Shown here piece after piece: positions 1 through 64,000 of a DNA stretch of 64,000 nucleotides. Under the pieces are notes generated by a model. That model was not told the DNA's origin, ran no database searches, and was given only the letters and a program-made list of their open reading frames with translations. Where the stretch lies: positions 790,375 to 854,374 of the forward strand of contig JAKZAN010000002.1 in assembly GCA_023053545.1 (NCBI GenBank). The letters are read 5' to 3'. This DNA comes from Lepidurus packardi. Its lineage: Eukaryota; Arthropoda; Branchiopoda; Notostraca; Triopsidae. Position numbers and translations under genes: made by a program. The first letter of the stretch is position 1; every line of letters begins with the position of its first letter.

Positions 1-1447
1 AGTTGCGAACAGACTGGTTCAATTGATCCAGTTGGGCTCGCAATGTGTCGATGGTGGCCCGCAGCGAAGCGTCTGGAGACGTCGGGAGGAGTGCCTCAGT
101 TGGTGTTAAGTCGGCTAATTGACCATTCAAAGTAGCTTCAAAATCTCGGACTGACTGATTTGCACGACGTCTTTCCTCATTGTCTTCAATGTCGTTAATC
201 TCAGCCCCAACGCGCGTTTTGGTGGTACTCCAGGCATCTTTCACATGGTTAATAATGATTTTTGCATATTTGAGGGTTTTTCCAAGGACCCTTGTCCGCT
301 TTTCCTGGTTGAACCATGGTGCAATAGACTCTTTCCGGTATAGCATCGCGTAGAGAGTGTCTACCGCAGATGGACCGAGAGGCTTTAGCGCCTTGTAAAC
401 CTCATCAATAAAGCCGAGATCCACTAAATAGATAATATCTACAATTCGCGGCTCTGGAAGTGCAGTTGCCATCAGTGCCACCCTGGCTTGATCTCTAGAG
501 CTGTGCAGATGAGCCCTCACCCCAGAAGTATTATAGGCCGCCCAATCCGCCTTCTCTTTTTCGTCCAATGATTCTGCATGATATAACAACCCCAAGTAAG
601 CAAATTTTGGGAAGTTAGAGACTTGAAGAGCTGGGTGTAATGTAGCAGTCATTCCTCGGAACGGCTGCCCGTGAATCATAGCCATGGCGTTGTCCAATGC
701 CGTTGCCTCAGCTTCAAAATTTGTACTGAGGGGGGTTTGTTCGTTGAGGGTGGCTGTACGTACTAGTCCTGCAAATGTGAGGGTTGAAAGGTGAACGTAT
801 GAGAACACTAATCTCAAACCATCAAGAATAGCAACTCCCCATGGGGTCATGCCCGGAACCAACCGAAGAGCTTCTAGTGTGACCATCGTGTCTTTAGTTA
901 CTTCTAAGGAGTATAACATTAAGGAATCACGACCAATTGTCATCCCTAGTGCGGTTGTTACTGACCCATCTACATCCCCGGGGGCTACCCCCAGTGTTCC
1001 GTAAATTAGACGGAATTGAGTTAGCTCAAGGGTTTCTTGCCCAGCATTAGCAGAGCAAGCTTTGTAGCGACCATATAATTGAGTGGTGATCGTGTTGTCC
1101 CGAGTATACCCGGAGACAAAACACATAATCGCGGTCTTGGCATAGAATGCTTTAGTAAATTGCACTCTATTAACAATTACAGTTCCCTCCTCCGGGGCAC
1201 CCCGAGATGTCTCTGCTGTCTGGTAGTTATATTGTTGAAACAACCGTCGAAACTCCGGAAGTACATACGGAAATAGATGAAGTAGTGTGCTCAAGATTTT
1301 CTCTACTTGAGTTACATTAGGACACAGCAATAGAGCATCAAGTTGTCGATCATTGCAGAGGAAAAACACCGATCGAGAATCAACTAACCCAACATTATTT
1401 ATGTAAGAATGTGCTTTTATTCTCCCGCTTGTTTTTGAGTACCCCAC
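1..1447 (-). CDS. Nucleoprotein-like viral ORF, copy 1 (cut by window edge)
   Basis: This copy stays open from 1447 to the window edge, about 482 of the 487 codons seen in copies 2 and 3. I see no frameshift in it. It differs from copy 2 by a few substitutions only. The protein is mainly helical in composition, with no signal peptide or membrane segment. I read it as a nucleocapsid protein of a mononega-like or jingchuvirus-like RNA virus that was reverse-transcribed into the genome. That assignment rests on general resemblance and on the mRNA-like poly(A) structure, not on a decisive motif. The codon at 1447 is GTG, directly after an in-frame TAG (1448-1450), so the true start is unclear. 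Confidence 0.55.
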   Translation of the reverse strand, partial: MGYSKTSGRIKAHSYINNVGLVDSRSVFFLCNDRQLDALLLCPNVTQVEKILSTLLHLFPYVLPEFRRLFQQYNYQTAETSRGAPEEGTVIVNRVQFTKAFYAKTAIMCFVSGYTRDNTITTQLYGRYKACSANAGQETLELTQFRLIYGTLGVAPGDVDGSVTTALGMTIGRDSLMLYSLEVTKDTMVTLEALRLVPGMTPWGVAILDGLRLVFSYVHLSTLTFAGLVRTATLNEQTPLSTNFEAEATALDNAMAMIHGQPFRGMTATLHPALQVSNFPKFAYLGLLYHAESLDEKEKADWAAYNTSGVRAHLHSSRDQARVALMATALPEPRIVDIIYLVDLGFIDEVYKALKPLGPSAVDTLYAMLYRKESIAPWFNQEKRTRVLGKTLKYAKIIINHVKDAWSTTKTRVGAEINDIEDNEERRRANQSVRDFEATLNGQLADLTPTEALLPTSPDASLRATIDTLRAQLDQLNQSVRN

Positions 1448-1556
1448 CTATATTCTCCCGAGAACACTAGATGTCGCCCTCCACATGCATGAAGCCATGC
1501 ATGTGGCTGATTAGTCCGCTATTGCCCAATACTGTGAATCCCCTTATTATGTACGA
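1448..1556 (-). other. 5' leader of nucleoprotein-like copy 1
   Basis: The leader is the same in all copies apart from one substitution in copy 3. It contains a short inverted repeat around ATGCATG near 1485-1505 and an ATG in the same frame as the ORF, with a TAG stop between them. Its 5' end at 1556 abuts the tRNA 3' end after one extra base (1557). Confidence 0.6.
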
Positions 1557-1557
1557 C

Positions 1558-1643
1558 TGGCGCAGCCGGTAGGATTCGAACCTACGCTCCCAATCGGGAA
1601 TCTGATTTCTAGTCAGACGCCTTAACCGCTCGGCCACGACTGC
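1558..1643 (-). tRNA. tRNA-Ser (anticodon AGA) sequence with encoded CCA
   Basis: An 83-base class II tRNA (1561-1643) folds with a 7-bp acceptor stem, an anticodon loop CTAGAAA giving AGA, a short variable arm and a T arm with GGTTCGAATCC. A box-A-like and a box-B sequence are both present. CCA follows directly at 1558-1560. Eukaryotic nuclear tRNA genes do not encode CCA; it is added to the mature RNA. So this copy was probably made by reverse transcription of a mature tRNA. Its 5' end sits directly against 29 A residues of the preceding viral-like transcript. Expression is possible because the internal promoter is intact, but no T-run terminator follows closely. Confidence 0.85.
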
Positions 1644-1672
1644 TTTTTTTTTTTTTTTTTTTTTTTTTTTTT
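1644..1672 (-). other. Poly(A) tail of nucleoprotein-like copy 2
   Basis: There are 29 consecutive A residues on the minus strand, after a 3' UTR of about 75 bases that lacks AATAAA. The last base of the tail touches the first base of the tRNA. Copies 2 and 3 end their 3' UTR with the same GTATTCAG before the tail, with AAC inserted here. Confidence 0.8.
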
Positions 1673-1745
1673 GTTCTGAATACTCCCCACTACAACTATA
1701 TACCACATTGTCCTATTCAGTTAAGAATAGTTTTGAAGTTTCTTT

Positions 1746-3209
1746 CTAATGGGTGTATTGGAAGTTGCGAACAGACTGGTTCAATTGATCCAGTTGGGCT
1801 CGCAATGTGTCGATGGTGGCCCGCAGCGAAGCGTCTGGAGACGACGGGAGGAGTGCCTCAGTTGGTGTTAAGTCGGCTAATTGACCATTCAAAGTAGCTT
1901 CAAAATCTCGGACTGACTGATTTGCACGACGTCTTTCCTCATTGTCTTCAATGTCGTTAATCTCAGCCCCAACGCGCGTTTTGGTGGTACTCCAGGCATC
2001 TTTCACATGGTTAATAATGATTTTTGCATATTCGAGGGTTTTTCCAAGGACCCTTGTCCGCTTTTCCTGGTTGAACCATGGTGCAATAGACTCTTTCCGG
2101 TATAGCATCGCGTAGAGAGTGTCTACCGCAGATGGACCGAGAGGCTTTAGCGCCTTGTAAACCTCATCAATAAAGCCGAGATCCACTAAATAGATAATAT
2201 CTACAATTCGCGGCTCTGGAAGTGCAGTTGCCATCAGTGCCACCCTGGCTTGATCTCTAGAGCTGTGCAGATGAGCCCTCACCCCAGAAGTATTATAGGC
2301 CGCCCAATCCGCCTTCTCTTTTTCGTCCAATGATTCTGCATGATATAACAACCCCAAGTAAGCAAATTTTGGGAAGTTAGAGACTTGAAGAGCTGGGTGT
2401 AATGTAGCAGTCATTCCTCGGAACGGCTGCCCGTGAATCATAGCCATGGCGTTGTCCAATGCCGTTGCCTCAGCTTCAAAATCGGTACTGAGGGGGGTTT
2501 GTTCGTTGAGGGTTGCTGTACGTACTAGTCCTGCAAATGTGAGGGTTGAAAGGTGAACGTATGAGAACACTAATCTCAAACCATCAAGAATAGCAACTCC
2601 CCATGGGGTCATGCCCGGAACCAACCGAAGAGCTTCTAGTGTGACCATCGTGTCTTTAGTTACTTCTAAGGAGTATAACATTAAGGAATCACGACCAATT
2701 GTCATCCCTAGTGCGGTTGTTACTGACCCATCTACATCCCCGGGGGCTACCCCCAGTGTTCCGTAAATTAGACGGAATTGAGTTAGCTCAAGGGTTTCTT
2801 GCCCAGCATTAGCAGAGCAAGCTTTGTAGCGACCATATAATTGAGTGGTGATCGTGTTGTCCCGAGTATACCCGGAGACAAAACACATAATCGCGGTCTT
2901 GGCATAGAATGCTTTAGTAAATTGCACTCTATTAACAATTACAGTTCCCTCCTCCGGGGCACCCCGAGATGTCTCTGCTGTCTGGTAGTTATATTGTTGA
3001 AACAACCGTCGAAACTCCGGAAGTACATACGGAAATAGATGAACCAGTGTGCTCAAGATTTTCTCTACTTGAGTTACATTAGGACACAGCAATAGAGCAT
3101 CAAGTTGTCGATCATTGCAGAGGAAAAACACCGATCGAGAATCAACTAACCCAACATTATTTATGTAAGAATGTGCTTTTATTCTCCCGCTTGTTTTTGA
3201 GTACCCCAC
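1746..3209 (-). CDS. Nucleoprotein-like viral ORF, copy 2 (intact 487 codons)
   Basis: This uninterrupted 487-codon ORF is nearly identical to copies 1 and 3. The first codon is GTG after an in-frame TAG (3210-3212); the first in-frame ATG comes about 100 codons later, so initiation is unresolved. Composition and length fit a nucleoprotein of a negative-strand RNA virus (Mononegavirales or Jingchuvirales). I cannot identify the family from the sequence alone. A diverged relative of its C-terminal region is fused to a BEL gag at 5481-5806, so this protein family entered the genome more than once or diverged after entry. It could be a young insertion that has not yet decayed, or one kept for function. 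Confidence 0.55.
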   Translation of the reverse strand: MGYSKTSGRIKAHSYINNVGLVDSRSVFFLCNDRQLDALLLCPNVTQVEKILSTLVHLFPYVLPEFRRLFQQYNYQTAETSRGAPEEGTVIVNRVQFTKAFYAKTAIMCFVSGYTRDNTITTQLYGRYKACSANAGQETLELTQFRLIYGTLGVAPGDVDGSVTTALGMTIGRDSLMLYSLEVTKDTMVTLEALRLVPGMTPWGVAILDGLRLVFSYVHLSTLTFAGLVRTATLNEQTPLSTDFEAEATALDNAMAMIHGQPFRGMTATLHPALQVSNFPKFAYLGLLYHAESLDEKEKADWAAYNTSGVRAHLHSSRDQARVALMATALPEPRIVDIIYLVDLGFIDEVYKALKPLGPSAVDTLYAMLYRKESIAPWFNQEKRTRVLGKTLEYAKIIINHVKDAWSTTKTRVGAEINDIEDNEERRRANQSVRDFEATLNGQLADLTPTEALLPSSPDASLRATIDTLRAQLDQLNQSVRNFQYTH

Positions 3210-3319
3210 CTATATTCTCCCGAGAACACTAGATGTCGCCCTCCACATGCATGAAGCCATGCATGTGGCTGATTAGTCCGCTATTGCCCAATACTGTGAA
3301 TCCCCTTATTATGTACGAC

Positions 3320-3405
3320 TGGCGCAGCCGGTAGGATTCGAACCTACGCTCCCAATCGGGAATCTGATTTCTAGTCAGACGCCTTAACCGCTCGGCCACG
3401 ACTGC
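3320..3405 (-). tRNA. tRNA-Ser (AGA) sequence with encoded CCA, second junction
   Basis: This is identical to the tRNA-Ser copy at 1558-1643: 83 bases (3323-3405) plus CCA (3320-3322). It lies between poly(A) of copy 3 and the leader of copy 2. The same exact end-to-end junctions occur on both sides. The stems are intact and show no sign of decay. Confidence 0.85.
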
Positions 3406-3424
3406 TTTTTTTTTTTTTTTTTTT
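3406..3424 (-). other. Poly(A) tail of nucleoprotein-like copy 3
   Basis: There are 19 A residues on the minus strand, ten fewer than at the other junction. They join GTATTCAG of the 3' UTR to the first base of the tRNA. Confidence 0.8.
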
Positions 3425-3494
3425 CTGAATACTCCCCACTACAACTATATACCACATTGTCCTATTCAGTTAAGAATAGTTTTGAAGTTTCTTT

Positions 3495-4958
3495 CTAATG
3501 GGTGTATTGGAAGTTGCGAACAGACTGGTTCAATTGATCCAGTTGGGCTCGCAATGTGTCGATGGTGGCCCGCAGCGAAGCGTCTGGAGACGTCGGGAGG
3601 AGTGCCTCAGTTGGTGTTAAGTCGGCTAATTGACCATTCAAAGTAGCTTCAAAATCTCGGACTGACTGATTTGCACGACGTCTTTCCTTATTGTCTTCAA
3701 TGTCGTTAATCTCAGCCCCAACGCGCGTTTTGGTGGTACTCCCGGCATCTTTCACATGGTTAATAATGATTTTTGCATATTCGAGGGTTTTTCCAAGGAC
3801 CCTTGTCCGCTTTTCCTGGTTGAACCATGGTGCAATAGACTCTTTCCGGTATAGCATCGCGTAGAGAGTGTCTACCGCAGATGGACCGAGAGGCTTTAGC
3901 GCCTTGTAAACCTCATCAATAAAGCCGAGATCCACTAAATAGATAATATCTACAATTCGCGGCTCTGGAAGTGCAGTTGCCATCAGTGCCACCCTGGCTT
4001 GATCTCTAGAGCTGTGCAGATGAGCCCTCACCCCAGCCGTATTATAGGCCGCCCAATCCGCCTTCTCTTTTTCGTCCAATGATTCTGCATGATATAACAA
4101 CCCCAAGTAAGCAAATTTTGGGAAGTTAGAGACTTGAAGAGCTGGGTGTAATGTAGCAGTCATTCCTCGGAACGGCTGCCCGTGAATCATAGCCATGGCG
4201 TTGTCCAATGCCGTTGCCTCAGCTTCAAAATCGGTACTGAGGGGGGTTTGTTCGTTGAGGGTGGCTGTACGTACTAGTCCTGCAAATGTGAGGGTTGAAA
4301 GGTGAACGTATGAGAACACTAATCTCAAACCATCAAGAATAGCAACTCCCCATGGGGTCATGCCCGGAACCAACCGAAGAGCTTCTAGTGTGACCATCGT
4401 GTCTTTAGTTACTTCTAACGAGTATAACATTAAGGAATCACGACCAATTGTCATCCCTAGTGCGGTTGTTACTGACCCATCTACATCCCCGGGGGCTACC
4501 CCCAGTGTTCCGTAAATTAGACGGAATTGAGTTAGCTCAAGGGTTTCTTGCCCAGCATTAGCAGAGCAAGCTTTGTAGCGACCATATAATTGAGTGGTGA
4601 TCGTGTTGTCCCGAGTATACCCGGAGACAAAACACATAATCGCGGTCTTGGCATAGAATGCTTTAGTAAATTGCACTCTATTAACAATTACAGTTCCCTC
4701 CTCCGGGGCACCCCGAGATGTCTCTGCTGTCTGGTAGTTATATTGTTGAAACAACCGTCGAAACTCCGGAAGTACATACGGAAATAGATGAAGTAGTGTG
4801 CTCAAGATTTTCTCTACTTGAGTTACATTAGGACACAGCAATAGAGCATCAAGTTGTCGATCATTGCAGAGGAAAAACACCGATCGAGAATCAACTAACC
4901 CAACATTATTTATGTAAGAATGTGCTTTTATTCTCCCGCTTGTTTTTGAGTACCCCAC
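3495..4958 (-). CDS. Nucleoprotein-like viral ORF, copy 3 (intact 487 codons)
   Basis: This is an intact copy of the same protein. It differs from copy 2 at only a few residues: V to L near residue 57, S to A in a TSGV motif, W to G near residue 420, E to K near residue 433 and S to T near residue 463. The in-frame TAG before the GTG (4959-4961) is shared with the other copies. The leader ends at 5067, where unrelated sequence begins without a tRNA. That makes this the 5'-most unit of the array. Confidence 0.55.
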   Translation of the reverse strand: MGYSKTSGRIKAHSYINNVGLVDSRSVFFLCNDRQLDALLLCPNVTQVEKILSTLLHLFPYVLPEFRRLFQQYNYQTAETSRGAPEEGTVIVNRVQFTKAFYAKTAIMCFVSGYTRDNTITTQLYGRYKACSANAGQETLELTQFRLIYGTLGVAPGDVDGSVTTALGMTIGRDSLMLYSLEVTKDTMVTLEALRLVPGMTPWGVAILDGLRLVFSYVHLSTLTFAGLVRTATLNEQTPLSTDFEAEATALDNAMAMIHGQPFRGMTATLHPALQVSNFPKFAYLGLLYHAESLDEKEKADWAAYNTAGVRAHLHSSRDQARVALMATALPEPRIVDIIYLVDLGFIDEVYKALKPLGPSAVDTLYAMLYRKESIAPWFNQEKRTRVLGKTLEYAKIIINHVKDAGSTTKTRVGAEINDIEDNKERRRANQSVRDFEATLNGQLADLTPTEALLPTSPDASLRATIDTLRAQLDQLNQSVRNFQYTH

Positions 4959-5067
4959 CTATATTCTCCCGAGAACACTATATGTCGCCCTCCACATGCA
5001 TGAAGCCATGCATGTGGCTGATTAGTCCGCTATTGCCCAATACTGTGAATCCCCTTATTATGTACGA
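4959..5067 (-). other. 5' leader of nucleoprotein-like copy 3 and array boundary
   Basis: The leader matches those of the other copies, except for one substitution in GACATATAG. Homology stops precisely after 5067. Across this boundary the minus strand reads GGTGTGGGCGGT and then the leader. The shared breakpoint marks the 5' end of the template RNA. Confidence 0.7.
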
Positions 5068-5197
5068 ACCGCCCACACCAACGAAGTAATAGCTCAGCTT
5101 ACTAGTTAATTGTTTTCCTGGTGGCTTTCATTTTATCAATCAGGGCAGTCAGAATTTGCCTTTAGTAGGGGTCGGTATTCGCCTTTGGTGGATAGTA
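5068..5197. other. Unassigned spacer
   Basis: No gene or repeat is recognised here. The plus strand is open from 5110, but it encodes nothing I recognise before the duplicated gag segment. Confidence 0.4.
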
Positions 5198-5279
5198 ACA
5201 AAAGGGACATCCTTTACCGTCATCCAGCTGTGGAGGTGTGGGGGCTGGATTTCCAGCTGTCAAGGCTGATAGCGTCGGC
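5198..5279. repeat. 82-bp exact duplication of BEL-A gag segment
   Basis: This stretch is identical to 6167-6248, in the same orientation, with a constant offset of 969 bases. It carries the antisense of a gag segment upstream of the zinc knuckles. It is joined directly to a sense-strand piece of BEL pol at 5280, so the join switches strand relative to the element. Confidence 0.9.
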
Positions 5280-5465
5280 TGACCTTGCCTCACGGGGGGA
5301 GCTTACCTCCAATCTAATCAACAATCTTGCATGGTGGAAAGGTCCCGTCTGGTTGACTCAACCAGAACAGCACTGGCCTCAACACAACGCAGTCAAAAAA
5401 TGTAACTCAAATTCCAAGGTCTGGTCGGAATTGAAGAAAACCCAAACTACTCTCACTGTTACAGA
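5280..5465 (+). pseudogene. BEL/Pao pol fragment (RNase H / integrase linker)
   Basis: The plus strand encodes DLASRG followed about 15 residues later by WWKGPVWL. This pair is characteristic of BEL/Pao polyproteins between RNase H and integrase (the usual form is NPADxASRG...WWxGPxWL). Only about 60 codons remain, with no start or stop of their own. It lies opposite in strand to the gag at 5807-7283 and is probably a rearranged part of the same or a related element. Confidence 0.75.
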
Positions 5466-5480
5466 TTCCGTAAAATCAAC

Positions 5481-5806
5481 CCGCCTGATTGATTTGCCCG
5501 ACGTCTATCTTCGGTGTCCTCAATATCATTAATCTCTTCTCCGATGCGAGTCTTAGTTGCACTCCAAGCATCCTTCACGTGAGCGACAATGATTTTGGCG
5601 TATTCAAGAGTTTTCCCAATAACTCTTGTTCGCTTCTCTTGGTTAAACCATGGAGCGGTGGATTCTTTGCGGTACAACATCGCATAGAGGGTATCCACAG
5701 CTGACGGGCCAAGGGGTTTTAGAGCTTTATAAACTTCATCAATAAACCCGAGATCCACCAGGTAAATGATGTCTACAATTCTAGGTTCCGGGAGGGCCGT
5801 TGGCAT
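5481..5806 (-). pseudogene. Diverged nucleoprotein-like fragment fused to BEL gag
   Basis: About 108 codons match residues about 334-441 of the 487-codon nucleoprotein-like ORFs, with roughly 85-90 percent identity by eye. Homology begins at the LPEPRIVDIIYLVD region and stops in the NQS motif near 5481. The upstream side runs straight into the 3' end of a BEL gag in another frame; the words GCC...GCCCT are compatible with both reading frames at the join, which suggests microhomology. It is a separate, older or different viral lineage from the tandem array. Confidence 0.8.
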
Positions 5807-7283
5807 AAACAGTAGCCGTTTGTAAGGCCACCGTGCTGCTGAGGGTCAGATTTGCTAATGTCGTAACGGGTTCGGAATTAGGCTCAGGAGTGTTATTCGT
5901 AGCAGGCGTTTTCGGTTGCTGGGCATCGCTAGAAGGATCGTTGGCCTTTTTGGCAGAGGGGTTTCCCTTCTGGTTGCCTTCAGGTCGACTGCAAATTGTA
6001 GTGTGGTGTTTGCCTTTACAAGTTCGGCATCGTTGATTGGCGATAGGGCAAGTGCTAATCATGTGGCCTCTCTTCAGGCAGTTGTTACAACGACCTTGTT
6101 TTTTCAAGGAGTTACGACGTTCGGATTTTGGTTGGGAACAGGCATAAGCGTTGTGCTCGTGGGAGTTACAAAAGGGACATCCTTTACCGTCATCCAGCTG
6201 TGGAGGTGTGGGGGCTGGATTTCCAGCTGTCAAGGCTGATAGCGTCGGAACGGATGGTTTGGAGGATTCCGGCAACTGTGAGGAATCAGAGGAATTTTTT
6301 GTAGGACACAATAGTTGGCATCGTTCTCTACTCTCCACTTCAGTTCGTAAAAAGGACATAAGGTCTGTCAAATCCATGGAGCCCTTGCACTGGCGTGTAA
6401 AATCAAGCACCAAATCGCGAGGGATCTTGGCTAAAACTGCCGTGGGGAGTAAGGTGCCATAGGTGGCTGGAGGGATATTCAAAGATTTTAATCCATTGAT
6501 GTGCCCTTGGCATGTGTCGTAAAGAGATCGAAGTTGTTTCACATCCCGAGATTGCCTTATTGGTGGTAGGTCTAAGAACCCTTTCATGTGCGCCGAGATG
6601 ATGACTTCAGTTCGTCCAAACCTTTCTTTCAAGATTCGGATTGCTTCGTCGTAGTTGGCATCTGTAAGTTGTATACAGTCGACCGCTTCCAATGCTTCTT
6701 TCTGCAACAGGGATTTCAAGTAAGTGAATTTATCTATGTTGGATAATGCTGGTTGATCGTGGATAGCATGCTGGAAACAATCCCAAAATGATTGCCACTG
6801 ATAAACATCTCCGGAAAAGGTTCGCAATTCTAGTTTGGGGAGTCGTAAGTGAGCCGAAGCACTCGTCGTCGTAGGCGTAGGGGGTGTAGGGACGTTGCTG
6901 GCTATCAAATGCGTCTGAGTTCCGGGTAGCCCTGTTGGTGATGGAGAAGTATTCACTAGCTGGATTTCAACACGAGTATTCATTTCGATGTATTCGTCTT
7001 CATAAGTGGCACACTCGACTATGTCGGCGTCGAGATCCTCTTCGGAAGCAAGGATAGTCTGTATCTGGTTCGAGATATCTTGCAGAGTCTTGAGTCTGTT
7101 TCCAAGTTGAGCCACTCCATAACGCAGTTGATCGAGGTCGGGGGCACCGCTATCGAATTGTCGTTTCAGCTTAGCTATGTGGTCGTTAAAAAGGCGTCGA
7201 TGTGCTCCTCTTTTCCTCTTTAGGCTAGTCAGAAGTCCAGCATCCGGGGGTTGCGTATGGCTGGTACCAGGATTGTCGGCCAT
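5807..7283 (-). CDS. BEL/Pao retrotransposon gag (element A), 3' truncated
   Basis: The ORF of about 490 codons starts at an ATG (MADNPGTSH) just downstream of a primer-binding site. The middle has the BEL capsid pattern LPKLELRTFSGD..W..FW..F near residue 150. The C-terminal third carries three Cys-His boxes, including CNNCLKRGHMISTC and CRTCKGKHHTTIC, which bind nucleic acid in the particle. The ORF nominally continues to 5781, but the last residues come from the fused viral fragment. Protease, RT and integrase are missing downstream. The product would be a particle protein only, so the copy is not autonomous. Confidence 0.85.
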
Positions 7284-7323
7284 GGTAGTTAAATTAACTT
7301 GTAAGATATGATATTTACCGACT

Positions 7324-7341
7324 ATCCGGCCCGGAGGACCA
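7324..7341 (-). other. Primer-binding site of BEL element A
   Basis: The minus strand reads TGGTCCTCCGGGCCGGAT, the form of a PBS complementary to a tRNA 3' end (CCA included). The same 18 bases lie at the same relative place in BEL element B (21561-21578). The complement resembles the 3' end of tRNA-Tyr most closely, but I could not check this. Confidence 0.8.
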
Positions 7342-7587
7342 ATAATTTACTTCACTAAAATCAACTTTGGAAATAACACGTACTCTTCTTCCTTGCTATT
7401 CGTCGACTGTATTGAACTGTAGAAGACTGTTTTTTGGTGGCTATTTACAGAGGTTTTTATAGTCCCTAGTCGTAGAGAAAACCGTAACCTAATCAAACTT
7501 AAGCTAACCTAACCTAACCTAACTAACCTATCCTAACCTAAACTAATGCATTTCCAATCCAACTACCACTTTTGAACTCGCGTGACA
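7342..7587 (-). repeat. Putative 5' LTR of BEL element A
   Basis: The span from the PBS to TGTCACGCG (minus strand, 7587) is 246 bases, close to the 236-base LTR of element B. No second LTR is in the window, so the outer end is inferred from TGT. It contains CCTAA-type repeats. Confidence 0.5.
7498..7551. repeat. Imperfect CCTAA (TTAGG-type) tract
   Basis: Several CCTAA units occur in a row, mixed with variants. TTAGG is the usual arthropod telomere unit. Here the tract lies inside a likely LTR, so it is an interstitial coincidence or a captured motif. Confidence 0.5.
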
Positions 7588-7593
7588 CCTTGT

Positions 7594-8328
7594 CGCTTGT
7601 CGCATCAGTCATTTGTCAGGTAATTGTGAGGTAACGTTCTGTCGGTCACATGTGCCTCATGATCGTCTTGCTGGTAGATGCCGTCTGCACAAAGAAACCC
7701 AAGAGGTAATAGCACAGAAACTTACTGTCGGTATCTCCAAACGTAAAATCATACAAAGCATTTTGAGAGAGAATTTAGATGAGCCTCCTTGTCGTGATAA
7801 TGCTATTACTATGAAGGATCTTCATAATGCCGAAAACAAAATTCCAAATCCCTTCCGGAAACACTCTGTAGATCACGAAAGCGTTGATTTGTGGGTTGAG
7901 TTAAGTGAGTGGGTTAAGTGTGTTTTTGGCACTAATTAATTTGTTTACCTTAATTGCAGAAGACCAACGTAATGAAGTTGCCGCAGTGGCCGATGGAGCG
8001 TACCAATTGGCTTTTTTTAAGGGGTTGATGGGGGCTGCAGTGGGTGCTGCAGTCACTGCAGCCCTCCAACATGGAGTGAACCCCGAGGCGGTGGAGGCGA
8101 TTGCCCGCGGGGCAGCGGGCGGAGTGGGCCCAAGGCTGGGAAGTATCCGCCGCCCGAGAGCGTAAGTTTTTGATTATCCTCTAATTATGCAGAAAACTTA
8201 TGCTTTATTTTAGTTCTCGAGGTTACTGCAGCAATTGCAAAGCACGCGGCCACCAAGCGCACAGCTGTAAAGCCCCGGCTGCCCGAGTACAAGAAAAAAA
8301 AAGCAGCACAAGAAATGAAGAAGCTTAA
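7594..8328 (+). CDS. Probable spliced chimeric gene: MULE segment plus zinc-knuckle exon
   Basis: Exon 1 (about 7594-7904) is an inverted copy of MULE-1 sequence (10650-10949), with no difference that I can see. A donor GTGAGT at 7905 and an acceptor TTGCAG at 7954-7959 join it in frame to exon 2 (7960-8161), which encodes an Ala/Gly-rich segment with a GAAVGAAVTAAL stretch. A donor GTAAGT at 8162 and an acceptor TTTTAG at 8208-8213 lead to exon 3 (8214-8328). That exon encodes a CX2CX4HX4C knuckle (CSNCKARGHQAHSC) and then a stop. AATAAA lies at 8355. No convincing ATG is seen in the 5' part; the first in-frame ATG is near 7812, so an upstream exon may exist. Function is unknown; nucleic acid binding is a fair guess from the knuckle. 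Confidence 0.55.
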
Positions 8329-8906
8329 GAAATGAAGTGAAAATGTAGTTTTGTAATAAAAATTACCTCACTCAGCTTACCATGCGTTTACTTCATGAAA
8401 TCCCTTAATATTTTCTTAAAATTGTTACACATATTTCTATTTAGTCGTTGATTGGGGTTTTTGGGAAATATTCCTTCCGTACACAAGAAGTTTTCTTACG
8501 GATCTTATGGTTCGAATTAGCAAAAGGTACGACTAGTTATCTGGGCAAGAAGTAAAGTTATAGTCCGACAAGGATTTGAGAAACTGACACAATGAAATAC
8601 AAATGGCCATGGAAGTCCCGAATCTCTAGTTAGTATCAACGTAATTCAGACAACACCTCTAGGAGCAAAATACTAAATGCAATAGTTTTATTCTACAATG
8701 CAGTTCAGCTTTTGCCTCTAAAAATAAGTCCCCCTGGAACCCGATGCCTCTTGGAACAAAACGTTTCGTTTGGCCGTAGCTACGAATTTGTTAAGTTCAC
8801 TTTGACATCTTTACTTCTTCACATCATCTCTTCGTACATCCAATATGAACAGGTCAAATAATAATAACGCGAAAAACATAAGAAGAAAACAAAAAGTGAA
8901 ACGTGC
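8329..8906. other. Non-coding flank with poly(A) signal
   Basis: AATAAA at 8355-8360 follows the stop codon of the chimeric gene. The rest is AT-rich, with no ORF or repeat that I can assign. Confidence 0.5.
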
Positions 8907-10583
8907 TTATATCTTTTTTAGGCAAGGTTGACACAGGTATAGTAAATCTTCAAGATCATCAGGCAACAAATCTAAAAGCTTTAAATGAGGCTGCACCTTA
9001 TTGGCACAGCAAGCATGATGCCACGTCCCGCATTCACTACAAGCAACCCGATTGTCTACACCAATCTCACTAGTAGGAGCATTTCTTTGCAAGCATAAAT
9101 AACGGAATTGAGCAACCGTATTTCTCAGGACATAGCCAGGATCTGCAAACCCATACTTTTCATAAACGTCAGCTCCTTTGCTATTGTACGGTTTCCGAGT
9201 TGAATAAAATTCTCTTCGGGGTAAGAGCCTGGAATTAGGACCAACTTTTATAACAGACTGGAATGTCTTTTGAATGATGGCTTCATCAGACCTTTTGCCT
9301 ATCATAGCTACACTGTGCTGAGCAGAATCCATTTCTAAAAGCTGCTGATAAGTAAGACCTCGTTGAAGCGACCTTGCAACACAGGCCATGTTGTCCGTGA
9401 TTCGTTTTTCTAATGCCGAACGGGTTTCTCTTCCCTTGGCTAGTCTCTCGTTTGGAATAATATAACTTTCCTTACAATCTACAATAGCTGAATTTTTAAC
9501 GTGGGAGTGCCGCAAATGGTCAGGCAAATCGGGTACAACTTTGTGAATATGTTTGCACACAAACCAGTTTTCATAAAAATCGTAGCAATCGCAATTATAA
9601 ACATCTCTGCAAGCTCCGCAATAACCGCATTTATTAATACAAGCACAAAGTGTGTCAGAAAACCTAGTGACGGTGTAGTACCTATCCTCCGACCTACTAG
9701 AATTCACTGTCCAGCATTTGTTTTCCTCTAAAACAGTTACATCTGTGTCCTTAATTTCCCTCGATTCCTTATGTCTCCTGTTAGTTTCGATGATGGTATT
9801 GGTACTTAGGCCTCTTTCGGTCAACATGGATTCGTTATGTTCCCTAATTTCTACATGATCATGCATAATCTGAAGTAAACGGTCAAGTCTTCTGTTGAAC
9901 TTTCCATCCAAAAATACGTGCTTCAAATCCCGGTGAAAAGACTCTAATACCATATTAGTTCTCACTGGCAAATTGTGACAGTTGAAACCCGCCCACTCAT
10001 TGACTCGGGGCGCATAGTAGTCAAGAAAATACTTCGCAAAAAGAGGAAGATGTTCTTCCGCGTAGGTTATAAAACACGTAAGCTTATTCGCAAATTTACT
10101 TTCGTCTCTCTCGCGACTCACCACCCTAAGTAAGCTGAAAATTTGACAGGTTATAACCTGAGAATCTTCTTCATGACTAGTGACGGAACCGCGAAGCTGC
10201 TCCAGTCTTTTCTTCCAAGCCCTTTCCACATGCCAAATGCAAATTCTCCCCGTAGTAGAAGAAGTGTCAAAGACATCGCTCCAAGCTAGCCAAAACTGAT
10301 CAGCCATATCGCTCATAAACTCCGTTGTTCTAATTTCACCGACTTTTTCTTTAAGTTTCATAAAAAAGAGACGATATACTTCCCTATGTTCCCTGTCACT
10401 TATTAGAAAAGCAACAGGATATCCAGCCCGAGCTTTATTCAAAACCATAACCGTTGTCAAGACAAACTGGTACTGGTTAACCTGATACGTGCTGTCTATG
10501 CAAATACACTGGCTGCCGTACTCAAGTAATGCTTTCATTTGCGGTTCATACATGATGCCAAGCGCAAAGTTGGCCACCTGCAA
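8907..10583 (-). pseudogene. MULE-1 transposase core with SWIM and PHD-like fingers
   Basis: This 558-codon ORF continues the MULE-1 protein after a frame break. It carries the Mutator-like DDE core: D in CICIDSTYQVNQY, D in TEFMSDMADQFWLAW, then CIWHVERAW (the CX2H of MULEs), and E in RTNMVLESFH. Near residue 350 a SWIM finger reads CDCYDFYENWFVCKHIH. The C-terminus has a partial PHD-type cluster (CSECGTWHHACC...LCQPC). The enzyme would cut and paste its own transposon. A T-run at about 10616-10623 with one base too many separates it from the upstream ORF. Confidence 0.8.
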
Positions 10584-10614
10584 TTGACTTTCTTCGTCTA
10601 TAATGCCCTGGTTC

Positions 10615-12489
10615 TTATAAAAAAAATACTGGATTATCTAGCCTCACTGCCATCTCTTCAACCCACAAATCAACGCTTTCGTGATCTACAGAGTGTTTCC
10701 GGAAGGGATTTGGAATTTTGTTTTCGGCATTATGAAGATCCTTCATAGTAATAGCATTATCACGACAAGGAGGCTCATCTAAATTCTCTCTCAAAATGCT
10801 TTGTATGATTTTACGTTTGGAGATACCGACAGTAAGTTTCTGTGCTATTACCTCTTGGGTTTCTTTGTGCAGACGGCATCTACCAGCAAGACGATCATGA
10901 GGCACATGTGACCGACAGAACGTTACCTCACAATTACCTGACAAATGACTGATGCGACAAGTGATAAAACCAATACAAGACACTCCTGTACGACACGAGC
11001 CTAGACGTTTGAGGGCACGTTTACCCATGCTACGATTTTTGTAAGAAAAGGACCGATTACACATATAAGTCGTCGTAGTGAAGCTTGTGTGACGACGAGC
11101 TCCCCTTCGGCTAACGAAAGAAACTCCGTCAGCTTTTTCTAACTCTGTTTTCCAGAGTTCAAAAGTATTTCTGTCATGAAATGTGCTGCTTTCAATTTTA
11201 CAATGGAAGCTATGCTTAATCCTAACATGTGCAACGTATTCTACCAGCTTATTCACTGCTAAGCCACAATACCAACAAATTATCCGTTTAGTGTTCTGTT
11301 TTACTGTTCGTGAATCAAATTTTCGATCACCCGAATCGCTATCTTCGGAAAATATGACAGCACTGTCACTGGCGTCTTGTTCGGAGTCCTGGGATTTCGT
11401 TTCTTTACTATCATCAGATTCAGCCCTGCTTAATAGTGGCTCAACTTCTTCTTCTACCTCAAGTTCTTCTTCTTCTACCTCAAGTTCTTCTGTATAAGGT
11501 ACTGGGTCGGACTGCGAAGAACCTGACTTTCCTTCAGGAACTAATGAGACAGAGACTATTCTCTCGTTCGAAGTTTTATTGCTTACAGGACCTTTAATTT
11601 TTGTTTTTAAAGAACTATGTACCACCTCAATATGACGTTCAAGCCCATACTTCCTAGCAAACCTTTTCCCACACTTACTGCAAACATTCTTTGCTTCTTT
11701 TAGCATGTTGCATCCTGCCAAACGTACGTGACGCTCTAAGTTAAATACCCTCGTGAACTCGGCTTTGCATTTTTTGCACCTTAACTCAGCTTGATTCTGT
11801 TGTTGTTCAATTTGAGAATCAACAGAACATGTGACAATATCACTGACTGACCTACGTTTAGGCAAACTAGAATCTCCTTTACGTTTTGTTTCGGTATTCC
11901 TTTCTTTACTGTTGGGATTCTCGAAATCACTGTCCGACTCTTGCTTTATTTCTCCAACAGGTCTAGCAACGACCAGATCAATAACGCTAACTTCATCTGA
12001 CTTATTTGCTGTTTTACCTTTTGTCCTCGACAATTTAGCACCTTTGCGACTAGCTGCAATTTTGAAACTGCGATCTGCAAACTGACCAGAATACGGACTA
12101 GAACTGACCACCTTTGGGCAAAGTGGTACAAAATGTTTCGGCTGCCAACCACACGCAAGAACTGACCGCCCTTCTTTCTTCTGCAAATGTGCTTCCACGT
12201 TTCCACCACACCATAAAATTCGGAGAATTTCTGGGCTGTTGCAACCAATAGGGACAAAATTCATATTGAAATGCAAGGCAGGGTGATGCGTACTACTTGA
12301 GGGAACATCGACAACTGGATAAACTGACTCTACGGTCCTATGACAAACATTGGCCAAGGCAGCGAAAGACACTAATGACGCGTATTGCCCTGACTTTGCC
12401 TGCTCCATCGCATAAATAACTATAATCTTTTGCGCGTTCCCGATATCAGTGTTTGGGAACTCCAAACCAGGAAACAGAAAGCGCGTCAT
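10615..12489 (-). pseudogene. MULE-1 OTU C-terminal half, acidic linker and C2H2 fingers
   Basis: The ORF begins in the second half of an OTU-type cysteine protease domain, ending with WQPKHFVPL, whose His fits the OTU catalytic His. Two C2H2-like fingers follow (CKKCKAEFTRVFNLERH and CSKCGKRFARKYGLERH), then a Glu-rich low-complexity linker, a third finger (CWYCGLAVNKLVEYVAH), and the N-terminal part of the MULE protein. The last part is the source of the inverted copy at 7594-7899. Compared with MULE-2, the frame is broken at both ends. Confidence 0.75.
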
Positions 12490-12530
12490 ATAAATGCCAG
12501 TAAAAATTCAGCATGTTAGCAATTTGGTTG

Positions 12531-12992
12531 TCACTGACATAACCCAAGACCTGGATCTGAATAAAGCTGACTATTTGTCATTAATTCAACGACAATTCGA
12601 CAACGAATCTCATCGGCATGATCTTCATTACCAAACAATATCAGCGAAGCTGAATTATGAAAGCAATTCCCATTTCCTTGACTTTTCAAAGCAGTAAATC
12701 CATCACGGAAGCGACTTGGAATGATTTCACAAGCAGATTCATCATTACCAACATAGCACAGAGATTCTGGCAGTGCCAAAATAGTTGGCAGTTCAATTCC
12801 TCTAAACTCTTCCCTATACTCCAAACACAATGTCTCGAAACTACTCAAGTTTTCTTGACTAATCAAGATTTTTTCGAGAGAAATATTAGAAAACGCAGCA
12901 GCAGGTAAATCTGCTGTTTTTCGCAAATTTCCTAGACATTCCCTAAATCTCTGAAGCCTCCCAATCCCTCTGAAGCCTAAAACAGAAACCAT
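12531..12992 (-). pseudogene. MULE-1 N-terminus with OTU catalytic box
   Basis: The ORF starts at an ATG at 12992. Near residue 108 it has SQGNGNCFHNSASL, the OTU box around the catalytic Cys, followed by a conserved helix (RCRIVVELMTNSQLY). It aligns along its length with the start of MULE-2 (43961). The frame is lost near 12510, so the protease domain is split. Proteases of the OTU class remove ubiquitin or similar tags; what one does in a transposon is unknown. Confidence 0.75.
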
Positions 12993-13362
12993 TTTTGTCT
13001 ACTTTTAATGTCTTAGACTCAAGACAGCAAGCTAAAGCGGGAAAAAAAGAAGCGAAAAGGAGTGAAAACAAAACAAACAATGGAAGAAAAACCAAGCAAA
13101 CATGCAGAAAAAGAGCAAATAATGAAGGAGAAATAATAAGAAAACGTACCCGACGTAACAAGGGAAGAAAGCGGAACACAGGAATAATGCGGTTGAAGCA
13201 AAAATGCAAGCGTGGCAAGCGTAGAAGGCGAAGGGCACCGCAAGCTTAGGAAGTCGCAAGCAAAATGAGTCATGGGGAACGGGATGACACTCAAGTTGGA
13301 GACCAGCACCAGGGCGCCTCAGGGAGTTAACATTTGGAGAGTAGACAAACATGAAAGTCAAA
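12993..13362. other. Purine-rich spacer
   Basis: The plus strand is A/G-rich from 13030 to 13250, which creates long but low-complexity reading frames on both strands. I see no gene in it. MULE-1 terminal repeats could not be recognised. Confidence 0.5.
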
Positions 13363-13550
13363 TGGTACAAGAAAAAAAACTGCACATGAACAGAATCGAA
13401 CCCTCTCCACCGTAGCATCAGTAGTTGACTGTGCCCACTACACAACTTCTTCCATACTATTGTGTATGCGCTCGTACATTATAACCAAAAGTCCTTACCC
13501 TTTTGGAGTAAACTCATAACGACACCGCAACTCCGGTGGTACCACTTACA
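13363..13550 (-). repeat. tRNA-like (SINE-like) repeat, copy 1
   Basis: On the minus strand a box-A-like stretch (TAGTGGGCA) and a box-B-like GGTTCGATTCTG lie about 40 bases apart, as in tRNA-derived SINE heads. It shares about 150 bases with the copy at 13795-13985, from GGTACCACCGGA to a TACAAG tail. It has no clear tRNA fold and no poly(A). Confidence 0.55.
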
Positions 13551-13794
13551 CATTAGCTCAGTAAAGCACAGAAGAGTAATTTATAGAGAATACACAGAAT
13601 ACAGAATAATGTAGAACATAATAAGTGAAAAGGAAGTGCTTGTACCATAGTACAAGGGAAAAAATTGCACATAATTAAACAGAACATAATTTACAACAGA
13701 ACCAGTAAAACATATAATAATTTAAAATAATTAGAAATACAGAATAATTAAAGATAAAGAATAATTTAAAACGAAATAGTTAAAAAAGAGTTTC
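13551..13794. other. AT-rich spacer between tRNA-like repeats
   Basis: Simple AT-rich sequence with many AATAAT-like words. No gene seen. Confidence 0.5.
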
Positions 13795-13985
13795 TTGTAC
13801 CATAGTACAAGAAAAAACAACTGCCCTCGAAGAGAATCGAACCCTCTCCACCCTAGCATCAGTAGTTGCCTCTGCCCACTACACCACTATCTTCCATACT
13901 TCTATGTATGCGCCCGTACATTATAACCAAAAATCCTTACCCTTTTGGAGTAAGCTCATGTGACCACCGCTGTTCCGGTGGTACC
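13795..13985 (-). repeat. tRNA-like (SINE-like) repeat, copy 2
   Basis: It is the second copy of the repeat at 13363-13550. The A box (TGGTGTAGTGGG) and the B box (GGTTCGATTCTC) are both closer to consensus. Its 5' side is joined to the truncated LINE-A endonuclease ORF at about 13990, so it may mark the 3' truncation point of that LINE. A small inverted repeat, CTTGTACCATAGTACAAG, lies at 13795-13812. Confidence 0.6.
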
Positions 13986-13989
13986 AATA

Positions 13990-15001
13990 GTAACACTACT
14001 ATAGCCTTACTGCAATTTTCGTCCCACCACGGTTTTCCTATCCTACTCCTACGTTTGCTCCCTTCAGTAACATTTTCCCTGCTTGTCCCCTCTTTTAAGG
14101 AACCTTTAAGGGGTATGTGTTTCTTGGTGATTTCAATTATTGCGTTGATAAAATTCGTGTACCTTTCTTCCACTCTGCCTCTGCTAGTGATCTCTCCTAT
14201 GTCCATATTTTCCATCTCTTTTCTCCAATTATTCCAATCCGCTTTCCGAAAATTCCATTGTATTGTCTTTTCTTTCTTTTTATTTCCAGTTACTCCTTTT
14301 ATATCAATTAAAATAGGAAAATGATCGCTTTGTAACATGGCTCCATTTGTCACTTCTACTTTTTCGTAAATGCTAGCCGATGCAAATACTAGGTCGATTG
14401 TTGACACCGATCCTCGCTCCGTAACACACGTTCTGACCCCCTTTTGAGATGCTAAAATTAAATGCTCCCAATCTTCTAAAAAACTGAATAAAATTCTGCC
14501 CCGAGTATCGCTAAAATTCCTCCCGTTCCATAAACCATGATGTGAATTAAAATCGCCAAAGAAAATTATATTTTTATCATTGCCAATTTGGGTTAGATAA
14601 AAACTGTACTCTTCCTTTGTAATTTTGTATCTGATCTCTCCAGCTTGCACTTGTGTCTGTAAATACACTCCTACTAAAAAAAGATCCTTTTGTTCCCACC
14701 TTACTCTAAGACAGGCAATTTCTAATACTCCATTTTTATACTCTCGAAGGGGTACCCATTTAGTAAGCATCGTTTTCTTAGCAAAAAACATAATTCCTCC
14801 TCTGCTTCTACCTTCTCTGTCCTTTCTGTACGCATGATAGCTGTTAATGTTTACTCTACTCTGGCTGGTGAGCCAGGTTTCTGAGATAAAAATGACATCC
14901 GGCCCGCGACTCAACTCACTTATATATGCACATAAGCCACTTATGTGCGGTGTCAGGCTTCGTGCATTCCACACCATTATTCTTAAAAGGTCGCTACCCA
15001 T
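13990..15001 (-). pseudogene. LINE-A ORF2 endonuclease domain (3' truncated)
   Basis: An ATG at 15001 starts an apurinic-type endonuclease domain of a LINE (CR1/Jockey-like group). Motifs seen are WNARSL, ISETWL, FFGDFNSHHGLWNG, STIDLVFAS and SDHFPILIDI, which hold the catalytic Asn, Glu, Asp and His. The RT domain is absent: after KPWWDENCSKAIV the frame runs into the tRNA-like repeat. The ORF start overlaps the end of the preceding frame by 19 bases, as in the LINE-B copy. Confidence 0.85.
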
Positions 15002-15219
15002 TCTAGTAAAATTTCAAAATTGCCCTCCTCTGTTAGAATCTCCTTCCCCTGGTTCACCAACTTTTTCCATTTGGTTTCCCATGGTTCGTCGTTCATGACT
15101 ATTACTACAATTTTACGAATCAGTATTCTTATAATTCCTCGTATATCCTGTTTCTTGGATATAGCCTGGATTGGACCCGTCTCCCTTTCCTGTAACTGTT
15201 TCCTGTAACTGTGGGGCAA
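14983..15219 (-). pseudogene. LINE-A ORF1 C-terminal tail
   Basis: About 60 codons match the end of LINE-B ORF1 (22462-22749), with the pattern IIRILIRKIVVIVMN...LLEW. The tail overlaps the ORF2 start. The 5' side is joined to pipsqueak-type sequence from another element, so the N-terminal and zinc-knuckle parts are lost. Confidence 0.7.
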
Positions 15220-15229
15220 CTGTTGTAAC

Positions 15230-15437
15230 CGGGAGTAAATGAAGGGAGGCCCATTTCTTCCACGTCTTGAATATTGTTTCCACTTTTCCGGGCATATCTC
15301 ACAATGGTAGATCGGGGAATTCCTGTCTCTCTTGCAACTGCATTGGCTTTACCTCCTTGTAGGAACTTAATGACAGCATCCTTTATAAGTTCAGGCGGAT
15401 GCGAAGCGTTTTCAGTTTTCCATTTATATTTCCTCAT
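15230..15437 (-). pseudogene. Pipsqueak-type helix-turn-helix fragment
   Basis: The N-terminal 55 codons have the psq/CENP-B fold pattern AVIKFLQGGKANAVARETG followed by IPRSTIVRYARK, as in N-termini of pogo/Tigger-like transposases and pipsqueak-family regulators. It starts with MRKYKWKT, which is common at the start of such transposases. No DDE domain follows; LINE sequence takes over. I read it as a fragment of a pogo-like transposon. Confidence 0.7.
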
Positions 15438-15970
15438 GTCAACCTAGGATAAACGTAATTTTATTTCCATTCAAGATAAGGGTTTGGATTCCTTAAACCT
15501 ATTTTGCTCAAAAAATGTCAGTAATATTACTAACTACTATATTTTTCGATGTTATGATTGACATCAAGTAGCCAGGTTATTTTTCAACGCTCACGGGAGT
15601 GCCCAATCTGCCCCTCTTTTTTGCCCATTTGGCCCCGCCAGCACAGACGGAACAAAAATGTTGACATCACACAAACAAGTCAATGAGTTCTGGCAAATTT
15701 TGGCTTTCTATCTAACGACGTGGAAGACCTTTCCGTAGAAAAAAGTTTTACAAAAATAGCTTATGAAACACCGGAGATAGCTGACGAAATGTCAGATGGC
15801 AAAAGCTTAGAAACTCACGTCAGAAAAAAACGAAGTCCGATAATCTTTCACAAAAGTAAACAACACCAGTGACGCTTTCAATATTACATCCTTCATGCGT
15901 AAGGAGCGTTAGCTGAATTTAGTGGATTTTTTTTATCACAAGATGGCAAAAATAACTCAAAGTGCTCAAC
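15438..15970. other. Non-coding stretch upstream of psq fragment
   Basis: No gene is recognised. It may hold the 5' part of the pogo-like element, but no terminal repeat was found. Confidence 0.4.
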
Positions 15971-16706
15971 CTACCCTGTGCCCAAACTGCCTCGGTCTCC
16001 CGTACTATTTCTACTTCTGGGAAAATTTGTTAGTACAATTATCTTATCCCAGGGGTTTTGGTGAGCATGGGGCGTGGGGTTATTTAGTTGATCCACATTC
16101 ATCCGGTCGAGTATTTTGTGAACTATGGTGACGTATACGGATTTTCGGTTGTACACTTCCTGTTTCGTGGGGTCATTATTTTCCCTTTCCACTATTTTCT
16201 TGTAGTATTTTATCGAGGCCCAGTTTCTTCTTGTTTCTAGTGTTTGCATTCCTGAGAGATAATTTATCCCTGGTGTCGGTGAGGCTTTTATTAGGCCTAG
16301 GGCTATCCTAATTGCTTCATGTTGTACATGATCAAGTTTCGATTTTGACGTTTTACAGGCTATATTGTATACCACCGATCCATATTCCATTTTAGATCTT
16401 ACGAGAGCTTTATATAGGTTTAATATGCTTCTCGGAGTTGCACCCCATTTAATTCCAGCTAGTATTTTGATCCCCTGTAGTCTTTTTTTACAAGTCAATT
16501 TGACTTCTTCAATATGATTCTTAAAAGTTAATCTTTGGTCCAGTTTTAGGACTAGAAATTTAATTTCTTTAACTCTGTTTAGGACTTGGTTTTGGAAGTG
16601 GGGGTGTTTGTTTGGCAAATCCCTTTGTCTGGTGACTAGCATATAGTTTGACTTCGCCGGTGAGATTGTAAGGGCCCAATTTGTACACCACTTTGGGCCC
16701 CATTTG
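15971..16706 (-). pseudogene. LINE RT C-terminal (thumb) fragment
   Basis: About 240 codons match the region after the RT palm in Jockey/CR1-type LINEs: LTISPAKSNYMLVTR, then FLVLKLDQRLTFKNHI, CKKRLQGIKIL, LYKALVRSKMEYGSVVY and a LDHVQHEAIRIALG segment. The YADD centre is not included. The upstream side continues in the same frame into a Ty3 integrase tail, so the ORF is an accidental fusion. Confidence 0.8.
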
Positions 16707-16744
16707 TCCGCCACATCTTCGTCTTCGTCACTTTCGTCGGACGT

Positions 16745-17110
16745 TGATCCTGTAGCGCCATAACCCCCAACATACCTGTTCAGTTGCCCGACATGTACCG
16801 GAAAGATTCGGTGGCGACGGGGAGTGTCTCGTACAGGGATATCCTTTACTTGGTACGTTACGTTTGTGACCTTACGGGAAATAACGAATTGGCCCAATAT
16901 ACCTGGGCATAAACTTAGCACACCGGCCGACTTTCCGAAGCTGCCTCCTCACGAGCACAAGATCCCCAGGCTGGCTTGAATACGGATTGGGGCCGATGCC
17001 TTAAGTCGTAGTGCTTCTTCTGCTTGACTTGTTCTTTACGAGCACGTTGTTGTTTTTGGTTTTTTAGGACGGCCAAAGTCGCGTTCGCGTCGCATTACCG
17101 TCTTCGACTT
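16745..17110 (-). pseudogene. Ty3-type integrase C-terminal (GPY/F-like) fragment
   Basis: The minus strand encodes a KKHYDLRHRP segment, then PGDLVLVRRQLRKVG, PRYIGP and YQVKDIP...RIFPVHVGQLNRY. This is the C-terminal binding module of Ty3 integrases. A frame change occurs near 16922. The catalytic part is missing. Confidence 0.7.
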
Positions 17111-17224
17111 TCTGTTATAATACCTTCCACTTTTTCCCATTTTTCTCTAATTGTCTCTCTTTTTCTTTATTTTTTTGTCTCTCTTTTCTTTTTCGTTAAG
17201 TGCACTGAGAATTCCTCTATGTGC

Positions 17225-17562
17225 CTATAGGTTTGTTATTATGTCAGTTGTTTTCAGGTAGTTTAGAAGGCAGTTTTGTGCTATATACTGGTCTTTCTTT
17301 TCGCCTTCTAGTGCCGTTATATTTTCGAATCTCCAGGCTATTTTACTATTTTCTAGTTTTTTCTTGAGTTCCATCCTTTCTTCTGTAAACTTTCCACATC
17401 TCATTATTAGATGTTCCGGGCTTTCTTCCTCCTCCTCCTCACAGTAACGACATGTGTAATATTCGATCATGTTGAAACTGTGTAGCCATAAAATTCCAAC
17501 GCGGAGTCGCTTCTCTTATAACCGACCCCGTTGCTCCTTCTACTTCGATCATGATTGGGAGA
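17225..17562 (-). pseudogene. LINE-B: end of endonuclease joined to C-terminal zinc domain
   Basis: Directly after the BEL insertion the endonuclease continues in frame (LPIMIEVEG...PRWNF). Sequence then jumps, with a frame change, to the C-terminal domain LHSFNMIEYYTCRYCEEEEE...HLIMRC, a Cys-His motif typical of LINE ORF2 tails. The whole RT is deleted between the two. Together with 21819-23510 this is one LINE copy. Confidence 0.8.
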
Positions 17563-17566
17563 TGGT

Positions 17567-17801
17567 TTTATAAGCACAACACAAAGTATTAGACTCTTCT
17601 TAACTAAGTTGTGAATATATAGTAATGTATACAAAACTCATTTGATGGAGTCGGGTCACGGTCCTTTATTTCCATATACCATACACCTCTAACCTGCCAA
17701 TAATAGCAGGAGCCCCGCCCCAGCGCCCCTCTCGGGTACATCAAACATACCTGGCGGGAATTCTAACTTTTCTACCTCTCCTGGTATATTGTTCCCCGAC
17801 A
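17567..17801 (-). repeat. 3' LTR of BEL element B
   Basis: It is 235 bases long. The last codons and the stop of the gag-pol ORF (17741) lie inside it. Confidence 0.93.
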
Positions 17802-20800
17802 TCCTCCCCACCATGAGAATCCGGGGGCTGATTCTCATCACGTAACTCTTCGGATGGTGGATCACGATGGGAGTCTTCAATTTTCTGATCTTCTTTTCTT
17901 CCGCTGATGCTGAGTTCTAGTGGGTGTATCTTTTGAATTGGACGACGCAAAATGTTTCGTTTGGTGCGAATGCTGCAACTGCGGACTAGCTTGTCTCTTC
18001 CTTCGTAAACGTCCTCGATAACTCCCATCTTCCATTGCATGCGGGGTAAGTTGTCTTCGGAGATCAACACAACGTCACCCGGTTTCAACGGGTTTTTGTT
18101 GTGCTTTCGCCATTTCGATACCAAGGTTAACTCCTTCAGGTAATCTTCTTTCCACCGTTTCCACAGATCTTCCAAGATCTTCTCTCTATTTTCTAGGAAC
18201 TCTTTCAAAATATCAGATTGACTCAAAAATTCGGGATCATTCTTAGGTACGGAGTCAGGTAACAAACAATAGGTACTTGAGATTAGAAAGTTGGCTGGTG
18301 ACAAAGGTTTGGGTTCAAATGGATCGTCACTACTAAAGGAAATGGGTCTGGAGTTTACAAAACTTTCTACTTCTTTCAACAAAGTTCTGAGATGTTCTTC
18401 ATTAACAGAGCTGCGCATCAATACTTTTTTCAAAGCAAGTTTTACAGTTTTGACCATCCGCTCGTAAACGCCACCCCACCAGGGTGCTCTTTCAATTATG
18501 AATTTCCATTCAATCTTGTTCACATTCAGGTACGCAATAAATTCTTCATTTGCTCTGAGAGATTCAATTTCGTCCCAGATGCTTTGTAGCTCTTTGTTCA
18601 CCTTCTTGAAAGTCTTGGCGTTGTCTGACCAAATTGTCTTGCAAGGCCCTCTGGTGGCTTGGAATCTTTTCAATGCACACCAGAAAGATTGCGAGTCCAT
18701 GTTGGAGCAGAGTTCTAGGTGTACTGCCCTGATCGTTAGACAAGTAAAAAGGCAAATGTACACCTTCTTCGTTTCTGCGTTGTCCGTAGTGACGTACAGG
18801 GGTCCAGCGAAGTCCAAGCCTGTGACTTCGAACGGGTGATGTCGTGTCACTCTATCTGTAGGAAGTGGAGCCATTTGCTGGTTTAAGGGTTTTGCTAGTA
18901 CTTTCCTGCAGGTCGTGCAGTATTTCACGATGGCCGTACAAATGAATGGGAACGCGTTCACGCCAAAACAAGCTACCCGGAACTGGTAATCTTGAATTTG
19001 ACCGTTCTTGAAAAATACAAAGGACAGGTAAGGTCTATGGCTCTCTTGAATCCGTACCATTAGAAACATTTGTTTGACGTCAGCGCAGATAGCGACGGCG
19101 TGGGATCTAAAGTTCAATAGGATCTTTTGGAGGTTCGGTACAGGGTTGGGTCCAGGTAAGACAATGTCATTCAAGGAGTTCTCGTTAACTCTTTTAGATG
19201 ACCCATCAAAACAAAGTCTATACTTTGTAGTTTCTTTTTCGGGACGGATCACCATGTGATGTGGTAAGTACCGGAATTCTCCCTCTTTTTCTTCATGGGG
19301 AGGTTTTTCTTCTACGTGTCCTTTGTCTATGTGCTCTTGAATAGCCTCTTCATAGGCTTTCTTCAAAACGGGATTCTTAGTCATTCTTTTTTCTTGTTGA
19401 AGCAGACGCTTGACAGCTTCTTCACGGTTATTCTTCAGAATTCGTTTTTCAGGGGGCATAGGGAGTCCAACTTCGTAGTACCCATCTTTAAATTTTAGAG
19501 ATTTTTTGAAAAGCTTCACTGCGAGTTCTTCCTCTTTGCTCAAAGGGTTGTTAATTTCTTGGGGGTTTATTCCGAGAGTTTCCAAGGTCCAAAATTTTTT
19601 CACGTTTTCGTTCAATTCTTGATTTGAGATCGTAACTAAGGAAATCACTTCTCCTGCTGGTTTTCTGGTGTCTACGCCAGATAAAATCCATCCGACTTTA
19701 GATTCAAGAAGAACAGGTGTCCGGGGTGCGTTGATCCTTAGGGTGAGTCCTGTGAAGAATTCCCACTCGTCTTCTGTTCCAACAAGTAGATCCACTGGCA
19801 TCGGTTCCTCCCAAACGTTGTCTGCCAAGTCGACTTCCGATAAATGGATCGTGATGTCTGATTTACTTCCAACTTGTTTGTATTCTGTATGGAAGATGCT
19901 GGGGTCTAAGGGCTTTCTTACTAAGGGGTCGATAATGTGTTTCGTCGAGGTAGCTACAATGTGGATGGCCTCTTCCTCGGGATCTTGGGTGAGAATTTTC
20001 AGTTCGTAGATACCGTTTTCGCCTCGGGTTCTTTTTCCGCCGAAAATCTGGGTTGAAGTTTCTTCGTAATCAAAGGGTTCTAAGAATTCGGCAATCTCGT
20101 CCGTTATCCAATTTCGGTTCGAAGCTGAGTCAAAAAGAATTCGGATTTTCTTTCTTTCTCCTTGAGGATTTTCCAGGCATACTAATGCGGTCCTGAAAAT
20201 GGCTTGCTTCTTTTCGCTGATATATTCGCTCTTTGTCATCAAGGTCGTAGCTTCGGCATTCGCATCTTCTTTCTTTTCTGTTCGATGGAGCAAGGTGTGG
20301 TGCGGTTCGTTGCAAATTCTGCATTTCACGTTTCCTCGTTCGGGGCAGTCTCTCGCCAGATGGCCCTTCTTCAAGCATCCGTAGCATGCTCCGTTGGACT
20401 TCAAGGTCTGGTATCTTTTTATGACCGAAATCTTCTTCCCCTCCTCACACTGGTTCGGGTTGCAGTTACTCTTCTTACAGAATCCACAGGCGCCCTCTTT
20501 GGCTACAACACGGTCTTCTTGAATAGCTGCAAGGGTCGAAGCAGTTGCAGGTGGGATTTTCTTCTTCGGTTCCTTCTTTTCTCCAGATCTTGACATCGCG
20601 AACCCTTCTCTTGCTTCCACTTCGGTTAGGATATGCTGCATAAGAGGCTCCAAGGCAGGCAGCTGCCCGCTCGGATTTTTCCTCTTCCATTCTAAATACA
20701 GCTCTTCGGGAATCTTCGAAAGGAGGTTTGAAACGACTGCAGTGGCATATTGATCTCTGGGGTAATTAAGTGTTTCTAAGGATTGAACGTGGAACTCGAC

Positions 20801-21562
20801 AGACTCGTATAGTTCGCGAAGTTTGGGAATGTCTTGAATTGATACTTCTTCTATTTTCCAGATCGAAGATAAATGTTGTTGAACTATCAAGTCGTCACGG
20901 CCATACTTCTTGACTAGGCGGTCCACTGCTATGGGGTAATTTGCGTCCGTTAACGGCATCCCTCGAATGGTTTTTGACGCGGGCTCTTCAAGGAGGCTCT
21001 TGAGGTAGGTGAACTTCTCGCCTGGCGAAAGGTCGTCGTCTGAATCTATGGCTGATTTGAATGAATCCCAAAATTCTGGCCACTCGTACCAATTTTCTCC
21101 ATTAAACTTCTTTAACGCGATTTTGGGCTTCGAGAAATGATTCTTGTTTCGCCCTGTCAAAGGGAAGGGGAATAAACCGCTTACATTCTGGCTTCTTTCG
21201 GATTCAGTTTTCTTCTCTATTTCCTTAAGAACTGTTTTGGCTTCGTGCTTCAAGTCGAACGTCGATTCACCAAACGTCTCGGCATTCTCGATTTCCTTTT
21301 CCATCTCGTTCAGGTCAATTAGGTCCAATGCCTTTTCGTTGAGAGCTTTTAACGTAGATTCTTGGATTTCCAGTTTTTCTAGTGTCTTCTGAAGTGCCTC
21401 GACGTCTCGGTCATCTTTGTCGAGTTCTTGACGTAAACGGTTTACCAGTTTAGTCACTTGGCCTTTGTAAGCCGCTCTTCTTCTGATCAGCCTATCAAGC
21501 TCCATGCTTGATTCTACTTCAAGCGTCTTGATTCCGGGATTATCTCCTTTTACAGTTGCCAT
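17741..21562 (-). CDS. BEL/Pao gag-pol polyprotein with in-frame RT deletion
   Basis: The ORF has 1273 codons with no stop. Its ATG overlaps the PBS, so there is almost no leader. In order it encodes a capsid-like region (KFNGENWYEWPEFWDSF, near residue 150), Cys-His boxes (CYGCLKKGHLARDC; CRICNEPHH), an aspartic protease (LFDSASNRNWIT, near 475), and the start of RT with one catalytic Asp (ICADVKQMF). Near residue 870 the frame passes straight from RT (FICTAIVK) to the end of the integrase HHCC motif (CTTCRK). The YVDD centre, RNase H and the first part of integrase are gone. The integrase core retains D, D and E in TGLDFAGP, IWSDNAKTF and WWGGVYER. The protein could form particles but could not copy itself. 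Confidence 0.92.
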   Translation of the reverse strand: MATVKGDNPGIKTLEVESSMELDRLIRRRAAYKGQVTKLVNRLRQELDKDDRDVEALQKTLEKLEIQESTLKALNEKALDLIDLNEMEKEIENAETFGESTFDLKHEAKTVLKEIEKKTESERSQNVSGLFPFPLTGRNKNHFSKPKIALKKFNGENWYEWPEFWDSFKSAIDSDDDLSPGEKFTYLKSLLEEPASKTIRGMPLTDANYPIAVDRLVKKYGRDDLIVQQHLSSIWKIEEVSIQDIPKLRELYESVEFHVQSLETLNYPRDQYATAVVSNLLSKIPEELYLEWKRKNPSGQLPALEPLMQHILTEVEAREGFAMSRSGEKKEPKKKIPPATASTLAAIQEDRVVAKEGACGFCKKSNCNPNQCEEGKKISVIKRYQTLKSNGACYGCLKKGHLARDCPERGNVKCRICNEPHHTLLHRTEKKEDANAEATTLMTKSEYISEKKQAIFRTALVCLENPQGERKKIRILFDSASNRNWITDEIAEFLEPFDYEETSTQIFGGKRTRGENGIYELKILTQDPEEEAIHIVATSTKHIIDPLVRKPLDPSIFHTEYKQVGSKSDITIHLSEVDLADNVWEEPMPVDLLVGTEDEWEFFTGLTLRINAPRTPVLLESKVGWILSGVDTRKPAGEVISLVTISNQELNENVKKFWTLETLGINPQEINNPLSKEEELAVKLFKKSLKFKDGYYEVGLPMPPEKRILKNNREEAVKRLLQQEKRMTKNPVLKKAYEEAIQEHIDKGHVEEKPPHEEKEGEFRYLPHHMVIRPEKETTKYRLCFDGSSKRVNENSLNDIVLPGPNPVPNLQKILLNFRSHAVAICADVKQMFLMVRIQESHRPYLSFVFFKNGQIQDYQFRVACFGVNAFPFICTAIVKYCTTCRKVLAKPLNQQMAPLPTDRVTRHHPFEVTGLDFAGPLYVTTDNAETKKVYICLFTCLTIRAVHLELCSNMDSQSFWCALKRFQATRGPCKTIWSDNAKTFKKVNKELQSIWDEIESLRANEEFIAYLNVNKIEWKFIIERAPWWGGVYERMVKTVKLALKKVLMRSSVNEEHLRTLLKEVESFVNSRPISFSSDDPFEPKPLSPANFLISSTYCLLPDSVPKNDPEFLSQSDILKEFLENREKILEDLWKRWKEDYLKELTLVSKWRKHNKNPLKPGDVVLISEDNLPRMQWKMGVIEDVYEGRDKLVRSCSIRTKRNILRRPIQKIHPLELSISGRKEDQKIEDSHRDPPSEELRDENQPPDSHGGEDVGEQYTRRGRKVRIPARYV

Positions 21563-21578
21563 CCGGCCCGGAGGACCA
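21561..21578 (-). other. Primer-binding site of BEL element B
   Basis: It has the same 18 bases as the PBS of element A and directly follows the 5' LTR. It overlaps the gag start codon by two bases. Confidence 0.85.
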
Positions 21579-21814
21579 TTTTATAAGCACAACACAAAGT
21601 ATTAGACTCTTCTTAACTAAGTTGTGAATATATAGTAATGTATACAAAACTCATTTGATGGAGTCGGGTCACGGTCCTTTATTTCCATATACCATACACC
21701 TCTAACCTGCCAATAATAGCAGGAGCCCCGCCCCAGCGCCCCTCTCGGGTACATCAAACATACCTGGCGGGAATTCTAACTTTTCTACCTCTCCTGGTAT
21801 ATTGTTCCCCGACA
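21579..21814 (-). repeat. 5' LTR of BEL element B
   Basis: It is 236 bases long. The outer end is TGTCGGGG at 21814, followed by the target duplication ATGG. Confidence 0.93.
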
Positions 21815-21818
21815 ATGG

Positions 21819-22477
21819 TCGCTCTGTAGCATTGCCCCTATTTTGACTCTCGTCTTGTCGTGAATGTTTGCTGTCGCAAACACTAGGTCAATGGTGGTGA
21901 GCGCCCCCCTTTCAGTTGTGTGCGTACCAACGCCCTTTGGGGAAGCTAGTACTAAGTTTCCCCATTCTTCTAAAAACGATAATAAAATTCTCCCTCTGGA
22001 ATTGTTAAAATTATTTCCGTTCCATAAATTATGGTGTGAATTAAAATCTCCAAACAGTATACACTTTTCATTATGACCGATTTGAGACATATAAAATTCA
22101 GATTCTTGTTTGGTTATTTTTTTCCCTGTTTGCACTTGCAGGTACATGCCCACTAGATAGATGTCTTGTTTCTCCCACTTTGCCTTTACACACCCTACCT
22201 CCAGTACCCCGTTTGTAAAAGGATTCATTGGTAACCAGTCAATTTGCATTCCGCGTTGCACGTAAAATAAAATTCCCCCTCCTTTTTTGTCTGGTCTGTC
22301 TTTTCTATAACAATCGTACCCAGAGATTACAGCCTTCTTCCCTTCTTTCAACATAGTTTCGCAAATAAAAATAATATATGGGGTCTGCTGCATCTCACTA
22401 ATGTATGCACATAAGCCGCTGAGATGCTGAACTATGCTTCGTGCATTCCACACCAAGATTTTTATAAAGCTCCCCAT
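21819..22477 (-). pseudogene. LINE-B ORF2 endonuclease, N-terminal part
   Basis: The ORF starts at an ATG at 22477 (MGSFIKILVWNARS). It shows endonuclease motifs WNARSI, ICETML, LFGDFNSHHNLWNG and TTIDLVFAT, and reaches LQSDH, where the BEL LTR starts. It is a clear paralogue of LINE-A at 13990-15001. The remainder of the domain lies at 17225-17562. Confidence 0.88.
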
Positions 22478-22749
22478 TCAAACAGTATAGTAATTAGGTC
22501 TCCCTCCCTAATGAGCTCTTTTCCCAAACATAGTAACTGCTTGACTTTCTCTTTCCAGCTACTTTCATTTAGGATAATCGCTATAATCTTTCTGATTACC
22601 TTCTGGATTATTGTGCGAATTACCCCTGGTTTTCCCCTTTCCTCGCCGTTGTCATTGTCTGTGTGTCCACTTTCTTTTTCTTTTCCTGACCTACTTGTTT
22701 CTACTTCCTGTGGTCTTTGGCTACCATCCTCCGTCGTAACCTTTTTCAT
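22462..22749 (-). pseudogene. LINE-B ORF1 C-terminal part in shifted frame
   Basis: This frame carries the LINE ORF1 tail (IIQKVIRKIIAIILN...LFEWG), homologous to 14983-15219. It follows the zinc-knuckle ORF with a frame change near 22755. It overlaps the ORF2 start by 16 bases, as in LINE-A. Confidence 0.65.
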
Positions 22750-22757
22750 CCCTGCGG

Positions 22758-23510
22758 CTATCTCCCTGTAAGTGCGTCTGTGTGGGCCTGTACTTGTTTG
22801 CGGTATCTCTTCCGCCGCCGTCTCGACTTCCCGGGTGTTCCTCTCTGTTGTTTTTTATGAGTTTTTGGTTGGCAGGTGTCTTCTTGAAATCCTGGTTTTG
22901 CTTTTTGACCGCCCTCCATTGCCCTTTTAAAAACGGTGCATTTTGTGTCTGCCACTGAGTGATTACCGCGGCAGTTTGCACATGTGGGTGTCATACCCTG
23001 TATCTTCCTCATACAGCTTTCAATTCTATGATCGTCCCCACAAAAACCACATCGCTGCTTGTCCGTACATACTGTACTTACGTGCCCAAACCTCTGGCAT
23101 CTGTAACACCTAATTGGTTTGGGCTTAAATGGAATCACGGGAACTTTGAAGAACCCGATATTGAGGTAACTAGGTAGTTCGTTTCCTTCAAAAGTAATGT
23201 GGTATGCCCCTGTGGCAAACTTTTCGCTCTCTCTGAAACTATATAATGTTCTAACTGAGTACAGTCCCATTATGTTTTGCTCCATTATTTCCTCTCTAGA
23301 TGTACCCCGGATTTTGACTATACCGTGCTGTAGGACTAGGGGCTTAGCCATCCGCATATGCACTTTCCATTGCCCAATACTCTTAATTGCCAATAACTGT
23401 TCCACTATGTCAGGTTGTGATGTAAAGAACAAAAGTTCCCCCCCATTGGTCACTTTTGTGTACACGTCAAAGCCACGCCCCTCTGCTCCACAGTCCAGAT
23501 GATAACGCAC
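22758..23510 (-). CDS. LINE-B ORF1 (RNA-binding, three CCHC knuckles)
   Basis: The 250-codon ORF has an RNA-binding N-terminal region and then three Cys-His knuckles: CYRCQRFGHVSTVC, CGFCGDDHRIESC and CANCRGNHSVADTKC. This is the nucleocapsid-like ORF1 of Jockey/I-type LINEs, which binds the element RNA. A basic tail (RRRRKRYRKQ) ends the frame. The first codon is ambiguous (CGT context near an ATG), and the N-terminus may begin further upstream. Confidence 0.82.
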   Translation of the reverse strand: MRYHLDCGAEGRGFDVYTKVTNGGELLFFTSQPDIVEQLLAIKSIGQWKVHMRMAKPLVLQHGIVKIRGTSREEIMEQNIMGLYSVRTLYSFRESEKFATGAYHITFEGNELPSYLNIGFFKVPVIPFKPKPIRCYRCQRFGHVSTVCTDKQRCGFCGDDHRIESCMRKIQGMTPTCANCRGNHSVADTKCTVFKRAMEGGQKAKPGFQEDTCQPKTHKKQQRGTPGKSRRRRKRYRKQVQAHTDALTGR

Positions 23511-23620
23511 CGGTGCCGCACCTTACCACGTCAACAAGCTATCAATCAAACACAATTATTCTTCCCCTCGTGGTTATAATATAAAAATAACTTTGTGACC
23601 ACAATGCACACCCAACATAT
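23511..23620. other. Short spacer between LINE-B and Ty3-C LTR
   Basis: About 110 bases without a recognised feature. The first part may be the LINE 5' UTR. Confidence 0.4.
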
Positions 23621-23864
23621 TGTGACGTTGTAATTAAGGTGTATTGAATTGACAATAACAACGTCGAGGGGGTTCAACAAATGGTTAAGTATAAGGTGTT
23701 TATTGATCAAAAGATCTAAGCCAACTGCCCTGCTGTCTAAGTTCTACCCCCATGCCAAGTAATCGCGAAGCAAACAGGATAGAGTAGAATCGCACACCAT
23801 CCGGTCTACGTGCAAAGCAACTAGATGTGCAGAAACAGCTAAGCATATTTTTTGCAACGTCACA
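23621..23864 (-). repeat. 3' LTR of Ty3 element C
   Basis: It is 244 bases long, with the perfect terminal inverted repeat TGTGACGTTG...CAACGTCACA. The outer end TGTGACGTTG on the minus strand directly follows the polypurine tract. The matching 5' LTR is not in the window. Confidence 0.8.
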
Positions 23865-23879
23865 TAATCCCCCTCTTAG
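23865..23879 (-). other. Polypurine tract of Ty3 element C
   Basis: The minus strand reads AAGAGGGGGATTA directly before the LTR TG. It would prime plus-strand DNA synthesis. Confidence 0.8.
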
Positions 23880-24002
23880 TCTTGAACGTCCCGTTCAATC
23901 TATCAAATTAACAATTCGGTTACTAATTGAGGATACATACGCTACAAAAATCACATATCAAAAGAAAACACGGCATAACTAATTAAACACAATGCTGCGC
24001 TT

Positions 24003-24278
24003 TCATGGTTCAGCGTCCACTGGCTCCAGCACCTGGTCTTCATGGTTTTTCATGCGACGGTCCAGTTGATCCAACCTCGCCACCAAAGAGCTGAGCCATC
24101 TTCGTAACTTAAAAAACTGCCATAAAGTCAACACTAATGGCACGCCGCACAAGCACAATGTGAAGATCGGGAGTCCGTAAGTTTCCAAATGATTTAGTTT
24201 TGCCGGGAATGGAGGTTCTTCGAAATTTGGCGATCCCCTCTTGACGGCTTCTTGAAATTTTTCCACGAAAGCTTCCAC
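24003..24278 (-). pseudogene. Membrane anchor of F-like envelope in shifted frame
   Basis: The frame holds LPIFTLCLCGVPLVLTLWQF, a transmembrane segment, followed by a basic charged tail of about 40 residues. It belongs to the C-terminus of the envelope at 24194-26092 but lies in another frame. The break falls between about 24200 and 24278. Confidence 0.75.
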
Positions 24279-26092
24279 TGATTGTCTAATCTTTCACTTT
24301 GTTCTTTCAATGCTTTGGCCTCTTTTTTAAATTCCGTGCCCATATCAGGTATTGGGTTTGCCGTGGGGATAATCAAGCGTGAAGTGTTCAGAGTAAGTGC
24401 ATGCATTACTTGTTCTGGCACACGTGAAGCCACATGCATTGCGCTATTGGGTTCGAAACTTGCCGGTATAACGAAAGAGTCTGTATGCATGGAACAAGCT
24501 GATGGCACTTCTAGTATTCCGGTCTCCTTCAACAATAAAGCTTTACTATGCCTAATTCCCGAAGAATAGGGCATCTGGAGACAAGACAGCACCATTTCAG
24601 TGGGTTTGGTTGCCACATACAACCATTTTCTGTTGTCCAGCCAAATTAATACTAAGGGAACAGCCTTCTTTACGGTAACTCGGCATAATTTCTCAATTTT
24701 TTTCCGATTGTCCTTAACGATTGCCATTGCACAGCTATCTACTAACGCCGTCTTGCTGAGAGTATAGCTAGCGGGACAAATTTTCGGTTTCTTTCCGACA
24801 CATGAGTTCAAGTCTGATTCGGTTAGGCTTACCGCAACTTGTCGATCGTTTGACTGGGCCACGTAGGCGGGCAGGCCTTCGATTTCTCTAAAGAAATTCC
24901 CTTCAGAGATCGGTGTTGGTACCGCGAGAACTTTAAACAAGTTGAAACTGAATTGGGACTCGTAGAGAGGAACTTCTATAAAGAGACGCAAGTTATTTTT
25001 ATAGGCTGCTGACGTTACTGTGCAAATCCTATACAAAGTCCACAGATCTGCTGCCCCGGGAGGGCTAGCGATAACCCAACCAAAGGGTAGGTTAGCCTTA
25101 ACTTCGCCTAACAGGACAGTAAAATCTAACGGTGGTACGATCATGGGGGGTAACACCCCCGTTGCCACGGCTGCAAGGCCTACGGTAAAATCTTTAAGAT
25201 AATCCTCCACCCACGTAAAAGCTTCCATTACGGCCCGTACAAGTGTTTCCATTCCCATCTGCAGCGACAAGACATTTTCCACTTCTTTAATAAAAGAGCT
25301 CAACTGGACCGACAACTTGTAGTGGGTCGTTTCAATGGACTCGTAGGCGAGCGCTAATTTTTCAAGAGCCAGCGAATTTTGCTGCGCCATCCAGTACGTG
25401 GAATTCACAAGGGTGGCTTGAGTTTCGATTAGGTGAAAAATTCTCTTATTTTGTATGCCTACAATTTCTAGCTTTTGATTTACCTCTTCTAAATCGTCGT
25501 TTGTTAGAGTACCGAATAGCCATTTTAGCACCTCTCCTCCATCGATTAACCCTCTTTTCTGTCGTCTTGTATTCTGGGAGTTAAAAATCTGTGCCACTGA
25601 GTTTAATCTATACCTAGTCATAACCAAATGTCTGTTTAAAAATGCGATCTCGTTGTCTAGACGTCTATGCGCTACTTTTTCTAGATACTCGATCCCTTTT
25701 AGTTCGGGGTGATAAAGAACCCTTTTTCCTGTGTCGATTGCCTTTTCAATGTAGTCTAACACGCCTTCTGCTGGGTTTAGGCTTATGTCGGTTACAACGA
25801 TCCACTTGGTACTGCTTATGGAAACTTTGCCATTCTCCTTAAAATACACCCCATCGTGCATACGCGGTTCTACATTTCCGGTTGTGGATGTGGCCAATGA
25901 CACAAGAATGATAAGAAGACCAATAAATCGAGATCCCAGAAGTCCTAAAACAAAACAGAAAGAAGTTTTCAAACAAAATCGACTGTCAGTTCTCGTAACG
26001 ATTAGGCTTTTTGGTAACTCGCGACGACCTACGCAGGTGACATGCATCTTGCTCTGTGAGCACCATGTCCTTCCTTTCTTCTGATGTCTCAT
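24194..26092 (-). CDS. Baculovirus F-like envelope protein of a Ty3 (errantivirus-like) element
   Basis: The ORF has 632 codons. A hydrophobic signal segment lies near residues 55-70 (GLLIILVSLATSTTG). Near residue 180 the furin-type site RRQKR precedes GLIDGGEVLKWLFGTL, the fusion-peptide pattern of insect errantivirus and baculovirus F proteins. A helical region follows. In such elements env mediates particle entry and is made from a spliced RNA. The first about 40 residues (with RRSSRVTKKPNRYEN just upstream in another frame) look like the pol tail, so the listed start is probably too early. The anchor is frame-shifted at the C-terminus, so this copy is disabled for membrane retention. Confidence 0.85.
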   Translation of the reverse strand: MRHQKKGRTWCSQSKMHVTCVGRRELPKSLIVTRTDSRFCLKTSFCFVLGLLGSRFIGLLIILVSLATSTTGNVEPRMHDGVYFKENGKVSISSTKWIVVTDISLNPAEGVLDYIEKAIDTGKRVLYHPELKGIEYLEKVAHRRLDNEIAFLNRHLVMTRYRLNSVAQIFNSQNTRRQKRGLIDGGEVLKWLFGTLTNDDLEEVNQKLEIVGIQNKRIFHLIETQATLVNSTYWMAQQNSLALEKLALAYESIETTHYKLSVQLSSFIKEVENVLSLQMGMETLVRAVMEAFTWVEDYLKDFTVGLAAVATGVLPPMIVPPLDFTVLLGEVKANLPFGWVIASPPGAADLWTLYRICTVTSAAYKNNLRLFIEVPLYESQFSFNLFKVLAVPTPISEGNFFREIEGLPAYVAQSNDRQVAVSLTESDLNSCVGKKPKICPASYTLSKTALVDSCAMAIVKDNRKKIEKLCRVTVKKAVPLVLIWLDNRKWLYVATKPTEMVLSCLQMPYSSGIRHSKALLLKETGILEVPSACSMHTDSFVIPASFEPNSAMHVASRVPEQVMHALTLNTSRLIIPTANPIPDMGTEFKKEAKALKEQSERLDNQWKLSWKNFKKPSRGDRQISKNLHSRQN

Positions 26093-26129
26093 CTACGTTC
26101 ACCCCCCTATGTTGCTCAAGGAGTCCTGG

Positions 26130-26254
26130 AGTTCCGTGACTCCCTCCTATGTTCCTTGTTACCCCCACATCCTCTTGAAACCGAGAAAATCGTGTTAATC
26201 CCTTTACATTGGAAGATACCCCCAGTTACCATACGGTGAAACCTTTATACTGTG
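26130..26254. mobile_element. Solo end of P-type transposon (truncated)
   Basis: About 125 bases match the right end of the P element at 29680-29802, ending in CCTTTATACTGTG at 26254. The flanking eight bases are ATTAGTGC; no partner end is present. It lies between env and integrase of Ty3-C and has truncated the integrase. Confidence 0.8.
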
Positions 26255-26299
26255 ATTAGTGCCATCTATGGTTCTTTCGAATCAATAAGCTAAGGCCGT

Positions 26300-27130
26300 T
26301 ACACTGCGGGTGATAGGCAGTGGTCATGGCATGGTTTGTCTGCATCTCTTTAAGCACTGTTTCTGTAAACGCAGAGGTAAAACAAGCCCCTCGATCACTA
26401 AGTAATACTTCCGGAGCTCCGTGCCTAAGTACGATTTGCCGTACAAAAAACCTAGCCACCTCTTCCGCTGACGCCGCGGGAACGGCTTTTGTTTCAGCCC
26501 ATTTTGTAAAAAGGTCAATGGCTACTATAATGTGTCGATTACCCTGGTTTGTTGCTGGAAAGCTACCTAGTAGATCTATTCCTACCTTCTGAAAAGGTCT
26601 CTCTGTCTCTATTGGTATCATGAGGCCCTTGGTTTTAGATTTTTCGGCCTTTCGCATTTGACAGTCTTGGCATGACAACACATAGTTCTTAACTTGTGAA
26701 AACATTTTTGGCCAGTATAATCGCCTGATAAATCGGCGATAATAGGAACACAAGCTTGAGAAACTGCGAACCGCGGTTAAATCTTTCGGCTTAGGAAATT
26801 CCCTAACTGCTTTAACTTTGTCTTCATCGACCCTAATGCCCTCTCTGTCCACAATGTGACCAAGGACTTTAACTGAAGCACAGGCGAATCTACATTTGTT
26901 CGGCTTAAGTCGTAAGTTAGCCTGCTTTAATCTGACAAACACAGAGTCTAAATCCTGCAAGTGTTGTTCGAAAGTTGGCGAGAAAATTAGAATGTCGTCG
27001 AGATAGACAAGACAACTTTAACACTTGATTCCTGACAGAACCACGTCCATCATTCTCTGGAATGCTGCAGGGGCATTACTTAAGACAAAAGGCAAAACCC
27101 CCAAAACAAATATAACCTTTCAAAAATAAC
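26300..27130 (-). pseudogene. Ty3 element C pol: RT end fused to integrase
   Basis: The RT part shows FVLSNAPAAFQRMMD, then YLDDILIF (catalytic DD), LGHIVDREGI and YYRRFIRR. A TAA stop interrupts it just before YLDD (near 27018). The frame then passes directly to integrase (YWPKMFSQVKNYVLSCQDCQMRK, the HHCC motif), so RNase H is deleted in frame. The integrase Asp residues are in VGIDLLGSF and LLSDRGACF. The ORF stops at TAYHPQCNG, before the catalytic Glu, at the P-element end. Confidence 0.85.
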
Positions 27131-27198
27131 AGAAAACCGTATCACTAAACCAACAGCTGTTCGCGATTGCCTGGTCACAACTAACTCTTAATTAGCAC

Positions 27199-29802
27199 CA
27201 CAGTATAGAGGTTTCACAGTATGCTAACAGGGCTATCTTCCAATGTTAAGGTTTTCTGACGACCTTCTCGGTCCCCCGAGTAATATTCAGGTAAAAGGCC
27301 AGAAAATGAAAGGGTACATTCGCAAACCTCCCAGTGCAGTTCAAAAAAGGTCACGACGGTTTACAAAGCGCGTAATTTAAATCTATTGCTTTAAACTATG
27401 TGAGCTTAAAATAAAAGATGAATTAACTAGGTCAAAGCACAACACGTATACACATTATAGACTATTTCGCGTTACCCAGGTTGCACCACGAGGAGGCAGT
27501 CTATTTTGCAACCCATACATAGGTGTTTTATAGTATACAGGTTTAACCCCATATACTATAAAATACCCATGTATATTAATGTCTATATGTGTTGTTATGA
27601 CTATTTATGTCTATATACGAGTTATCCATTACATTGGTACTTTTCAACTATTCCTAAATGTTACTAACTTTTGCAAGTTTAGTATTTTTCTTAACACGTT
27701 TAACTACGGCTCTTTCTGCTACAGCTACATTTTCTTCTTTAAGTGTATAGTAAATCCTAACTCGAACGAACAAATTAAAAAAATAATCAACTGGAAAAGC
27801 TTCGCATGTCAATTCCGATAAACCAAGCACTTTAAGTTTAGCAACAATAACACTAACTATCCCTGGCTCACAAAAGGATTCCTGATAAGTTTCCTGAAAA
27901 GCGGACTCACACTTAAAAAGATACTGAATAAAGGCCTCGCTAGTGACTATTAAGCTTCCACATGAAGGTCGCTTACTGTACGCCCTTTCCTCGGTGTACG
28001 TATGAGCGGATGCTGGGTTACACTGTACAGTACGAGACTTGCAAAACTGACAATCATGGCGCTGAAAAATTTACGCAAAAATACCCAACAACGTAAACAA
28101 AACCCGTCTCCTCTAACTCGTCCGGATGCCACTCAACTTCTTCTCTTAGCGCCTCTGTTCCCTCGCGAAATTTGGCGTTTTCTTGAAAATCTTCTAAAGA
28201 CAAAAGCGGAACGGAAGACCGAGTCTGAAGAACTCCTAGTAATTCACAATTACCTGAACTATTGTCAGACATCCGCTGAATCTTGGCTAACAAATTCTTC
28301 TTGTACAGGTTAAGGAATCGAAGTGGTGTAGGGTTGCAGGAAAGCCCACCGCTCGCTCTAATGCTACCAAACAAATGTTCTAAGTTGTCCTGGTTGAAGT
28401 TTCTTAAGCGGAGATTGTCAATCATATTGTTTTTATATAAATGCCTAACTAAACCCTTGACAGCATTAACCGATAACAGCCAGCCATTTACACATTTAAT
28501 ACGCTTCGTGACATTCTTACCAGCCTTAGAAATAGCTTTAATGGAACGCAGAAAGTTTGAAAGCTTCTGAAGTGTTATCCAGTGAGCGCTACTAAAAACA
28601 GTGGGGATGAAAATTGGACGTCGCAAAGCTTTGCGATCAACAGATGACAAACCATTAAAAATATCAAACAAACTGTCGAAATTTAAAAGGAACTCTGCGG
28701 TTTGAAGAGCTTGAACCGGTAGCTTGTTAAACCGAACTAAAGTTCGGATTCCTGCGGCAACAGTATGACTGCAAACCTGCGAAGCTAGTTTAACCTTCAT
28801 CTTCAGAAAACTAGTTGTGTTAATATGCTGTAGAGTTAACTTCCTAGCTAAACGGAATTTTTGTTTACGATCTATTTCAAAAAATCTACGTAAGTGACCC
28901 CACTTTGCTACGTTAATTTTGCCCGAACCGAATACCATGTAATACTTAATGAGGTTGTTTCTGATACTTTTTAACAAGTGGGGTGCGTCGGAAAGAAAAA
29001 AGACATTTTTAGAATTGTGTAAGAAAAAGGGCTTAAGAAGAGATACTCCCATGTTCCTAGCAGCTTTCTGGTTGTTGGGACCCTGGTCACAAACTGTCGC
29101 TATAACCTCGCTATAACCTCGCTCGTAGCACTTAGCTAAAATTTATATTACCGAAATGAAAACTTAATGAAAAAGTTTAATTTAATTAAACCGTAATTCG
29201 TCTTGAAAAAAAGAGAAATTACAGAGTCGTGTTAAGAAAACGGTAAAAATCTGCTTTGAAAGAAATTGCGAGTGCTGTGAAATTGCGAGTGCTGTGAGTG
29301 CTGTGTTGCGAGCTCTGTGAAATTTGCAACAAACGGCACGGAAGCGCAATAGCAATTGCTGACGAGTTGATGAGACGACGCTATTTATATGAAATTAAAA
29401 ACAGTAGAACGTAGCAAGTGCTTGTCTTTCTTTGCGGATTAGCAAGCAATGCGAAGTGAAAGACTTTTACCGTAAGACTTTAATACCAAGATCCAGCATA
29501 ATCATTTCCGGGAGAAAAACTTTCAAAATCGCGCAATGCTAGTCGAATCTTACGTCAGCCCCAAACTCCCTCGAGAGAAAGGTCACCAGTCCCCCGTTTT
29601 GTGAATGTTTTGTTCTCTTTTCGAACCCTTCTTGTAGTAGATTTGGAATGCCTACTTCTGGGGTAGGATGGGCAAGTCTGTGAATCCATCCCTCCTATGT
29701 TCCTTGTTACCTCCACATCCTCTTGAGACCGAGAAAATCGTGTTAATCCCTTTACACTGGAAGATACCCCCAGTTACCATACTGTGAAACCTTTATACTG
29801 TG
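27199..29802 (-). mobile_element. P-type DNA transposon with 8-bp target duplication
   Basis: The element is 2604 bases long. The ends are related inverted repeats: CACAGTATAGAGGTTTCACA on the left and, reversed, CACAGTATAAAGGTTTCACA on the right. ATTAGCAC flanks both sides (27191-27198; 29803-29810), the 8-bp duplication expected of P elements. The interior contains a partial P transposase on the minus strand. Relatives are at 26130-26254, 47743-48547 and 60451-61003. Confidence 0.92.
28054..29143 (-). pseudogene. P-element transposase, C-terminal part
   Basis: The frame opens with VCDQGPNN, a conserved P transposase motif, then continues LLKPFFLHN, FFLSDAPHLLKSIRNNLI and FNQDNLEHLFGSIRASGG. 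The last holds the catalytic Glu region, followed by CNPTPLRFL. It ends with VVGYFCVNFSAP, where the usual VAGF...Cys box would come, so the C-terminus has decayed. The THAP domain and the first catalytic Asp are missing. Sequence upstream of 29143 has no good frame. Confidence 0.85.
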
Positions 29803-29848
29803 ATTAGCACCCTCACACTCTAACAAACAGCTAACAAAACAATGCTTG

Positions 29849-31189
29849 TCACAACAAAACAAATAACAAACAACTTCTACAACACAACGAACAAAAATTA
29901 TGCCACAATTTCTGCATTAGGTCCATAAGGATGTTGATGTTCTCCTGTTGTTCTTTGTGGTAAGCCGGCTTGATGTTTGCTAGGAGGTTGAAAAGTGTGG
30001 CATCTAGTGGTAAATTGAAACTGCGGATAAGTTGATAGGATGCTGGTAGCTTAGTTGCATTGGCTGGAGCCCACTCGGTTCCGTTGTATCGGTACACCGC
30101 GCCATTGAAGTTTACGAGACCGTTCTGCCAAAAACAGTTTTTGAAGGTGTAAAGTGTAAATCCATCTTTTCCAATTGTATAGTTTCCGGTTCGTGGTTGT
30201 GGTCCACAAGAGGTGATTTCCGTTGTGAAGTTGCGTATTTTAATTTCTATTTCTCTTGCCAATTGCTTTTCGCGGAAAACTGCTGAATCTTGAATGTACT
30301 GGAGATGGCCTGTTAGTCCTTCGGTGGCTGAAATATTCCGTTCCGTCTGTCGTTTTGGGCTGGGGATAGTACTGATGGGGTAGAGCTGGATGTAGTGCTT
30401 CCGCATTCCAACGACTTGTAGTACGCCGGACTTTCCGCAGTTTAAGACAGGGGTCTTTTCTACAAAAAATTCAAGTTGATTGTTATTATCCTGTACCCTG
30501 CCGTATTTGCTTGTAGTTGCAGAGTAGTAATGGGTGATGCCGAGGGCAATTGTGACGTTGGTACAGGTATTCGTTTTTGTTTGGATGTCCGTAGGCTTCC
30601 ATACTACTGTCATGTGGTTTGATGTTACGGATCCGGCATCGTATGAGGCATTTGTGGTACCAAAAGGGGTGTCAACTGAGCAGGTTGGGCATTGCTTGTG
30701 AAGCGTGATTTCTTCCATGAAGCAACTTGCGGTGGTATAAGTTTGCGTAGTCATCCAGACTGGGTCTCCTTTTGGCTGCTCGTCAAAAACCCATTTGTTT
30801 CCTTCGCGGTACATCTTGTTACCATGGCAAGTGAGCGTTTGCACCAGATGGTAACACGCGTCTGTGGAGGTGTCCATTGGTTGCTTATCCGTTATGGTGT
30901 CGTGACCTCCGAAGAAGAACGAGTCGATTTTTAGTTGTCTTTGGCATTGGCCGCAGACGTATCCTTTAAAGGTTGTTGAAGCTTCTAAATCTTTAGTTAG
31001 GGTGTAGTTCATTGTAGTAGGTGGTAGGTCGCGTTTAGGGTTACACTGTGGCATGTTGTTAAGATTGATGAAATATAAGGTTTTCGGGTTGCTACAGTTG
31101 CAGATAGTGATGTCGATGGCTAGCGTCGTCGAAAAAAATCTAGTGCTGACGAAGAAGATGAAGAAGCCGTAATATGGTGTTCGAAACAT
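29849..31189 (-). CDS. Envelope-like glycoprotein, possibly captured from a negative-strand RNA virus
   Basis: The ORF has 446 codons. The N-terminus is a signal peptide (YYGFFIFFVSTRFF...LA). The ectodomain is rich in Cys and in N-glycosylation sites (NYT, NAS, NVT, NIS, NFT, NGT). It starts ITICNCSNPKTLYFINL, a pattern I associate with glycoproteins of chuvirus-like and related class III fusion proteins. A short hydrophobic Cys-rich tail (CSLCCRSCLLFVLL) ends it. It lies downstream of a Ty3 integrase on the same strand, as an env would. It has no similarity that I can see to the F-like env at 24194. It is open throughout, but its 3' context is broken by the P insertion. Confidence 0.6.
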   Translation of the reverse strand: MFRTPYYGFFIFFVSTRFFSTTLAIDITICNCSNPKTLYFINLNNMPQCNPKRDLPPTTMNYTLTKDLEASTTFKGYVCGQCQRQLKIDSFFFGGHDTITDKQPMDTSTDACYHLVQTLTCHGNKMYREGNKWVFDEQPKGDPVWMTTQTYTTASCFMEEITLHKQCPTCSVDTPFGTTNASYDAGSVTSNHMTVVWKPTDIQTKTNTCTNVTIALGITHYYSATTSKYGRVQDNNNQLEFFVEKTPVLNCGKSGVLQVVGMRKHYIQLYPISTIPSPKRQTERNISATEGLTGHLQYIQDSAVFREKQLAREIEIKIRNFTTEITSCGPQPRTGNYTIGKDGFTLYTFKNCFWQNGLVNFNGAVYRYNGTEWAPANATKLPASYQLIRSFNLPLDATLFNLLANIKPAYHKEQQENINILMDLMQKLWHNFCSLCCRSCLLFVLL

Positions 31190-31213
31190 CTGTATTTGAA
31201 AAAAAAAAAAAAT

Positions 31214-31666
31214 TCAGTCCCAGATTTCGTTAGGCGTATCTGGGTCTGGAACTATGAATTTTGCTATTTCGCTGAAGGGGGTATTAGGGCTAGGGTTGCG
31301 ACTGCAAGGGGGGGGGGCGGTATAAGGGAGGGTTTGGTACTCTAATAAATTGCTAACAAATATGGCCGGCGCGGGAACAAAAGGTTTGGCTCTGTAGAGG
31401 CCAGCATAACGGAACCGACAAAAGAATGTTGCGTATGCGAAGGCGACAGACCGGTGAATGTGGTGCAGCTTCGAGTGTGGGCATGGTAGGAATGTGTCCT
31501 GGAGGTCGGGGTGTTCGTTACGGCATTCCTCCAGGTGTCCTATCGTGTCCCTGGTATTAATATCGTTTCCACAATATGGGCAGGTGAATTGGGTCTTCCT
31601 GTACTGAATCGGGTGGGGTGGGGTGAGTGAGATGGCTGTGCGCCTGTTTTGGTTCGAGGTGTGCAA
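31214..31666 (-). CDS. Unknown ORF between integrase and glycoprotein (C2HC motif)
   Basis: The ORF has 150 codons. Near residue 33 it has CPYCGNDINTRDTIGHLEEC, a zinc-binding-like pattern, followed by a Pro-rich tail. It ends 25 bases before the glycoprotein ORF. I do not recognise the family. It overlaps the next ORF in another frame, so the two may be one gene with a frame break near 31600. Confidence 0.5.
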   Translation of the reverse strand: MHTSNQNRRTAISLTPPHPIQYRKTQFTCPYCGNDINTRDTIGHLEECRNEHPDLQDTFLPCPHSKLHHIHRSVAFAYATFFCRFRYAGLYRAKPFVPAPAIFVSNLLEYQTLPYTAPPPCSRNPSPNTPFSEIAKFIVPDPDTPNEIWD

Positions 31667-31990
31667 CTTTGGTCTGGTGACCTACCTCCGTGCCGATAGT
31701 TTGGGGGGTGAACATGAGGACGCCCAGGTCGTTTGGTAGACCGAAGTGGTCGGGTCTTGGTAGTCCGTGGTCCGGGAGTACTTGCCGCTCGAACCCTTCC
31801 AGAAGGATTACGCTGTTTTTGTACGGGAGCGTATTAAAAGCGGTTGGTTTAGGTGGCGGGTGCACGTCCGGGTGGTCGTGTCCCAGGTTTTGTACGCTCT
31901 CATAATGCATGAGAGCGTTGGCGTACGGGCAGTCGTCCAGTATGTGGCGCATGTACGCCTTCGTTGGGATGTGATGAGCCGTCTCAGACG
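31557..31990 (-). CDS. Unknown ORF between integrase and glycoprotein (N-terminal partner)
   Basis: The frame contains AYMRHILDDCPYANALMHY, then HDHPDVHPPPKPTAF. The His/Cys/Pro composition is like that of the downstream ORF. No known domain is seen. It may be the first half of an accessory gene of the Ty3-D element. Confidence 0.4.
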
Positions 31991-32004
31991 TAAAAAAAAG
32001 AAAT

Positions 32005-32920
32005 TTAAGTATAGTTCGCCGGGGGGCGAAGAGTTGACCGATCTCTTAAAGTTACTGGTCTTAGAACATTTCCCTGAGGGGGAGTTAATGCTTGTGAAAG
32101 TTGTGACGTTGATGCTCGTGCTGTGCCGGCATTTTGAGCTCTAGTAACGGCTCTGGGTACGGGTGGAAGTGGGGGTACGGGTGAAGTTGCGGGGGGCACT
32201 GTTGGGTTTGAAATTACTAAAGGTATTGGTGGAACGATCACTTGAGGTGGCGTTACTAGTACCGGGGTTGGTTTTCGCGGAATTATAGAAAGTTGTCTTG
32301 GGGGGAAGGGGGGGGGGTGTTTCATGTAACACAGGGGTAGGGGCAGTATAGAGTGGGGGTGGGGGTTCTAAAGACCACGGGCTAGTGTCGCGGCAAGTTT
32401 TTAGTCTGCTTACGTGGACGATTTCTGTTTTTAATGTTTTCGAATTCGAACATTTACTGGAGAAGTAAACTCGATGATTCTGAAGGGACCTAGCCATTTT
32501 AAATCTGGTTTCCTAGCTAATCCAGGTTTTGTCATTGGATTATTTAAAAAGACCTTTTGACCAACAGTGTATGCTACTTCTTTTGAATTCTGATCGTAAT
32601 AGTGATTTTGATTTTCTGTTGCTATTTGAAGATTTCTACCGGCTACTTCCCATGCTGAAGTGAGGTGTGCTAACATTTCTGTTTTGTAATCTACCGCTAA
32701 TGCATAAATCTTCCGAGGTTGTGTCATTAGCGTGTCGATTGGTAGGGTAGGGTCCCTACCGTAAAGGAGGAAAAATGGGGGTTCTGAACTGGAAGATTGT
32801 AGCGATGTTCTGTATGGGATGTGCGAATCCCAATCCTGTTGTGATTTTTCAACATAATGTTTCATTAAGGAAATTAAAGTTTTATGGAACCTTTTATGTA
32901 TATTTCACCGATAATCCAGA
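32005..32920 (-). pseudogene. Ty3 element D integrase C-terminal half and Pro-rich tail
   Basis: The frame reads RFHKTLISLMKHYV, QQDWDSHIPYRTS, PFFLLYGRDPTLP, then GQKVFLNNP...KWLGPFRIIEF (the GPY/F module). A frame change near 32440 continues to SKTLKTEIVHVSRLK and a long Pro-rich tail (PPPFPPRQ...VTRAQNAG). It is cut on the upstream side by the hAT element at about 32950; RT and RNase H of the same element resume at 35112. Confidence 0.85.
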
Positions 32921-32954
32921 ACGGGTTAATAGCGGCGTGCGGAGAGTTGATCCA

Positions 32955-34439
32955 GCAGGCTATGGTCAGGAACATTAGCGCAAGCTTGCTTCTCTATTCT
33001 CGCTGACGAAACAGCGGACATTTCTAACATTGAACAGCTTTCAATTTGTATTCGTTACTTAGCAAGTGGCAACCTGCAAGAAGATTTTCTAGGCTTTGTT
33101 CACGTTGATGACTTAACAGGGCAGGGTCTTGCTAATGCTATCCTCCAGTACTTCGAAAATCTCGGATTAGAAATGCATAAGCTTGTCGGACAGGGCTACG
33201 ATGGGGCTGCCTCAATGAGTGGCCATCTCAGGGGTGTCCAAGCTATCATACGCGAGAAGTACAAAAAAGCAACTTGTCTGCACTGCAGTGCACACAGCTT
33301 AAATTTAGTTATATCTTCAGCCTGCTCGATCGCAGCTATTAAACAATGCTCTGGAATGTTGTCACTTATCTGTAATTTTTTCGGCTCCTCGCCTCTTCGT
33401 ACTCAAGTCCTGAGACAGAAAATTCAGCAGTTTATGCCCGATAACCGTAAGCAAAGTCTGGTCAACCTTTGTGAAACCAGGTGGGTGGAGCGCCACGATG
33501 CCGTTATCCGCCTTCTCGAGCTTTACGATCCTACGATCCCTCGAATATCTAGAACAAAATGCAAGCAACGCCGAGACTTCTGCGAAAGCTGTACAGTTGT
33601 TGGATGCTATGCATCAAAGTCAATTCATCGTCACTCTTCATGTCGCTAGAGAACTCTTTTCTCTTACGCTTCCTCTTTGTAAAGTTCTCCAGTCTACTGA
33701 CTGTGACTTAGCGGATGCTTGCAAACACGTTGAAACGGTCTTGAGCAGGGTCAAGGAAATGCGACAGAATGCAGACACCTCTTTCACTTCGATCCTTAGC
33801 GATTCGAAGAGCTTAGCTGCTAAGTTAGGCATTGAAATGACTCATCCGCGTACAAGAGGCAAGTTAAGTACAGACAATGACTCAAGCTTAAATGATTTCT
33901 ACAGAAGAACGGTTTTCATTCTGTTCCTTGATCATTTTATAGGCAAGCTTGAACGACGATTTATTGTTCATCAGAGTCTCCTTTCTTCGCTTAGCTCGAT
34001 AATCCCCTAAAAAATTACAGGAGCAGAAATCTCGCAACTTGATTCGAAATCTTTAGAAGATTTGTGTGGTGACATTCTTCGCGAAGCAGATTGCTTAAAG
34101 CAAGAGATTGCTCTCTGGCGTTCAAAGTGGGAAAATATTCCACAAGTCGATAGGCCATCTTCTGCATTGACTGCACTTCAGGCATGTAATCCGGCATACT
34201 TTCCGAATGTTTCTCTTTTGCTTGCAGTTATCGTCACATGGCCGGTTAGTACGGCGACAGCGGAAAGAAGTTTTTCGAGCCTGAGAAGGCTAAAAACATG
34301 GTTGAGAAGCTCAACCGGAGAGGACAGACTAACAGGCCTAGCTCTTCTGTCTGTACACAGAACTGTTCCTCTCTGTTCTGAAGAAGTTATAAATGTATTT
34401 GCAGGGAAGAAAAATCGTCGTTTAGATTTCGTCTTGTAA
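32955..34439 (+). pseudogene. hAT transposase (element 1), N-terminally truncated
   Basis: The plus strand opens with FSILADETADISNIEQLS (first catalytic Asp), then GQGYDGAASMSG (second Asp) and CLHCSAHSLNLV. Frames change near 33500 and 34010. The C-terminal frame has VSTATAERSFSSLRRLKTWLRSS, the hAT dimerisation motif with the catalytic Glu nearby. This resembles the transposase family behind the THAP0/P52rIPK and ZMYM-like proteins. BED finger and N-terminus are absent. It is one of few plus-strand elements in the first 44 kb. Confidence 0.85.
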
Positions 34440-34440
34440 C

Positions 34441-35061
34441 TTTCTTTTTGAGAATCAACAATAGCTTTTGCGGATGGCTCTTTTATTTTGACATTCTATT
34501 TATAATATGTATTACTTAGTATGGTATTTTAACATAACAGTACTAGAAGCTTCATATTTCTCGTTAGTAGTAATTTATGGCAAATAATTATATTGGTAAC
34601 ATTACCTAGTTGTCGTTATTAAACTACTTTCATAATTTTCTGCATTTTTTATTTTGTTTATGACAATTTACACTATTATTTAAATTTATGTGTTTATATT
34701 AATATTATGTTTTTGCAAAATAGTGCAGTTCATGTTTATAAATGTTACACTCATTAGCAAGTTAATTTTATTTAAATTTATTGCCGCTGACGTCGACTCC
34801 TCCTAGTGGTGGCGGTGGGAAACACCTCTGCGACACGGGTTAAATACGATGAAACCAACCGGATATTACCTCCGTAAGGTGTAACATGAACCAACGTCAC
34901 AGTGGCAGGCTAAACGTCGACAAAAAAACTCTCGCTAGTTTGAATGTGAAAATTAACTTTATGTGTATATAGTTATTGTCTAACTCTCTACATTCTATAT
35001 GGAAAACTTGATAGATTAAGATGGTATACGAAAAAAATAGGATTTCAAGTTCTCGGGTTAA
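34441..35061. other. AT-rich 3' region of hAT element 1
   Basis: Non-coding, AT-rich sequence after the transposase stop, probably the 3' end of the element. No ORF of interest. Confidence 0.5.
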
Positions 35062-35094
<33 letters not shown>

Positions 35095-35111
35095 TCCTGG
35101 GTACGGGCCTG
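35062..35111. repeat. Transposon terminus with 25-C run
   Basis: A run of 25 C is followed by GAAAAAAATCCTGGGTACGGGCC and then TG. The reverse strand starts CAGGCCCGTACCCAGG, which is shaped like a DNA-transposon terminal repeat starting with CAG. It cuts into the Ty3-D RNase H ORF, adding a spurious RTQDFFRGG tail. It is probably the right end of the insertion that includes hAT element 1. Confidence 0.65.
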
Positions 35112-35264
35112 GTCACAAGCATCTGTGTAAAGTATGAATGGTATTGAAATATCTGGGTAAGCTAAAATAGGGCTACTCATAAGTAATTCTTTTAAAGTGG
35201 TAAAAGCTGAATGTTCTTTGTCTGTCCAGTTAAATTTTATGTGTTTCTTAGTTAGTTTATTCAA
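35112..35264 (-). pseudogene. Ty3 element D RNase H start
   Basis: The frame encodes FNWTDKEHSAFTTLKELL...LYTDACDQ, the RT-RNase H connection and the first RNase H Asp. It stops at the transposon terminus at 35111. It is separated from the RT ORF by a frame change near 35270. Confidence 0.8.
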
Positions 35265-35272
35265 CGGTCTTG

Positions 35273-36226
35273 CTATACGCGCGTAGTCTTTGATAATCGC
35301 CTGTAGTATCCTGCTAAGCCTAGGAAGGAACGATTTTCCTTTACGGATCTTGGTGTCGGGTAGACGGCTGAAATCTTTTCTGGGTCAGGTTGAACTCCTT
35401 CCGCGGAGACAATGTGACCTAGATATTTAACTAAAGGTTTGCAAAAATTACATTTCTTGGCTTTTAGTTTTAAGCCTGCGGCTCGTAGTCTAGAAAAAAT
35501 TTCGCGGAGGTGAACAATGTGTTCCGGGAACGTTTTGGTAAAAACTATAATGTCGTCTAAGTATACTAACACGTTCTCAAGTCTATTCTCGGCGGCGAGA
35601 ATTTTATCCATTAGCCTTTGAAAAGTTGCTGGGGCATTAGATAACCCAAAAGGTAAACAATTAAACTCGTAATGACCAAAATTTGTCGTAAATGCTGTCT
35701 TGTACTTATCTTCCCCTGCTACCTCAACTTGCCAATATCCTGATGCTAAGTCCATAACTGAAAAATAACGTGCTTTGCCTAACTTATCCAAGGTATCGTC
35801 GATTCGTGGTAAAGGGTACACATCTCTCCTTGTAACTGCATTAATTTTACGAAAATCTACGCAAAACCTTTGTGTACCATCTTTCTTTTTAACTAAAACT
35901 ACTGGTGCTCCCCAAGGAGAGGAAGAAGTTCTAATGATATCTCTATGTAACATTTCGTCCACATGCTGCCTAATAACTATTTTTTGTGCTTCTGGCGCTC
36001 TGTACGGACGCTGGTAGATAGGATTGGAACCTCTGGTTCGAATGGTATGTTTAACAAGTTTTGTACGGCCTAAATCGTTATCATCTTTTGCAAAAATATC
36101 CCGAAATTCAATTAATAATTTTAATAGCTCATCCCTGTGCGAAGGGGTAACATTAGACAGATCGAAGTTTTCGAGTAACGGATACTCTGTACTTGGAAGC
36201 GAGTGCACTGCTGCAATCACGGACAC
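35273..36226 (-). pseudogene. Ty3 element D reverse transcriptase
   Basis: The 317-codon frame contains the full RT palm: SSPWGAPVVLVKKKDGTQRF, FSVMDLASGYWQV (first Asp), FNCLPFGLSNAPATFQRLMD and VLVYLDDIIVF (YLDD). LGHIVSAEGV and FLGLAGYYRR follow. All catalytic residues are present. Frame changes on both sides separate it from protease and RNase H. Confidence 0.92.
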
Positions 36227-36231
36227 TGGCG

Positions 36232-36900
36232 TTACAAACTCTTCCTATAACTGTGTTTCGTTTCAACACAACATCGTTTCAACACAACATCGTTAGGACC
36301 ATTATTCCAAAACGAGACTGGGATTTTACCGCATCCCTTTCCTATTACGATTGCTGGTTCGCTACAAACGAATTCGTCGTCTAGCTGAACAGGCTCAGAA
36401 ATAATTTCCGCTCCATGCGAGTTATCGTGCTCGGATTTGGCAGTAGCAATGACTCTACTGTACGCGGGTATTTTCACTTGCTTATGCAGTTGCACTCTGG
36501 AACTGTTCCTTGCAAGGCCTACCACATTAATCTCTTTCTGCATGCTTATTTCCATTGACGCGCCGTCAATAACTATGCTCTGGCTCTGAATCGCATCCAT
36601 ACCGAGGATGATGTCGTGAGCTAACACTTCTGCTACGTAACATTCAGCTTTGAATTTACGGCCTTGAATTTCAAAAGGTAATTCATAACAACCGAAGACA
36701 TTAAAAGGTTCTCTCTACTGATTACTGATTACTGTTACTGATTTCAAGATTGTATCAGTTTGAACTGGCTTTCCTGCAATGTCCGGTGTCAGCAAATTAA
36801 ACGCTTGCTTATTCATAACTGTAACGCCTGCACCTGTGTCAACTAAACATCTAAATGGGATTGATCCTATTGTCACGGTCTAATTTTGCCAGGGCATCAA
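36232..36900 (-). pseudogene. Ty3 element D protease region
   Basis: The minus strand encodes FRCLVDTGAGVTVMN (DTGA active site, near 36840) and then, in the frame from 36627, HDIILGMDAIQ, the usual end of Ty3 protease. A stop or frame change near 36715 lies between the two. A linker of about 100 residues leads towards RT. Confidence 0.8.
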
Positions 36901-36975
36901 TCTTGCAAGGGATTAGAGTAATGTTCGGGAAAGGTGATTTATAGAACTGTATTTGGGAAAATTACAGTGGTAAAG

Positions 36976-37236
36976 TTAGGAGGACAAACACTCCTCACAG
37001 CTGCTACAATAGTTGCAGTTCTTGATCTTGTCTTTTAGGTCAGTCACGAAGTCATCGATGGCTTCTCCTGGGCGCTGGCATTGCCGATTAAACGTGTAGC
37101 GTTCGAATGTCTCATTGATAGTTCCCTTGACAAAGATGTTTAATGCATCCACGATGCCTTGAGCCGACTCATCCGCTGCCACCTTCAGACCATTGTAAGC
37201 CTTTAAAACGTCGTCGCTAAAACAGGAACGCAGCAC
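36976..37236 (-). pseudogene. Ty3 element D gag fragment
   Basis: About 86 codons match the capsid region of Ty3 gag: YTFNRQCQRPGEAIDDFVTDLKD followed by CNYC. The zinc knuckles and the N-terminus are missing or lie in other frames. It is followed by protease on the same strand. Confidence 0.75.
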
Positions 37237-37404
37237 AGGTCTGTCGGCAAGTCTAATTTCGGGGGCTTTATACCCGGAACTGAAACACTACCTTGCCTTT
37301 GACTGTTCGATCGTGTACCCTGGGCCATTTTCTTTACGAATAATAACTTTCTGACGATAGGTGCTTCGGATATTCGCGAAAATTCACTCTATTTACTTCA
37401 GGCA

Positions 37405-37414
37405 GGCTGCGCCA
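37405..37414 (-). other. Primer-binding site of Ty3 element D (tRNA-Ser type)
   Basis: The minus strand reads TGGCGCAGCC. It is complementary to the last ten bases (CCA included) of the tRNA-Ser found at 1558-1643. The next two bases do not both match. It directly follows sequence ending ATAACA, suitable as an LTR end. Confidence 0.65.
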
Positions 37415-38199
37415 TGTTATAGTCTGATTCAAGAATAATCTGTGTTCCCCCGGAGGCGGGGCCACTCCCCCATAGAGGTCGTCCCCCAAGCACGGTGGCA
37501 CCGTGCCACGCTACCAAGCCCACAACAGGGGGTTTTGATGCGGGTAGGCGTGGAAGCTTGTTTTTTTCCCGGTTTCGGAGGACGTGGGGTCGAAGAGACG
37601 CTGCCACCAGTGTGATAGTGTATTCACGTCTGCTATCAGTGGGGCCGGTACAGGTTGGAGGGCTTCGCTGGCTTAGACGGTGATGGCGGCTGAGGACTGC
37701 TGGGGGAATTGCTCGGCGGACGGGTATCCTTGGCAAGGAGCAGGGAGGGGAACTGGTGTTACGGGGACTGAAAAGGGGGGTGAACTGAGTCCCGTTGTCG
37801 TCTGGTGGGTCCGTATTTATAGGCCAGTTGGACATCGGTATCGAGGTGCGCTTCGGTTGTTTCTACCTTCCGTGGCCTCAATTGGTTTATTAGGCTTGGG
37901 TTGTGACCTCGGTTTCGTCTATCCTCCGTGGCCTCAAGTTGTCTCAGGCTTGGGTTGTGTCCTTGGGTTGGCATCGCTGTTTTGCTTCTTCTTGCGTCGT
38001 TGGGCTTCGGAACATAAGATTACCTTTGGACTGCGTATAGACATTCACGAGGGTTCTGGCCTCGGCACGAGAGATGTCTTTACGTTGTCCTTTACATTTA
38101 TGGTTAACAGTGTTTATCGTATGTTAAGTGTTAATCTATTAACTCTTCCTAGTATATCGTTATCGAGTTTTAGATTTATACTATTACTAATTCTACTCC
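37415..38199 (-). repeat. Probable 5' LTR/leader of Ty3 element D, with internal repeat
   Basis: The region starts TGTTATAG next to the PBS and is GC-rich for about 500 bases. Two imperfect copies of a unit of about 55 bases (CCGTGGCCTCAA...GGCTTGGGTTGTG) lie at 37868-37978. The outer LTR end could not be fixed. Reading frames here are long but carry no known domain. Confidence 0.45.
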
Positions 38200-38415
38200 T
38201 TACATACAATACGTCTGTCCTGGCCGCTTGCGTGCAGGGGAGTGCTTTCCGAACACGTTCTAAAACTTCGAGCCGAGTGGTTTCCACGCGATCCCTGAAA
38301 TTTGCGAATTCTTCCACCGCCTCTGCCGGCCAGGGGAATCGACCTTCCTCGGGAAGGCTTGGCTCTCGTCCGTGTAGAAGCTGGAAAGGGCTGAATCCAG
38401 TACTGTGGTCCGGCT
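38200..38415 (-). pseudogene. Ty3 integrase fragment at assembly gap
   Basis: The minus strand encodes DHSTGFSPFQLLHGREPSLP, a Ty3 integrase segment, followed by about 50 further codons. The upstream part is in the gap. It is distinct from the element D integrase at 32005-32920. Confidence 0.8.
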
Positions 38416-38515
38416 NNNNNNNNNNNNNNNNNNNNNNNNNNNNNNNNNNNNNNNNNNNNNNNNNNNNNNNNNNNNNNNNNNNNNNNNNNNNNNNNNNNNN
38501 NNNNNNNNNNNNNNN
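38416..38515. other. Assembly gap (100 N)
   Basis: Exactly 100 N bases; the true length is unknown. Order and orientation of the flanks depend on the assembly. Confidence 1.
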
Positions 38516-39757
38516 GTGCGGGCGGCACGGGCACCGTGCCGCCCAGTGTCGTAACAAGCCCCTCCCCTAATCAATACAATGCCCTCCCCTAATCAATCGC
38601 CTTCCCTAATTAATAATTTGTTTTCAATACAAAACACTTATATTCTCGACAGCCATCTTGTTATATTGTTCTTTTAAAATCGCAATGCAGGACATGCTTT
38701 TAAAGATGAGTTTACTTTCTTTATTAGTTAGATGTCTGTAACAAGCCAATAACTTCATATTTCAGAATGAAACGCACAGAAGAGAATGGAATTCATATAC
38801 ACAAATCGAAGTTGTAAGAAAGTGTTCCTACAGTTGTTAAGGTTCCAATCCAATTGACAAAAGGAAAAGGTACGACTCGTGGTTATCTGGACGAAGAGAA
38901 AAGTCAGAAAGGTACTTTGATGGAGTAAAAAGAAAAAGGACTTCGAATTAGGGCGAGGAGAAAAGTTCGTTCATAATAATAAGGGACTTAGCATTTGGGA
39001 ACTGAAAAAGAAAAAAAGTTAATCTGCCCCACTGATGGCGTTGTGTCATGGATAAGTTGAAAAGAGTGCTGACATGTCAGTTATTAAGCTTTTTTGTATG
39101 TACAGTAGTTGCTTCTGGTTACCTTTTTTGTTATGCACACTTCCGTGGCCGCTGTAATAATGCTGTGATCGCATAATGCCTATTAAAATATGCCTGAAAA
39201 AATAAAAATTACTTTGTAAAATAAAAAAAATATTTTTCTTGTTTAATTGTATATTTTTGCAATGTTCTAAAAAAATTCAAATTTCAAAACACAACACAAT
39301 GAAATGGAATTCACAACAATTCGAAGTGCTTGCGGGTCCCACTCAGCGATGACACGCGGTTACCGAGTGTACTGATATTAATATTCCAATACATCTCAGT
39401 CGTGTCACGGTGTGTGGTACCCCTTTTTACCTTCACACCCATAAACTCAATTCACAACCATACATCGAATTCACAATCATAAATACAATTCAGCTTGAAA
39501 ACTTAAATCACAACTTTGCTGAATATAATTGCTGATGTATAACTCGCAGATTATTTGGAAACACGAATCACAACTTTGCTGTATATAGCTGCGTTCTGCG
39601 AGTAAGACTATCAGACTTCGTGGAAACTAAAAATCACAACTTTGCTGCACATAGCTGCACCCTGCGAGTAAAACTCCCAAACTACCTTTGACTACCTTGA
39701 CACTTATTGACATGAATACGGCAATAAAATGCCAAGTCAATCAAAAAATTGCTATTG
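38516..39757. other. Non-coding flank of MULE-2
   Basis: AT-rich, with no supported gene. A tandem repeat lies at 39494-39670 (listed separately). MULE-2 terminal repeats were not recognised here. Confidence 0.45.
39494..39670. repeat. Tandem repeat, about 65-72 bp x 3
   Basis: Three imperfect units each start AATCACAACTTTGCTG and contain CTGCGAGTA or a variant. It lies just past the C-terminal end of the MULE-2 ORF and could be subterminal repeat sequence of that transposon. Confidence 0.7.
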
Positions 39758-40681
39758 CTAATTAGTATTGCTTTGCGAAATGCAAAGCAATACTACATTA
39801 TCCCTTTCATTAACACAGACAAGGCATATGTACTGAATATCATGTAAGTCGTCCATTGGTATACTATTTAGGCATAAATCTGGCTGCTGCTTGTGAGCGC
39901 AAGTTATATGAAACCAAGACTTACACACGCTGAAACAAACCCAAGTAATATCATCATCAAGGTCGTCATCAGGATCGTTTCGTTTGCTGCAACCAGCGCA
40001 GAGTTGCGGTACGATGTCATCTAAAACGTCGGATGGCTGATCGCTAAATCCATGTCTTAGAAAGACATTCGATGGTTTGTTATTGTACGGCTTGCGCGTC
40101 CGATGAAATTCTCTTTGAGGTATAAATTTGGCATTAGAACGGACGTCAGTTAATTTTTCGAACGTCTCTTTTACTATCTTTTCCTCTGGTGGTCTACTGT
40201 TAACAAGTCTTGCTGTAGCCACAAGAATCTCCAAATCACGGATGGCTCCAGGATCAGTTGTTAACGTATTAAAAATCTCGCGCAAGTCTCTACGAATGTT
40301 TGCCAAGGAAACGGCTGGCGGTTTAGTTGTTCTAGCTAACTTTTCTAGCTGGGCATTTTCAGCGATCTGTTGCTCTACTAATGCCGCTCCTATGACACGT
40401 GAATGACGCAGATTGTCACTTAAAACTGGGGTAACTCTATGGATATGCTTGCAGACGAAATGATAATTATAAAAATCGTCACACGAGCACCAAAATACTT
40501 CCCTGCAAGCTCCGCAAAATCCACATCTATTAATGCATTCGCACAATTCGTCGAAAAAGCGAACAACATCGTAATACGTATCCGCCTGTTGTTGAGACTT
40601 GACCTTCCATGCATTTTTTCCCAGAACAATTACGTCTTCATCTTTAATCGTATCGTTTGTGCCGGCGGTTAGTTTCCACAA
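39758..40681 (-). pseudogene. MULE-2 C-terminal part with SWIM and PHD fingers
   Basis: The frame has a Cys-rich region (CECINRCGFCGACREVFWCSC), then the SWIM-type CDDFYNYHFVCKHIH. The C-terminus is a fuller PHD finger than in MULE-1: CAGCSKRN...WVCFSVCKSWFHITC...YICLVC. A frameshift near 40665 separates it from the core. Confidence 0.78.
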
Positions 40682-41192
40682 TAGTATTTGTACTCAAGCC
40701 TCTTTGACGAATTAAAACCTCCTTATAAGCTCTCTTCTTTGTGTATCTCTCGAGATCTTCAACTAGTGAGTCAAGTCTTTTATTACTCTTATTTTTCATC
40801 GCACCATATTTTAATTCTTTATGGTATGCTTCCGCAGTCATGTTCGTTCTAACTAGCATTTGTTCACAGTTATAACCTGACCATTCACTTTCTCTCGGAA
40901 CATAATATTCAACAAAGTAAGCCAAGAACATTGGATGGTGTTCTTCTGCGTACGTCAGGAAAGCTTGCAAACGTCTTTGAAAGATACTTTTCTCTCTAAT
41001 CCGGATTAAATGGCCGAGTAGAGACAGAATGTTGTTGATAACTTCCGTGTCCGCACGGGGATGATCGTGCAATCTTTTGTGCCACGCTCTTTCTACATGC
41101 CAAATGCAAATGCGCCTGGTGGTAATCGAAACGTCAAAAACATCTTTCCAGGCAAGCCAGAATTGATCTGCCATGTCACTCATAAATTCCAA
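40644..41192 (-). pseudogene. MULE-2 transposase core, second part
   Basis: The frame carries EFMSDMADQFWLAW (second Asp), CIWHVERAWHKRL and VRTNMTAEAYHKEL (catalytic Glu). It is in the same frame as the 911-codon ORF upstream; a single TGA near 41229 separates them. Confidence 0.82.
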
Positions 41193-41225
41193 AGTTTTAA
41201 TACTACCAACCTTTTCTTTAATTTT

Positions 41226-43961
41226 TCAAAAGAATAAACGATATACTTCTCTATTCTCTCTATCACTTAGAAGAAAAGCAACCGGATAACCCGATCGATC
41301 TTCAGACAAGACGAGAAGCGTTGTCAAAACAAACATATACTGGTTAACCTGGTAAGTACTGTCTATGCATATACATTTATGGGCATACTTCTTTAAGGCT
41401 TCCTGCTGATCCTCGTACATAATGCCTAGAGCAAAGTTTTCAACACCTAATTCTGCAACACCTTCATCTGCAACGTTTTGCTTTTTATACAGAAATACCG
41501 GATTATATTCCTCTGTTGCCATTTGTTGGATCCACAAGTCAACGCTCTCAGAATCGATCTTATGTTTCCGGAAAACGCTCGGGTTTTTCTGAGCTATGTT
41601 ATGTAAATCTTTCATGGTAACGGCCTGATCCCTAGAAAATACATCACTGGTGATGGGTTCTGCCATACAACTCTCAACAATTTTGCGTTTAGGGATTCCG
41701 ATCATAAGCTTATGTTGTAATCCTTCTTCTGTTCCCTTATGAAGGCGACAACGACCTGGTAAACGATCATGGCCAACATGAGTTAGGCAACATGTAACCT
41801 TAATTCTTTTTGTAAGGTGCGATACTAGCGCAATTATAAAGCTGGTACAACGGACACCCGTACAACAAGACTTTAGTCGCTTCAAGGCACGTTTGCCTGT
41901 ACCCCGATTTTTATACGAGAAAGAGCGATTGCACACGTAGGTTGTTATACTGTAACTAGTGCACTTCCGAGCTCCCCTTCGATTACGGAAACTAACACAA
42001 GCATTTCTTTCGATCTCTGTTTTCCACGACATGAAACTGTTCTCGTTAGAAAAACTGAATTTCTCTAGCTGGCAGGACAAACCATGTTTATTGTTAACAT
42101 GCTTAACATAAGACGTCAGATGTGACAGCTTCTCTTCACAGCCAGGGTGATAGCAAATTATTCTTGGTTTCTGTTCGAGCTTTCTCTTTTTTCTAGCAAC
42201 GTTACAGAATTCGTCGTCAGAATCGATGACTAAAGTACTGCAATTAATGGTATCAGCAGACACGCTACCACTAACACTGCTCTGAAACGCAGAATTTATT
42301 ACTGGGTCGTAAGTCGGCTCTGACTGATCTAACTCGACTAAGATGTGCAATTGCTGCTTGTCAACTGAAATCACGTTTAAGGAATGCTCCTTGTCTACCG
42401 GGCCAATTAAGGGGATCTCCTCAGAAGTACGTGTTTCTTCTAATTCAAGAGAATGAACTAATTCTACATGACGGGTGAGCATGTCTGTTCTAGAAAACTG
42501 CAAACTACACTGCGGGCACTCAAAACTAGACTTGCTACATCTTTTCTTTTCTATGTGCACCTTTAAAGTGCTCTTCCTTGTGAAAACGGTTTTACAGTCT
42601 TCGCAAATAAAGCCCTTAGATCCTTGCTCGGCAAGCAGAATTTGACTAGAGCTTTGTTTTCCTAGCTGAAACTTGCAGCGCTTGTTTTTAATGTGATTCT
42701 CCAAATTTTGATTTGTTTTTAACGTAGTTTCACATCCCTTGCACGAAAATTTTGAAGGCCCTTGTTTGGTATGAGATACTACTCTGCCTGACTTCACACC
42801 AGGTGTTTTACCATTCGATGAAATGGCTTTAGTGACATTTTCTTCGTGCTCTCCATTATTTGCGGCAAAAGCTTTTGGGACAGACAATTCAAAATCTGAG
42901 CTTGAATTTTCATGCGAGAACGACTCGCGAAGCCCTGAACTAACAGCGCTACTACTATTTTGCATAGAGCTGCAAAAAGAAACTGCAACAGGTGTTATCA
43001 CATTTGCAGTTTCAATTGGATGACTGGGAATAACTGACGCAGTTTCCACCACATCAAGAACCGGAAGAGTGCAGTTCTCTGACAAAAAGAGGGGTGACTG
43101 ACTAGCACACTCAATCACAGGCACAAAATGATTGGGATTCCAGGATGTTGGAGGGACTAAACGTCCATTTTCCTTCTTCGTGAAGTTTGCCAAAAGCCCA
43201 GTCCACAAAATTCGAATAGTTTCAGAGGAAACGGCACCGCTTGGTGAAAACGTCTCGTTTAAAAAATTCGCTTGATGAGATGCTCTGATTCCATCCGCTT
43301 TCGGATAAACTGACTCCACGGCTATCTTACAAACATTAGCCAAAGCTGGGAATGCAATAATGCTCGAATATTCCCGATCCCTGGCGTGTTCCATGGAATA
43401 GTACTTAAAACAGTCTTCCGCCGGTGGAATACCTGTAGGGCACACTGAGTCAACACCCGTGAATTTAACACGGTCGAAAGTGAATCCTGAGTACTCGACT
43501 AGGGTTCCAATTTGTTTCATCGAGAGGTATCCTGCCGACTCCCTGGAGTACAACTCATAATTGGTTGCTAATTCGACCACAACTCGGCAGCGCAACTCAA
43601 CGGCATGCCTTTGGTTGCCGAACAAAGACAAAGAAGCGGAATTGTAGAAACAATTCCCATCTCCATTGCTGCACAAAGCTAAACATTCGCTCAAACGCTC
43701 GGGCAAAGTACTGGAAGCAGTTGTGTCAATTTGGTCAATATTAAAACTCTGAGATTGCCATATTGCCATACGCTTCGGGAGAGGGTAAGCATCGAACTCT
43801 GTTTTCTTTGAAAAACACGCCTGCCTAAACTTCTCAAAATGTTCGTTACTAATCAGTATGGGCGCTCTTGAAGAACTATCGTAGGCCGACGCAGGCAAAT
43901 TTGCTCTACGTTCAAGATCGCGTAGACAATTTTTAAAAAACTGCGCCCTTGATTTACTCAT
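41226..43961 (-). CDS. MULE-2: OTU protease, C2H2 fingers and first part of transposase
   Basis: The 911-codon ORF starts with an ATG at 43961. An OTU domain lies at about residues 85-300, with the catalytic Cys in SNGDGNCFYNSASL and a His in WNPNHFVPVIE. Four zinc fingers follow: CKGCETTLKTNQNLENH, CEDCKTVFTRKSTLKVH, CPQCSLQFSRTDMLTRH and CYHPGCEEKLSHLTSYVKH. Then come a Cys/His segment (CCTGVRC...CCLTHVGHDRLPGRC) and the start of the MULE core with the first Asp (CICIDSTYQVNQY). It is a relative of MULE-1 with the same domain order. The OTU-fingers-MULE-SWIM-PHD layout is unusual. Confidence 0.85.
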   Translation of the reverse strand: MSKSRAQFFKNCLRDLERRANLPASAYDSSSRAPILISNEHFEKFRQACFSKKTEFDAYPLPKRMAIWQSQSFNIDQIDTTASSTLPERLSECLALCSNGDGNCFYNSASLSLFGNQRHAVELRCRVVVELATNYELYSRESAGYLSMKQIGTLVEYSGFTFDRVKFTGVDSVCPTGIPPAEDCFKYYSMEHARDREYSSIIAFPALANVCKIAVESVYPKADGIRASHQANFLNETFSPSGAVSSETIRILWTGLLANFTKKENGRLVPPTSWNPNHFVPVIECASQSPLFLSENCTLPVLDVVETASVIPSHPIETANVITPVAVSFCSSMQNSSSAVSSGLRESFSHENSSSDFELSVPKAFAANNGEHEENVTKAISSNGKTPGVKSGRVVSHTKQGPSKFSCKGCETTLKTNQNLENHIKNKRCKFQLGKQSSSQILLAEQGSKGFICEDCKTVFTRKSTLKVHIEKKRCSKSSFECPQCSLQFSRTDMLTRHVELVHSLELEETRTSEEIPLIGPVDKEHSLNVISVDKQQLHILVELDQSEPTYDPVINSAFQSSVSGSVSADTINCSTLVIDSDDEFCNVARKKRKLEQKPRIICYHPGCEEKLSHLTSYVKHVNNKHGLSCQLEKFSFSNENSFMSWKTEIERNACVSFRNRRGARKCTSYSITTYVCNRSFSYKNRGTGKRALKRLKSCCTGVRCTSFIIALVSHLTKRIKVTCCLTHVGHDRLPGRCRLHKGTEEGLQHKLMIGIPKRKIVESCMAEPITSDVFSRDQAVTMKDLHNIAQKNPSVFRKHKIDSESVDLWIQQMATEEYNPVFLYKKQNVADEGVAELGVENFALGIMYEDQQEALKKYAHKCICIDSTYQVNQYMFVLTTLLVLSEDRSGYPVAFLLSDRENREVYRLFF

Positions 43962-45401
43962 ATTAGTAAAGAGAGAAAGGGTTAATCTGTTAGAAGAAAA
44001 AAGTCAAATAATCTAATCCAGGGTTAAGAGGAAAAAAAATAATCCGGGTTAAAGAAGAACAGAACTAAATAATCAATCCAAGAAAAAAGTCAAAGGGAAA
44101 CACAGAATGCAATAAAAAATAACCTTACTGAAAAATCTAATCCAAGGTTAAGAGGAACTACATTAAATAATTAATCCGGGTTAGAAGAACTACACTATAA
44201 GGCACTACGCTACAATTTAATACTAGCTAACATGCGAAACACAGTGAAGGACTGAAGGAAGAATGGTTCAATGCAACGGCCTTATATAGTGTGCTGCGGC
44301 ATGCAACCCTCGCAGCGGATCGCTAGCCCCTCCCCTAACATGGCTGAACCCGCTTTTATGCGAGTTGCAGCGGGGGTTGTGATAGCCCTTCCAGCTGTAC
44401 ATACCTGTAGAACTAAATATTTATCTTCGAACTTTTCCATGACAAGTTTTGTTTACAATGGAATGTAGAACATTGCGACTTGGAGGCGTTGCCATGTAGG
44501 AGGGGCTGCTTAAAACTGCAATTTGCAGCACTTATGTAGACTTTTACGACTAACGAGTAGAGTTGTGCTTGTCACTTCTCAATTTGTGTGAATGATTATT
44601 TTTGTTATTGTTTTTCTGGAACCTACGACAACGTATTGCATGTAATGTGCACTTCGTAATTTCCTTATTCAATGCGTCGTAATTAGGCTAAGACGAAAAT
44701 GACAAGAATGAAGAAAAGAATTGGAACTTAGAGAAGTGAAGGTCTACGTATAATTCCAAGTGCGTTGATAGCTGATAGTGTAGCAATAGCAGTACCTCTA
44801 GCTCAAACAGTAGCTCAAACATATAGCAGGCAGAAGTTGGCTATCCCGTTATCTTACGCAAATAAGAATGTAACAATGTAGACAGATTGTCAAGCGAGAG
44901 TTGGCATGCGGAGTAGGCACGAGTAATTGGAGAATGGGTTAATTGGAGATGTCAAGGGTAATGTTTGTCAGGGTCAGGGCCGCGTACATTTTGGGGATAC
45001 AAAAAGGGAGGAAACTGTACAATGGGAAGTAGATGTAAAGACGACTCGACAAAAGAACTCCGTGTACCCGATACAAGGACGCCGGGCCCCGACAGAAGGA
45101 CGCCAGGTCCATAATCTTTTAAGGGACCGATAGAATTTCGAGTAAAAAAAATATCTGCTCGTTGACTAAGCACCAATTCGAGATTAGAAAGTGCTTAAGA
45201 CGTATTTTAAAAAATACATCAGAAGGACTCCGGACCGCGAAAGAAGGATGCCTAACTTAACCAAACCTAACGTAACCTAACCTTGTGAAGGCAGACATAC
45301 GAAACTTCGTCACTCAGATATTATTAAAAATCGGTTTTGAATCTTGAACTGTTTTTGCGAACAACTTGTAACTGATTTCGCAATTTGGGTCTCATGTACT
45401 G
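43962..45401. other. Long non-coding stretch after MULE-2
   Basis: It holds the 5' flank of MULE-2, with repeated AATCCGGGTTA/AATCCAAGGTTA words at 44030-44180. A short CCTAA-like tract lies at 45255-45283. No gene is supported. Confidence 0.45.
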
Positions 45402-45550
45402 AGTTGGGGTCTACGAGTCTTGGGGAATTAAAAAAACGAAAAGAGGCAAAGTTAAATAACGAAATCATTAGAATTCTTTTTTTAACGGACGAAAATGGAG
45501 AAGAACACGTCGCCTACTATATTGAACCTAAAGATTCACAAAGGAACTGA
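45402..45550 (+). pseudogene. Unknown coding segment, copy 1
   Basis: The plus strand encodes ELKKRKEAKLNNEIIRILFL followed by TDENGEEHVAYYIEP. It is homologous to 46330-46443. The family is not recognised. It is likely a piece of an old duplicated exon or of a transposon ORF. Confidence 0.4.
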
Positions 45551-45952
45551 CTCAAACTTGGAATGAAATTAATATATTCGGTTCGTCGGATGGTTTTGAA
45601 TGTATCTCGGTCACTGTCGTTCTGTAGGAGCGTTTTTAGAGTCTTGTGTGAATCGTCAAAATTACATTCTAAGAGGTGATTCATCGCAGGGTCAAGTCAG
45701 GCCATGTCTGGGAGAAGGGGCTATTCACATCCAAGTCAAGTGAAAGAGAGGTCAAAAGTTAAATATCATAAAACACAATAGAACCCTTGCAAAGTATATC
45801 GCCGCCCATAGGTTTGCTCCTTGCCGCGCGGGCGGCAACAAGCAGTATTTAAGGGAGTAGGGCTAATTGGCACAGAACATTAATTCGTCTGACCTGCTGG
45901 GTGTGTTTGTAAGTGTTGCTCTGCTTCTTGCTTTCATACTGACTTAAAGAAG

Positions 45953-46095
45953 ATGCAGGGTCTTGGTTCTGTGGATCGCCAGAAATTTTATTTGGTGATA
46001 GGTGTTGAAAATGTTAAAAGAACTCGCAGTGGAAGGCACGTGCTTACAATGAAGCGTTTCCTCGAACCCTCAAGCCTTCCAGTGCCTGGTATGCG
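45953..46095 (+). CDS. Unknown small exon-like ORF
   Basis: An ATG starts MQGLGSVDRQKFYLVIGVEN and continues for about 46 codons to PVPG, where a GTATGC donor-like site (46091) lies. A downstream acceptor-like CAATACAG is at about 46275. This may be the first exon of a gene whose later exon is the segment at 46276-46443. No domain is known. Confidence 0.35.
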
Positions 46096-46275
46096 GTATC
46101 GATCTACTTCTCCTTTTCTACTCTACGTTTCTCTTGGCCTTACCCCTTTTTTGTTTTCCTGGTGACCTGATGTAAGCTCCCCAAGTACAGTTGCGTTTTG
46201 TGAAGCCAAGCAAAGGCTACCCAAATGAATAGGCCAGAATCTGCCACATCACAAGTTTACATTTTTCAATACAGG

Positions 46276-46443
46276 CTAAAAGCGCGTGTCCGCAACTCGG
46301 TGATTATCACCTACGAAAAATATAAGGAGATTCTTAGTGAATTACTAAAACAAAAAGAAGGGGCCAAGTTAAACAATGAAAGGAGTAGAAATTATCTTTT
46401 ACAAACTGATGAAATGGTGAAGTGTACGTCGCGTACTATATAA
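46276..46443 (+). pseudogene. Unknown coding segment, copy 2
   Basis: It begins after an acceptor-like ACAG and encodes KEILSELLKQKEGAKLNNER. It is related to copy 1 at 45402-45550 but has a frame change near TDEMV. Its function is unknown. Confidence 0.4.
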
Positions 46444-47734
46444 CTGCGCCCTTGCAAAGTATGCCAAAAGGGTACGAGCGTTGGTCCGGGAGGAAGGAAT
46501 TTACGACTACGTAAAAGAAAGTGCACGAAAATGAAGAATTCATACATCAACTAGGGCGGCGTATGACTATGTAAGTTAATTAAACAATGCATGAAATTTA
46601 CCACTATAATATTGTGTTAGGTGCAAACGTATTACCATGGGATACCCACGATAACCCGCTTGTTTGAGTTGCACACCCGAATGTGCACCTGTGCAACAAG
46701 GAAAGTGCAGAAAAATGAAACTCCCATGAGACTCGTGGTTGCCAATGATGTAATGGTCACAACGACAGGTAAATGGTCTTGTAAAGATACCGGAGGAAAT
46801 TTTACAGATTACTTTTTATTCTTTGGTAACTCGATCTCGTCCTCCTACCCCAAAAAGTTTATTGCAGATGGATATCGCTACATCGCGCAGTATTTTGACT
46901 AAAGGCTCTCCCCAACAGTCATGGTACTTCATTTGACAAGAAATGTTTTTTTCCCTTTTTTTATGTATTTTTATTTTAGCATGGAGATGTTGCACCAGGC
47001 AACGAGGAGCGTCTGGCTATCCTCCAGTATGTTAATAGCCAAGCAGCTCAAACGTTAGCCCATTGCCATACAAATACGAACAAGAAGACTGGGTCGGCAT
47101 ACTTAAGGAATCGTTCACCGAAAACCATTTGGAACTGTATGAACATTTTTAAAAACTGTAATTTAATAAAGTTTATTAACATTTTCTATCCATAATTTCA
47201 GTTACAGGAGCAACACATGAAATGCAACGTTCTAATCACTCAGAAAGGGGTACATTTGTCAAGCTTGAACTTGATTAGGAAGTAGAAAAAGATTTGACTC
47301 AGCTGTTAGTTTTGTAGGTTGGGCCAAGGGTTAGACTCTCCGAAGTTATTTAGGTCATAGCTGGCCAAGGGTGTTGGGTAACGAAACAAGGGCGAAGAAG
47401 AGTTACGCGTGAGAATGGTACAGGGGATTTACGTAGCAGAGTTGTAGAGAGAAGGGTGCTATTCAAGAGAACAAGTAGTAAAGTTGAATTCCATTGTACT
47501 TTTGATCCGTCTTGTTCTAACCAAGTGTACGAGTGTTTGTACTTAGTATTGTAGCGAATGACCCTTTTCTAGACGTTGGCCTTGGTTAATTTGCATGTTT
47601 GGGAGTAAGTGGCGGATTCTTTGCGAAGGGCATGGTCGGGTCAATGACGGACCAACGTTGAAAGAAGCATATTCGCTAAGAAAGGTCGCCAAGTGGTATC
47701 AAAAACGAGCAAATGTAAAGAAAAGGCAGTCCAG
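46444..47734. other. Stretch with weak coding signals
   Basis: There are two exon-like pieces. One is at 46644-46902, with LVVANDVMVTTTGKWSCKDT. The other is at 46979-47110, after a TTTTAG acceptor, with NEERLAILQYVNSQAAQTLA. They may belong with the small ORFs upstream as one decayed spliced gene. I do not recognise it. Confidence 0.3.
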
Positions 47735-47742
47735 GTTTGGAC

Positions 47743-48547
47743 CACATTATAGAGGTTTATACAGTTTGCTAACAGGGCTATCTTCCAATGTTAAGGTTTT
47801 CTGACGACCTTCTCGGTCCCCAGAGTAATATTCAGCTAAAAGGCCAGAAGACGAAAGGGTACATTCGCAAACCTCCCAGTGCAGTTCAAAAAAGGTCACG
47901 ACGGTTTACAAAGCGCGTAATTTAAATCTATTGCTTTAAACTATGAAGCTTAAAATAAAAGCTTTAAGCTTAAAATAAAAGATGAATGAACTAGGTCAAA
48001 GAACACGTATACACATTGTAGACTATTTCGCGTTACCCAGGTTGCACCACGAGGAGGCAGTCTATTTGCAACCCATACAAAGGTGTTTTATAGTATACAG
48101 GTTTAACCCCATATACTATAAAATACCCATGTATATTAATGTCTATATGTGTTGTTATGACTATTTATGTCTATATACGAGTTATCCATTACATTGGTAC
48201 TTTGCAACTGTTCCTAAATGTTACTAACTTTTGCAAGTTTAGTATTTTTCTAAACACTTTCAAATGCGCGCGTTTCCGGGAGGACCCTACGTCAGCCCAA
48301 AACTCCCTAGAGTGCCCGAGAGAAAGGTCACCAGTCCCCCGTTTTCTGAATGTTTTCTTCTCTTCTCGAACCCTTTTTCTAGTAGATTAGGAATGCCTAC
48401 ATGGGGGTACATGGCACAGTCTGGGAATCCCATCCCCCATATAAGCCTTCGTACCCTCACATCCTCTTGGGACCGAGAAATTTGTCAGAAAACCTTAACA
48501 TTGGAAGGATACCCCTGTTACCATACTGTGTAAAACTTTAAACTGTG
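47743..48547. mobile_element. Non-autonomous P-type element with 8-bp target duplication
   Basis: The element is 805 bases long. The left about 510 bases match the left part of the P element at 27199; the right about 280 bases match its right part (29550-29802). So it looks like an internal deletion derivative. GTTTGGAC flanks it on both sides (47735-47742; 48548-48555). Its ends, CACATTATAGAGG and CACAGTTTAAAG (reversed), have drifted. It has no transposase. Confidence 0.9.
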
Positions 48548-48555
48548 GTTTGGAC

Positions 48556-49426
48556 AATAAAGGAAATAAAGCATTTGGAAAAGGCGAACCGCGACAGTAT
48601 ACAGAATAAAGATGTATTCATTTCTTTAACACAGCGAAACATTAAAACTAGGCACTACATGCGTTCATTAACTCCAGAAATTAAAACCTAGAATAAAAGG
48701 AATCTACTTAAGATTACCACTTAGGAAAACAAATCCGGAATGATAACTTACTTGCGGCTATAAAAAGTTACTGGAATCTCTCTAATCCTCCAACTTACTT
48801 GAGCAGAGATTAGCGTTACGAATTCGAAAAAAGTGCCCCAATGTACTCCAATGTAGGATTATTTTTTTTCAATTCCCAGATGTCGTCAATGGTTTAAAGA
48901 CGACAGGCGAGGTGTTATGCATTGTCATCAGCAGCTTTCTCGAACGAAATTAAATAGCCTAAGAAACATGACACGAAGGTAAGGCAAAAACTCCAACAAA
49001 AGGAATGGGTGAGTAAACAAGACAAGTTCAAAGACATAACCTTGTAGAAATAGATTATTGGCAAGTCAAACTGATAGTAGGAGGCTTGTTAATCCACTTG
49101 TTGGCTGTCAAATTAACAAAATTGCATATATCACTAAATTGGTTTCTAGAGAAGTTGCGTTCAGTCGTTTCTATGAAAACAGAAATACGTAATACATCTG
49201 CATCTAAGAAACTTAACAGTTCACTCAACTTTTCTTTGAACACGAGATGCTATTTGTTTATATTCTGGTTAACGTGTTGAATAAAGAACAAGGAAACAAT
49301 ATCAAAAAGGATTTCTACTGGAAATAGGAAAAAACTAACTAAACTGAAAAAACTAAAAAATTTCCAACGGATCGTAGTTGCAAAAATTGATAATCACACC
49401 CAAAGTTACATCCACAGTATAAAGGC
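48556..49426. other. Non-coding spacer
   Basis: No gene is supported. A 13-base CACAGTATAAAGG identical to the P terminus occurs at 49413, without further match. Confidence 0.5.
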
Positions 49427-49434
49427 CTCTAGAA

Positions 49435-49625
49435 CAGTGGTCCCCAACCATTGGGCCGTGGTCTGTTGTAAGGGGGCCGCGGCGTGTGAGTAAGTGAACT
49501 ACGCCTCTGCACATACTGAACACCTCCACTCCACCGATTCGCACAAAATTTCCTTAGAAATCGGTCCGCGGAACATTTTCCCTTAGGAACCTGTCCGCGG
49601 TTCCAAAAATGGTTCGGGACCACTG
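49435..49625. mobile_element. hAT MITE
   Basis: It is 191 bases long, with inverted ends CAGTGGTCCCCAACC and CAGTGGTCCCGAACC (reversed). It is flanked by CTCTAGAA (49427-49434) and CTCTACAA (49626-49633), an 8-bp duplication with one mismatch that fits the nTCTAGAn preference of hAT elements. No ORF. Confidence 0.88.
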
Positions 49626-49633
49626 CTCTACAA

Positions 49634-51246
49634 CATGTATTATGTCAAATACAATACTCTACTTTGAAGCATATAACTTGGGCAGATGCCTCGCTCCGAA
49701 GTTCGATGTCTACCCAAGTCCGTATTTGGGCTACCCGAGTTCGAACTTCGGTAGATATCGAACCTGGGACGCAACGGAACTAAATTAAATATTTTAAAAA
49801 ATGACATACCCGGCTCTGTTAGTTTTGAACCGTGAAAGTGAGGGGTGTAAAGGTAAGTCAATGCACTGAAGTTCCGCTAAGATGAGTTCACATTCAAGGA
49901 TCCGTTCTGGTCAAAGATCCGATAATTTTATGGAAAACAATTTAAAAAAGCATTTTGTCAAAGCGCTCGGAGTAGAAAAGTTCTTAAATATGCCACTAGA
50001 TGACCCGCACACTAGATTGCTGGCCATTAGATGACGCTGCATCGGTAAATTTCCAGAAAAAAACACTCCGTTGCTCTGCCACTTTCGGTGCAACGCTGCT
50101 CCGTTCCCGTTCGGCCAAAAGAACGGATCGAACCGGAACAGAACGAATATTGCCGTAAGTTCCAGAACACTGGTTCAAAAGGGAGTTATAAGTCGCGAAC
50201 AGGAAGAGATTTAACCTGCGAACTAACTTACCTGGATAGTTACGAAAACCCCACCTGACTCTTCTGTAAGGTGCTGCTCCATAGCGGCTTCAACATAAGA
50301 CTTTAGCCTCTCATTTGCATTTCATTGAACCTTGGCCATAGAGTAATAAATAGAGAGAACTGTCCCTGTCAAAAGTCTGTTACACCAAAATGCAGCGAAA
50401 AGGAAGGACTGCATAGGGGGGTCCTTGCTGCTGATTGGCTGGAAGATTGCGAAGTAGGTCCTTGTCGCTGATTGGCTGTACATTACAGATCGATATCGTT
50501 GGTTAAGCGTATTGACTAAGAACTTCTCAAATGGCAATACAATATTATAAACATGAATCAATTACAACCAGCAGCGGTATATATGAATTGAGAACTTGGT
50601 GTATTGAACACGTACACATGCAGGACTAATGTGACTAATGGATCTTATCGTTGCGCTTAATCAAATATTATAATTTCAGTTTATATCTGATGTAAAATGC
50701 AATTTTTTTACAAGTCAGAACTTGTAATATCTGGGCTAATGGCATTAGTAATACGGAACTAATTATTCTGATCATGGAAATGCCATACATTCAGTTTAAG
50801 GATTTACTTGTTATTTTATTATTGTCCTGTTTAGTACGTGCTTCACTTGACATTCTTTCGAGTACTTTCTCTAGAAAGGAAACTTTCCCCGCTGAATGAA
50901 AGCAGCAAAATCCGGGAACTACTTTCTTGTAGCTGCATTCCTGATTAAGCAATTGTATCGTCTTCGTCGTCCATTTTAACATTGTTTCTGATGTGTTGTG
51001 CTTGTTGATTACATCCCTGCATTGACTACATATATTCGACTATCCTAGTGTCTGTTAATAACTACATCTCAATCCAAATCCTAGTGTTTCGTCTAGAGAA
51101 ACTGGTATGTTTTTCCGCCTCATTTTATCACACATTTTATCACACAAATTGGTAGTTTGGTGGTCTCTTGTCGTAATCCAGTATATTTGAGGAAATTTAC
51201 CGTGAATAATAGTAAGTGTTTTTGACATACCCTTTTTAGGAAACAA
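49634..51246. other. Non-coding region upstream of P1 transposase
   Basis: Two 22-base near-repeats (GGTCCTTG...CTGATTGGCTG) lie at 50420 and 50457. A short inverted pair, CGAAGTTCGA/TCGAACTTCG, lies near 49701-49755. No gene is supported. The terminal repeats of the P1 element were not identified. Confidence 0.45.
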
Positions 51247-54241
51247 ATGCCGGCTGTGTGCATAGTGAAGGACTGTGGAAACAAGGTTCCTCGCAAGAAA
51301 TCACAGAATAGCGCTGTTAGTTTCCACAAACTACCAAAGTCGAGTGATAAGCTTATTAAGTGGAGAAGTGCGTTAAATGGGCACGTAAGCTGTGTCTTGG
51401 ACCCTTGTGATTCTCGTCAAAAAGTTTGCTCGAAACACTTTTCGAGTGATAGTTTTGTTTACGTGAAAAAAAAGCGTTTGCTCAAAGACGGGGTGGTGCC
51501 TACTATTTTTGATCGAATTGGTACTGAACATACTGACGGTTGTTATTTAAATACGTCCCAAATTTCTGTGACTACTAGTACCTTAGACCATAATTACGCT
51601 AAAAGTAATCCTCCAAGTACGAGTTTTTCAGAGTGCCCCTTAGATTGCAGTTTGGCTCAGTCTGATCAGGTCCCTGACCTACTCGATGAATTGGTTATGG
51701 TCAGTGATCGGATTGAAGGCTCAAGCGAGCAGTTGTCGCCTACGGATCGCAGCTGCGTTACACCATGCAATTTATTATCCTTTGATTGTAAACCGACTCA
51801 GTTAGCAAAGAAAAAAATTCGCTCGACAGTGAAGCGCAAGCTCCAGTTTTTAAGACCTGGTCGACCTAAAAAGCTAAAGCTGGACGATAAAATTATCCTC
51901 CCACTAACAATAAAGCAACAGGAAAGGTTGTTAAAACAGCTTCAACTTCAACAAGTTCAGCAAAAAACAAAACACAGGCATATTCGTGCACTTAGAATGA
52001 AAAATAGAAGAGCTTCGGTAAAAATTAATTATCTACAAACAATGGTTGAGGAATTAAAAAGAGAGGGCTTATCGGAGGCTGGAGTGGAAGCAATAAATAG
52101 CTGCTTGTCTGGGACAGTTGCTGGCAAACTTTTGACCAGTTTGCTGAAGAAAGGCAATAAAGGCTCTAGGCTGCAATTTAGTGATGAACTGAAAGTTTTC
52201 GCAACCACTCTACACTTCCACTCCGTGAGAGCCTACGAATATGTTAGAACTAAGCTACTAAATGTTTTGCCTCATCCGAAAACTATCGTAAAATGGTACA
52301 GAAGTCTTGACGGCTCACCTGGTTTTACGAATCATGCACTTTGCGTTTTGGAAGAAAAGACAAAGCCCAGACAAAACCATGTACTGCTCTCTCATATTTG
52401 ACGAGATGCATATCCGCAATCACGTCGAATATGACCAGAACAAAAAAAGATTTGTCGGTAGAATTGATATGGGTGACCATATCGACGACGACAGTCTACC
52501 AGAAGCTCGCGAAGCGTTAGTCTTTATGGTGTCCTGTCTAAATGAGGGATGGAAGCTTCCAATAGGGTATTTTTTAACTGCAGGACTTAACGCAGATGAA
52601 AAAAAGAACCTTGTAATAAGGTCATTAATGATTCTCCACGAAAATGGAATTGAAATAGTATCCCTGACGTTTGATGGAACTCAGGCCAATATGTCAATGG
52701 CTAAGAAACTAGGTGCTTTCCCGAGTCATCCGTATCGCACTTCGTTCTTCGAGCATCCATCAGACGCCAACAAAATAGTATTAATTTTTCCTGATCCCAG
52801 CCACATGTTAAAACTGGTCCGGAACACACTTAGCGAAAAAAGAGAACTATATATTGGCAATAGTAAGAGCAAAATAAGCTGGAAGTACATTGAAGCGCTT
52901 CACGAACTTCAAAAACGTGAAGGCCTCGTTTCGGCAAATCGACTCAGAGATGCTCATGTCAATTTTCAAAAGCAGAAAATGAAAGTTAAATTAGCTGCAC
53001 AGGTTTTTAGTACATCTGTATCGAAAAGTTTAGAGCATTGTCGGGTGAATGGTATTCATGAATTTGCTGATTCGGCCCACACTGAGTTGTTCCTTTTGGC
53101 CATTAACGATCTTTTTGATGTTTCAAATAGTCATTTTCCTAATGCTCCGTCATTTAAAGGAGCATTAATGAAACAAAATTCCAATGCAATTTTTTCCCGC
53201 TTTGAAGAAATAGAAAGTTTAATTGAGAAGCTGTATATTTGCGATTCACACGACAAAGAGCCGCGTTGTATTTTGAACAGTGGCCGAAAAACAGGATTTT
53301 TAGGGTTTTTAATTTGTATGCAAAGTGTTCGAGGTTTGTACAACTACTTGATAGAAAATGGTACGATGCAATATTTGCGCACCTATGCGTTTAGCCAGGA
53401 TCATTTAGAAATGTTTTTCGGAATGATCCGTTGCAAAGGGGGGTTTAATGATAATCCAACTGCAACACAGTTCTGTTCCGCCTACATTAAGCTTTTGGTT
53501 AGGAATGAAATTAAATCTATTGAAAGTGGTAACTGTACTCCAGAAGAACCCTTCAAGTTTCTTTTCTCTATAGCAAACAAACTGCGCAAAGAAGCAGAAA
53601 AGCAGGATTTAATCATTTGTAATCCGCTGCGCGAGAAATTCGCTGCACTGACTAGTCTTGAAAAACAACCGGACCACGAGTATCTAGAATATTCTGATAC
53701 TGATTGCTTCAGTCTTTTTGCCGAAGACGTAATCTTTTATGTTGGAGGTTTTGTGGCAAAAAAATTGTTAGACCTGAAATCGCTTTCGTGTGTACAATGC
53801 CGTAGTTTTATCCTGTGTGAGGAAGTTTCTGGAGACTGTCGCACAGATTTAATAGCTGTAAAAAGTTACAGTAACACAAACAGCGGCCTTTGCAGACCAA
53901 GCGCCTTAGTGCACTTTCTTTGTCGTTTATGCGAACGCTTTTTTCGAACGATCTTAGCCTCAACACCCAACAGTATTCCAGCAGTGGAAAGACTGGAAGA
54001 GTCCATCGTTAGTTACGTGTTTGAGAATTGCCAAGAAAAGGGAGATATATTGAAAGCACCTGTCGAGCATGATAATCAGTTGTCAGGACAGGACAAACAT
54101 GGGCGACTTTTTGTTAGTCTTGTTGTAAGAAAATATTTAAACACCAGACTGTACCATTACGCACGCGCCCGTAATAGCCAAACGCACTCTGGAACTTTAA
54201 GGCAGGTGAACAAGAAATGCACCATATTCAGTGGAAACTGA
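51247..54241 (+). pseudogene. THAP/P-type transposase (P1) with one frame break
   Basis: The first frame (51247-52401) starts with a THAP zinc domain (MPAVCIVKDCGNKVP; VCSKHF; GVVPTIF) and then a coiled-coil basic region. A one-base shift between about 52307 and 52390 passes to the second frame (to 54241), which has LIFDEMHI (first Asp), LTFDGTQANMSMAKKLG (second Asp), the HMLKLVRN helix, FSQDHLEMFFGMIRCKGGF (catalytic Glu) and a C-terminal Cys box (YVGGFVAKK...CVQC). The protein would be about 990 residues, similar to THAP9. Apart from the shift it looks complete. A short intron cannot be excluded at the shift. Confidence 0.88.
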
Positions 54242-54959
54242 CATGTATAATCCTTAAATTAACCTCACTTATAATTTTGAAATGTTTACAAAATGTTTGA
54301 AATGTTAACATTGACATACCAAGAGTAAAATCAATCCTCCGTATCCCTATGTCGGAAATTCCTATGCTTGCAATGTCAAAACCCATTTTTTGTAACCCCC
54401 AACCCTTTTTTTTCATGTATCGACTTTTTGTTTTTATTCTATACATACTCGTTATATTATATAAATATGTGCATTTTCTAAATGGTCGCTATGATCCGGT
54501 TATAGTTCGGATTAATGTTTAAAAATTTCCCGCTTGGTCTCCGCTAAGGCAAAGAAATCGATCGAGTCCATTTGGTATCGATTTACAGCTCAACTCCGTT
54601 TTTCGTAGTTCCCGCTGTCCCAAGAAGTTCTGGCCAACCTCCTCCTCTCATGGGGTTAGCCTGGGGCTCTCGAAAGTGGTAACAAACTTTCCGTAAGGAA
54701 AGGCCTCAATGTTCTCTCTATTTATTATTACTCTATGGGCTATATGGACGGCTGTGGTCGACATAACTCAAACTCAGCCGCCATCTTTGTGGGGAAAATA
54801 GGCGCGATTTTTGAATCTTGTATGGGTCAGAAACTTTACAGCTACAGTATAAGTGTACAGTACCAACCCTCTAATTTGTACAAGTGAAACAATGTAATTT
54901 AACAACGGCAACTAGCATCAGCTCACGCTTAAGTTTTTTTTTTTTTTAAAGTTACATTT
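54242..54959. other. Spacer between P1 and P2 transposases
   Basis: No gene is supported. The words CCGCCATCTTTGTGGGGAAA at 54779 recur at 58571. A weak P-terminus-like word (ACAGTATAAGTGTACAGTA) is at 54844. Confidence 0.4.
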
Positions 54960-57900
54960 TTACTGACCTTTGAACTGTATTGTCTTGGTCAGTCTATTTC
55001 GAATCCTTTGAATTTTCATTTTTTGAATTTGTTCCTTGCAGTGGTGGTAGTATCTCACTTTGATGTAAAACTCTATCACTAGTTTGACTAGTTTTAAGAC
55101 GTGATTATCCAAAGGATCGCATTCAAACAAATGGTTTGTCAGATCCGTAAAAACATTTTCGAAGTCAATAGCCATGAACGCTTTGTGAGAAATCCTAGTC
55201 ACAGATTCGTTTTCAGTCCTCGATCTGAAGGATCTTTCCGCCATTTGACAAATTTTAACAACGCTTGAAGAGGGATACGTAAGTCCACCATTATCCTTAA
55301 TGAGTGTTAGGTCAGATGACGTGGTGCATTTGAAATCTCTTAGGGCTTCTTTGCATTTCGAGCAAGCTAATTTGGTTGAAATACTTCGAACCACATTTCC
55401 TAGAATTTGTGTTACTATAAAGTCGTAAACTATTCTACTAACTACTAACTTCTACTAATTACTAACTACTCCTAAATATAAATTCTAACCTGCAATGTAC
55501 CCAACAACTTGGGTTGAAAACATTCCCATTTCGATCGCTTGTAAATTCTCTAAGGTTTCTTCCCCAAAACTATCTTCCACCGACTGCTTTAAATTTTCCG
55601 CATTTACTAGTAAGGCCTTGGAAGTAGCAGAGGTCACCGTAAAAATTGGCATGGCAGAAATAGCATTAGAACAGTTCCCGTAATTGCTCCCTTTAATCTC
55701 ATGGTGCAAAAGCAGTCTTTTCCAGGCCCCTTCGAACTGTCGAGCAGTCGGATTAGTCGAAAAACCGCCCCTACTTCTAACAGCTGAGAAGAAGACCTCT
55801 AGATGGTCTTGGCTTAGCTTATATGTTAGTAAATACCTAAATACTGAAAATGTAAACAGAGTATAGTTTGATCATTACTTGTACATTACTTGAGCTTCTG
55901 TGGAATGCAACCAATGTATTCATCATACATTAAACTAACTGCTGTCAGGTCGTTCCAGAAACCAAGAAAGCCGGTTTTGATAGGACTGTCCAACACGCTG
56001 CGTTGTTGACCTTCTATTTTGAGAGATTGAATGTACGAACTAATTTCGTTTATTGTATTTCGCATTTCCGAAATGTTGGAAGCCATCAATGGCTTTTTGC
56101 ATACAGGCGCAAGCAAGTTTCGCGAATTCAGAATGTCAAACGCTCTGAAATTCAAAAGCATTAGAAGCGTACTGCGTACTAAATAGACGAACTTTTACCG
56201 ATCAAAAACACGAATAAATTTAATAGTTTCTTCACATCCTTGAAACTGTGGATATGCAGGTGACCCATCCTCATTCTTTAAGATACTGCAGAATTCTAAA
56301 GCTGATGCAACCGAATTGCTGATGGTTTGAGCTGCCAGTCTTACTTTCATAATTTGCTGCCGAAAATTAATATGCTGTAAACGTAGTTTGTTGGCTGCAT
56401 GTAAACCACTTCTTTCTTGCAATGACTGCAGTGCGGTTATGTATTCCCACTTAATTGCCTGGCGAGATAATAACCTTTAATCAAAGAAGTATATAATCTG
56501 AATTTACTTTGCCATTGCTATAAAGCACATTCTTTTCCAAGTTATTACGGACCAACTTTAACATATGACAAGCATCGTAAATAAGGAAGACATGGTCTTC
56601 TGTCACCGGATGGAGAAAATAAGGTTGGCATTTACTACAATGTAAGATTGCAGCAAGGTGTCTGGCCATCGCTTGGTTATTCGCAGCACCATCAAATGTC
56701 AGACCAACAATTTTCACATTGGCTTCGTGCAATAAAGAGAGAGTTTCTTTTATAAGATTTGCTTTTTCAGAACCGCTTAAGCCATGGACTAGGAAATAGG
56801 CTAGTGGAATTTTGCTATTCCCGTTCACAGTTACGACCAGAAATACTAGAGCTTCTTTGGCAATTGGAAGAGATGCATTGTCGATTCCCGTGCCCATGTC
56901 AACCCTCCCTATTTCACGTTTTTGGGCAAAGTCGTACTCGCAAGAAGACATAATAGCCATTTCATCAATTACAAGATTGTACATAAGTACACTACCTGGA
57001 TTTTTCTCAGTGAATTCTGCACTTCTGAAATAAATAATAACAACATTTTGATAAACTATGAGGATATATTGAGCATACTTTATCTTTAGAACAGATAGTG
57101 CCTCTTGACTGAACCCCGGTTTGCCGTCTATTTTTTGAATCCATTTCCTGAGCGTTCGTGGGTGTGGCAAAGCATTGCCAAAAGTTTTGCGGACATAGTC
57201 ATACGCTTTAGACGAGTAGAAGTTTAATGTCATTGAAAATGCGCGAATCTTCGGAGAATAATGCATTCTTACTTTTTTGCCTATAATGAATGTGCTGTTT
57301 GAAAAAAGTTTGCAAGAATCTTTTACCATGATTATATTATATAGTGCGGGTCAATGAAAATAATAAGTATTTAGAGGTAGTTGCTATTAGAGAATTCTAA
57401 AGTAATGTAATGCATTATTAAGGGCTATAAAATGTCACCCTTACCAATAAGGCTGGTAGAAATGGAGGATTTAAGCACATCGTTAGGGAAATTATCTTGC
57501 AAAAAGTCAGATATGCAGCCGTGCTAAGCAAATCTCTTCGGCGTAAAGTATTCAAAACGGCTTTCAAGTTTAGATTTCTCTTCCGAAGACGAAAATTGGC
57601 ATTATGAAGAGCATGCACTTTCTTAACAGAGCTACGATAAGCACACCATACGACACTGGACTTTCGCAAAGCTTTTCTTTCGCTTGGCTTACAGGAAGCT
57701 GCAAAAAGTCTTTTGCGTGGACTAGATTTTAATTTTTTCAGGCTTCGGTTGGCTGAACTTTCTGTCTCGGTCACCTTTGAAAGGAGTCTAAGTCGGAATC
57801 ATGGCATAACAAAATAAAATACTTCTTGAAGGCTGCTATTTTCGACACTTGTTGGTATTAAATCCATAGATTGAGAACACTCTATGGACAATGACATATC

Positions 57901-58500
57901 ACACGCGTCCGAACTACGTTCCTCTTCGACTGGACGCTTCAAATTTAATAAGGTCTCTCCTTCTTCTCTCATTCCTTCATATTTTTGCTCGTTGAAATCC
58001 AAATCCTAATTCAATACGGATTTACACAAATTATACTAAGATACACAAGAAAGAGTAGGTCTTTACTTCTTCCAGAACCATGTCGCTGGTGGAATAAGGA
58101 ACTCTTTCGTGCACTTCGGTACTTATCAAATGATCTAGAACTGAATAAGAATATAGAAAAATCGCAAATGCAAGCACAAGTTTTTCACACACCAGCAGTT
58201 GCAGGTTTTGGCACTGCTGCAAAATGTAGCTTTACTACATTACCGTGAATAAGTTCAGATGGATAAAAATGTGCTGAACAAATCCTTTGGCTTTTTTTGG
58301 GATTCGGATTTCCTACAATTTGTTTCCATTGCTCAAGCAAATCTACGCTACTCCACGGATACCTGTTCGAAATAGCACATCACGGAGCATAATTCAATTG
58401 CAATTTTGGAAATATAAAAAATTACGTACGTATGAAAGGTAATATTCTTTCCTTTTTCGTAATGTTTCTTACAACCTGGGAAGGAGCAATATTGTACCAT
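54960..58500 (-). CDS. THAP/P-type transposase gene (P2) with several small introns
   Basis: It starts at an ATG at 58500 (MVQYCSFPGCKK). The intron 58363-58429 (GTACGTAA...AACAG) joins the THAP halves in frame; the second half has ICSAHFYPSEL. Exon 3 starts near 58005, followed by a basic coiled-coil exon (57418-57774). The core exon (56481-57329) has LVIDEMAIM, GLTFDGAANNQAMARHLAA and HMLKLVRNNL, and contains a further in-frame intron (GTATGCTC...TTTCAG). Later exons lie at about 56195-56422, 55890-56150, 55485-55855 (SQDHLEVFFSAVRSRGGF, catalytic Glu) and 54960-55390 (Cys box ACSKCKEAL). The exons keep all three catalytic residues and I see no stop inside them, so it may be functional or domesticated. 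Confidence 0.78.
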
Positions 58501-58844
58501 TCTTTCCGATGGAATTCTAAACCTTGGAAAGCCAAACCATTTAAAACAATAAGCGAACGTAAACAAAAACCGCCATCTTTGTGGGGAAATCTACTACTGG
58601 CGCCCCCCTTTACTCTGCACGCATCGCAGCATAGCCACGCCCTATCTATAGTGTATATGATCTAAGCAGTCAACAGACCAAACGGGCCCAGTCAACAGAC
58701 CAAACGGGCCCACTATTTTGAAACATTGCAAACACCCTGTTGAGCTGTTTTCCGGACTCAGGGAACAACACACGATATGGGTAAGACACGACATGTAAAT
58801 ATTTGCAAACATATCTATTGTATTGTAACATATGTGTAATGAAG

Positions 58845-58928
58845 TATTTATCGTTTTTTGTATTATTTTCCACTTAGAATGGCCCAGAAGAAATCAACTG
58901 GAAGCGGAAGTTTTGCCCAAAACTATAT
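58845..58928 (+). repeat. Exon-start-like direct repeat, unit 1
   Basis: The unit contains a pyrimidine-rich stretch, CTTAG, then ATGGCCCAGAAGAAATC. It is related to unit 2 at 59072-59155 with about 80 percent identity. Each looks like a 3' splice site followed by a start codon (MAQKKS; MVEKKS). Confidence 0.55.
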
Positions 58929-59071
58929 TAAAAAACTAAGTCTAAGAAGTGGCGACTGAAGTATAGTACGACTGTTAGCTGGATTGGGATGGACTTTATA
59001 TAAGACTGGACAAGAGCATACTAAATATTTATAGTAATACTTCTTTGTACGAGTTTTCACATCGACCTGCT

Positions 59072-59155
59072 GTATTTATCGTTCTTTGTATTGTTTTCTT
59101 TGTAGAATGGTCGAGAAAAAATCCAACTCGAAGAGGAAGTCTTGCCCTATAACTA
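59072..59155 (+). repeat. Exon-start-like direct repeat, unit 2
   Basis: This is the second unit, with TTGTAG then ATGGTCGAGAAAAAATC. The frame ends after about 20 codons (MRQ, stop). It is probably a remnant of a duplicated first coding exon. Confidence 0.55.
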
Positions 59156-60450
59156 TGCGCCAGTAATGACTATGTAATCCGACAGTATGGCTGGTTTGGA
59201 AATTTTTTGCCCTGTTATGGAGTACTTCCGTATTCTTCATTATTACCATTGAGTACTTCCGTATTTTTCACTTTCCTCATGGCGATCTTTAGTGATGTCT
59301 GCTTTACTCTTACTGTAAATGTAAAATGTTTCACGTTTGCACTTATATTCTACACCAATCTGTAACAGAATAAACTATATTTAATGAAAAAGCCTTTGCT
59401 CTTTTTCGCGTGTTTCAATAAAGGTTTACTGTTTTGGTGTTTATCATCAGAGTAACTTAAAATGTTTGCTGTATTTCTGAAAAATTTATAACTACCGAAT
59501 CTTAGACCTTGATTAGGTCAAAACCATTTAATCGGTTTTACAAAATTTTTGCTTTGCAAATCCCCATTTTTAAGTTGTAGTTTGGTATAATTATATAGTT
59601 TCAAAATATGTTTCAAAATAGTGGGCCCGTTTGGTCTGTTGACTGGGCCCGTTTGGTCAATGGATGGGCCGTTTTGGCACTGGGCCCGTTTGGTCAAGGT
59701 GGGCCCGTTTGGGACTGGGCCCGTTCGTCCCTTACCCAAGAGCCCCCTCCTCGAAAGGACAAAGAACGTATAAAGAACGTCTGCTTATGGACAGCTTCAG
59801 TGTTGCCAGATACGGCGATTTCTCGCCAACTTTGGCGACTTGGGAGCATAGTTTGGCGTGCATTTGAAGGCACTTGGCGATTGGCGATGTATTTGGCGAC
59901 TTTTGCTCGCTTTTACGTGATGAAGATTTTTATATAGAAAACCAAACTCCGTTCGCAATGTATTCTTGCCGCTTTTATTTACATAGAGGTAATAGACCGC
60001 ATTCCGTAACCAGCAGACCGGTTCCCAGGGGAGGCGCGGATCCCTTGTTAAAGCATACAGGGTAGGTGCGGATTCTACGACTTCGGGAACCGCTGCCAGA
60101 TGACTCGCAGTCTGGCGCTCTGTGAACTGCTCTCAAGGTATGTTGGGCGCGAGATTCGAAGTTCTAGTGCCGATATGGCGGCTGAATCAGTAATAGATCG
60201 CGAGTTTGATTAGGGTGTTTTTTCCAATTGAAGAGCTTGAAGCTTCGCGCTGAAATGTTTGTCTTAATTACTGATTAATGTGGCGTAGCGAGGGTGAAAC
60301 TTTATAGATTTATAGTCAAATGAAAGGAAAGTGAGTTCCTTACGAAGTTTATCTTTTTTTCCGAGGTCATTTAGAACGCTAGAGACGAAATCGCAGTGCG
60401 TTCACGTACAGGAATCAAAGCATCAGGATTATAAAGGTTAGTGTTTATAT

Positions 60451-61003
60451 CACAGTATAAAGGTTTACACAGTATGGTAACTGGGGGTATCTTCCAATGT
60501 AAAGGGATTAAGACGATTTTCTCGGTCTCAAGAGGATGTGGGGGTAACAAGGAACATAGGAGGGATGGATTCACAGACTTGCCCATCCTACCCCAGAAGT
60601 AGGCATTCCAAATCTACTACAAGAAGGGTTCGAAAAGAGAACAAAACATTCACAAAACGGGGGACTGGTGACCTTGCTCTCGAGGGAGTTTGGGGCTGAC
60701 GTAAGATTCGACTAGCATTGCGCGATTTTGAAAGTTTTTCTCCCGGAAATGATTATGCTGGATCTTGGTATTAAAGTCTTACGGTAATATCTTTCAGCTC
60801 ACATTGCTTGCTAATCCGCAAAGAAAGGCAAGCACTTGCTACGTTCTACTGTTTTTAATTTCATATAAATAGCGTCGTCTCATCAACTCGTCAGCAATTG
60901 CTATTGCGCTTCCGTGCAGTTTGTTGCAAATTTCACAGAGCTCACTCGCAATTTCTTTCAAAGCAGATTTTTACCGTTTTCTTAACACGACTCTCTTAAC
61001 ACA
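60451..61003. mobile_element. P-type element end inserted in hAT element 2
   Basis: It is the reverse complement of about 29230-29802, starting CACAGTATAAAGG at 60451 and running to the TTCTTAACACGACTC region. The other end is missing. Its insertion or a later deletion removed the N-terminal part of the hAT transposase. Confidence 0.88.
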
Positions 61004-61326
61004 ACGAGGTATTTTATAGTATATGGGGTTGGAGAATATGGAGTATATTTATACACGGCAGTTGTCGGCTTCTTGGCTGAGAGAAAGCTCCCCCTTGCAA
61101 ATCTCATTGGTATTGGCACTGATGGTGCTAGTGCAATGTGTGGTGTTAACAATTCTCTCTACACCAAACTTCGTGACAGCGTACCAGGGTTAATATTAGT
61201 TAAATGTATTTGTCACTCGCTTCACTTAGCTGCCTCCAAAGCTTGTTTAGTTTTTCCTAAACACGTTGATTTTATGGTTCGGGAAACCTACAACTGGTTT
61301 AGCAATAGCCCAATGCGTAGAAGCCT

Positions 61327-61430
61327 GTATAGAGAAATATAGTTTTCCTGTATAGTTTCTCGTTGCATAACTAGAATATATTCTAGTTATGCAACGAGAA
61401 ACTATACAGGAAAACTATATTTCTCTATAC
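61327..61430. repeat. Perfect 104-bp palindrome
   Basis: Each arm has 52 bases, with the centre between 61378 and 61379 and no spacer. It begins GTATAGAGAAATATAG. The left arm continues the hAT coding sequence; the right arm is its inverted copy. Confidence 0.95.
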
Positions 61431-61451
61431 TTTATACTATACTATACTATA

Positions 61452-61640
61452 CTTTAAATTAAAACTTTCGACTTCCAAGAGAATTGGCTTTAAAAAGATC
61501 TGTGTCAATTCTCTGTGTCAATTAAAGAACGCTGTTATACTGCAAGCCTCCTTCGTGACATGTATAATGACGAAACAAACAAGCTTTTTTTCATCTTTTT
61601 AAAGCCAATTCTCTTGGAAGTCGAAAGTTTTAATTTAAAG
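61452..61640. repeat. 48-bp perfect inverted repeat with 93-base loop
   Basis: The left arm is 61452-61499 and the right arm 61593-61640. The right arm is hAT coding sequence (FLKPILLEVESFNLKF); the left arm is its inverted copy. It lies 21 bases after the 104-bp palindrome. Confidence 0.93.
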
Positions 61641-62613
61641 TTTCAGAGGGAGACGGTTGATAGCTTTTCCTTATTTGGGGAACTCGAAACGTACGTTAGT
61701 AAAACGCATTGTAACCCCTAAAGTTATCCAAACCGACGTGACGACAACCGTTTTATCAGATCATAATTTTTTGAAAGATAGTGAAGCTGATTTGGGTTAT
61801 GATTTTGAACAAGCTCTGAAGGCAGCTAAGTGTCACGAAAAAACAAGTATGATTTTAAAGATCTGCAAGGGCTTCTTAATAGAGCTTACAAAGCAATTAA
61901 TTATGCGTGTTCCCACTAATTTAACCTTATTCCGAAAACTGGGCTCTTTTTCTCCTTTGTCTGTGCTGAGCCCCAATCCAGCCAAGTTTTCGCAATTGCC
62001 CCTTCTCTCGCCAAGATGCCGAACATCTGAACTAGAGAACCAGTGGAGGAATGTTTTATCCGTAAACTGGAGATTATTTTTAAAAGAAAATGTTCCTCTG
62101 GATAGCTGTGAATTTTGGGGAAGCGTGTATTCTTTTGTCGATTCAATGGGTAATACCCCATTCCAAGATATAGCATTGTATGTTTTGTCGTTGCTGTCTT
62201 TGCCCTTCAGCAATGCAGCGTGCGAAAGGGTGTTCAGCCATGTCAACAGCGTCAAGTCGAAGCTCAGAAATAGGCTGTCAACGTCAACTCTCACACAGAT
62301 TTTGCATGTCAAGTACGGGTTACGTATGAAGGGGATATGCTGTAAAGACTTTCAGCCCTCTGAAAAGATGTTAGAAAAGTTTAACTCAGTTATGTACACC
62401 TCGGAAGACGACGAAGATATTTCCGAATATCTAGAATAAATGCGCTTAAAGTAACATTTAATTCATGTTTTTACTGTACAACTTATTTTGTATTTCAGCT
62501 AAACAGTGGCGACTTTGGCGACTTGTCTTCCGCTATTTTTGGCGACATATAGGCGACTTCGAGTTTGAATTTGGCGGGCTCTGGGAAAAAAATCTGGCAA
62601 CACTGGACAGCTT

Positions 62614-64000
62614 TAGTTTGGAAAGAGCGTCTGCACATAGAGTGTTTAAGTTGGCGAAGAGTGTTTGTTAAATAAGTTATATTAAATCAGTTAATTTTCA
62701 ACGGGTACGTATTAAAGCATTAATAACTGGCATTGGAATTGAAAAGCTACATCATTTTCTAACGTTTCAGAGTCAACATCGTGCAGAATGATCTTATCTT
62801 TTGATCGTAGGGCCTGTTACGAAGCCTCATTGCCTAGATTTCTCATTCTTGGATAAATGAAGCAAGATAAGTGTGACTTAGTTGGGTAACTTAGAGTATA
62901 TGGTCGGAAAATTTCGCTTATTCGTTTCCTTTTAGGCTTTGCTACTATGATGCAAGGAAACAGAGCACGCCAGAATACTTAGCAAACGGAGAATGCTTTT
63001 GAAGAAGCTGTTGTTTGGATTGTGAAGATTTAACCTCGGGAAAACATTGAGTAGCTCTTGTAGTTGCTCAATGCCTTGGTTAAGTAATCTCCTGCTGGCT
63101 TACAATAATTATATTTTAAGTTAGGGTGTTGCCAACTTCAAGGGTTTTCTGTTTTGGTCGTGTGAAAAAGTGGAAGTAGCAGGCTTGGATATTAAGGAAG
63201 CTCTTAGGCAGCCTTTACTCAACACGGTTATTCCTACCTTTGAATGTATAGTCTGCTGGTATGTACGAAAAATTTGCTGAAAATAGGGGTATTTATTGTG
63301 TTTTCGTAATTTCAGGCAAGATTGAAGGGTTAAGTGTGGGAGACTGGTTAAAGACTGGGACCTGATGTCGTTCAGAGCATCTTCTGGGAGGGATTAATGC
63401 ATTTCTTGGTGGTTTCTTGCCTGACCAGGCCCAGAACATACTGATGTTGTATTTAAGGTGTATTGTAATTAATTTACCGCGTCGAATGGATCATAATTGG
63501 TCCACTGAAAGGTGTCCAAAGTTCAGAAGATGGCAACTTACGGACTCCCTGTGTTTTACGAAGCCAGCGATTAAAAGAAAACTGCCGTGCAAAGCTCTTG
63601 GAAAGCAAACAGGATAGTATATTATCCTAATCCGGCGCTGCCGTTCTCCAGTCAGTGTTAGTGTTGGAGCAGAGTACGCAGCTGTTTTTTTTTTTTTTTT
63701 AATTTTTAACTAGCCCCTTTTCCCCCTTGTATGCCTTCTTTTCCTTCGTTTTTCCAGTTATTTTTTTTTATTTTAGCATAATACTGAAAATGCGGGGGCC
63801 ACGTCTTGCGAGGTGTCCGTTTCTGGAGCTACATTTCTGGCAGTTGCCACGGTATCTACCACCTTCTTCATACTAAGGTAATAGCGGGCTGTAACTGGAG
63901 CGTTCGCCGGTCCATTTTTTTCAGCAATTTAAAAGTTCTGCTGGGAGTGGTTCATCCTCTAGCCGGTGCTCCAAATATTTTTTAGTAAGACCTTGGCTGT
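62614..64000. other. No feature recognised
   Basis: About 1.4 kb without a supported gene or repeat, apart from a run of T at 63686-63700. Reading frames are short and uninformative. Confidence 0.5.

Follow-up and report, generated by a model that had tools for sequence, protein, structure and literature searches.

Nearby LTR elements are the usual basis for inferring how non-retroviral RNA viruses enter animal genomes. In the retroviral circle of Colicelli and Goff (1986), as described in PMC12220202, a reverse-transcribed tRNA lies between the two LTRs; in that account it is a tRNA-Gly with 4 bases missing from its 5' end, and no foreign RNA is part of the circle. The same paper describes an HIV provirus in a Jurkat clone where the tRNA-Gly is not of the virus's primer type and is 5 bases short at its 5' end; its authors propose independent integration, and their description has no foreign mRNA following the tRNA. 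Plus-strand strong-stop DNA normally stops at m1A58, while copying of an unmodified tRNA runs through to the 5' end, according to HIV-1 experiments in PMC13191261. A nodavirus-like EVE of Bursaphelenchus xylophilus was captured by an LTR element, which PMC5177903 explains by copy-choice in reverse transcription; in that case the viral gene lies within a Bel/Pao-type element, and the passages on it mention no tRNA. Finally, Tan et al. (2016) reported mRNAs copied in LTR-element particles after template switching, and the switches of this LTR-mediated retroposition use microsimilarity (described in PMC5408686).

The locus analysed here is a tandem array at the left end of a window of 64,000 nucleotides of Lepidurus packardi DNA. 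Like the Colicelli and Goff circle, it appears to retain a primer tRNA copied past the PBS beside LTR ends, and, as in the Jurkat provirus, a mature reverse-transcribed tRNA with its CCA adjoins retroviral DNA (both PMC12220202). In contrast to the circle, the tRNA of the array is complete, leads on into the poly(A) of an mRNA from another virus and has become fixed in a genome. The read-through of PMC13191261 was seen in experiments, whereas the array is a natural genomic copy beside LTR-element sequence. As in B. xylophilus, sequence of a non-retroviral RNA virus appears to have been taken up by an LTR element, but in Lepidurus the viral copy runs antisense relative to that element, with a whole tRNA as the link between them (compare PMC5177903). 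As in LTR-mediated retroposition, a foreign mRNA copy is joined to LTR-element sequence, but here a viral RNA is joined end to end, and the product has been amplified in tandem (compare PMC5408686). On the element strand each unit consists of LTR 1-155, a C, the full tRNA complement, poly(T), antisense viral N and an A, followed by the next LTR. In the window the array has these features:

1 to 1400, minus strand: unit 3, cut by the window edge (the full unit is C2:790288-791930)
1402 to 1556, plus strand: LTR 1-155 at the boundary of units 2 and 3
1558 to 1643, minus strand: the window's second tRNA-Ser(AGA)-CCA, same sequence as the first
1644 to 1672, minus strand: poly(A) of unit 2, 29
1673, minus strand: extra base (C in mRNA sense) ahead of the unit 2 A-run, present in four of the nine units
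1676 to 3162, minus strand: N piece and 3' UTR of unit 2
3164 to 3318, plus strand: LTR 1-155 at the boundary of units 1 and 2, with the A spacer at 3163
3319, no strand: single base between the CCA and LTR position 155, compatible with the AC that separates LTR end and PBS in native copies
3320 to 3405, minus strand: mature tRNA-Ser(AGA) with CCA, complete, read as the element's primer tRNA
3406 to 3424, minus strand: poly(A) of unit 1, 19
3425 to 4911, minus strand: N coding piece of unit 1 (stop codon 3497-3495), 3' UTR and gene-end-like TTCAG (3429-3425)
4912, plus strand: a lone A separating antisense N from LTR position 1; it equals the base before the 3' LTR (PPT end) in the three native copies read
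4913 to 5067, plus strand: LTR 1-155, right-hand LTR of unit 1
5068 to 5196, plus strand: LTR 156-284, continuation of the last LTR (end fuzzy by a few bases); the element is on the plus strand

Reading the letters of the window confirmed the minus-strand order and the junction bases given in the preliminary description, including the fixed first base of what it called a 'leader' (1556, 3318 and 5067) and the differing poly(A) lengths of 29 and 19. The A-runs (3424-3406 and 1672-1644) touch the 5' end of the tRNA with no gap, at 3405/3406 and 1643/1644, and that junction is as exact as had been stated. At the other end of the tRNA the CCA is present, but a single G (3319 and 1557) separates it from the antisense LTR of the 'leader'. 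The array runs leftward past the window on contig C2 and terminates on contig C23, where its other end has now been located, with nine units in all. Unit 6 is found in two halves, at C2:785602 (past a 100-N gap) and at the end of the 25,000-bp contig C23, and no coding base is lost or repeated between them. Over both contigs there are nine tRNA copies, nine poly(A)/tRNA joints, nine tRNA/LTR joints and nine N/LTR joints, and the bases at all three types of joint are identical in every unit. When the 108.6-Mb assembly was searched for 10 A followed by the first 15 tRNA bases (at most two mismatches), nine occurrences were obtained, all inside the array; chance is therefore no serious explanation. 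These results support the earlier proposal that a reverse transcriptase joined an mRNA and a mature tRNA end to end (tRNA 3' end, tRNA 5' end, poly(A)).

The 'leader' had been taken for part of the viral mRNA, which it is not: it consists of 155 bp of antisense LTR (positions 155 to 1 of 454 bp) plus one base, and no bare leader ends the array on the right, since LTR 156-284 continues there at 5068-5196. This LTR has at least 42 matches, and among the matches listed 24 span positions 1-454 and one spans 1-452. LTR, PBS, PPT and TG..CA ends were identified in three native copies. In these, the AC spacer sits at the boundary of the LTR end and the PBS, and the PBS and long ORFs lie on the plus strand, for which reason a reading of the 'leader' as minus-strand-sense R-U5 was dropped. 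The pol of the C16 copy matches RVT_1 (6e-40), RT_RNaseH (3.8e-41), Integrase_H2C2 (4.4e-23) and rve (2.8e-12) in Pfam. For gag, the match to Retrotrans_gag is at 7.1e-4 and 20.2 bits, which is under the curated threshold of 24.1. In the env region of the C16 copy, Baculo_F (1.3e-9) was found in the second env ORF, and the first had no Pfam match. A 4-bp target duplication flanks two of the three native copies, C16 (CTAT) and C86 (AAGA, with the printed ends shifted by one base), and was not found at the third, C5:11431795. Judged by its sequence, the LTR piece belongs to a Ty3/gypsy gag-pol-env, errantivirus-like element whose PBS pairs with tRNA-Ser. The LTR side of each unit starts at LTR base 1, which is the point where plus-strand DNA starts, and LTR 156-454 is absent from every internal LTR of the array. 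A short motif list scanned at LTR base 155 gave no support for a cap or poly(A) site. A truncated LTR (1-165) at C5:11319545, considered as a second chimera, proved to be a shortened 3' LTR followed by neither tRNA nor poly(T).

The nine tRNA copies are identical to one another and full length (86 nt including the CCA). None of the nine tRNA-Ser genes read encodes a CCA, in contrast to the array copies, which carry it and lack the genomic 3' trailer. The array tRNA, with its GATT loop, differs from the tRNA-Ser genes read, and outside the nine array copies the assembly contains no instance of its variable-loop 17-mer. The native PBS matches AGA tRNA-Ser genes at 18/18 bases in five of the six read and at 17 in the sixth; with the array's own tRNA it matches at 17/18, one base fewer than in the five. 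The tRNA is best read as the primer of the LTR element, apparently copied along all 86 nt together with its CCA. That it is of the primer type used by the element, a point the preliminary description did not make, would explain both its tRNA-Ser identity and the CCA at the joint. Alternatively, the tRNA may have served as a free template: a reverse transcriptase would reach the 5' end of an RNA starting at antisense LTR position 155, add an untemplated base and jump to the CCA and then to a poly(A), with amplification afterwards. The one base between CCA and LTR 155 and the imperfect PBS match would suit this route, and end-to-end jumping between RNAs, which is known for other reverse transcriptases, gives it precedent. 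It requires an antisense LTR promoter, however, and leaves the primer-type tRNA and the AC-compatible spacer base unaccounted for, and we consider it unlikely.

The RNA to which the tRNA is joined had been described as a viral-looking mRNA, and this is supported by its substitution pattern, its gene-end-like signal and the linkage of a relative to a viral glycoprotein. Compared with full-length relatives on C5 and C1, the array N is short by ∼148 codons, and an in-frame TAG stands directly ahead of the GTG of its ORF (by eye). Between the N of unit 5 and the C5 relative, 84% of synonymous and 4.8% of nonsynonymous sites differ (uncorrected), indicating that N evolved as a viral gene until it was captured. 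Two ORFs come after N in the C1 EVE: one in the P position, without a significant Pfam match and 'P-like' by position only, and then one that contains a fusion glycoprotein domain of Monjiviricetes (PF24664, 1.2e-31). From the stop codon to TTCAG there are 65 nt in the array, as there are from the stop codon to TTTAG at the N/P boundary of C1, and CTTAGAAAAACC is seen again at the next gene boundary of the C1 EVE. N itself had no significant match in Pfam or PDB, and no relative turned up when viral contigs were scanned. The A-runs (19-30 in 9/9 units) are a sign of an mRNA template. The array N piece stops where a viral gene-end signal would be expected, and the gene whose 3' part carries the poly(A) tail is N-like and has a viral evolutionary history.

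The preliminary description took the array to be built by successive jumps, one reverse transcriptase alternating between N mRNA and tRNA nine times in one cDNA. The A-runs of the nine units (19, 29, 30, 27, 28, 29, 21, 25 and 19) have seven distinct lengths, which together with the extra C in some units and the end-to-end joints at both tRNA ends could speak for such jumps, although A-run lengths also vary by homopolymer slippage. When the units were aligned to see whether their differences are independent, 17 variable sites were found, six of them common to at least two units and nested; four shared-variant splits are mutually compatible. Units three apart are most alike, a result equalled by 1.3% of all orders, or by 2.6% when any lag from 1 to 4 is allowed. 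An LTR 29-mer with a rare base is, within the assembly, confined to the array, where 10 pieces carry it, and the common base is found at 17 other sites (LTR copies matching either version of the 29-mer). With successive jumps, every 'mRNA' would need the same LTR piece, the same truncation of N and the same rare LTR base, every tRNA would need the same unencoded loop, and the nested differences and the return of similarity at lag 3 also stand against them. Outgroup-like letters scattered among the units could mean several templates; a unit tree rooted with C5 and C1 has at least one conflict, at site 275, which is outgroup-like in units 2, 4 and 7, and conversion or more than one template is therefore possible. 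The extra C tracks the site-1475 groups in eight of nine units, unit 7 being the exception without its group's C, and the C-less state accompanies the outgroup letter at that site; heterogeneity in the C was thus set aside as proof of independent mRNAs. Because of the unique tRNA loop, the rare LTR base, the nested differences and the lag-3 recurrence, a single founder chimera followed by tandem amplification is favoured over nine successive jumps on these sequence comparisons, and the tandem duplication that had been offered as the alternative is the better fit. We regard successive jumps as quite improbable, and it is slightly more improbable still that the array is a direct record of a processive, jumping errantivirus-type enzyme that made nine tRNA/N mRNA alternations in one cDNA. 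No lone founder unit was present elsewhere among the matches listed.

Beyond its right end, the array is bordered by pieces of other elements:

5198 to 5278, minus strand: BEL/Pao gag piece, 81 bp, just beyond the array
5278 to 5484, plus strand: 207-bp piece with matches on C4 and C58, oriented opposite to the gag piece; BEL/Pao pol by eye
5485 to 5806, minus strand: piece of another N lineage (∼76% identical), adjoining BEL/Pao gag
5781 to 7283, minus strand: BEL/Pao gag ORF (DUF1759, 4.1e-36), flanking the array and outside the chimera

At the left breakpoint, seven of eight fetched paralogs continue through, and the eighth is without that part of the flank. The search for a target-site duplication outside the array gave a mixed answer: ATAG (4 bp) is present on both sides, but the right side is rearranged and 3 bases short relative to the paralogous empty site, and a 4-bp target duplication is no more than probable. 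The array ends read showed this 4-bp repeat and no long duplication of the target. This bears on a LINE-type origin, in which the viral mRNA would have been retrotransposed next to a tRNA gene before an LTR inserted and the whole was tandemly duplicated. The poly(A) tail of the N copy would agree with such an event; the CCA and missing trailer of the tRNA, the contact of both CCA and N with LTR sequence and the lack of a long target duplication at the ends read do not, making it very improbable indeed.

We think it reasonably probable that an errantivirus-like LTR element copied both its own primer and a foreign viral mRNA into DNA, and that the chimera was later amplified. One particle would have contained tRNA-Ser together with the element's RNA and the N mRNA of the virus. 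Plus-strand DNA would start at the polypurine tract and copy U3, LTR 156-454 would be lost at a one-base microhomology by a jump or a deletion, and the attached primer tRNA would be copied beyond the usual stop to its 5' end. An end-to-end jump from there to the poly(A) tail would be followed by copying of the N mRNA until a halt near codon 149, and the N end would be joined to an LTR end still bearing one untrimmed base. The chimera may then have inserted into a BEL/Pao copy and multiplied to nine units; unequal exchange among the LTR repeats is the probable mechanism, and a block of three units would have been duplicated at least once. Several observations count against such a strong-stop reading: the 17/18 PBS match and the GATT loop unlike the tRNA-Ser genes read; the internal loss of LTR 156-454, which demands an additional deletion or jump; and, among the matches listed, the lack of a lone founder unit.

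Amplification could also have begun in a minicircle, if chimeric strong-stop DNA circularised in the manner of a retroviral circle with a tRNA junction, multimerised and recombined with a resident LTR (1-284). N meets LTR base 1 plus one untrimmed base, as might occur at a circle junction, and the 156-454 deletion is not found in the last LTR, which in this respect resembles a resident or wild-type copy; yet that LTR has the array's rare base, which a resident LTR need not have, and there is no direct trace of a circle. We hold this to be possible, though on the unlikely side. It is a version of the strong-stop reading that differs only in amplification and integration, and the probabilities of the two overlap.

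With the copying of the element's own primer as the preferred reading, the joints of the array point to a specific route, in which LTR plus-strand DNA passes through its own primer tRNA onto the poly(A) of a viral mRNA. This route predicts a signature for other genomes: LTR or PBS, a complete primer tRNA and poly(T). A further suggestion is that foreign mRNAs could be captured more readily when the m1A58 stop of the primer tRNA fails.

The preliminary description gave the order of a viral-like mRNA, tRNA-Ser and a 'leader' at the left end of the window, and this order and its junction bases were confirmed on reading the window sequence. We searched the whole assembly (108.6 Mb, 344 contigs; the window is C2:790375-854374). 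Leftward on C2 the array reaches 785602, where there is a 100-N gap, and then continues in C23:18877-25000. In the coding piece of 1,423 bases, C23 breaks off at base 893 and C2 restarts at base 892, so unit 6 is complete across the break. The array on the two contigs totals nine units (U1-U9). C23 and C33 are each exactly 25,000 bp long, and C23 ends inside the array, facing the gap of C2; it therefore looks as if scaffolding had split one continuous array. The tRNA copies were identical over 86 bases in all nine units, and the LTR/tRNA, tRNA/poly(T) and N/LTR joints (N being the viral-like ORF, present as its 3' part) each fell at the same bases in 9/9.

The leader had been taken as part of the viral mRNA. 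When the genome was searched with the unit, the leader alone was found outside the array in at least 19 places among the matches listed, including four pairs 8.8-9.0 kb apart, and the three pairs read showed it to be instead sequence of a 454-bp LTR (TGTAAG...TTACA, along the window + strand). In the three native copies read, the LTR is followed by AC and the primer-binding site (PBS), and a purine tract whose last base is A stands before the 3' LTR. The copy on contig C16 contains a gag with a Retrotrans_gag match (score under its cut-off), a pol encoding RT, RNase H and integrase domains, and an env, the second ORF of which matches Baculo_F. From these domains and from general knowledge we take the source element to be Ty3/gypsy of the errantivirus type.

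The PBS corresponds to the last 18 bases of tRNA-Ser(AGA) plus CCA in five of the six genes read. Outside the array there are ten tRNA-Ser-like places, of which one, on C6, is a partial match; the other nine were read, and none of them encodes the CCA that the array copies carry. Between this CCA and the leader is one G, and toward the LTR the CCA is followed by G or GT, consistent with the AC spacer of native copies read on the other strand. Since the CCA is present and the G or GT fits, the LTR/tRNA joint looks like the PBS side of an element lacking LTR 156-454, with the tRNA copied on to its 5' end; one A is common to both sides of the breakpoint of the missing LTR part. Thus the array tRNA is of the kind that the element uses as primer. 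Against the primer reading, one of the 18 bases of the native PBS is not matched by the array's own tRNA, which pairs with 17. A free tRNA, to whose CCA the RT jumped, could have served as template instead of the attached primer, which we regard as unlikely. The variable loop of the array tRNA-Ser (window 1558-1643 and 3320-3405) has GATT, while the AGA and CGA genes read have TCT; the array tRNA also has an acceptor G that occurs in the two CGA genes. Copying of tRNA into retroviral DNA is already known, and PMC12220202 mentions two reports of reverse-transcribed tRNAs beside retroviral DNA. In HIV-1 experiments described in PMC13191261, unmodified primer tRNA was copied to its 5' end.

The mRNA of the units looks viral, as first proposed. 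Full-length relatives of the window ORF lie on C5 and C1 (identity to the C5 N: window ORF 88%, C1 N 84%), and on C1 N precedes an ORF in place of P and an ORF with a Monjiviricetes fusion glycoprotein domain. N had no significant match to any Pfam family or in PDB, and no relative was found in the viral contigs scanned. Unit 5 and the C5 N differ at 84% of the synonymous sites and at 4.8% of the nonsynonymous ones (uncorrected), and therefore the N lineage, up to its capture, evolved as a viral gene under selection. The frame is open to the normal stop in all nine units and has no opening ATG; by eye, TAG stands directly before GTG. Between the stop codon and the TTCAG that precedes the A-run lie 65 nt (window 3494-3430), the distance from stop to TTTAG at the C1 N/P boundary is likewise 65 nt, and CTTAGAAAAACC was found again at the next C1 gene boundary. 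Thus the A-run starts at the place expected for a viral gene-end signal, suggesting that the captured mRNA was made by the viral polymerase.

The relatives themselves lie in tandem EVE repeats. On C1 (10,624,001-10,644,000, L024-L025) the repeats are 5,245 bp and hold, in this order, N, the P-place ORF and the Monjiviricetes glycoprotein, with TTAGAAAAACC motifs in the intergenic stretches; one further copy is on C33 (L026). On C5 (10,400,001-10,440,000, L016-L019) repeats of 5,338 bp combine the N gene with flavivirus-like ORFs, with matches to Flavi_E_stem (2.9e-19) and to solved flavivirus envelope proteins (best 5e-44), and with prM- and NS1-like stretches recognised by eye.

We then compared the units with respect to their origin, for which successive template jumps had been proposed. 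Counting neither tRNA nor A-runs, 17 of 1,643 aligned sites vary, 11 private to one unit and 6 shared, and the splits of the shared sites (U2,4,7; U3,6,9; U3,6; U1,3,6,9) are all mutually compatible. Units differ on average by 3.17 at lag 3 versus 6.0 at lag 1 and 5.6 at lag 2, a similarity equalled by 1.3% of all orders (2.6% with free choice of lag 1-4). A 17-mer of the tRNA loop occurs in the nine array copies and nowhere else in the assembly, and an LTR 29-mer is confined to ten array pieces; among LTR copies matching this 29-mer or its form with the common LTR base, 17 other sites have the common base. Together, the nested shared sites, the lag-3 likeness and the array-only 17-mer and 29-mer favour one founder unit, amplified later with at least one three-unit block, over successive jumps. 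Against a single founder, one or more sites conflict when the units are rooted with C5 and C1, the A-runs have seven lengths among the nine units, and U7 does not have the C before the A-run that its group would predict; polishing of near-identical units during assembly may be a source of such conflicts. Of the 17 variable sites, eight stand next to one another in four pairs (274/275, 683/684, 835/836 and 1030/1031), an apparent excess of double substitutions.

Each unit runs on the + strand from LTR base 1, the start of plus-strand DNA, through U3, the full tRNA and poly(T) to antisense N. Such an order would be expected if plus-strand strong-stop DNA had copied through the primer tRNA and jumped from the tRNA 5' end to the mRNA tail. 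The N end meets LTR base 1 via one A, the base before the 3' LTR in native copies, and the LTR end joined to N would thus have been left untrimmed by one base. On the left side of the array, ATAG is followed directly by the LTR, without the A; 7/8 fetched paralogs of the left flank continue through this breakpoint, and in the eighth the stretch concerned is absent. The search for a target-site duplication, suggested in the preliminary description, found ATAG again at the right end, but the bases after it differ from the empty site. A target duplication at the array ends is probable.

Beyond the right end, BEL/Pao pieces and a further N lineage form a mosaic (window 5197-7283: a gag piece, an inverted pol-like piece and, adjoining gag, this N lineage), which may record a second capture event, of N by a different LTR family. 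Farther on, an inverted pair (window 7590-7899 and 10658-10967; 310 bp, 99.4% identity) is separated by ~2.8 kb.

Capture of viral RNA by an LTR element (described in PMC5177903) and LTR-mediated retroposition of mRNAs (described in PMC5408686) are known, and in the open-licence literature searched no title or abstract described an LTR element linked to a viral mRNA via its complete primer tRNA. Overall, the array is best explained, with somewhat better than even confidence, by plus-strand DNA of an LTR element that ran on into its own primer tRNA and from there into a viral mRNA, the product being amplified later.
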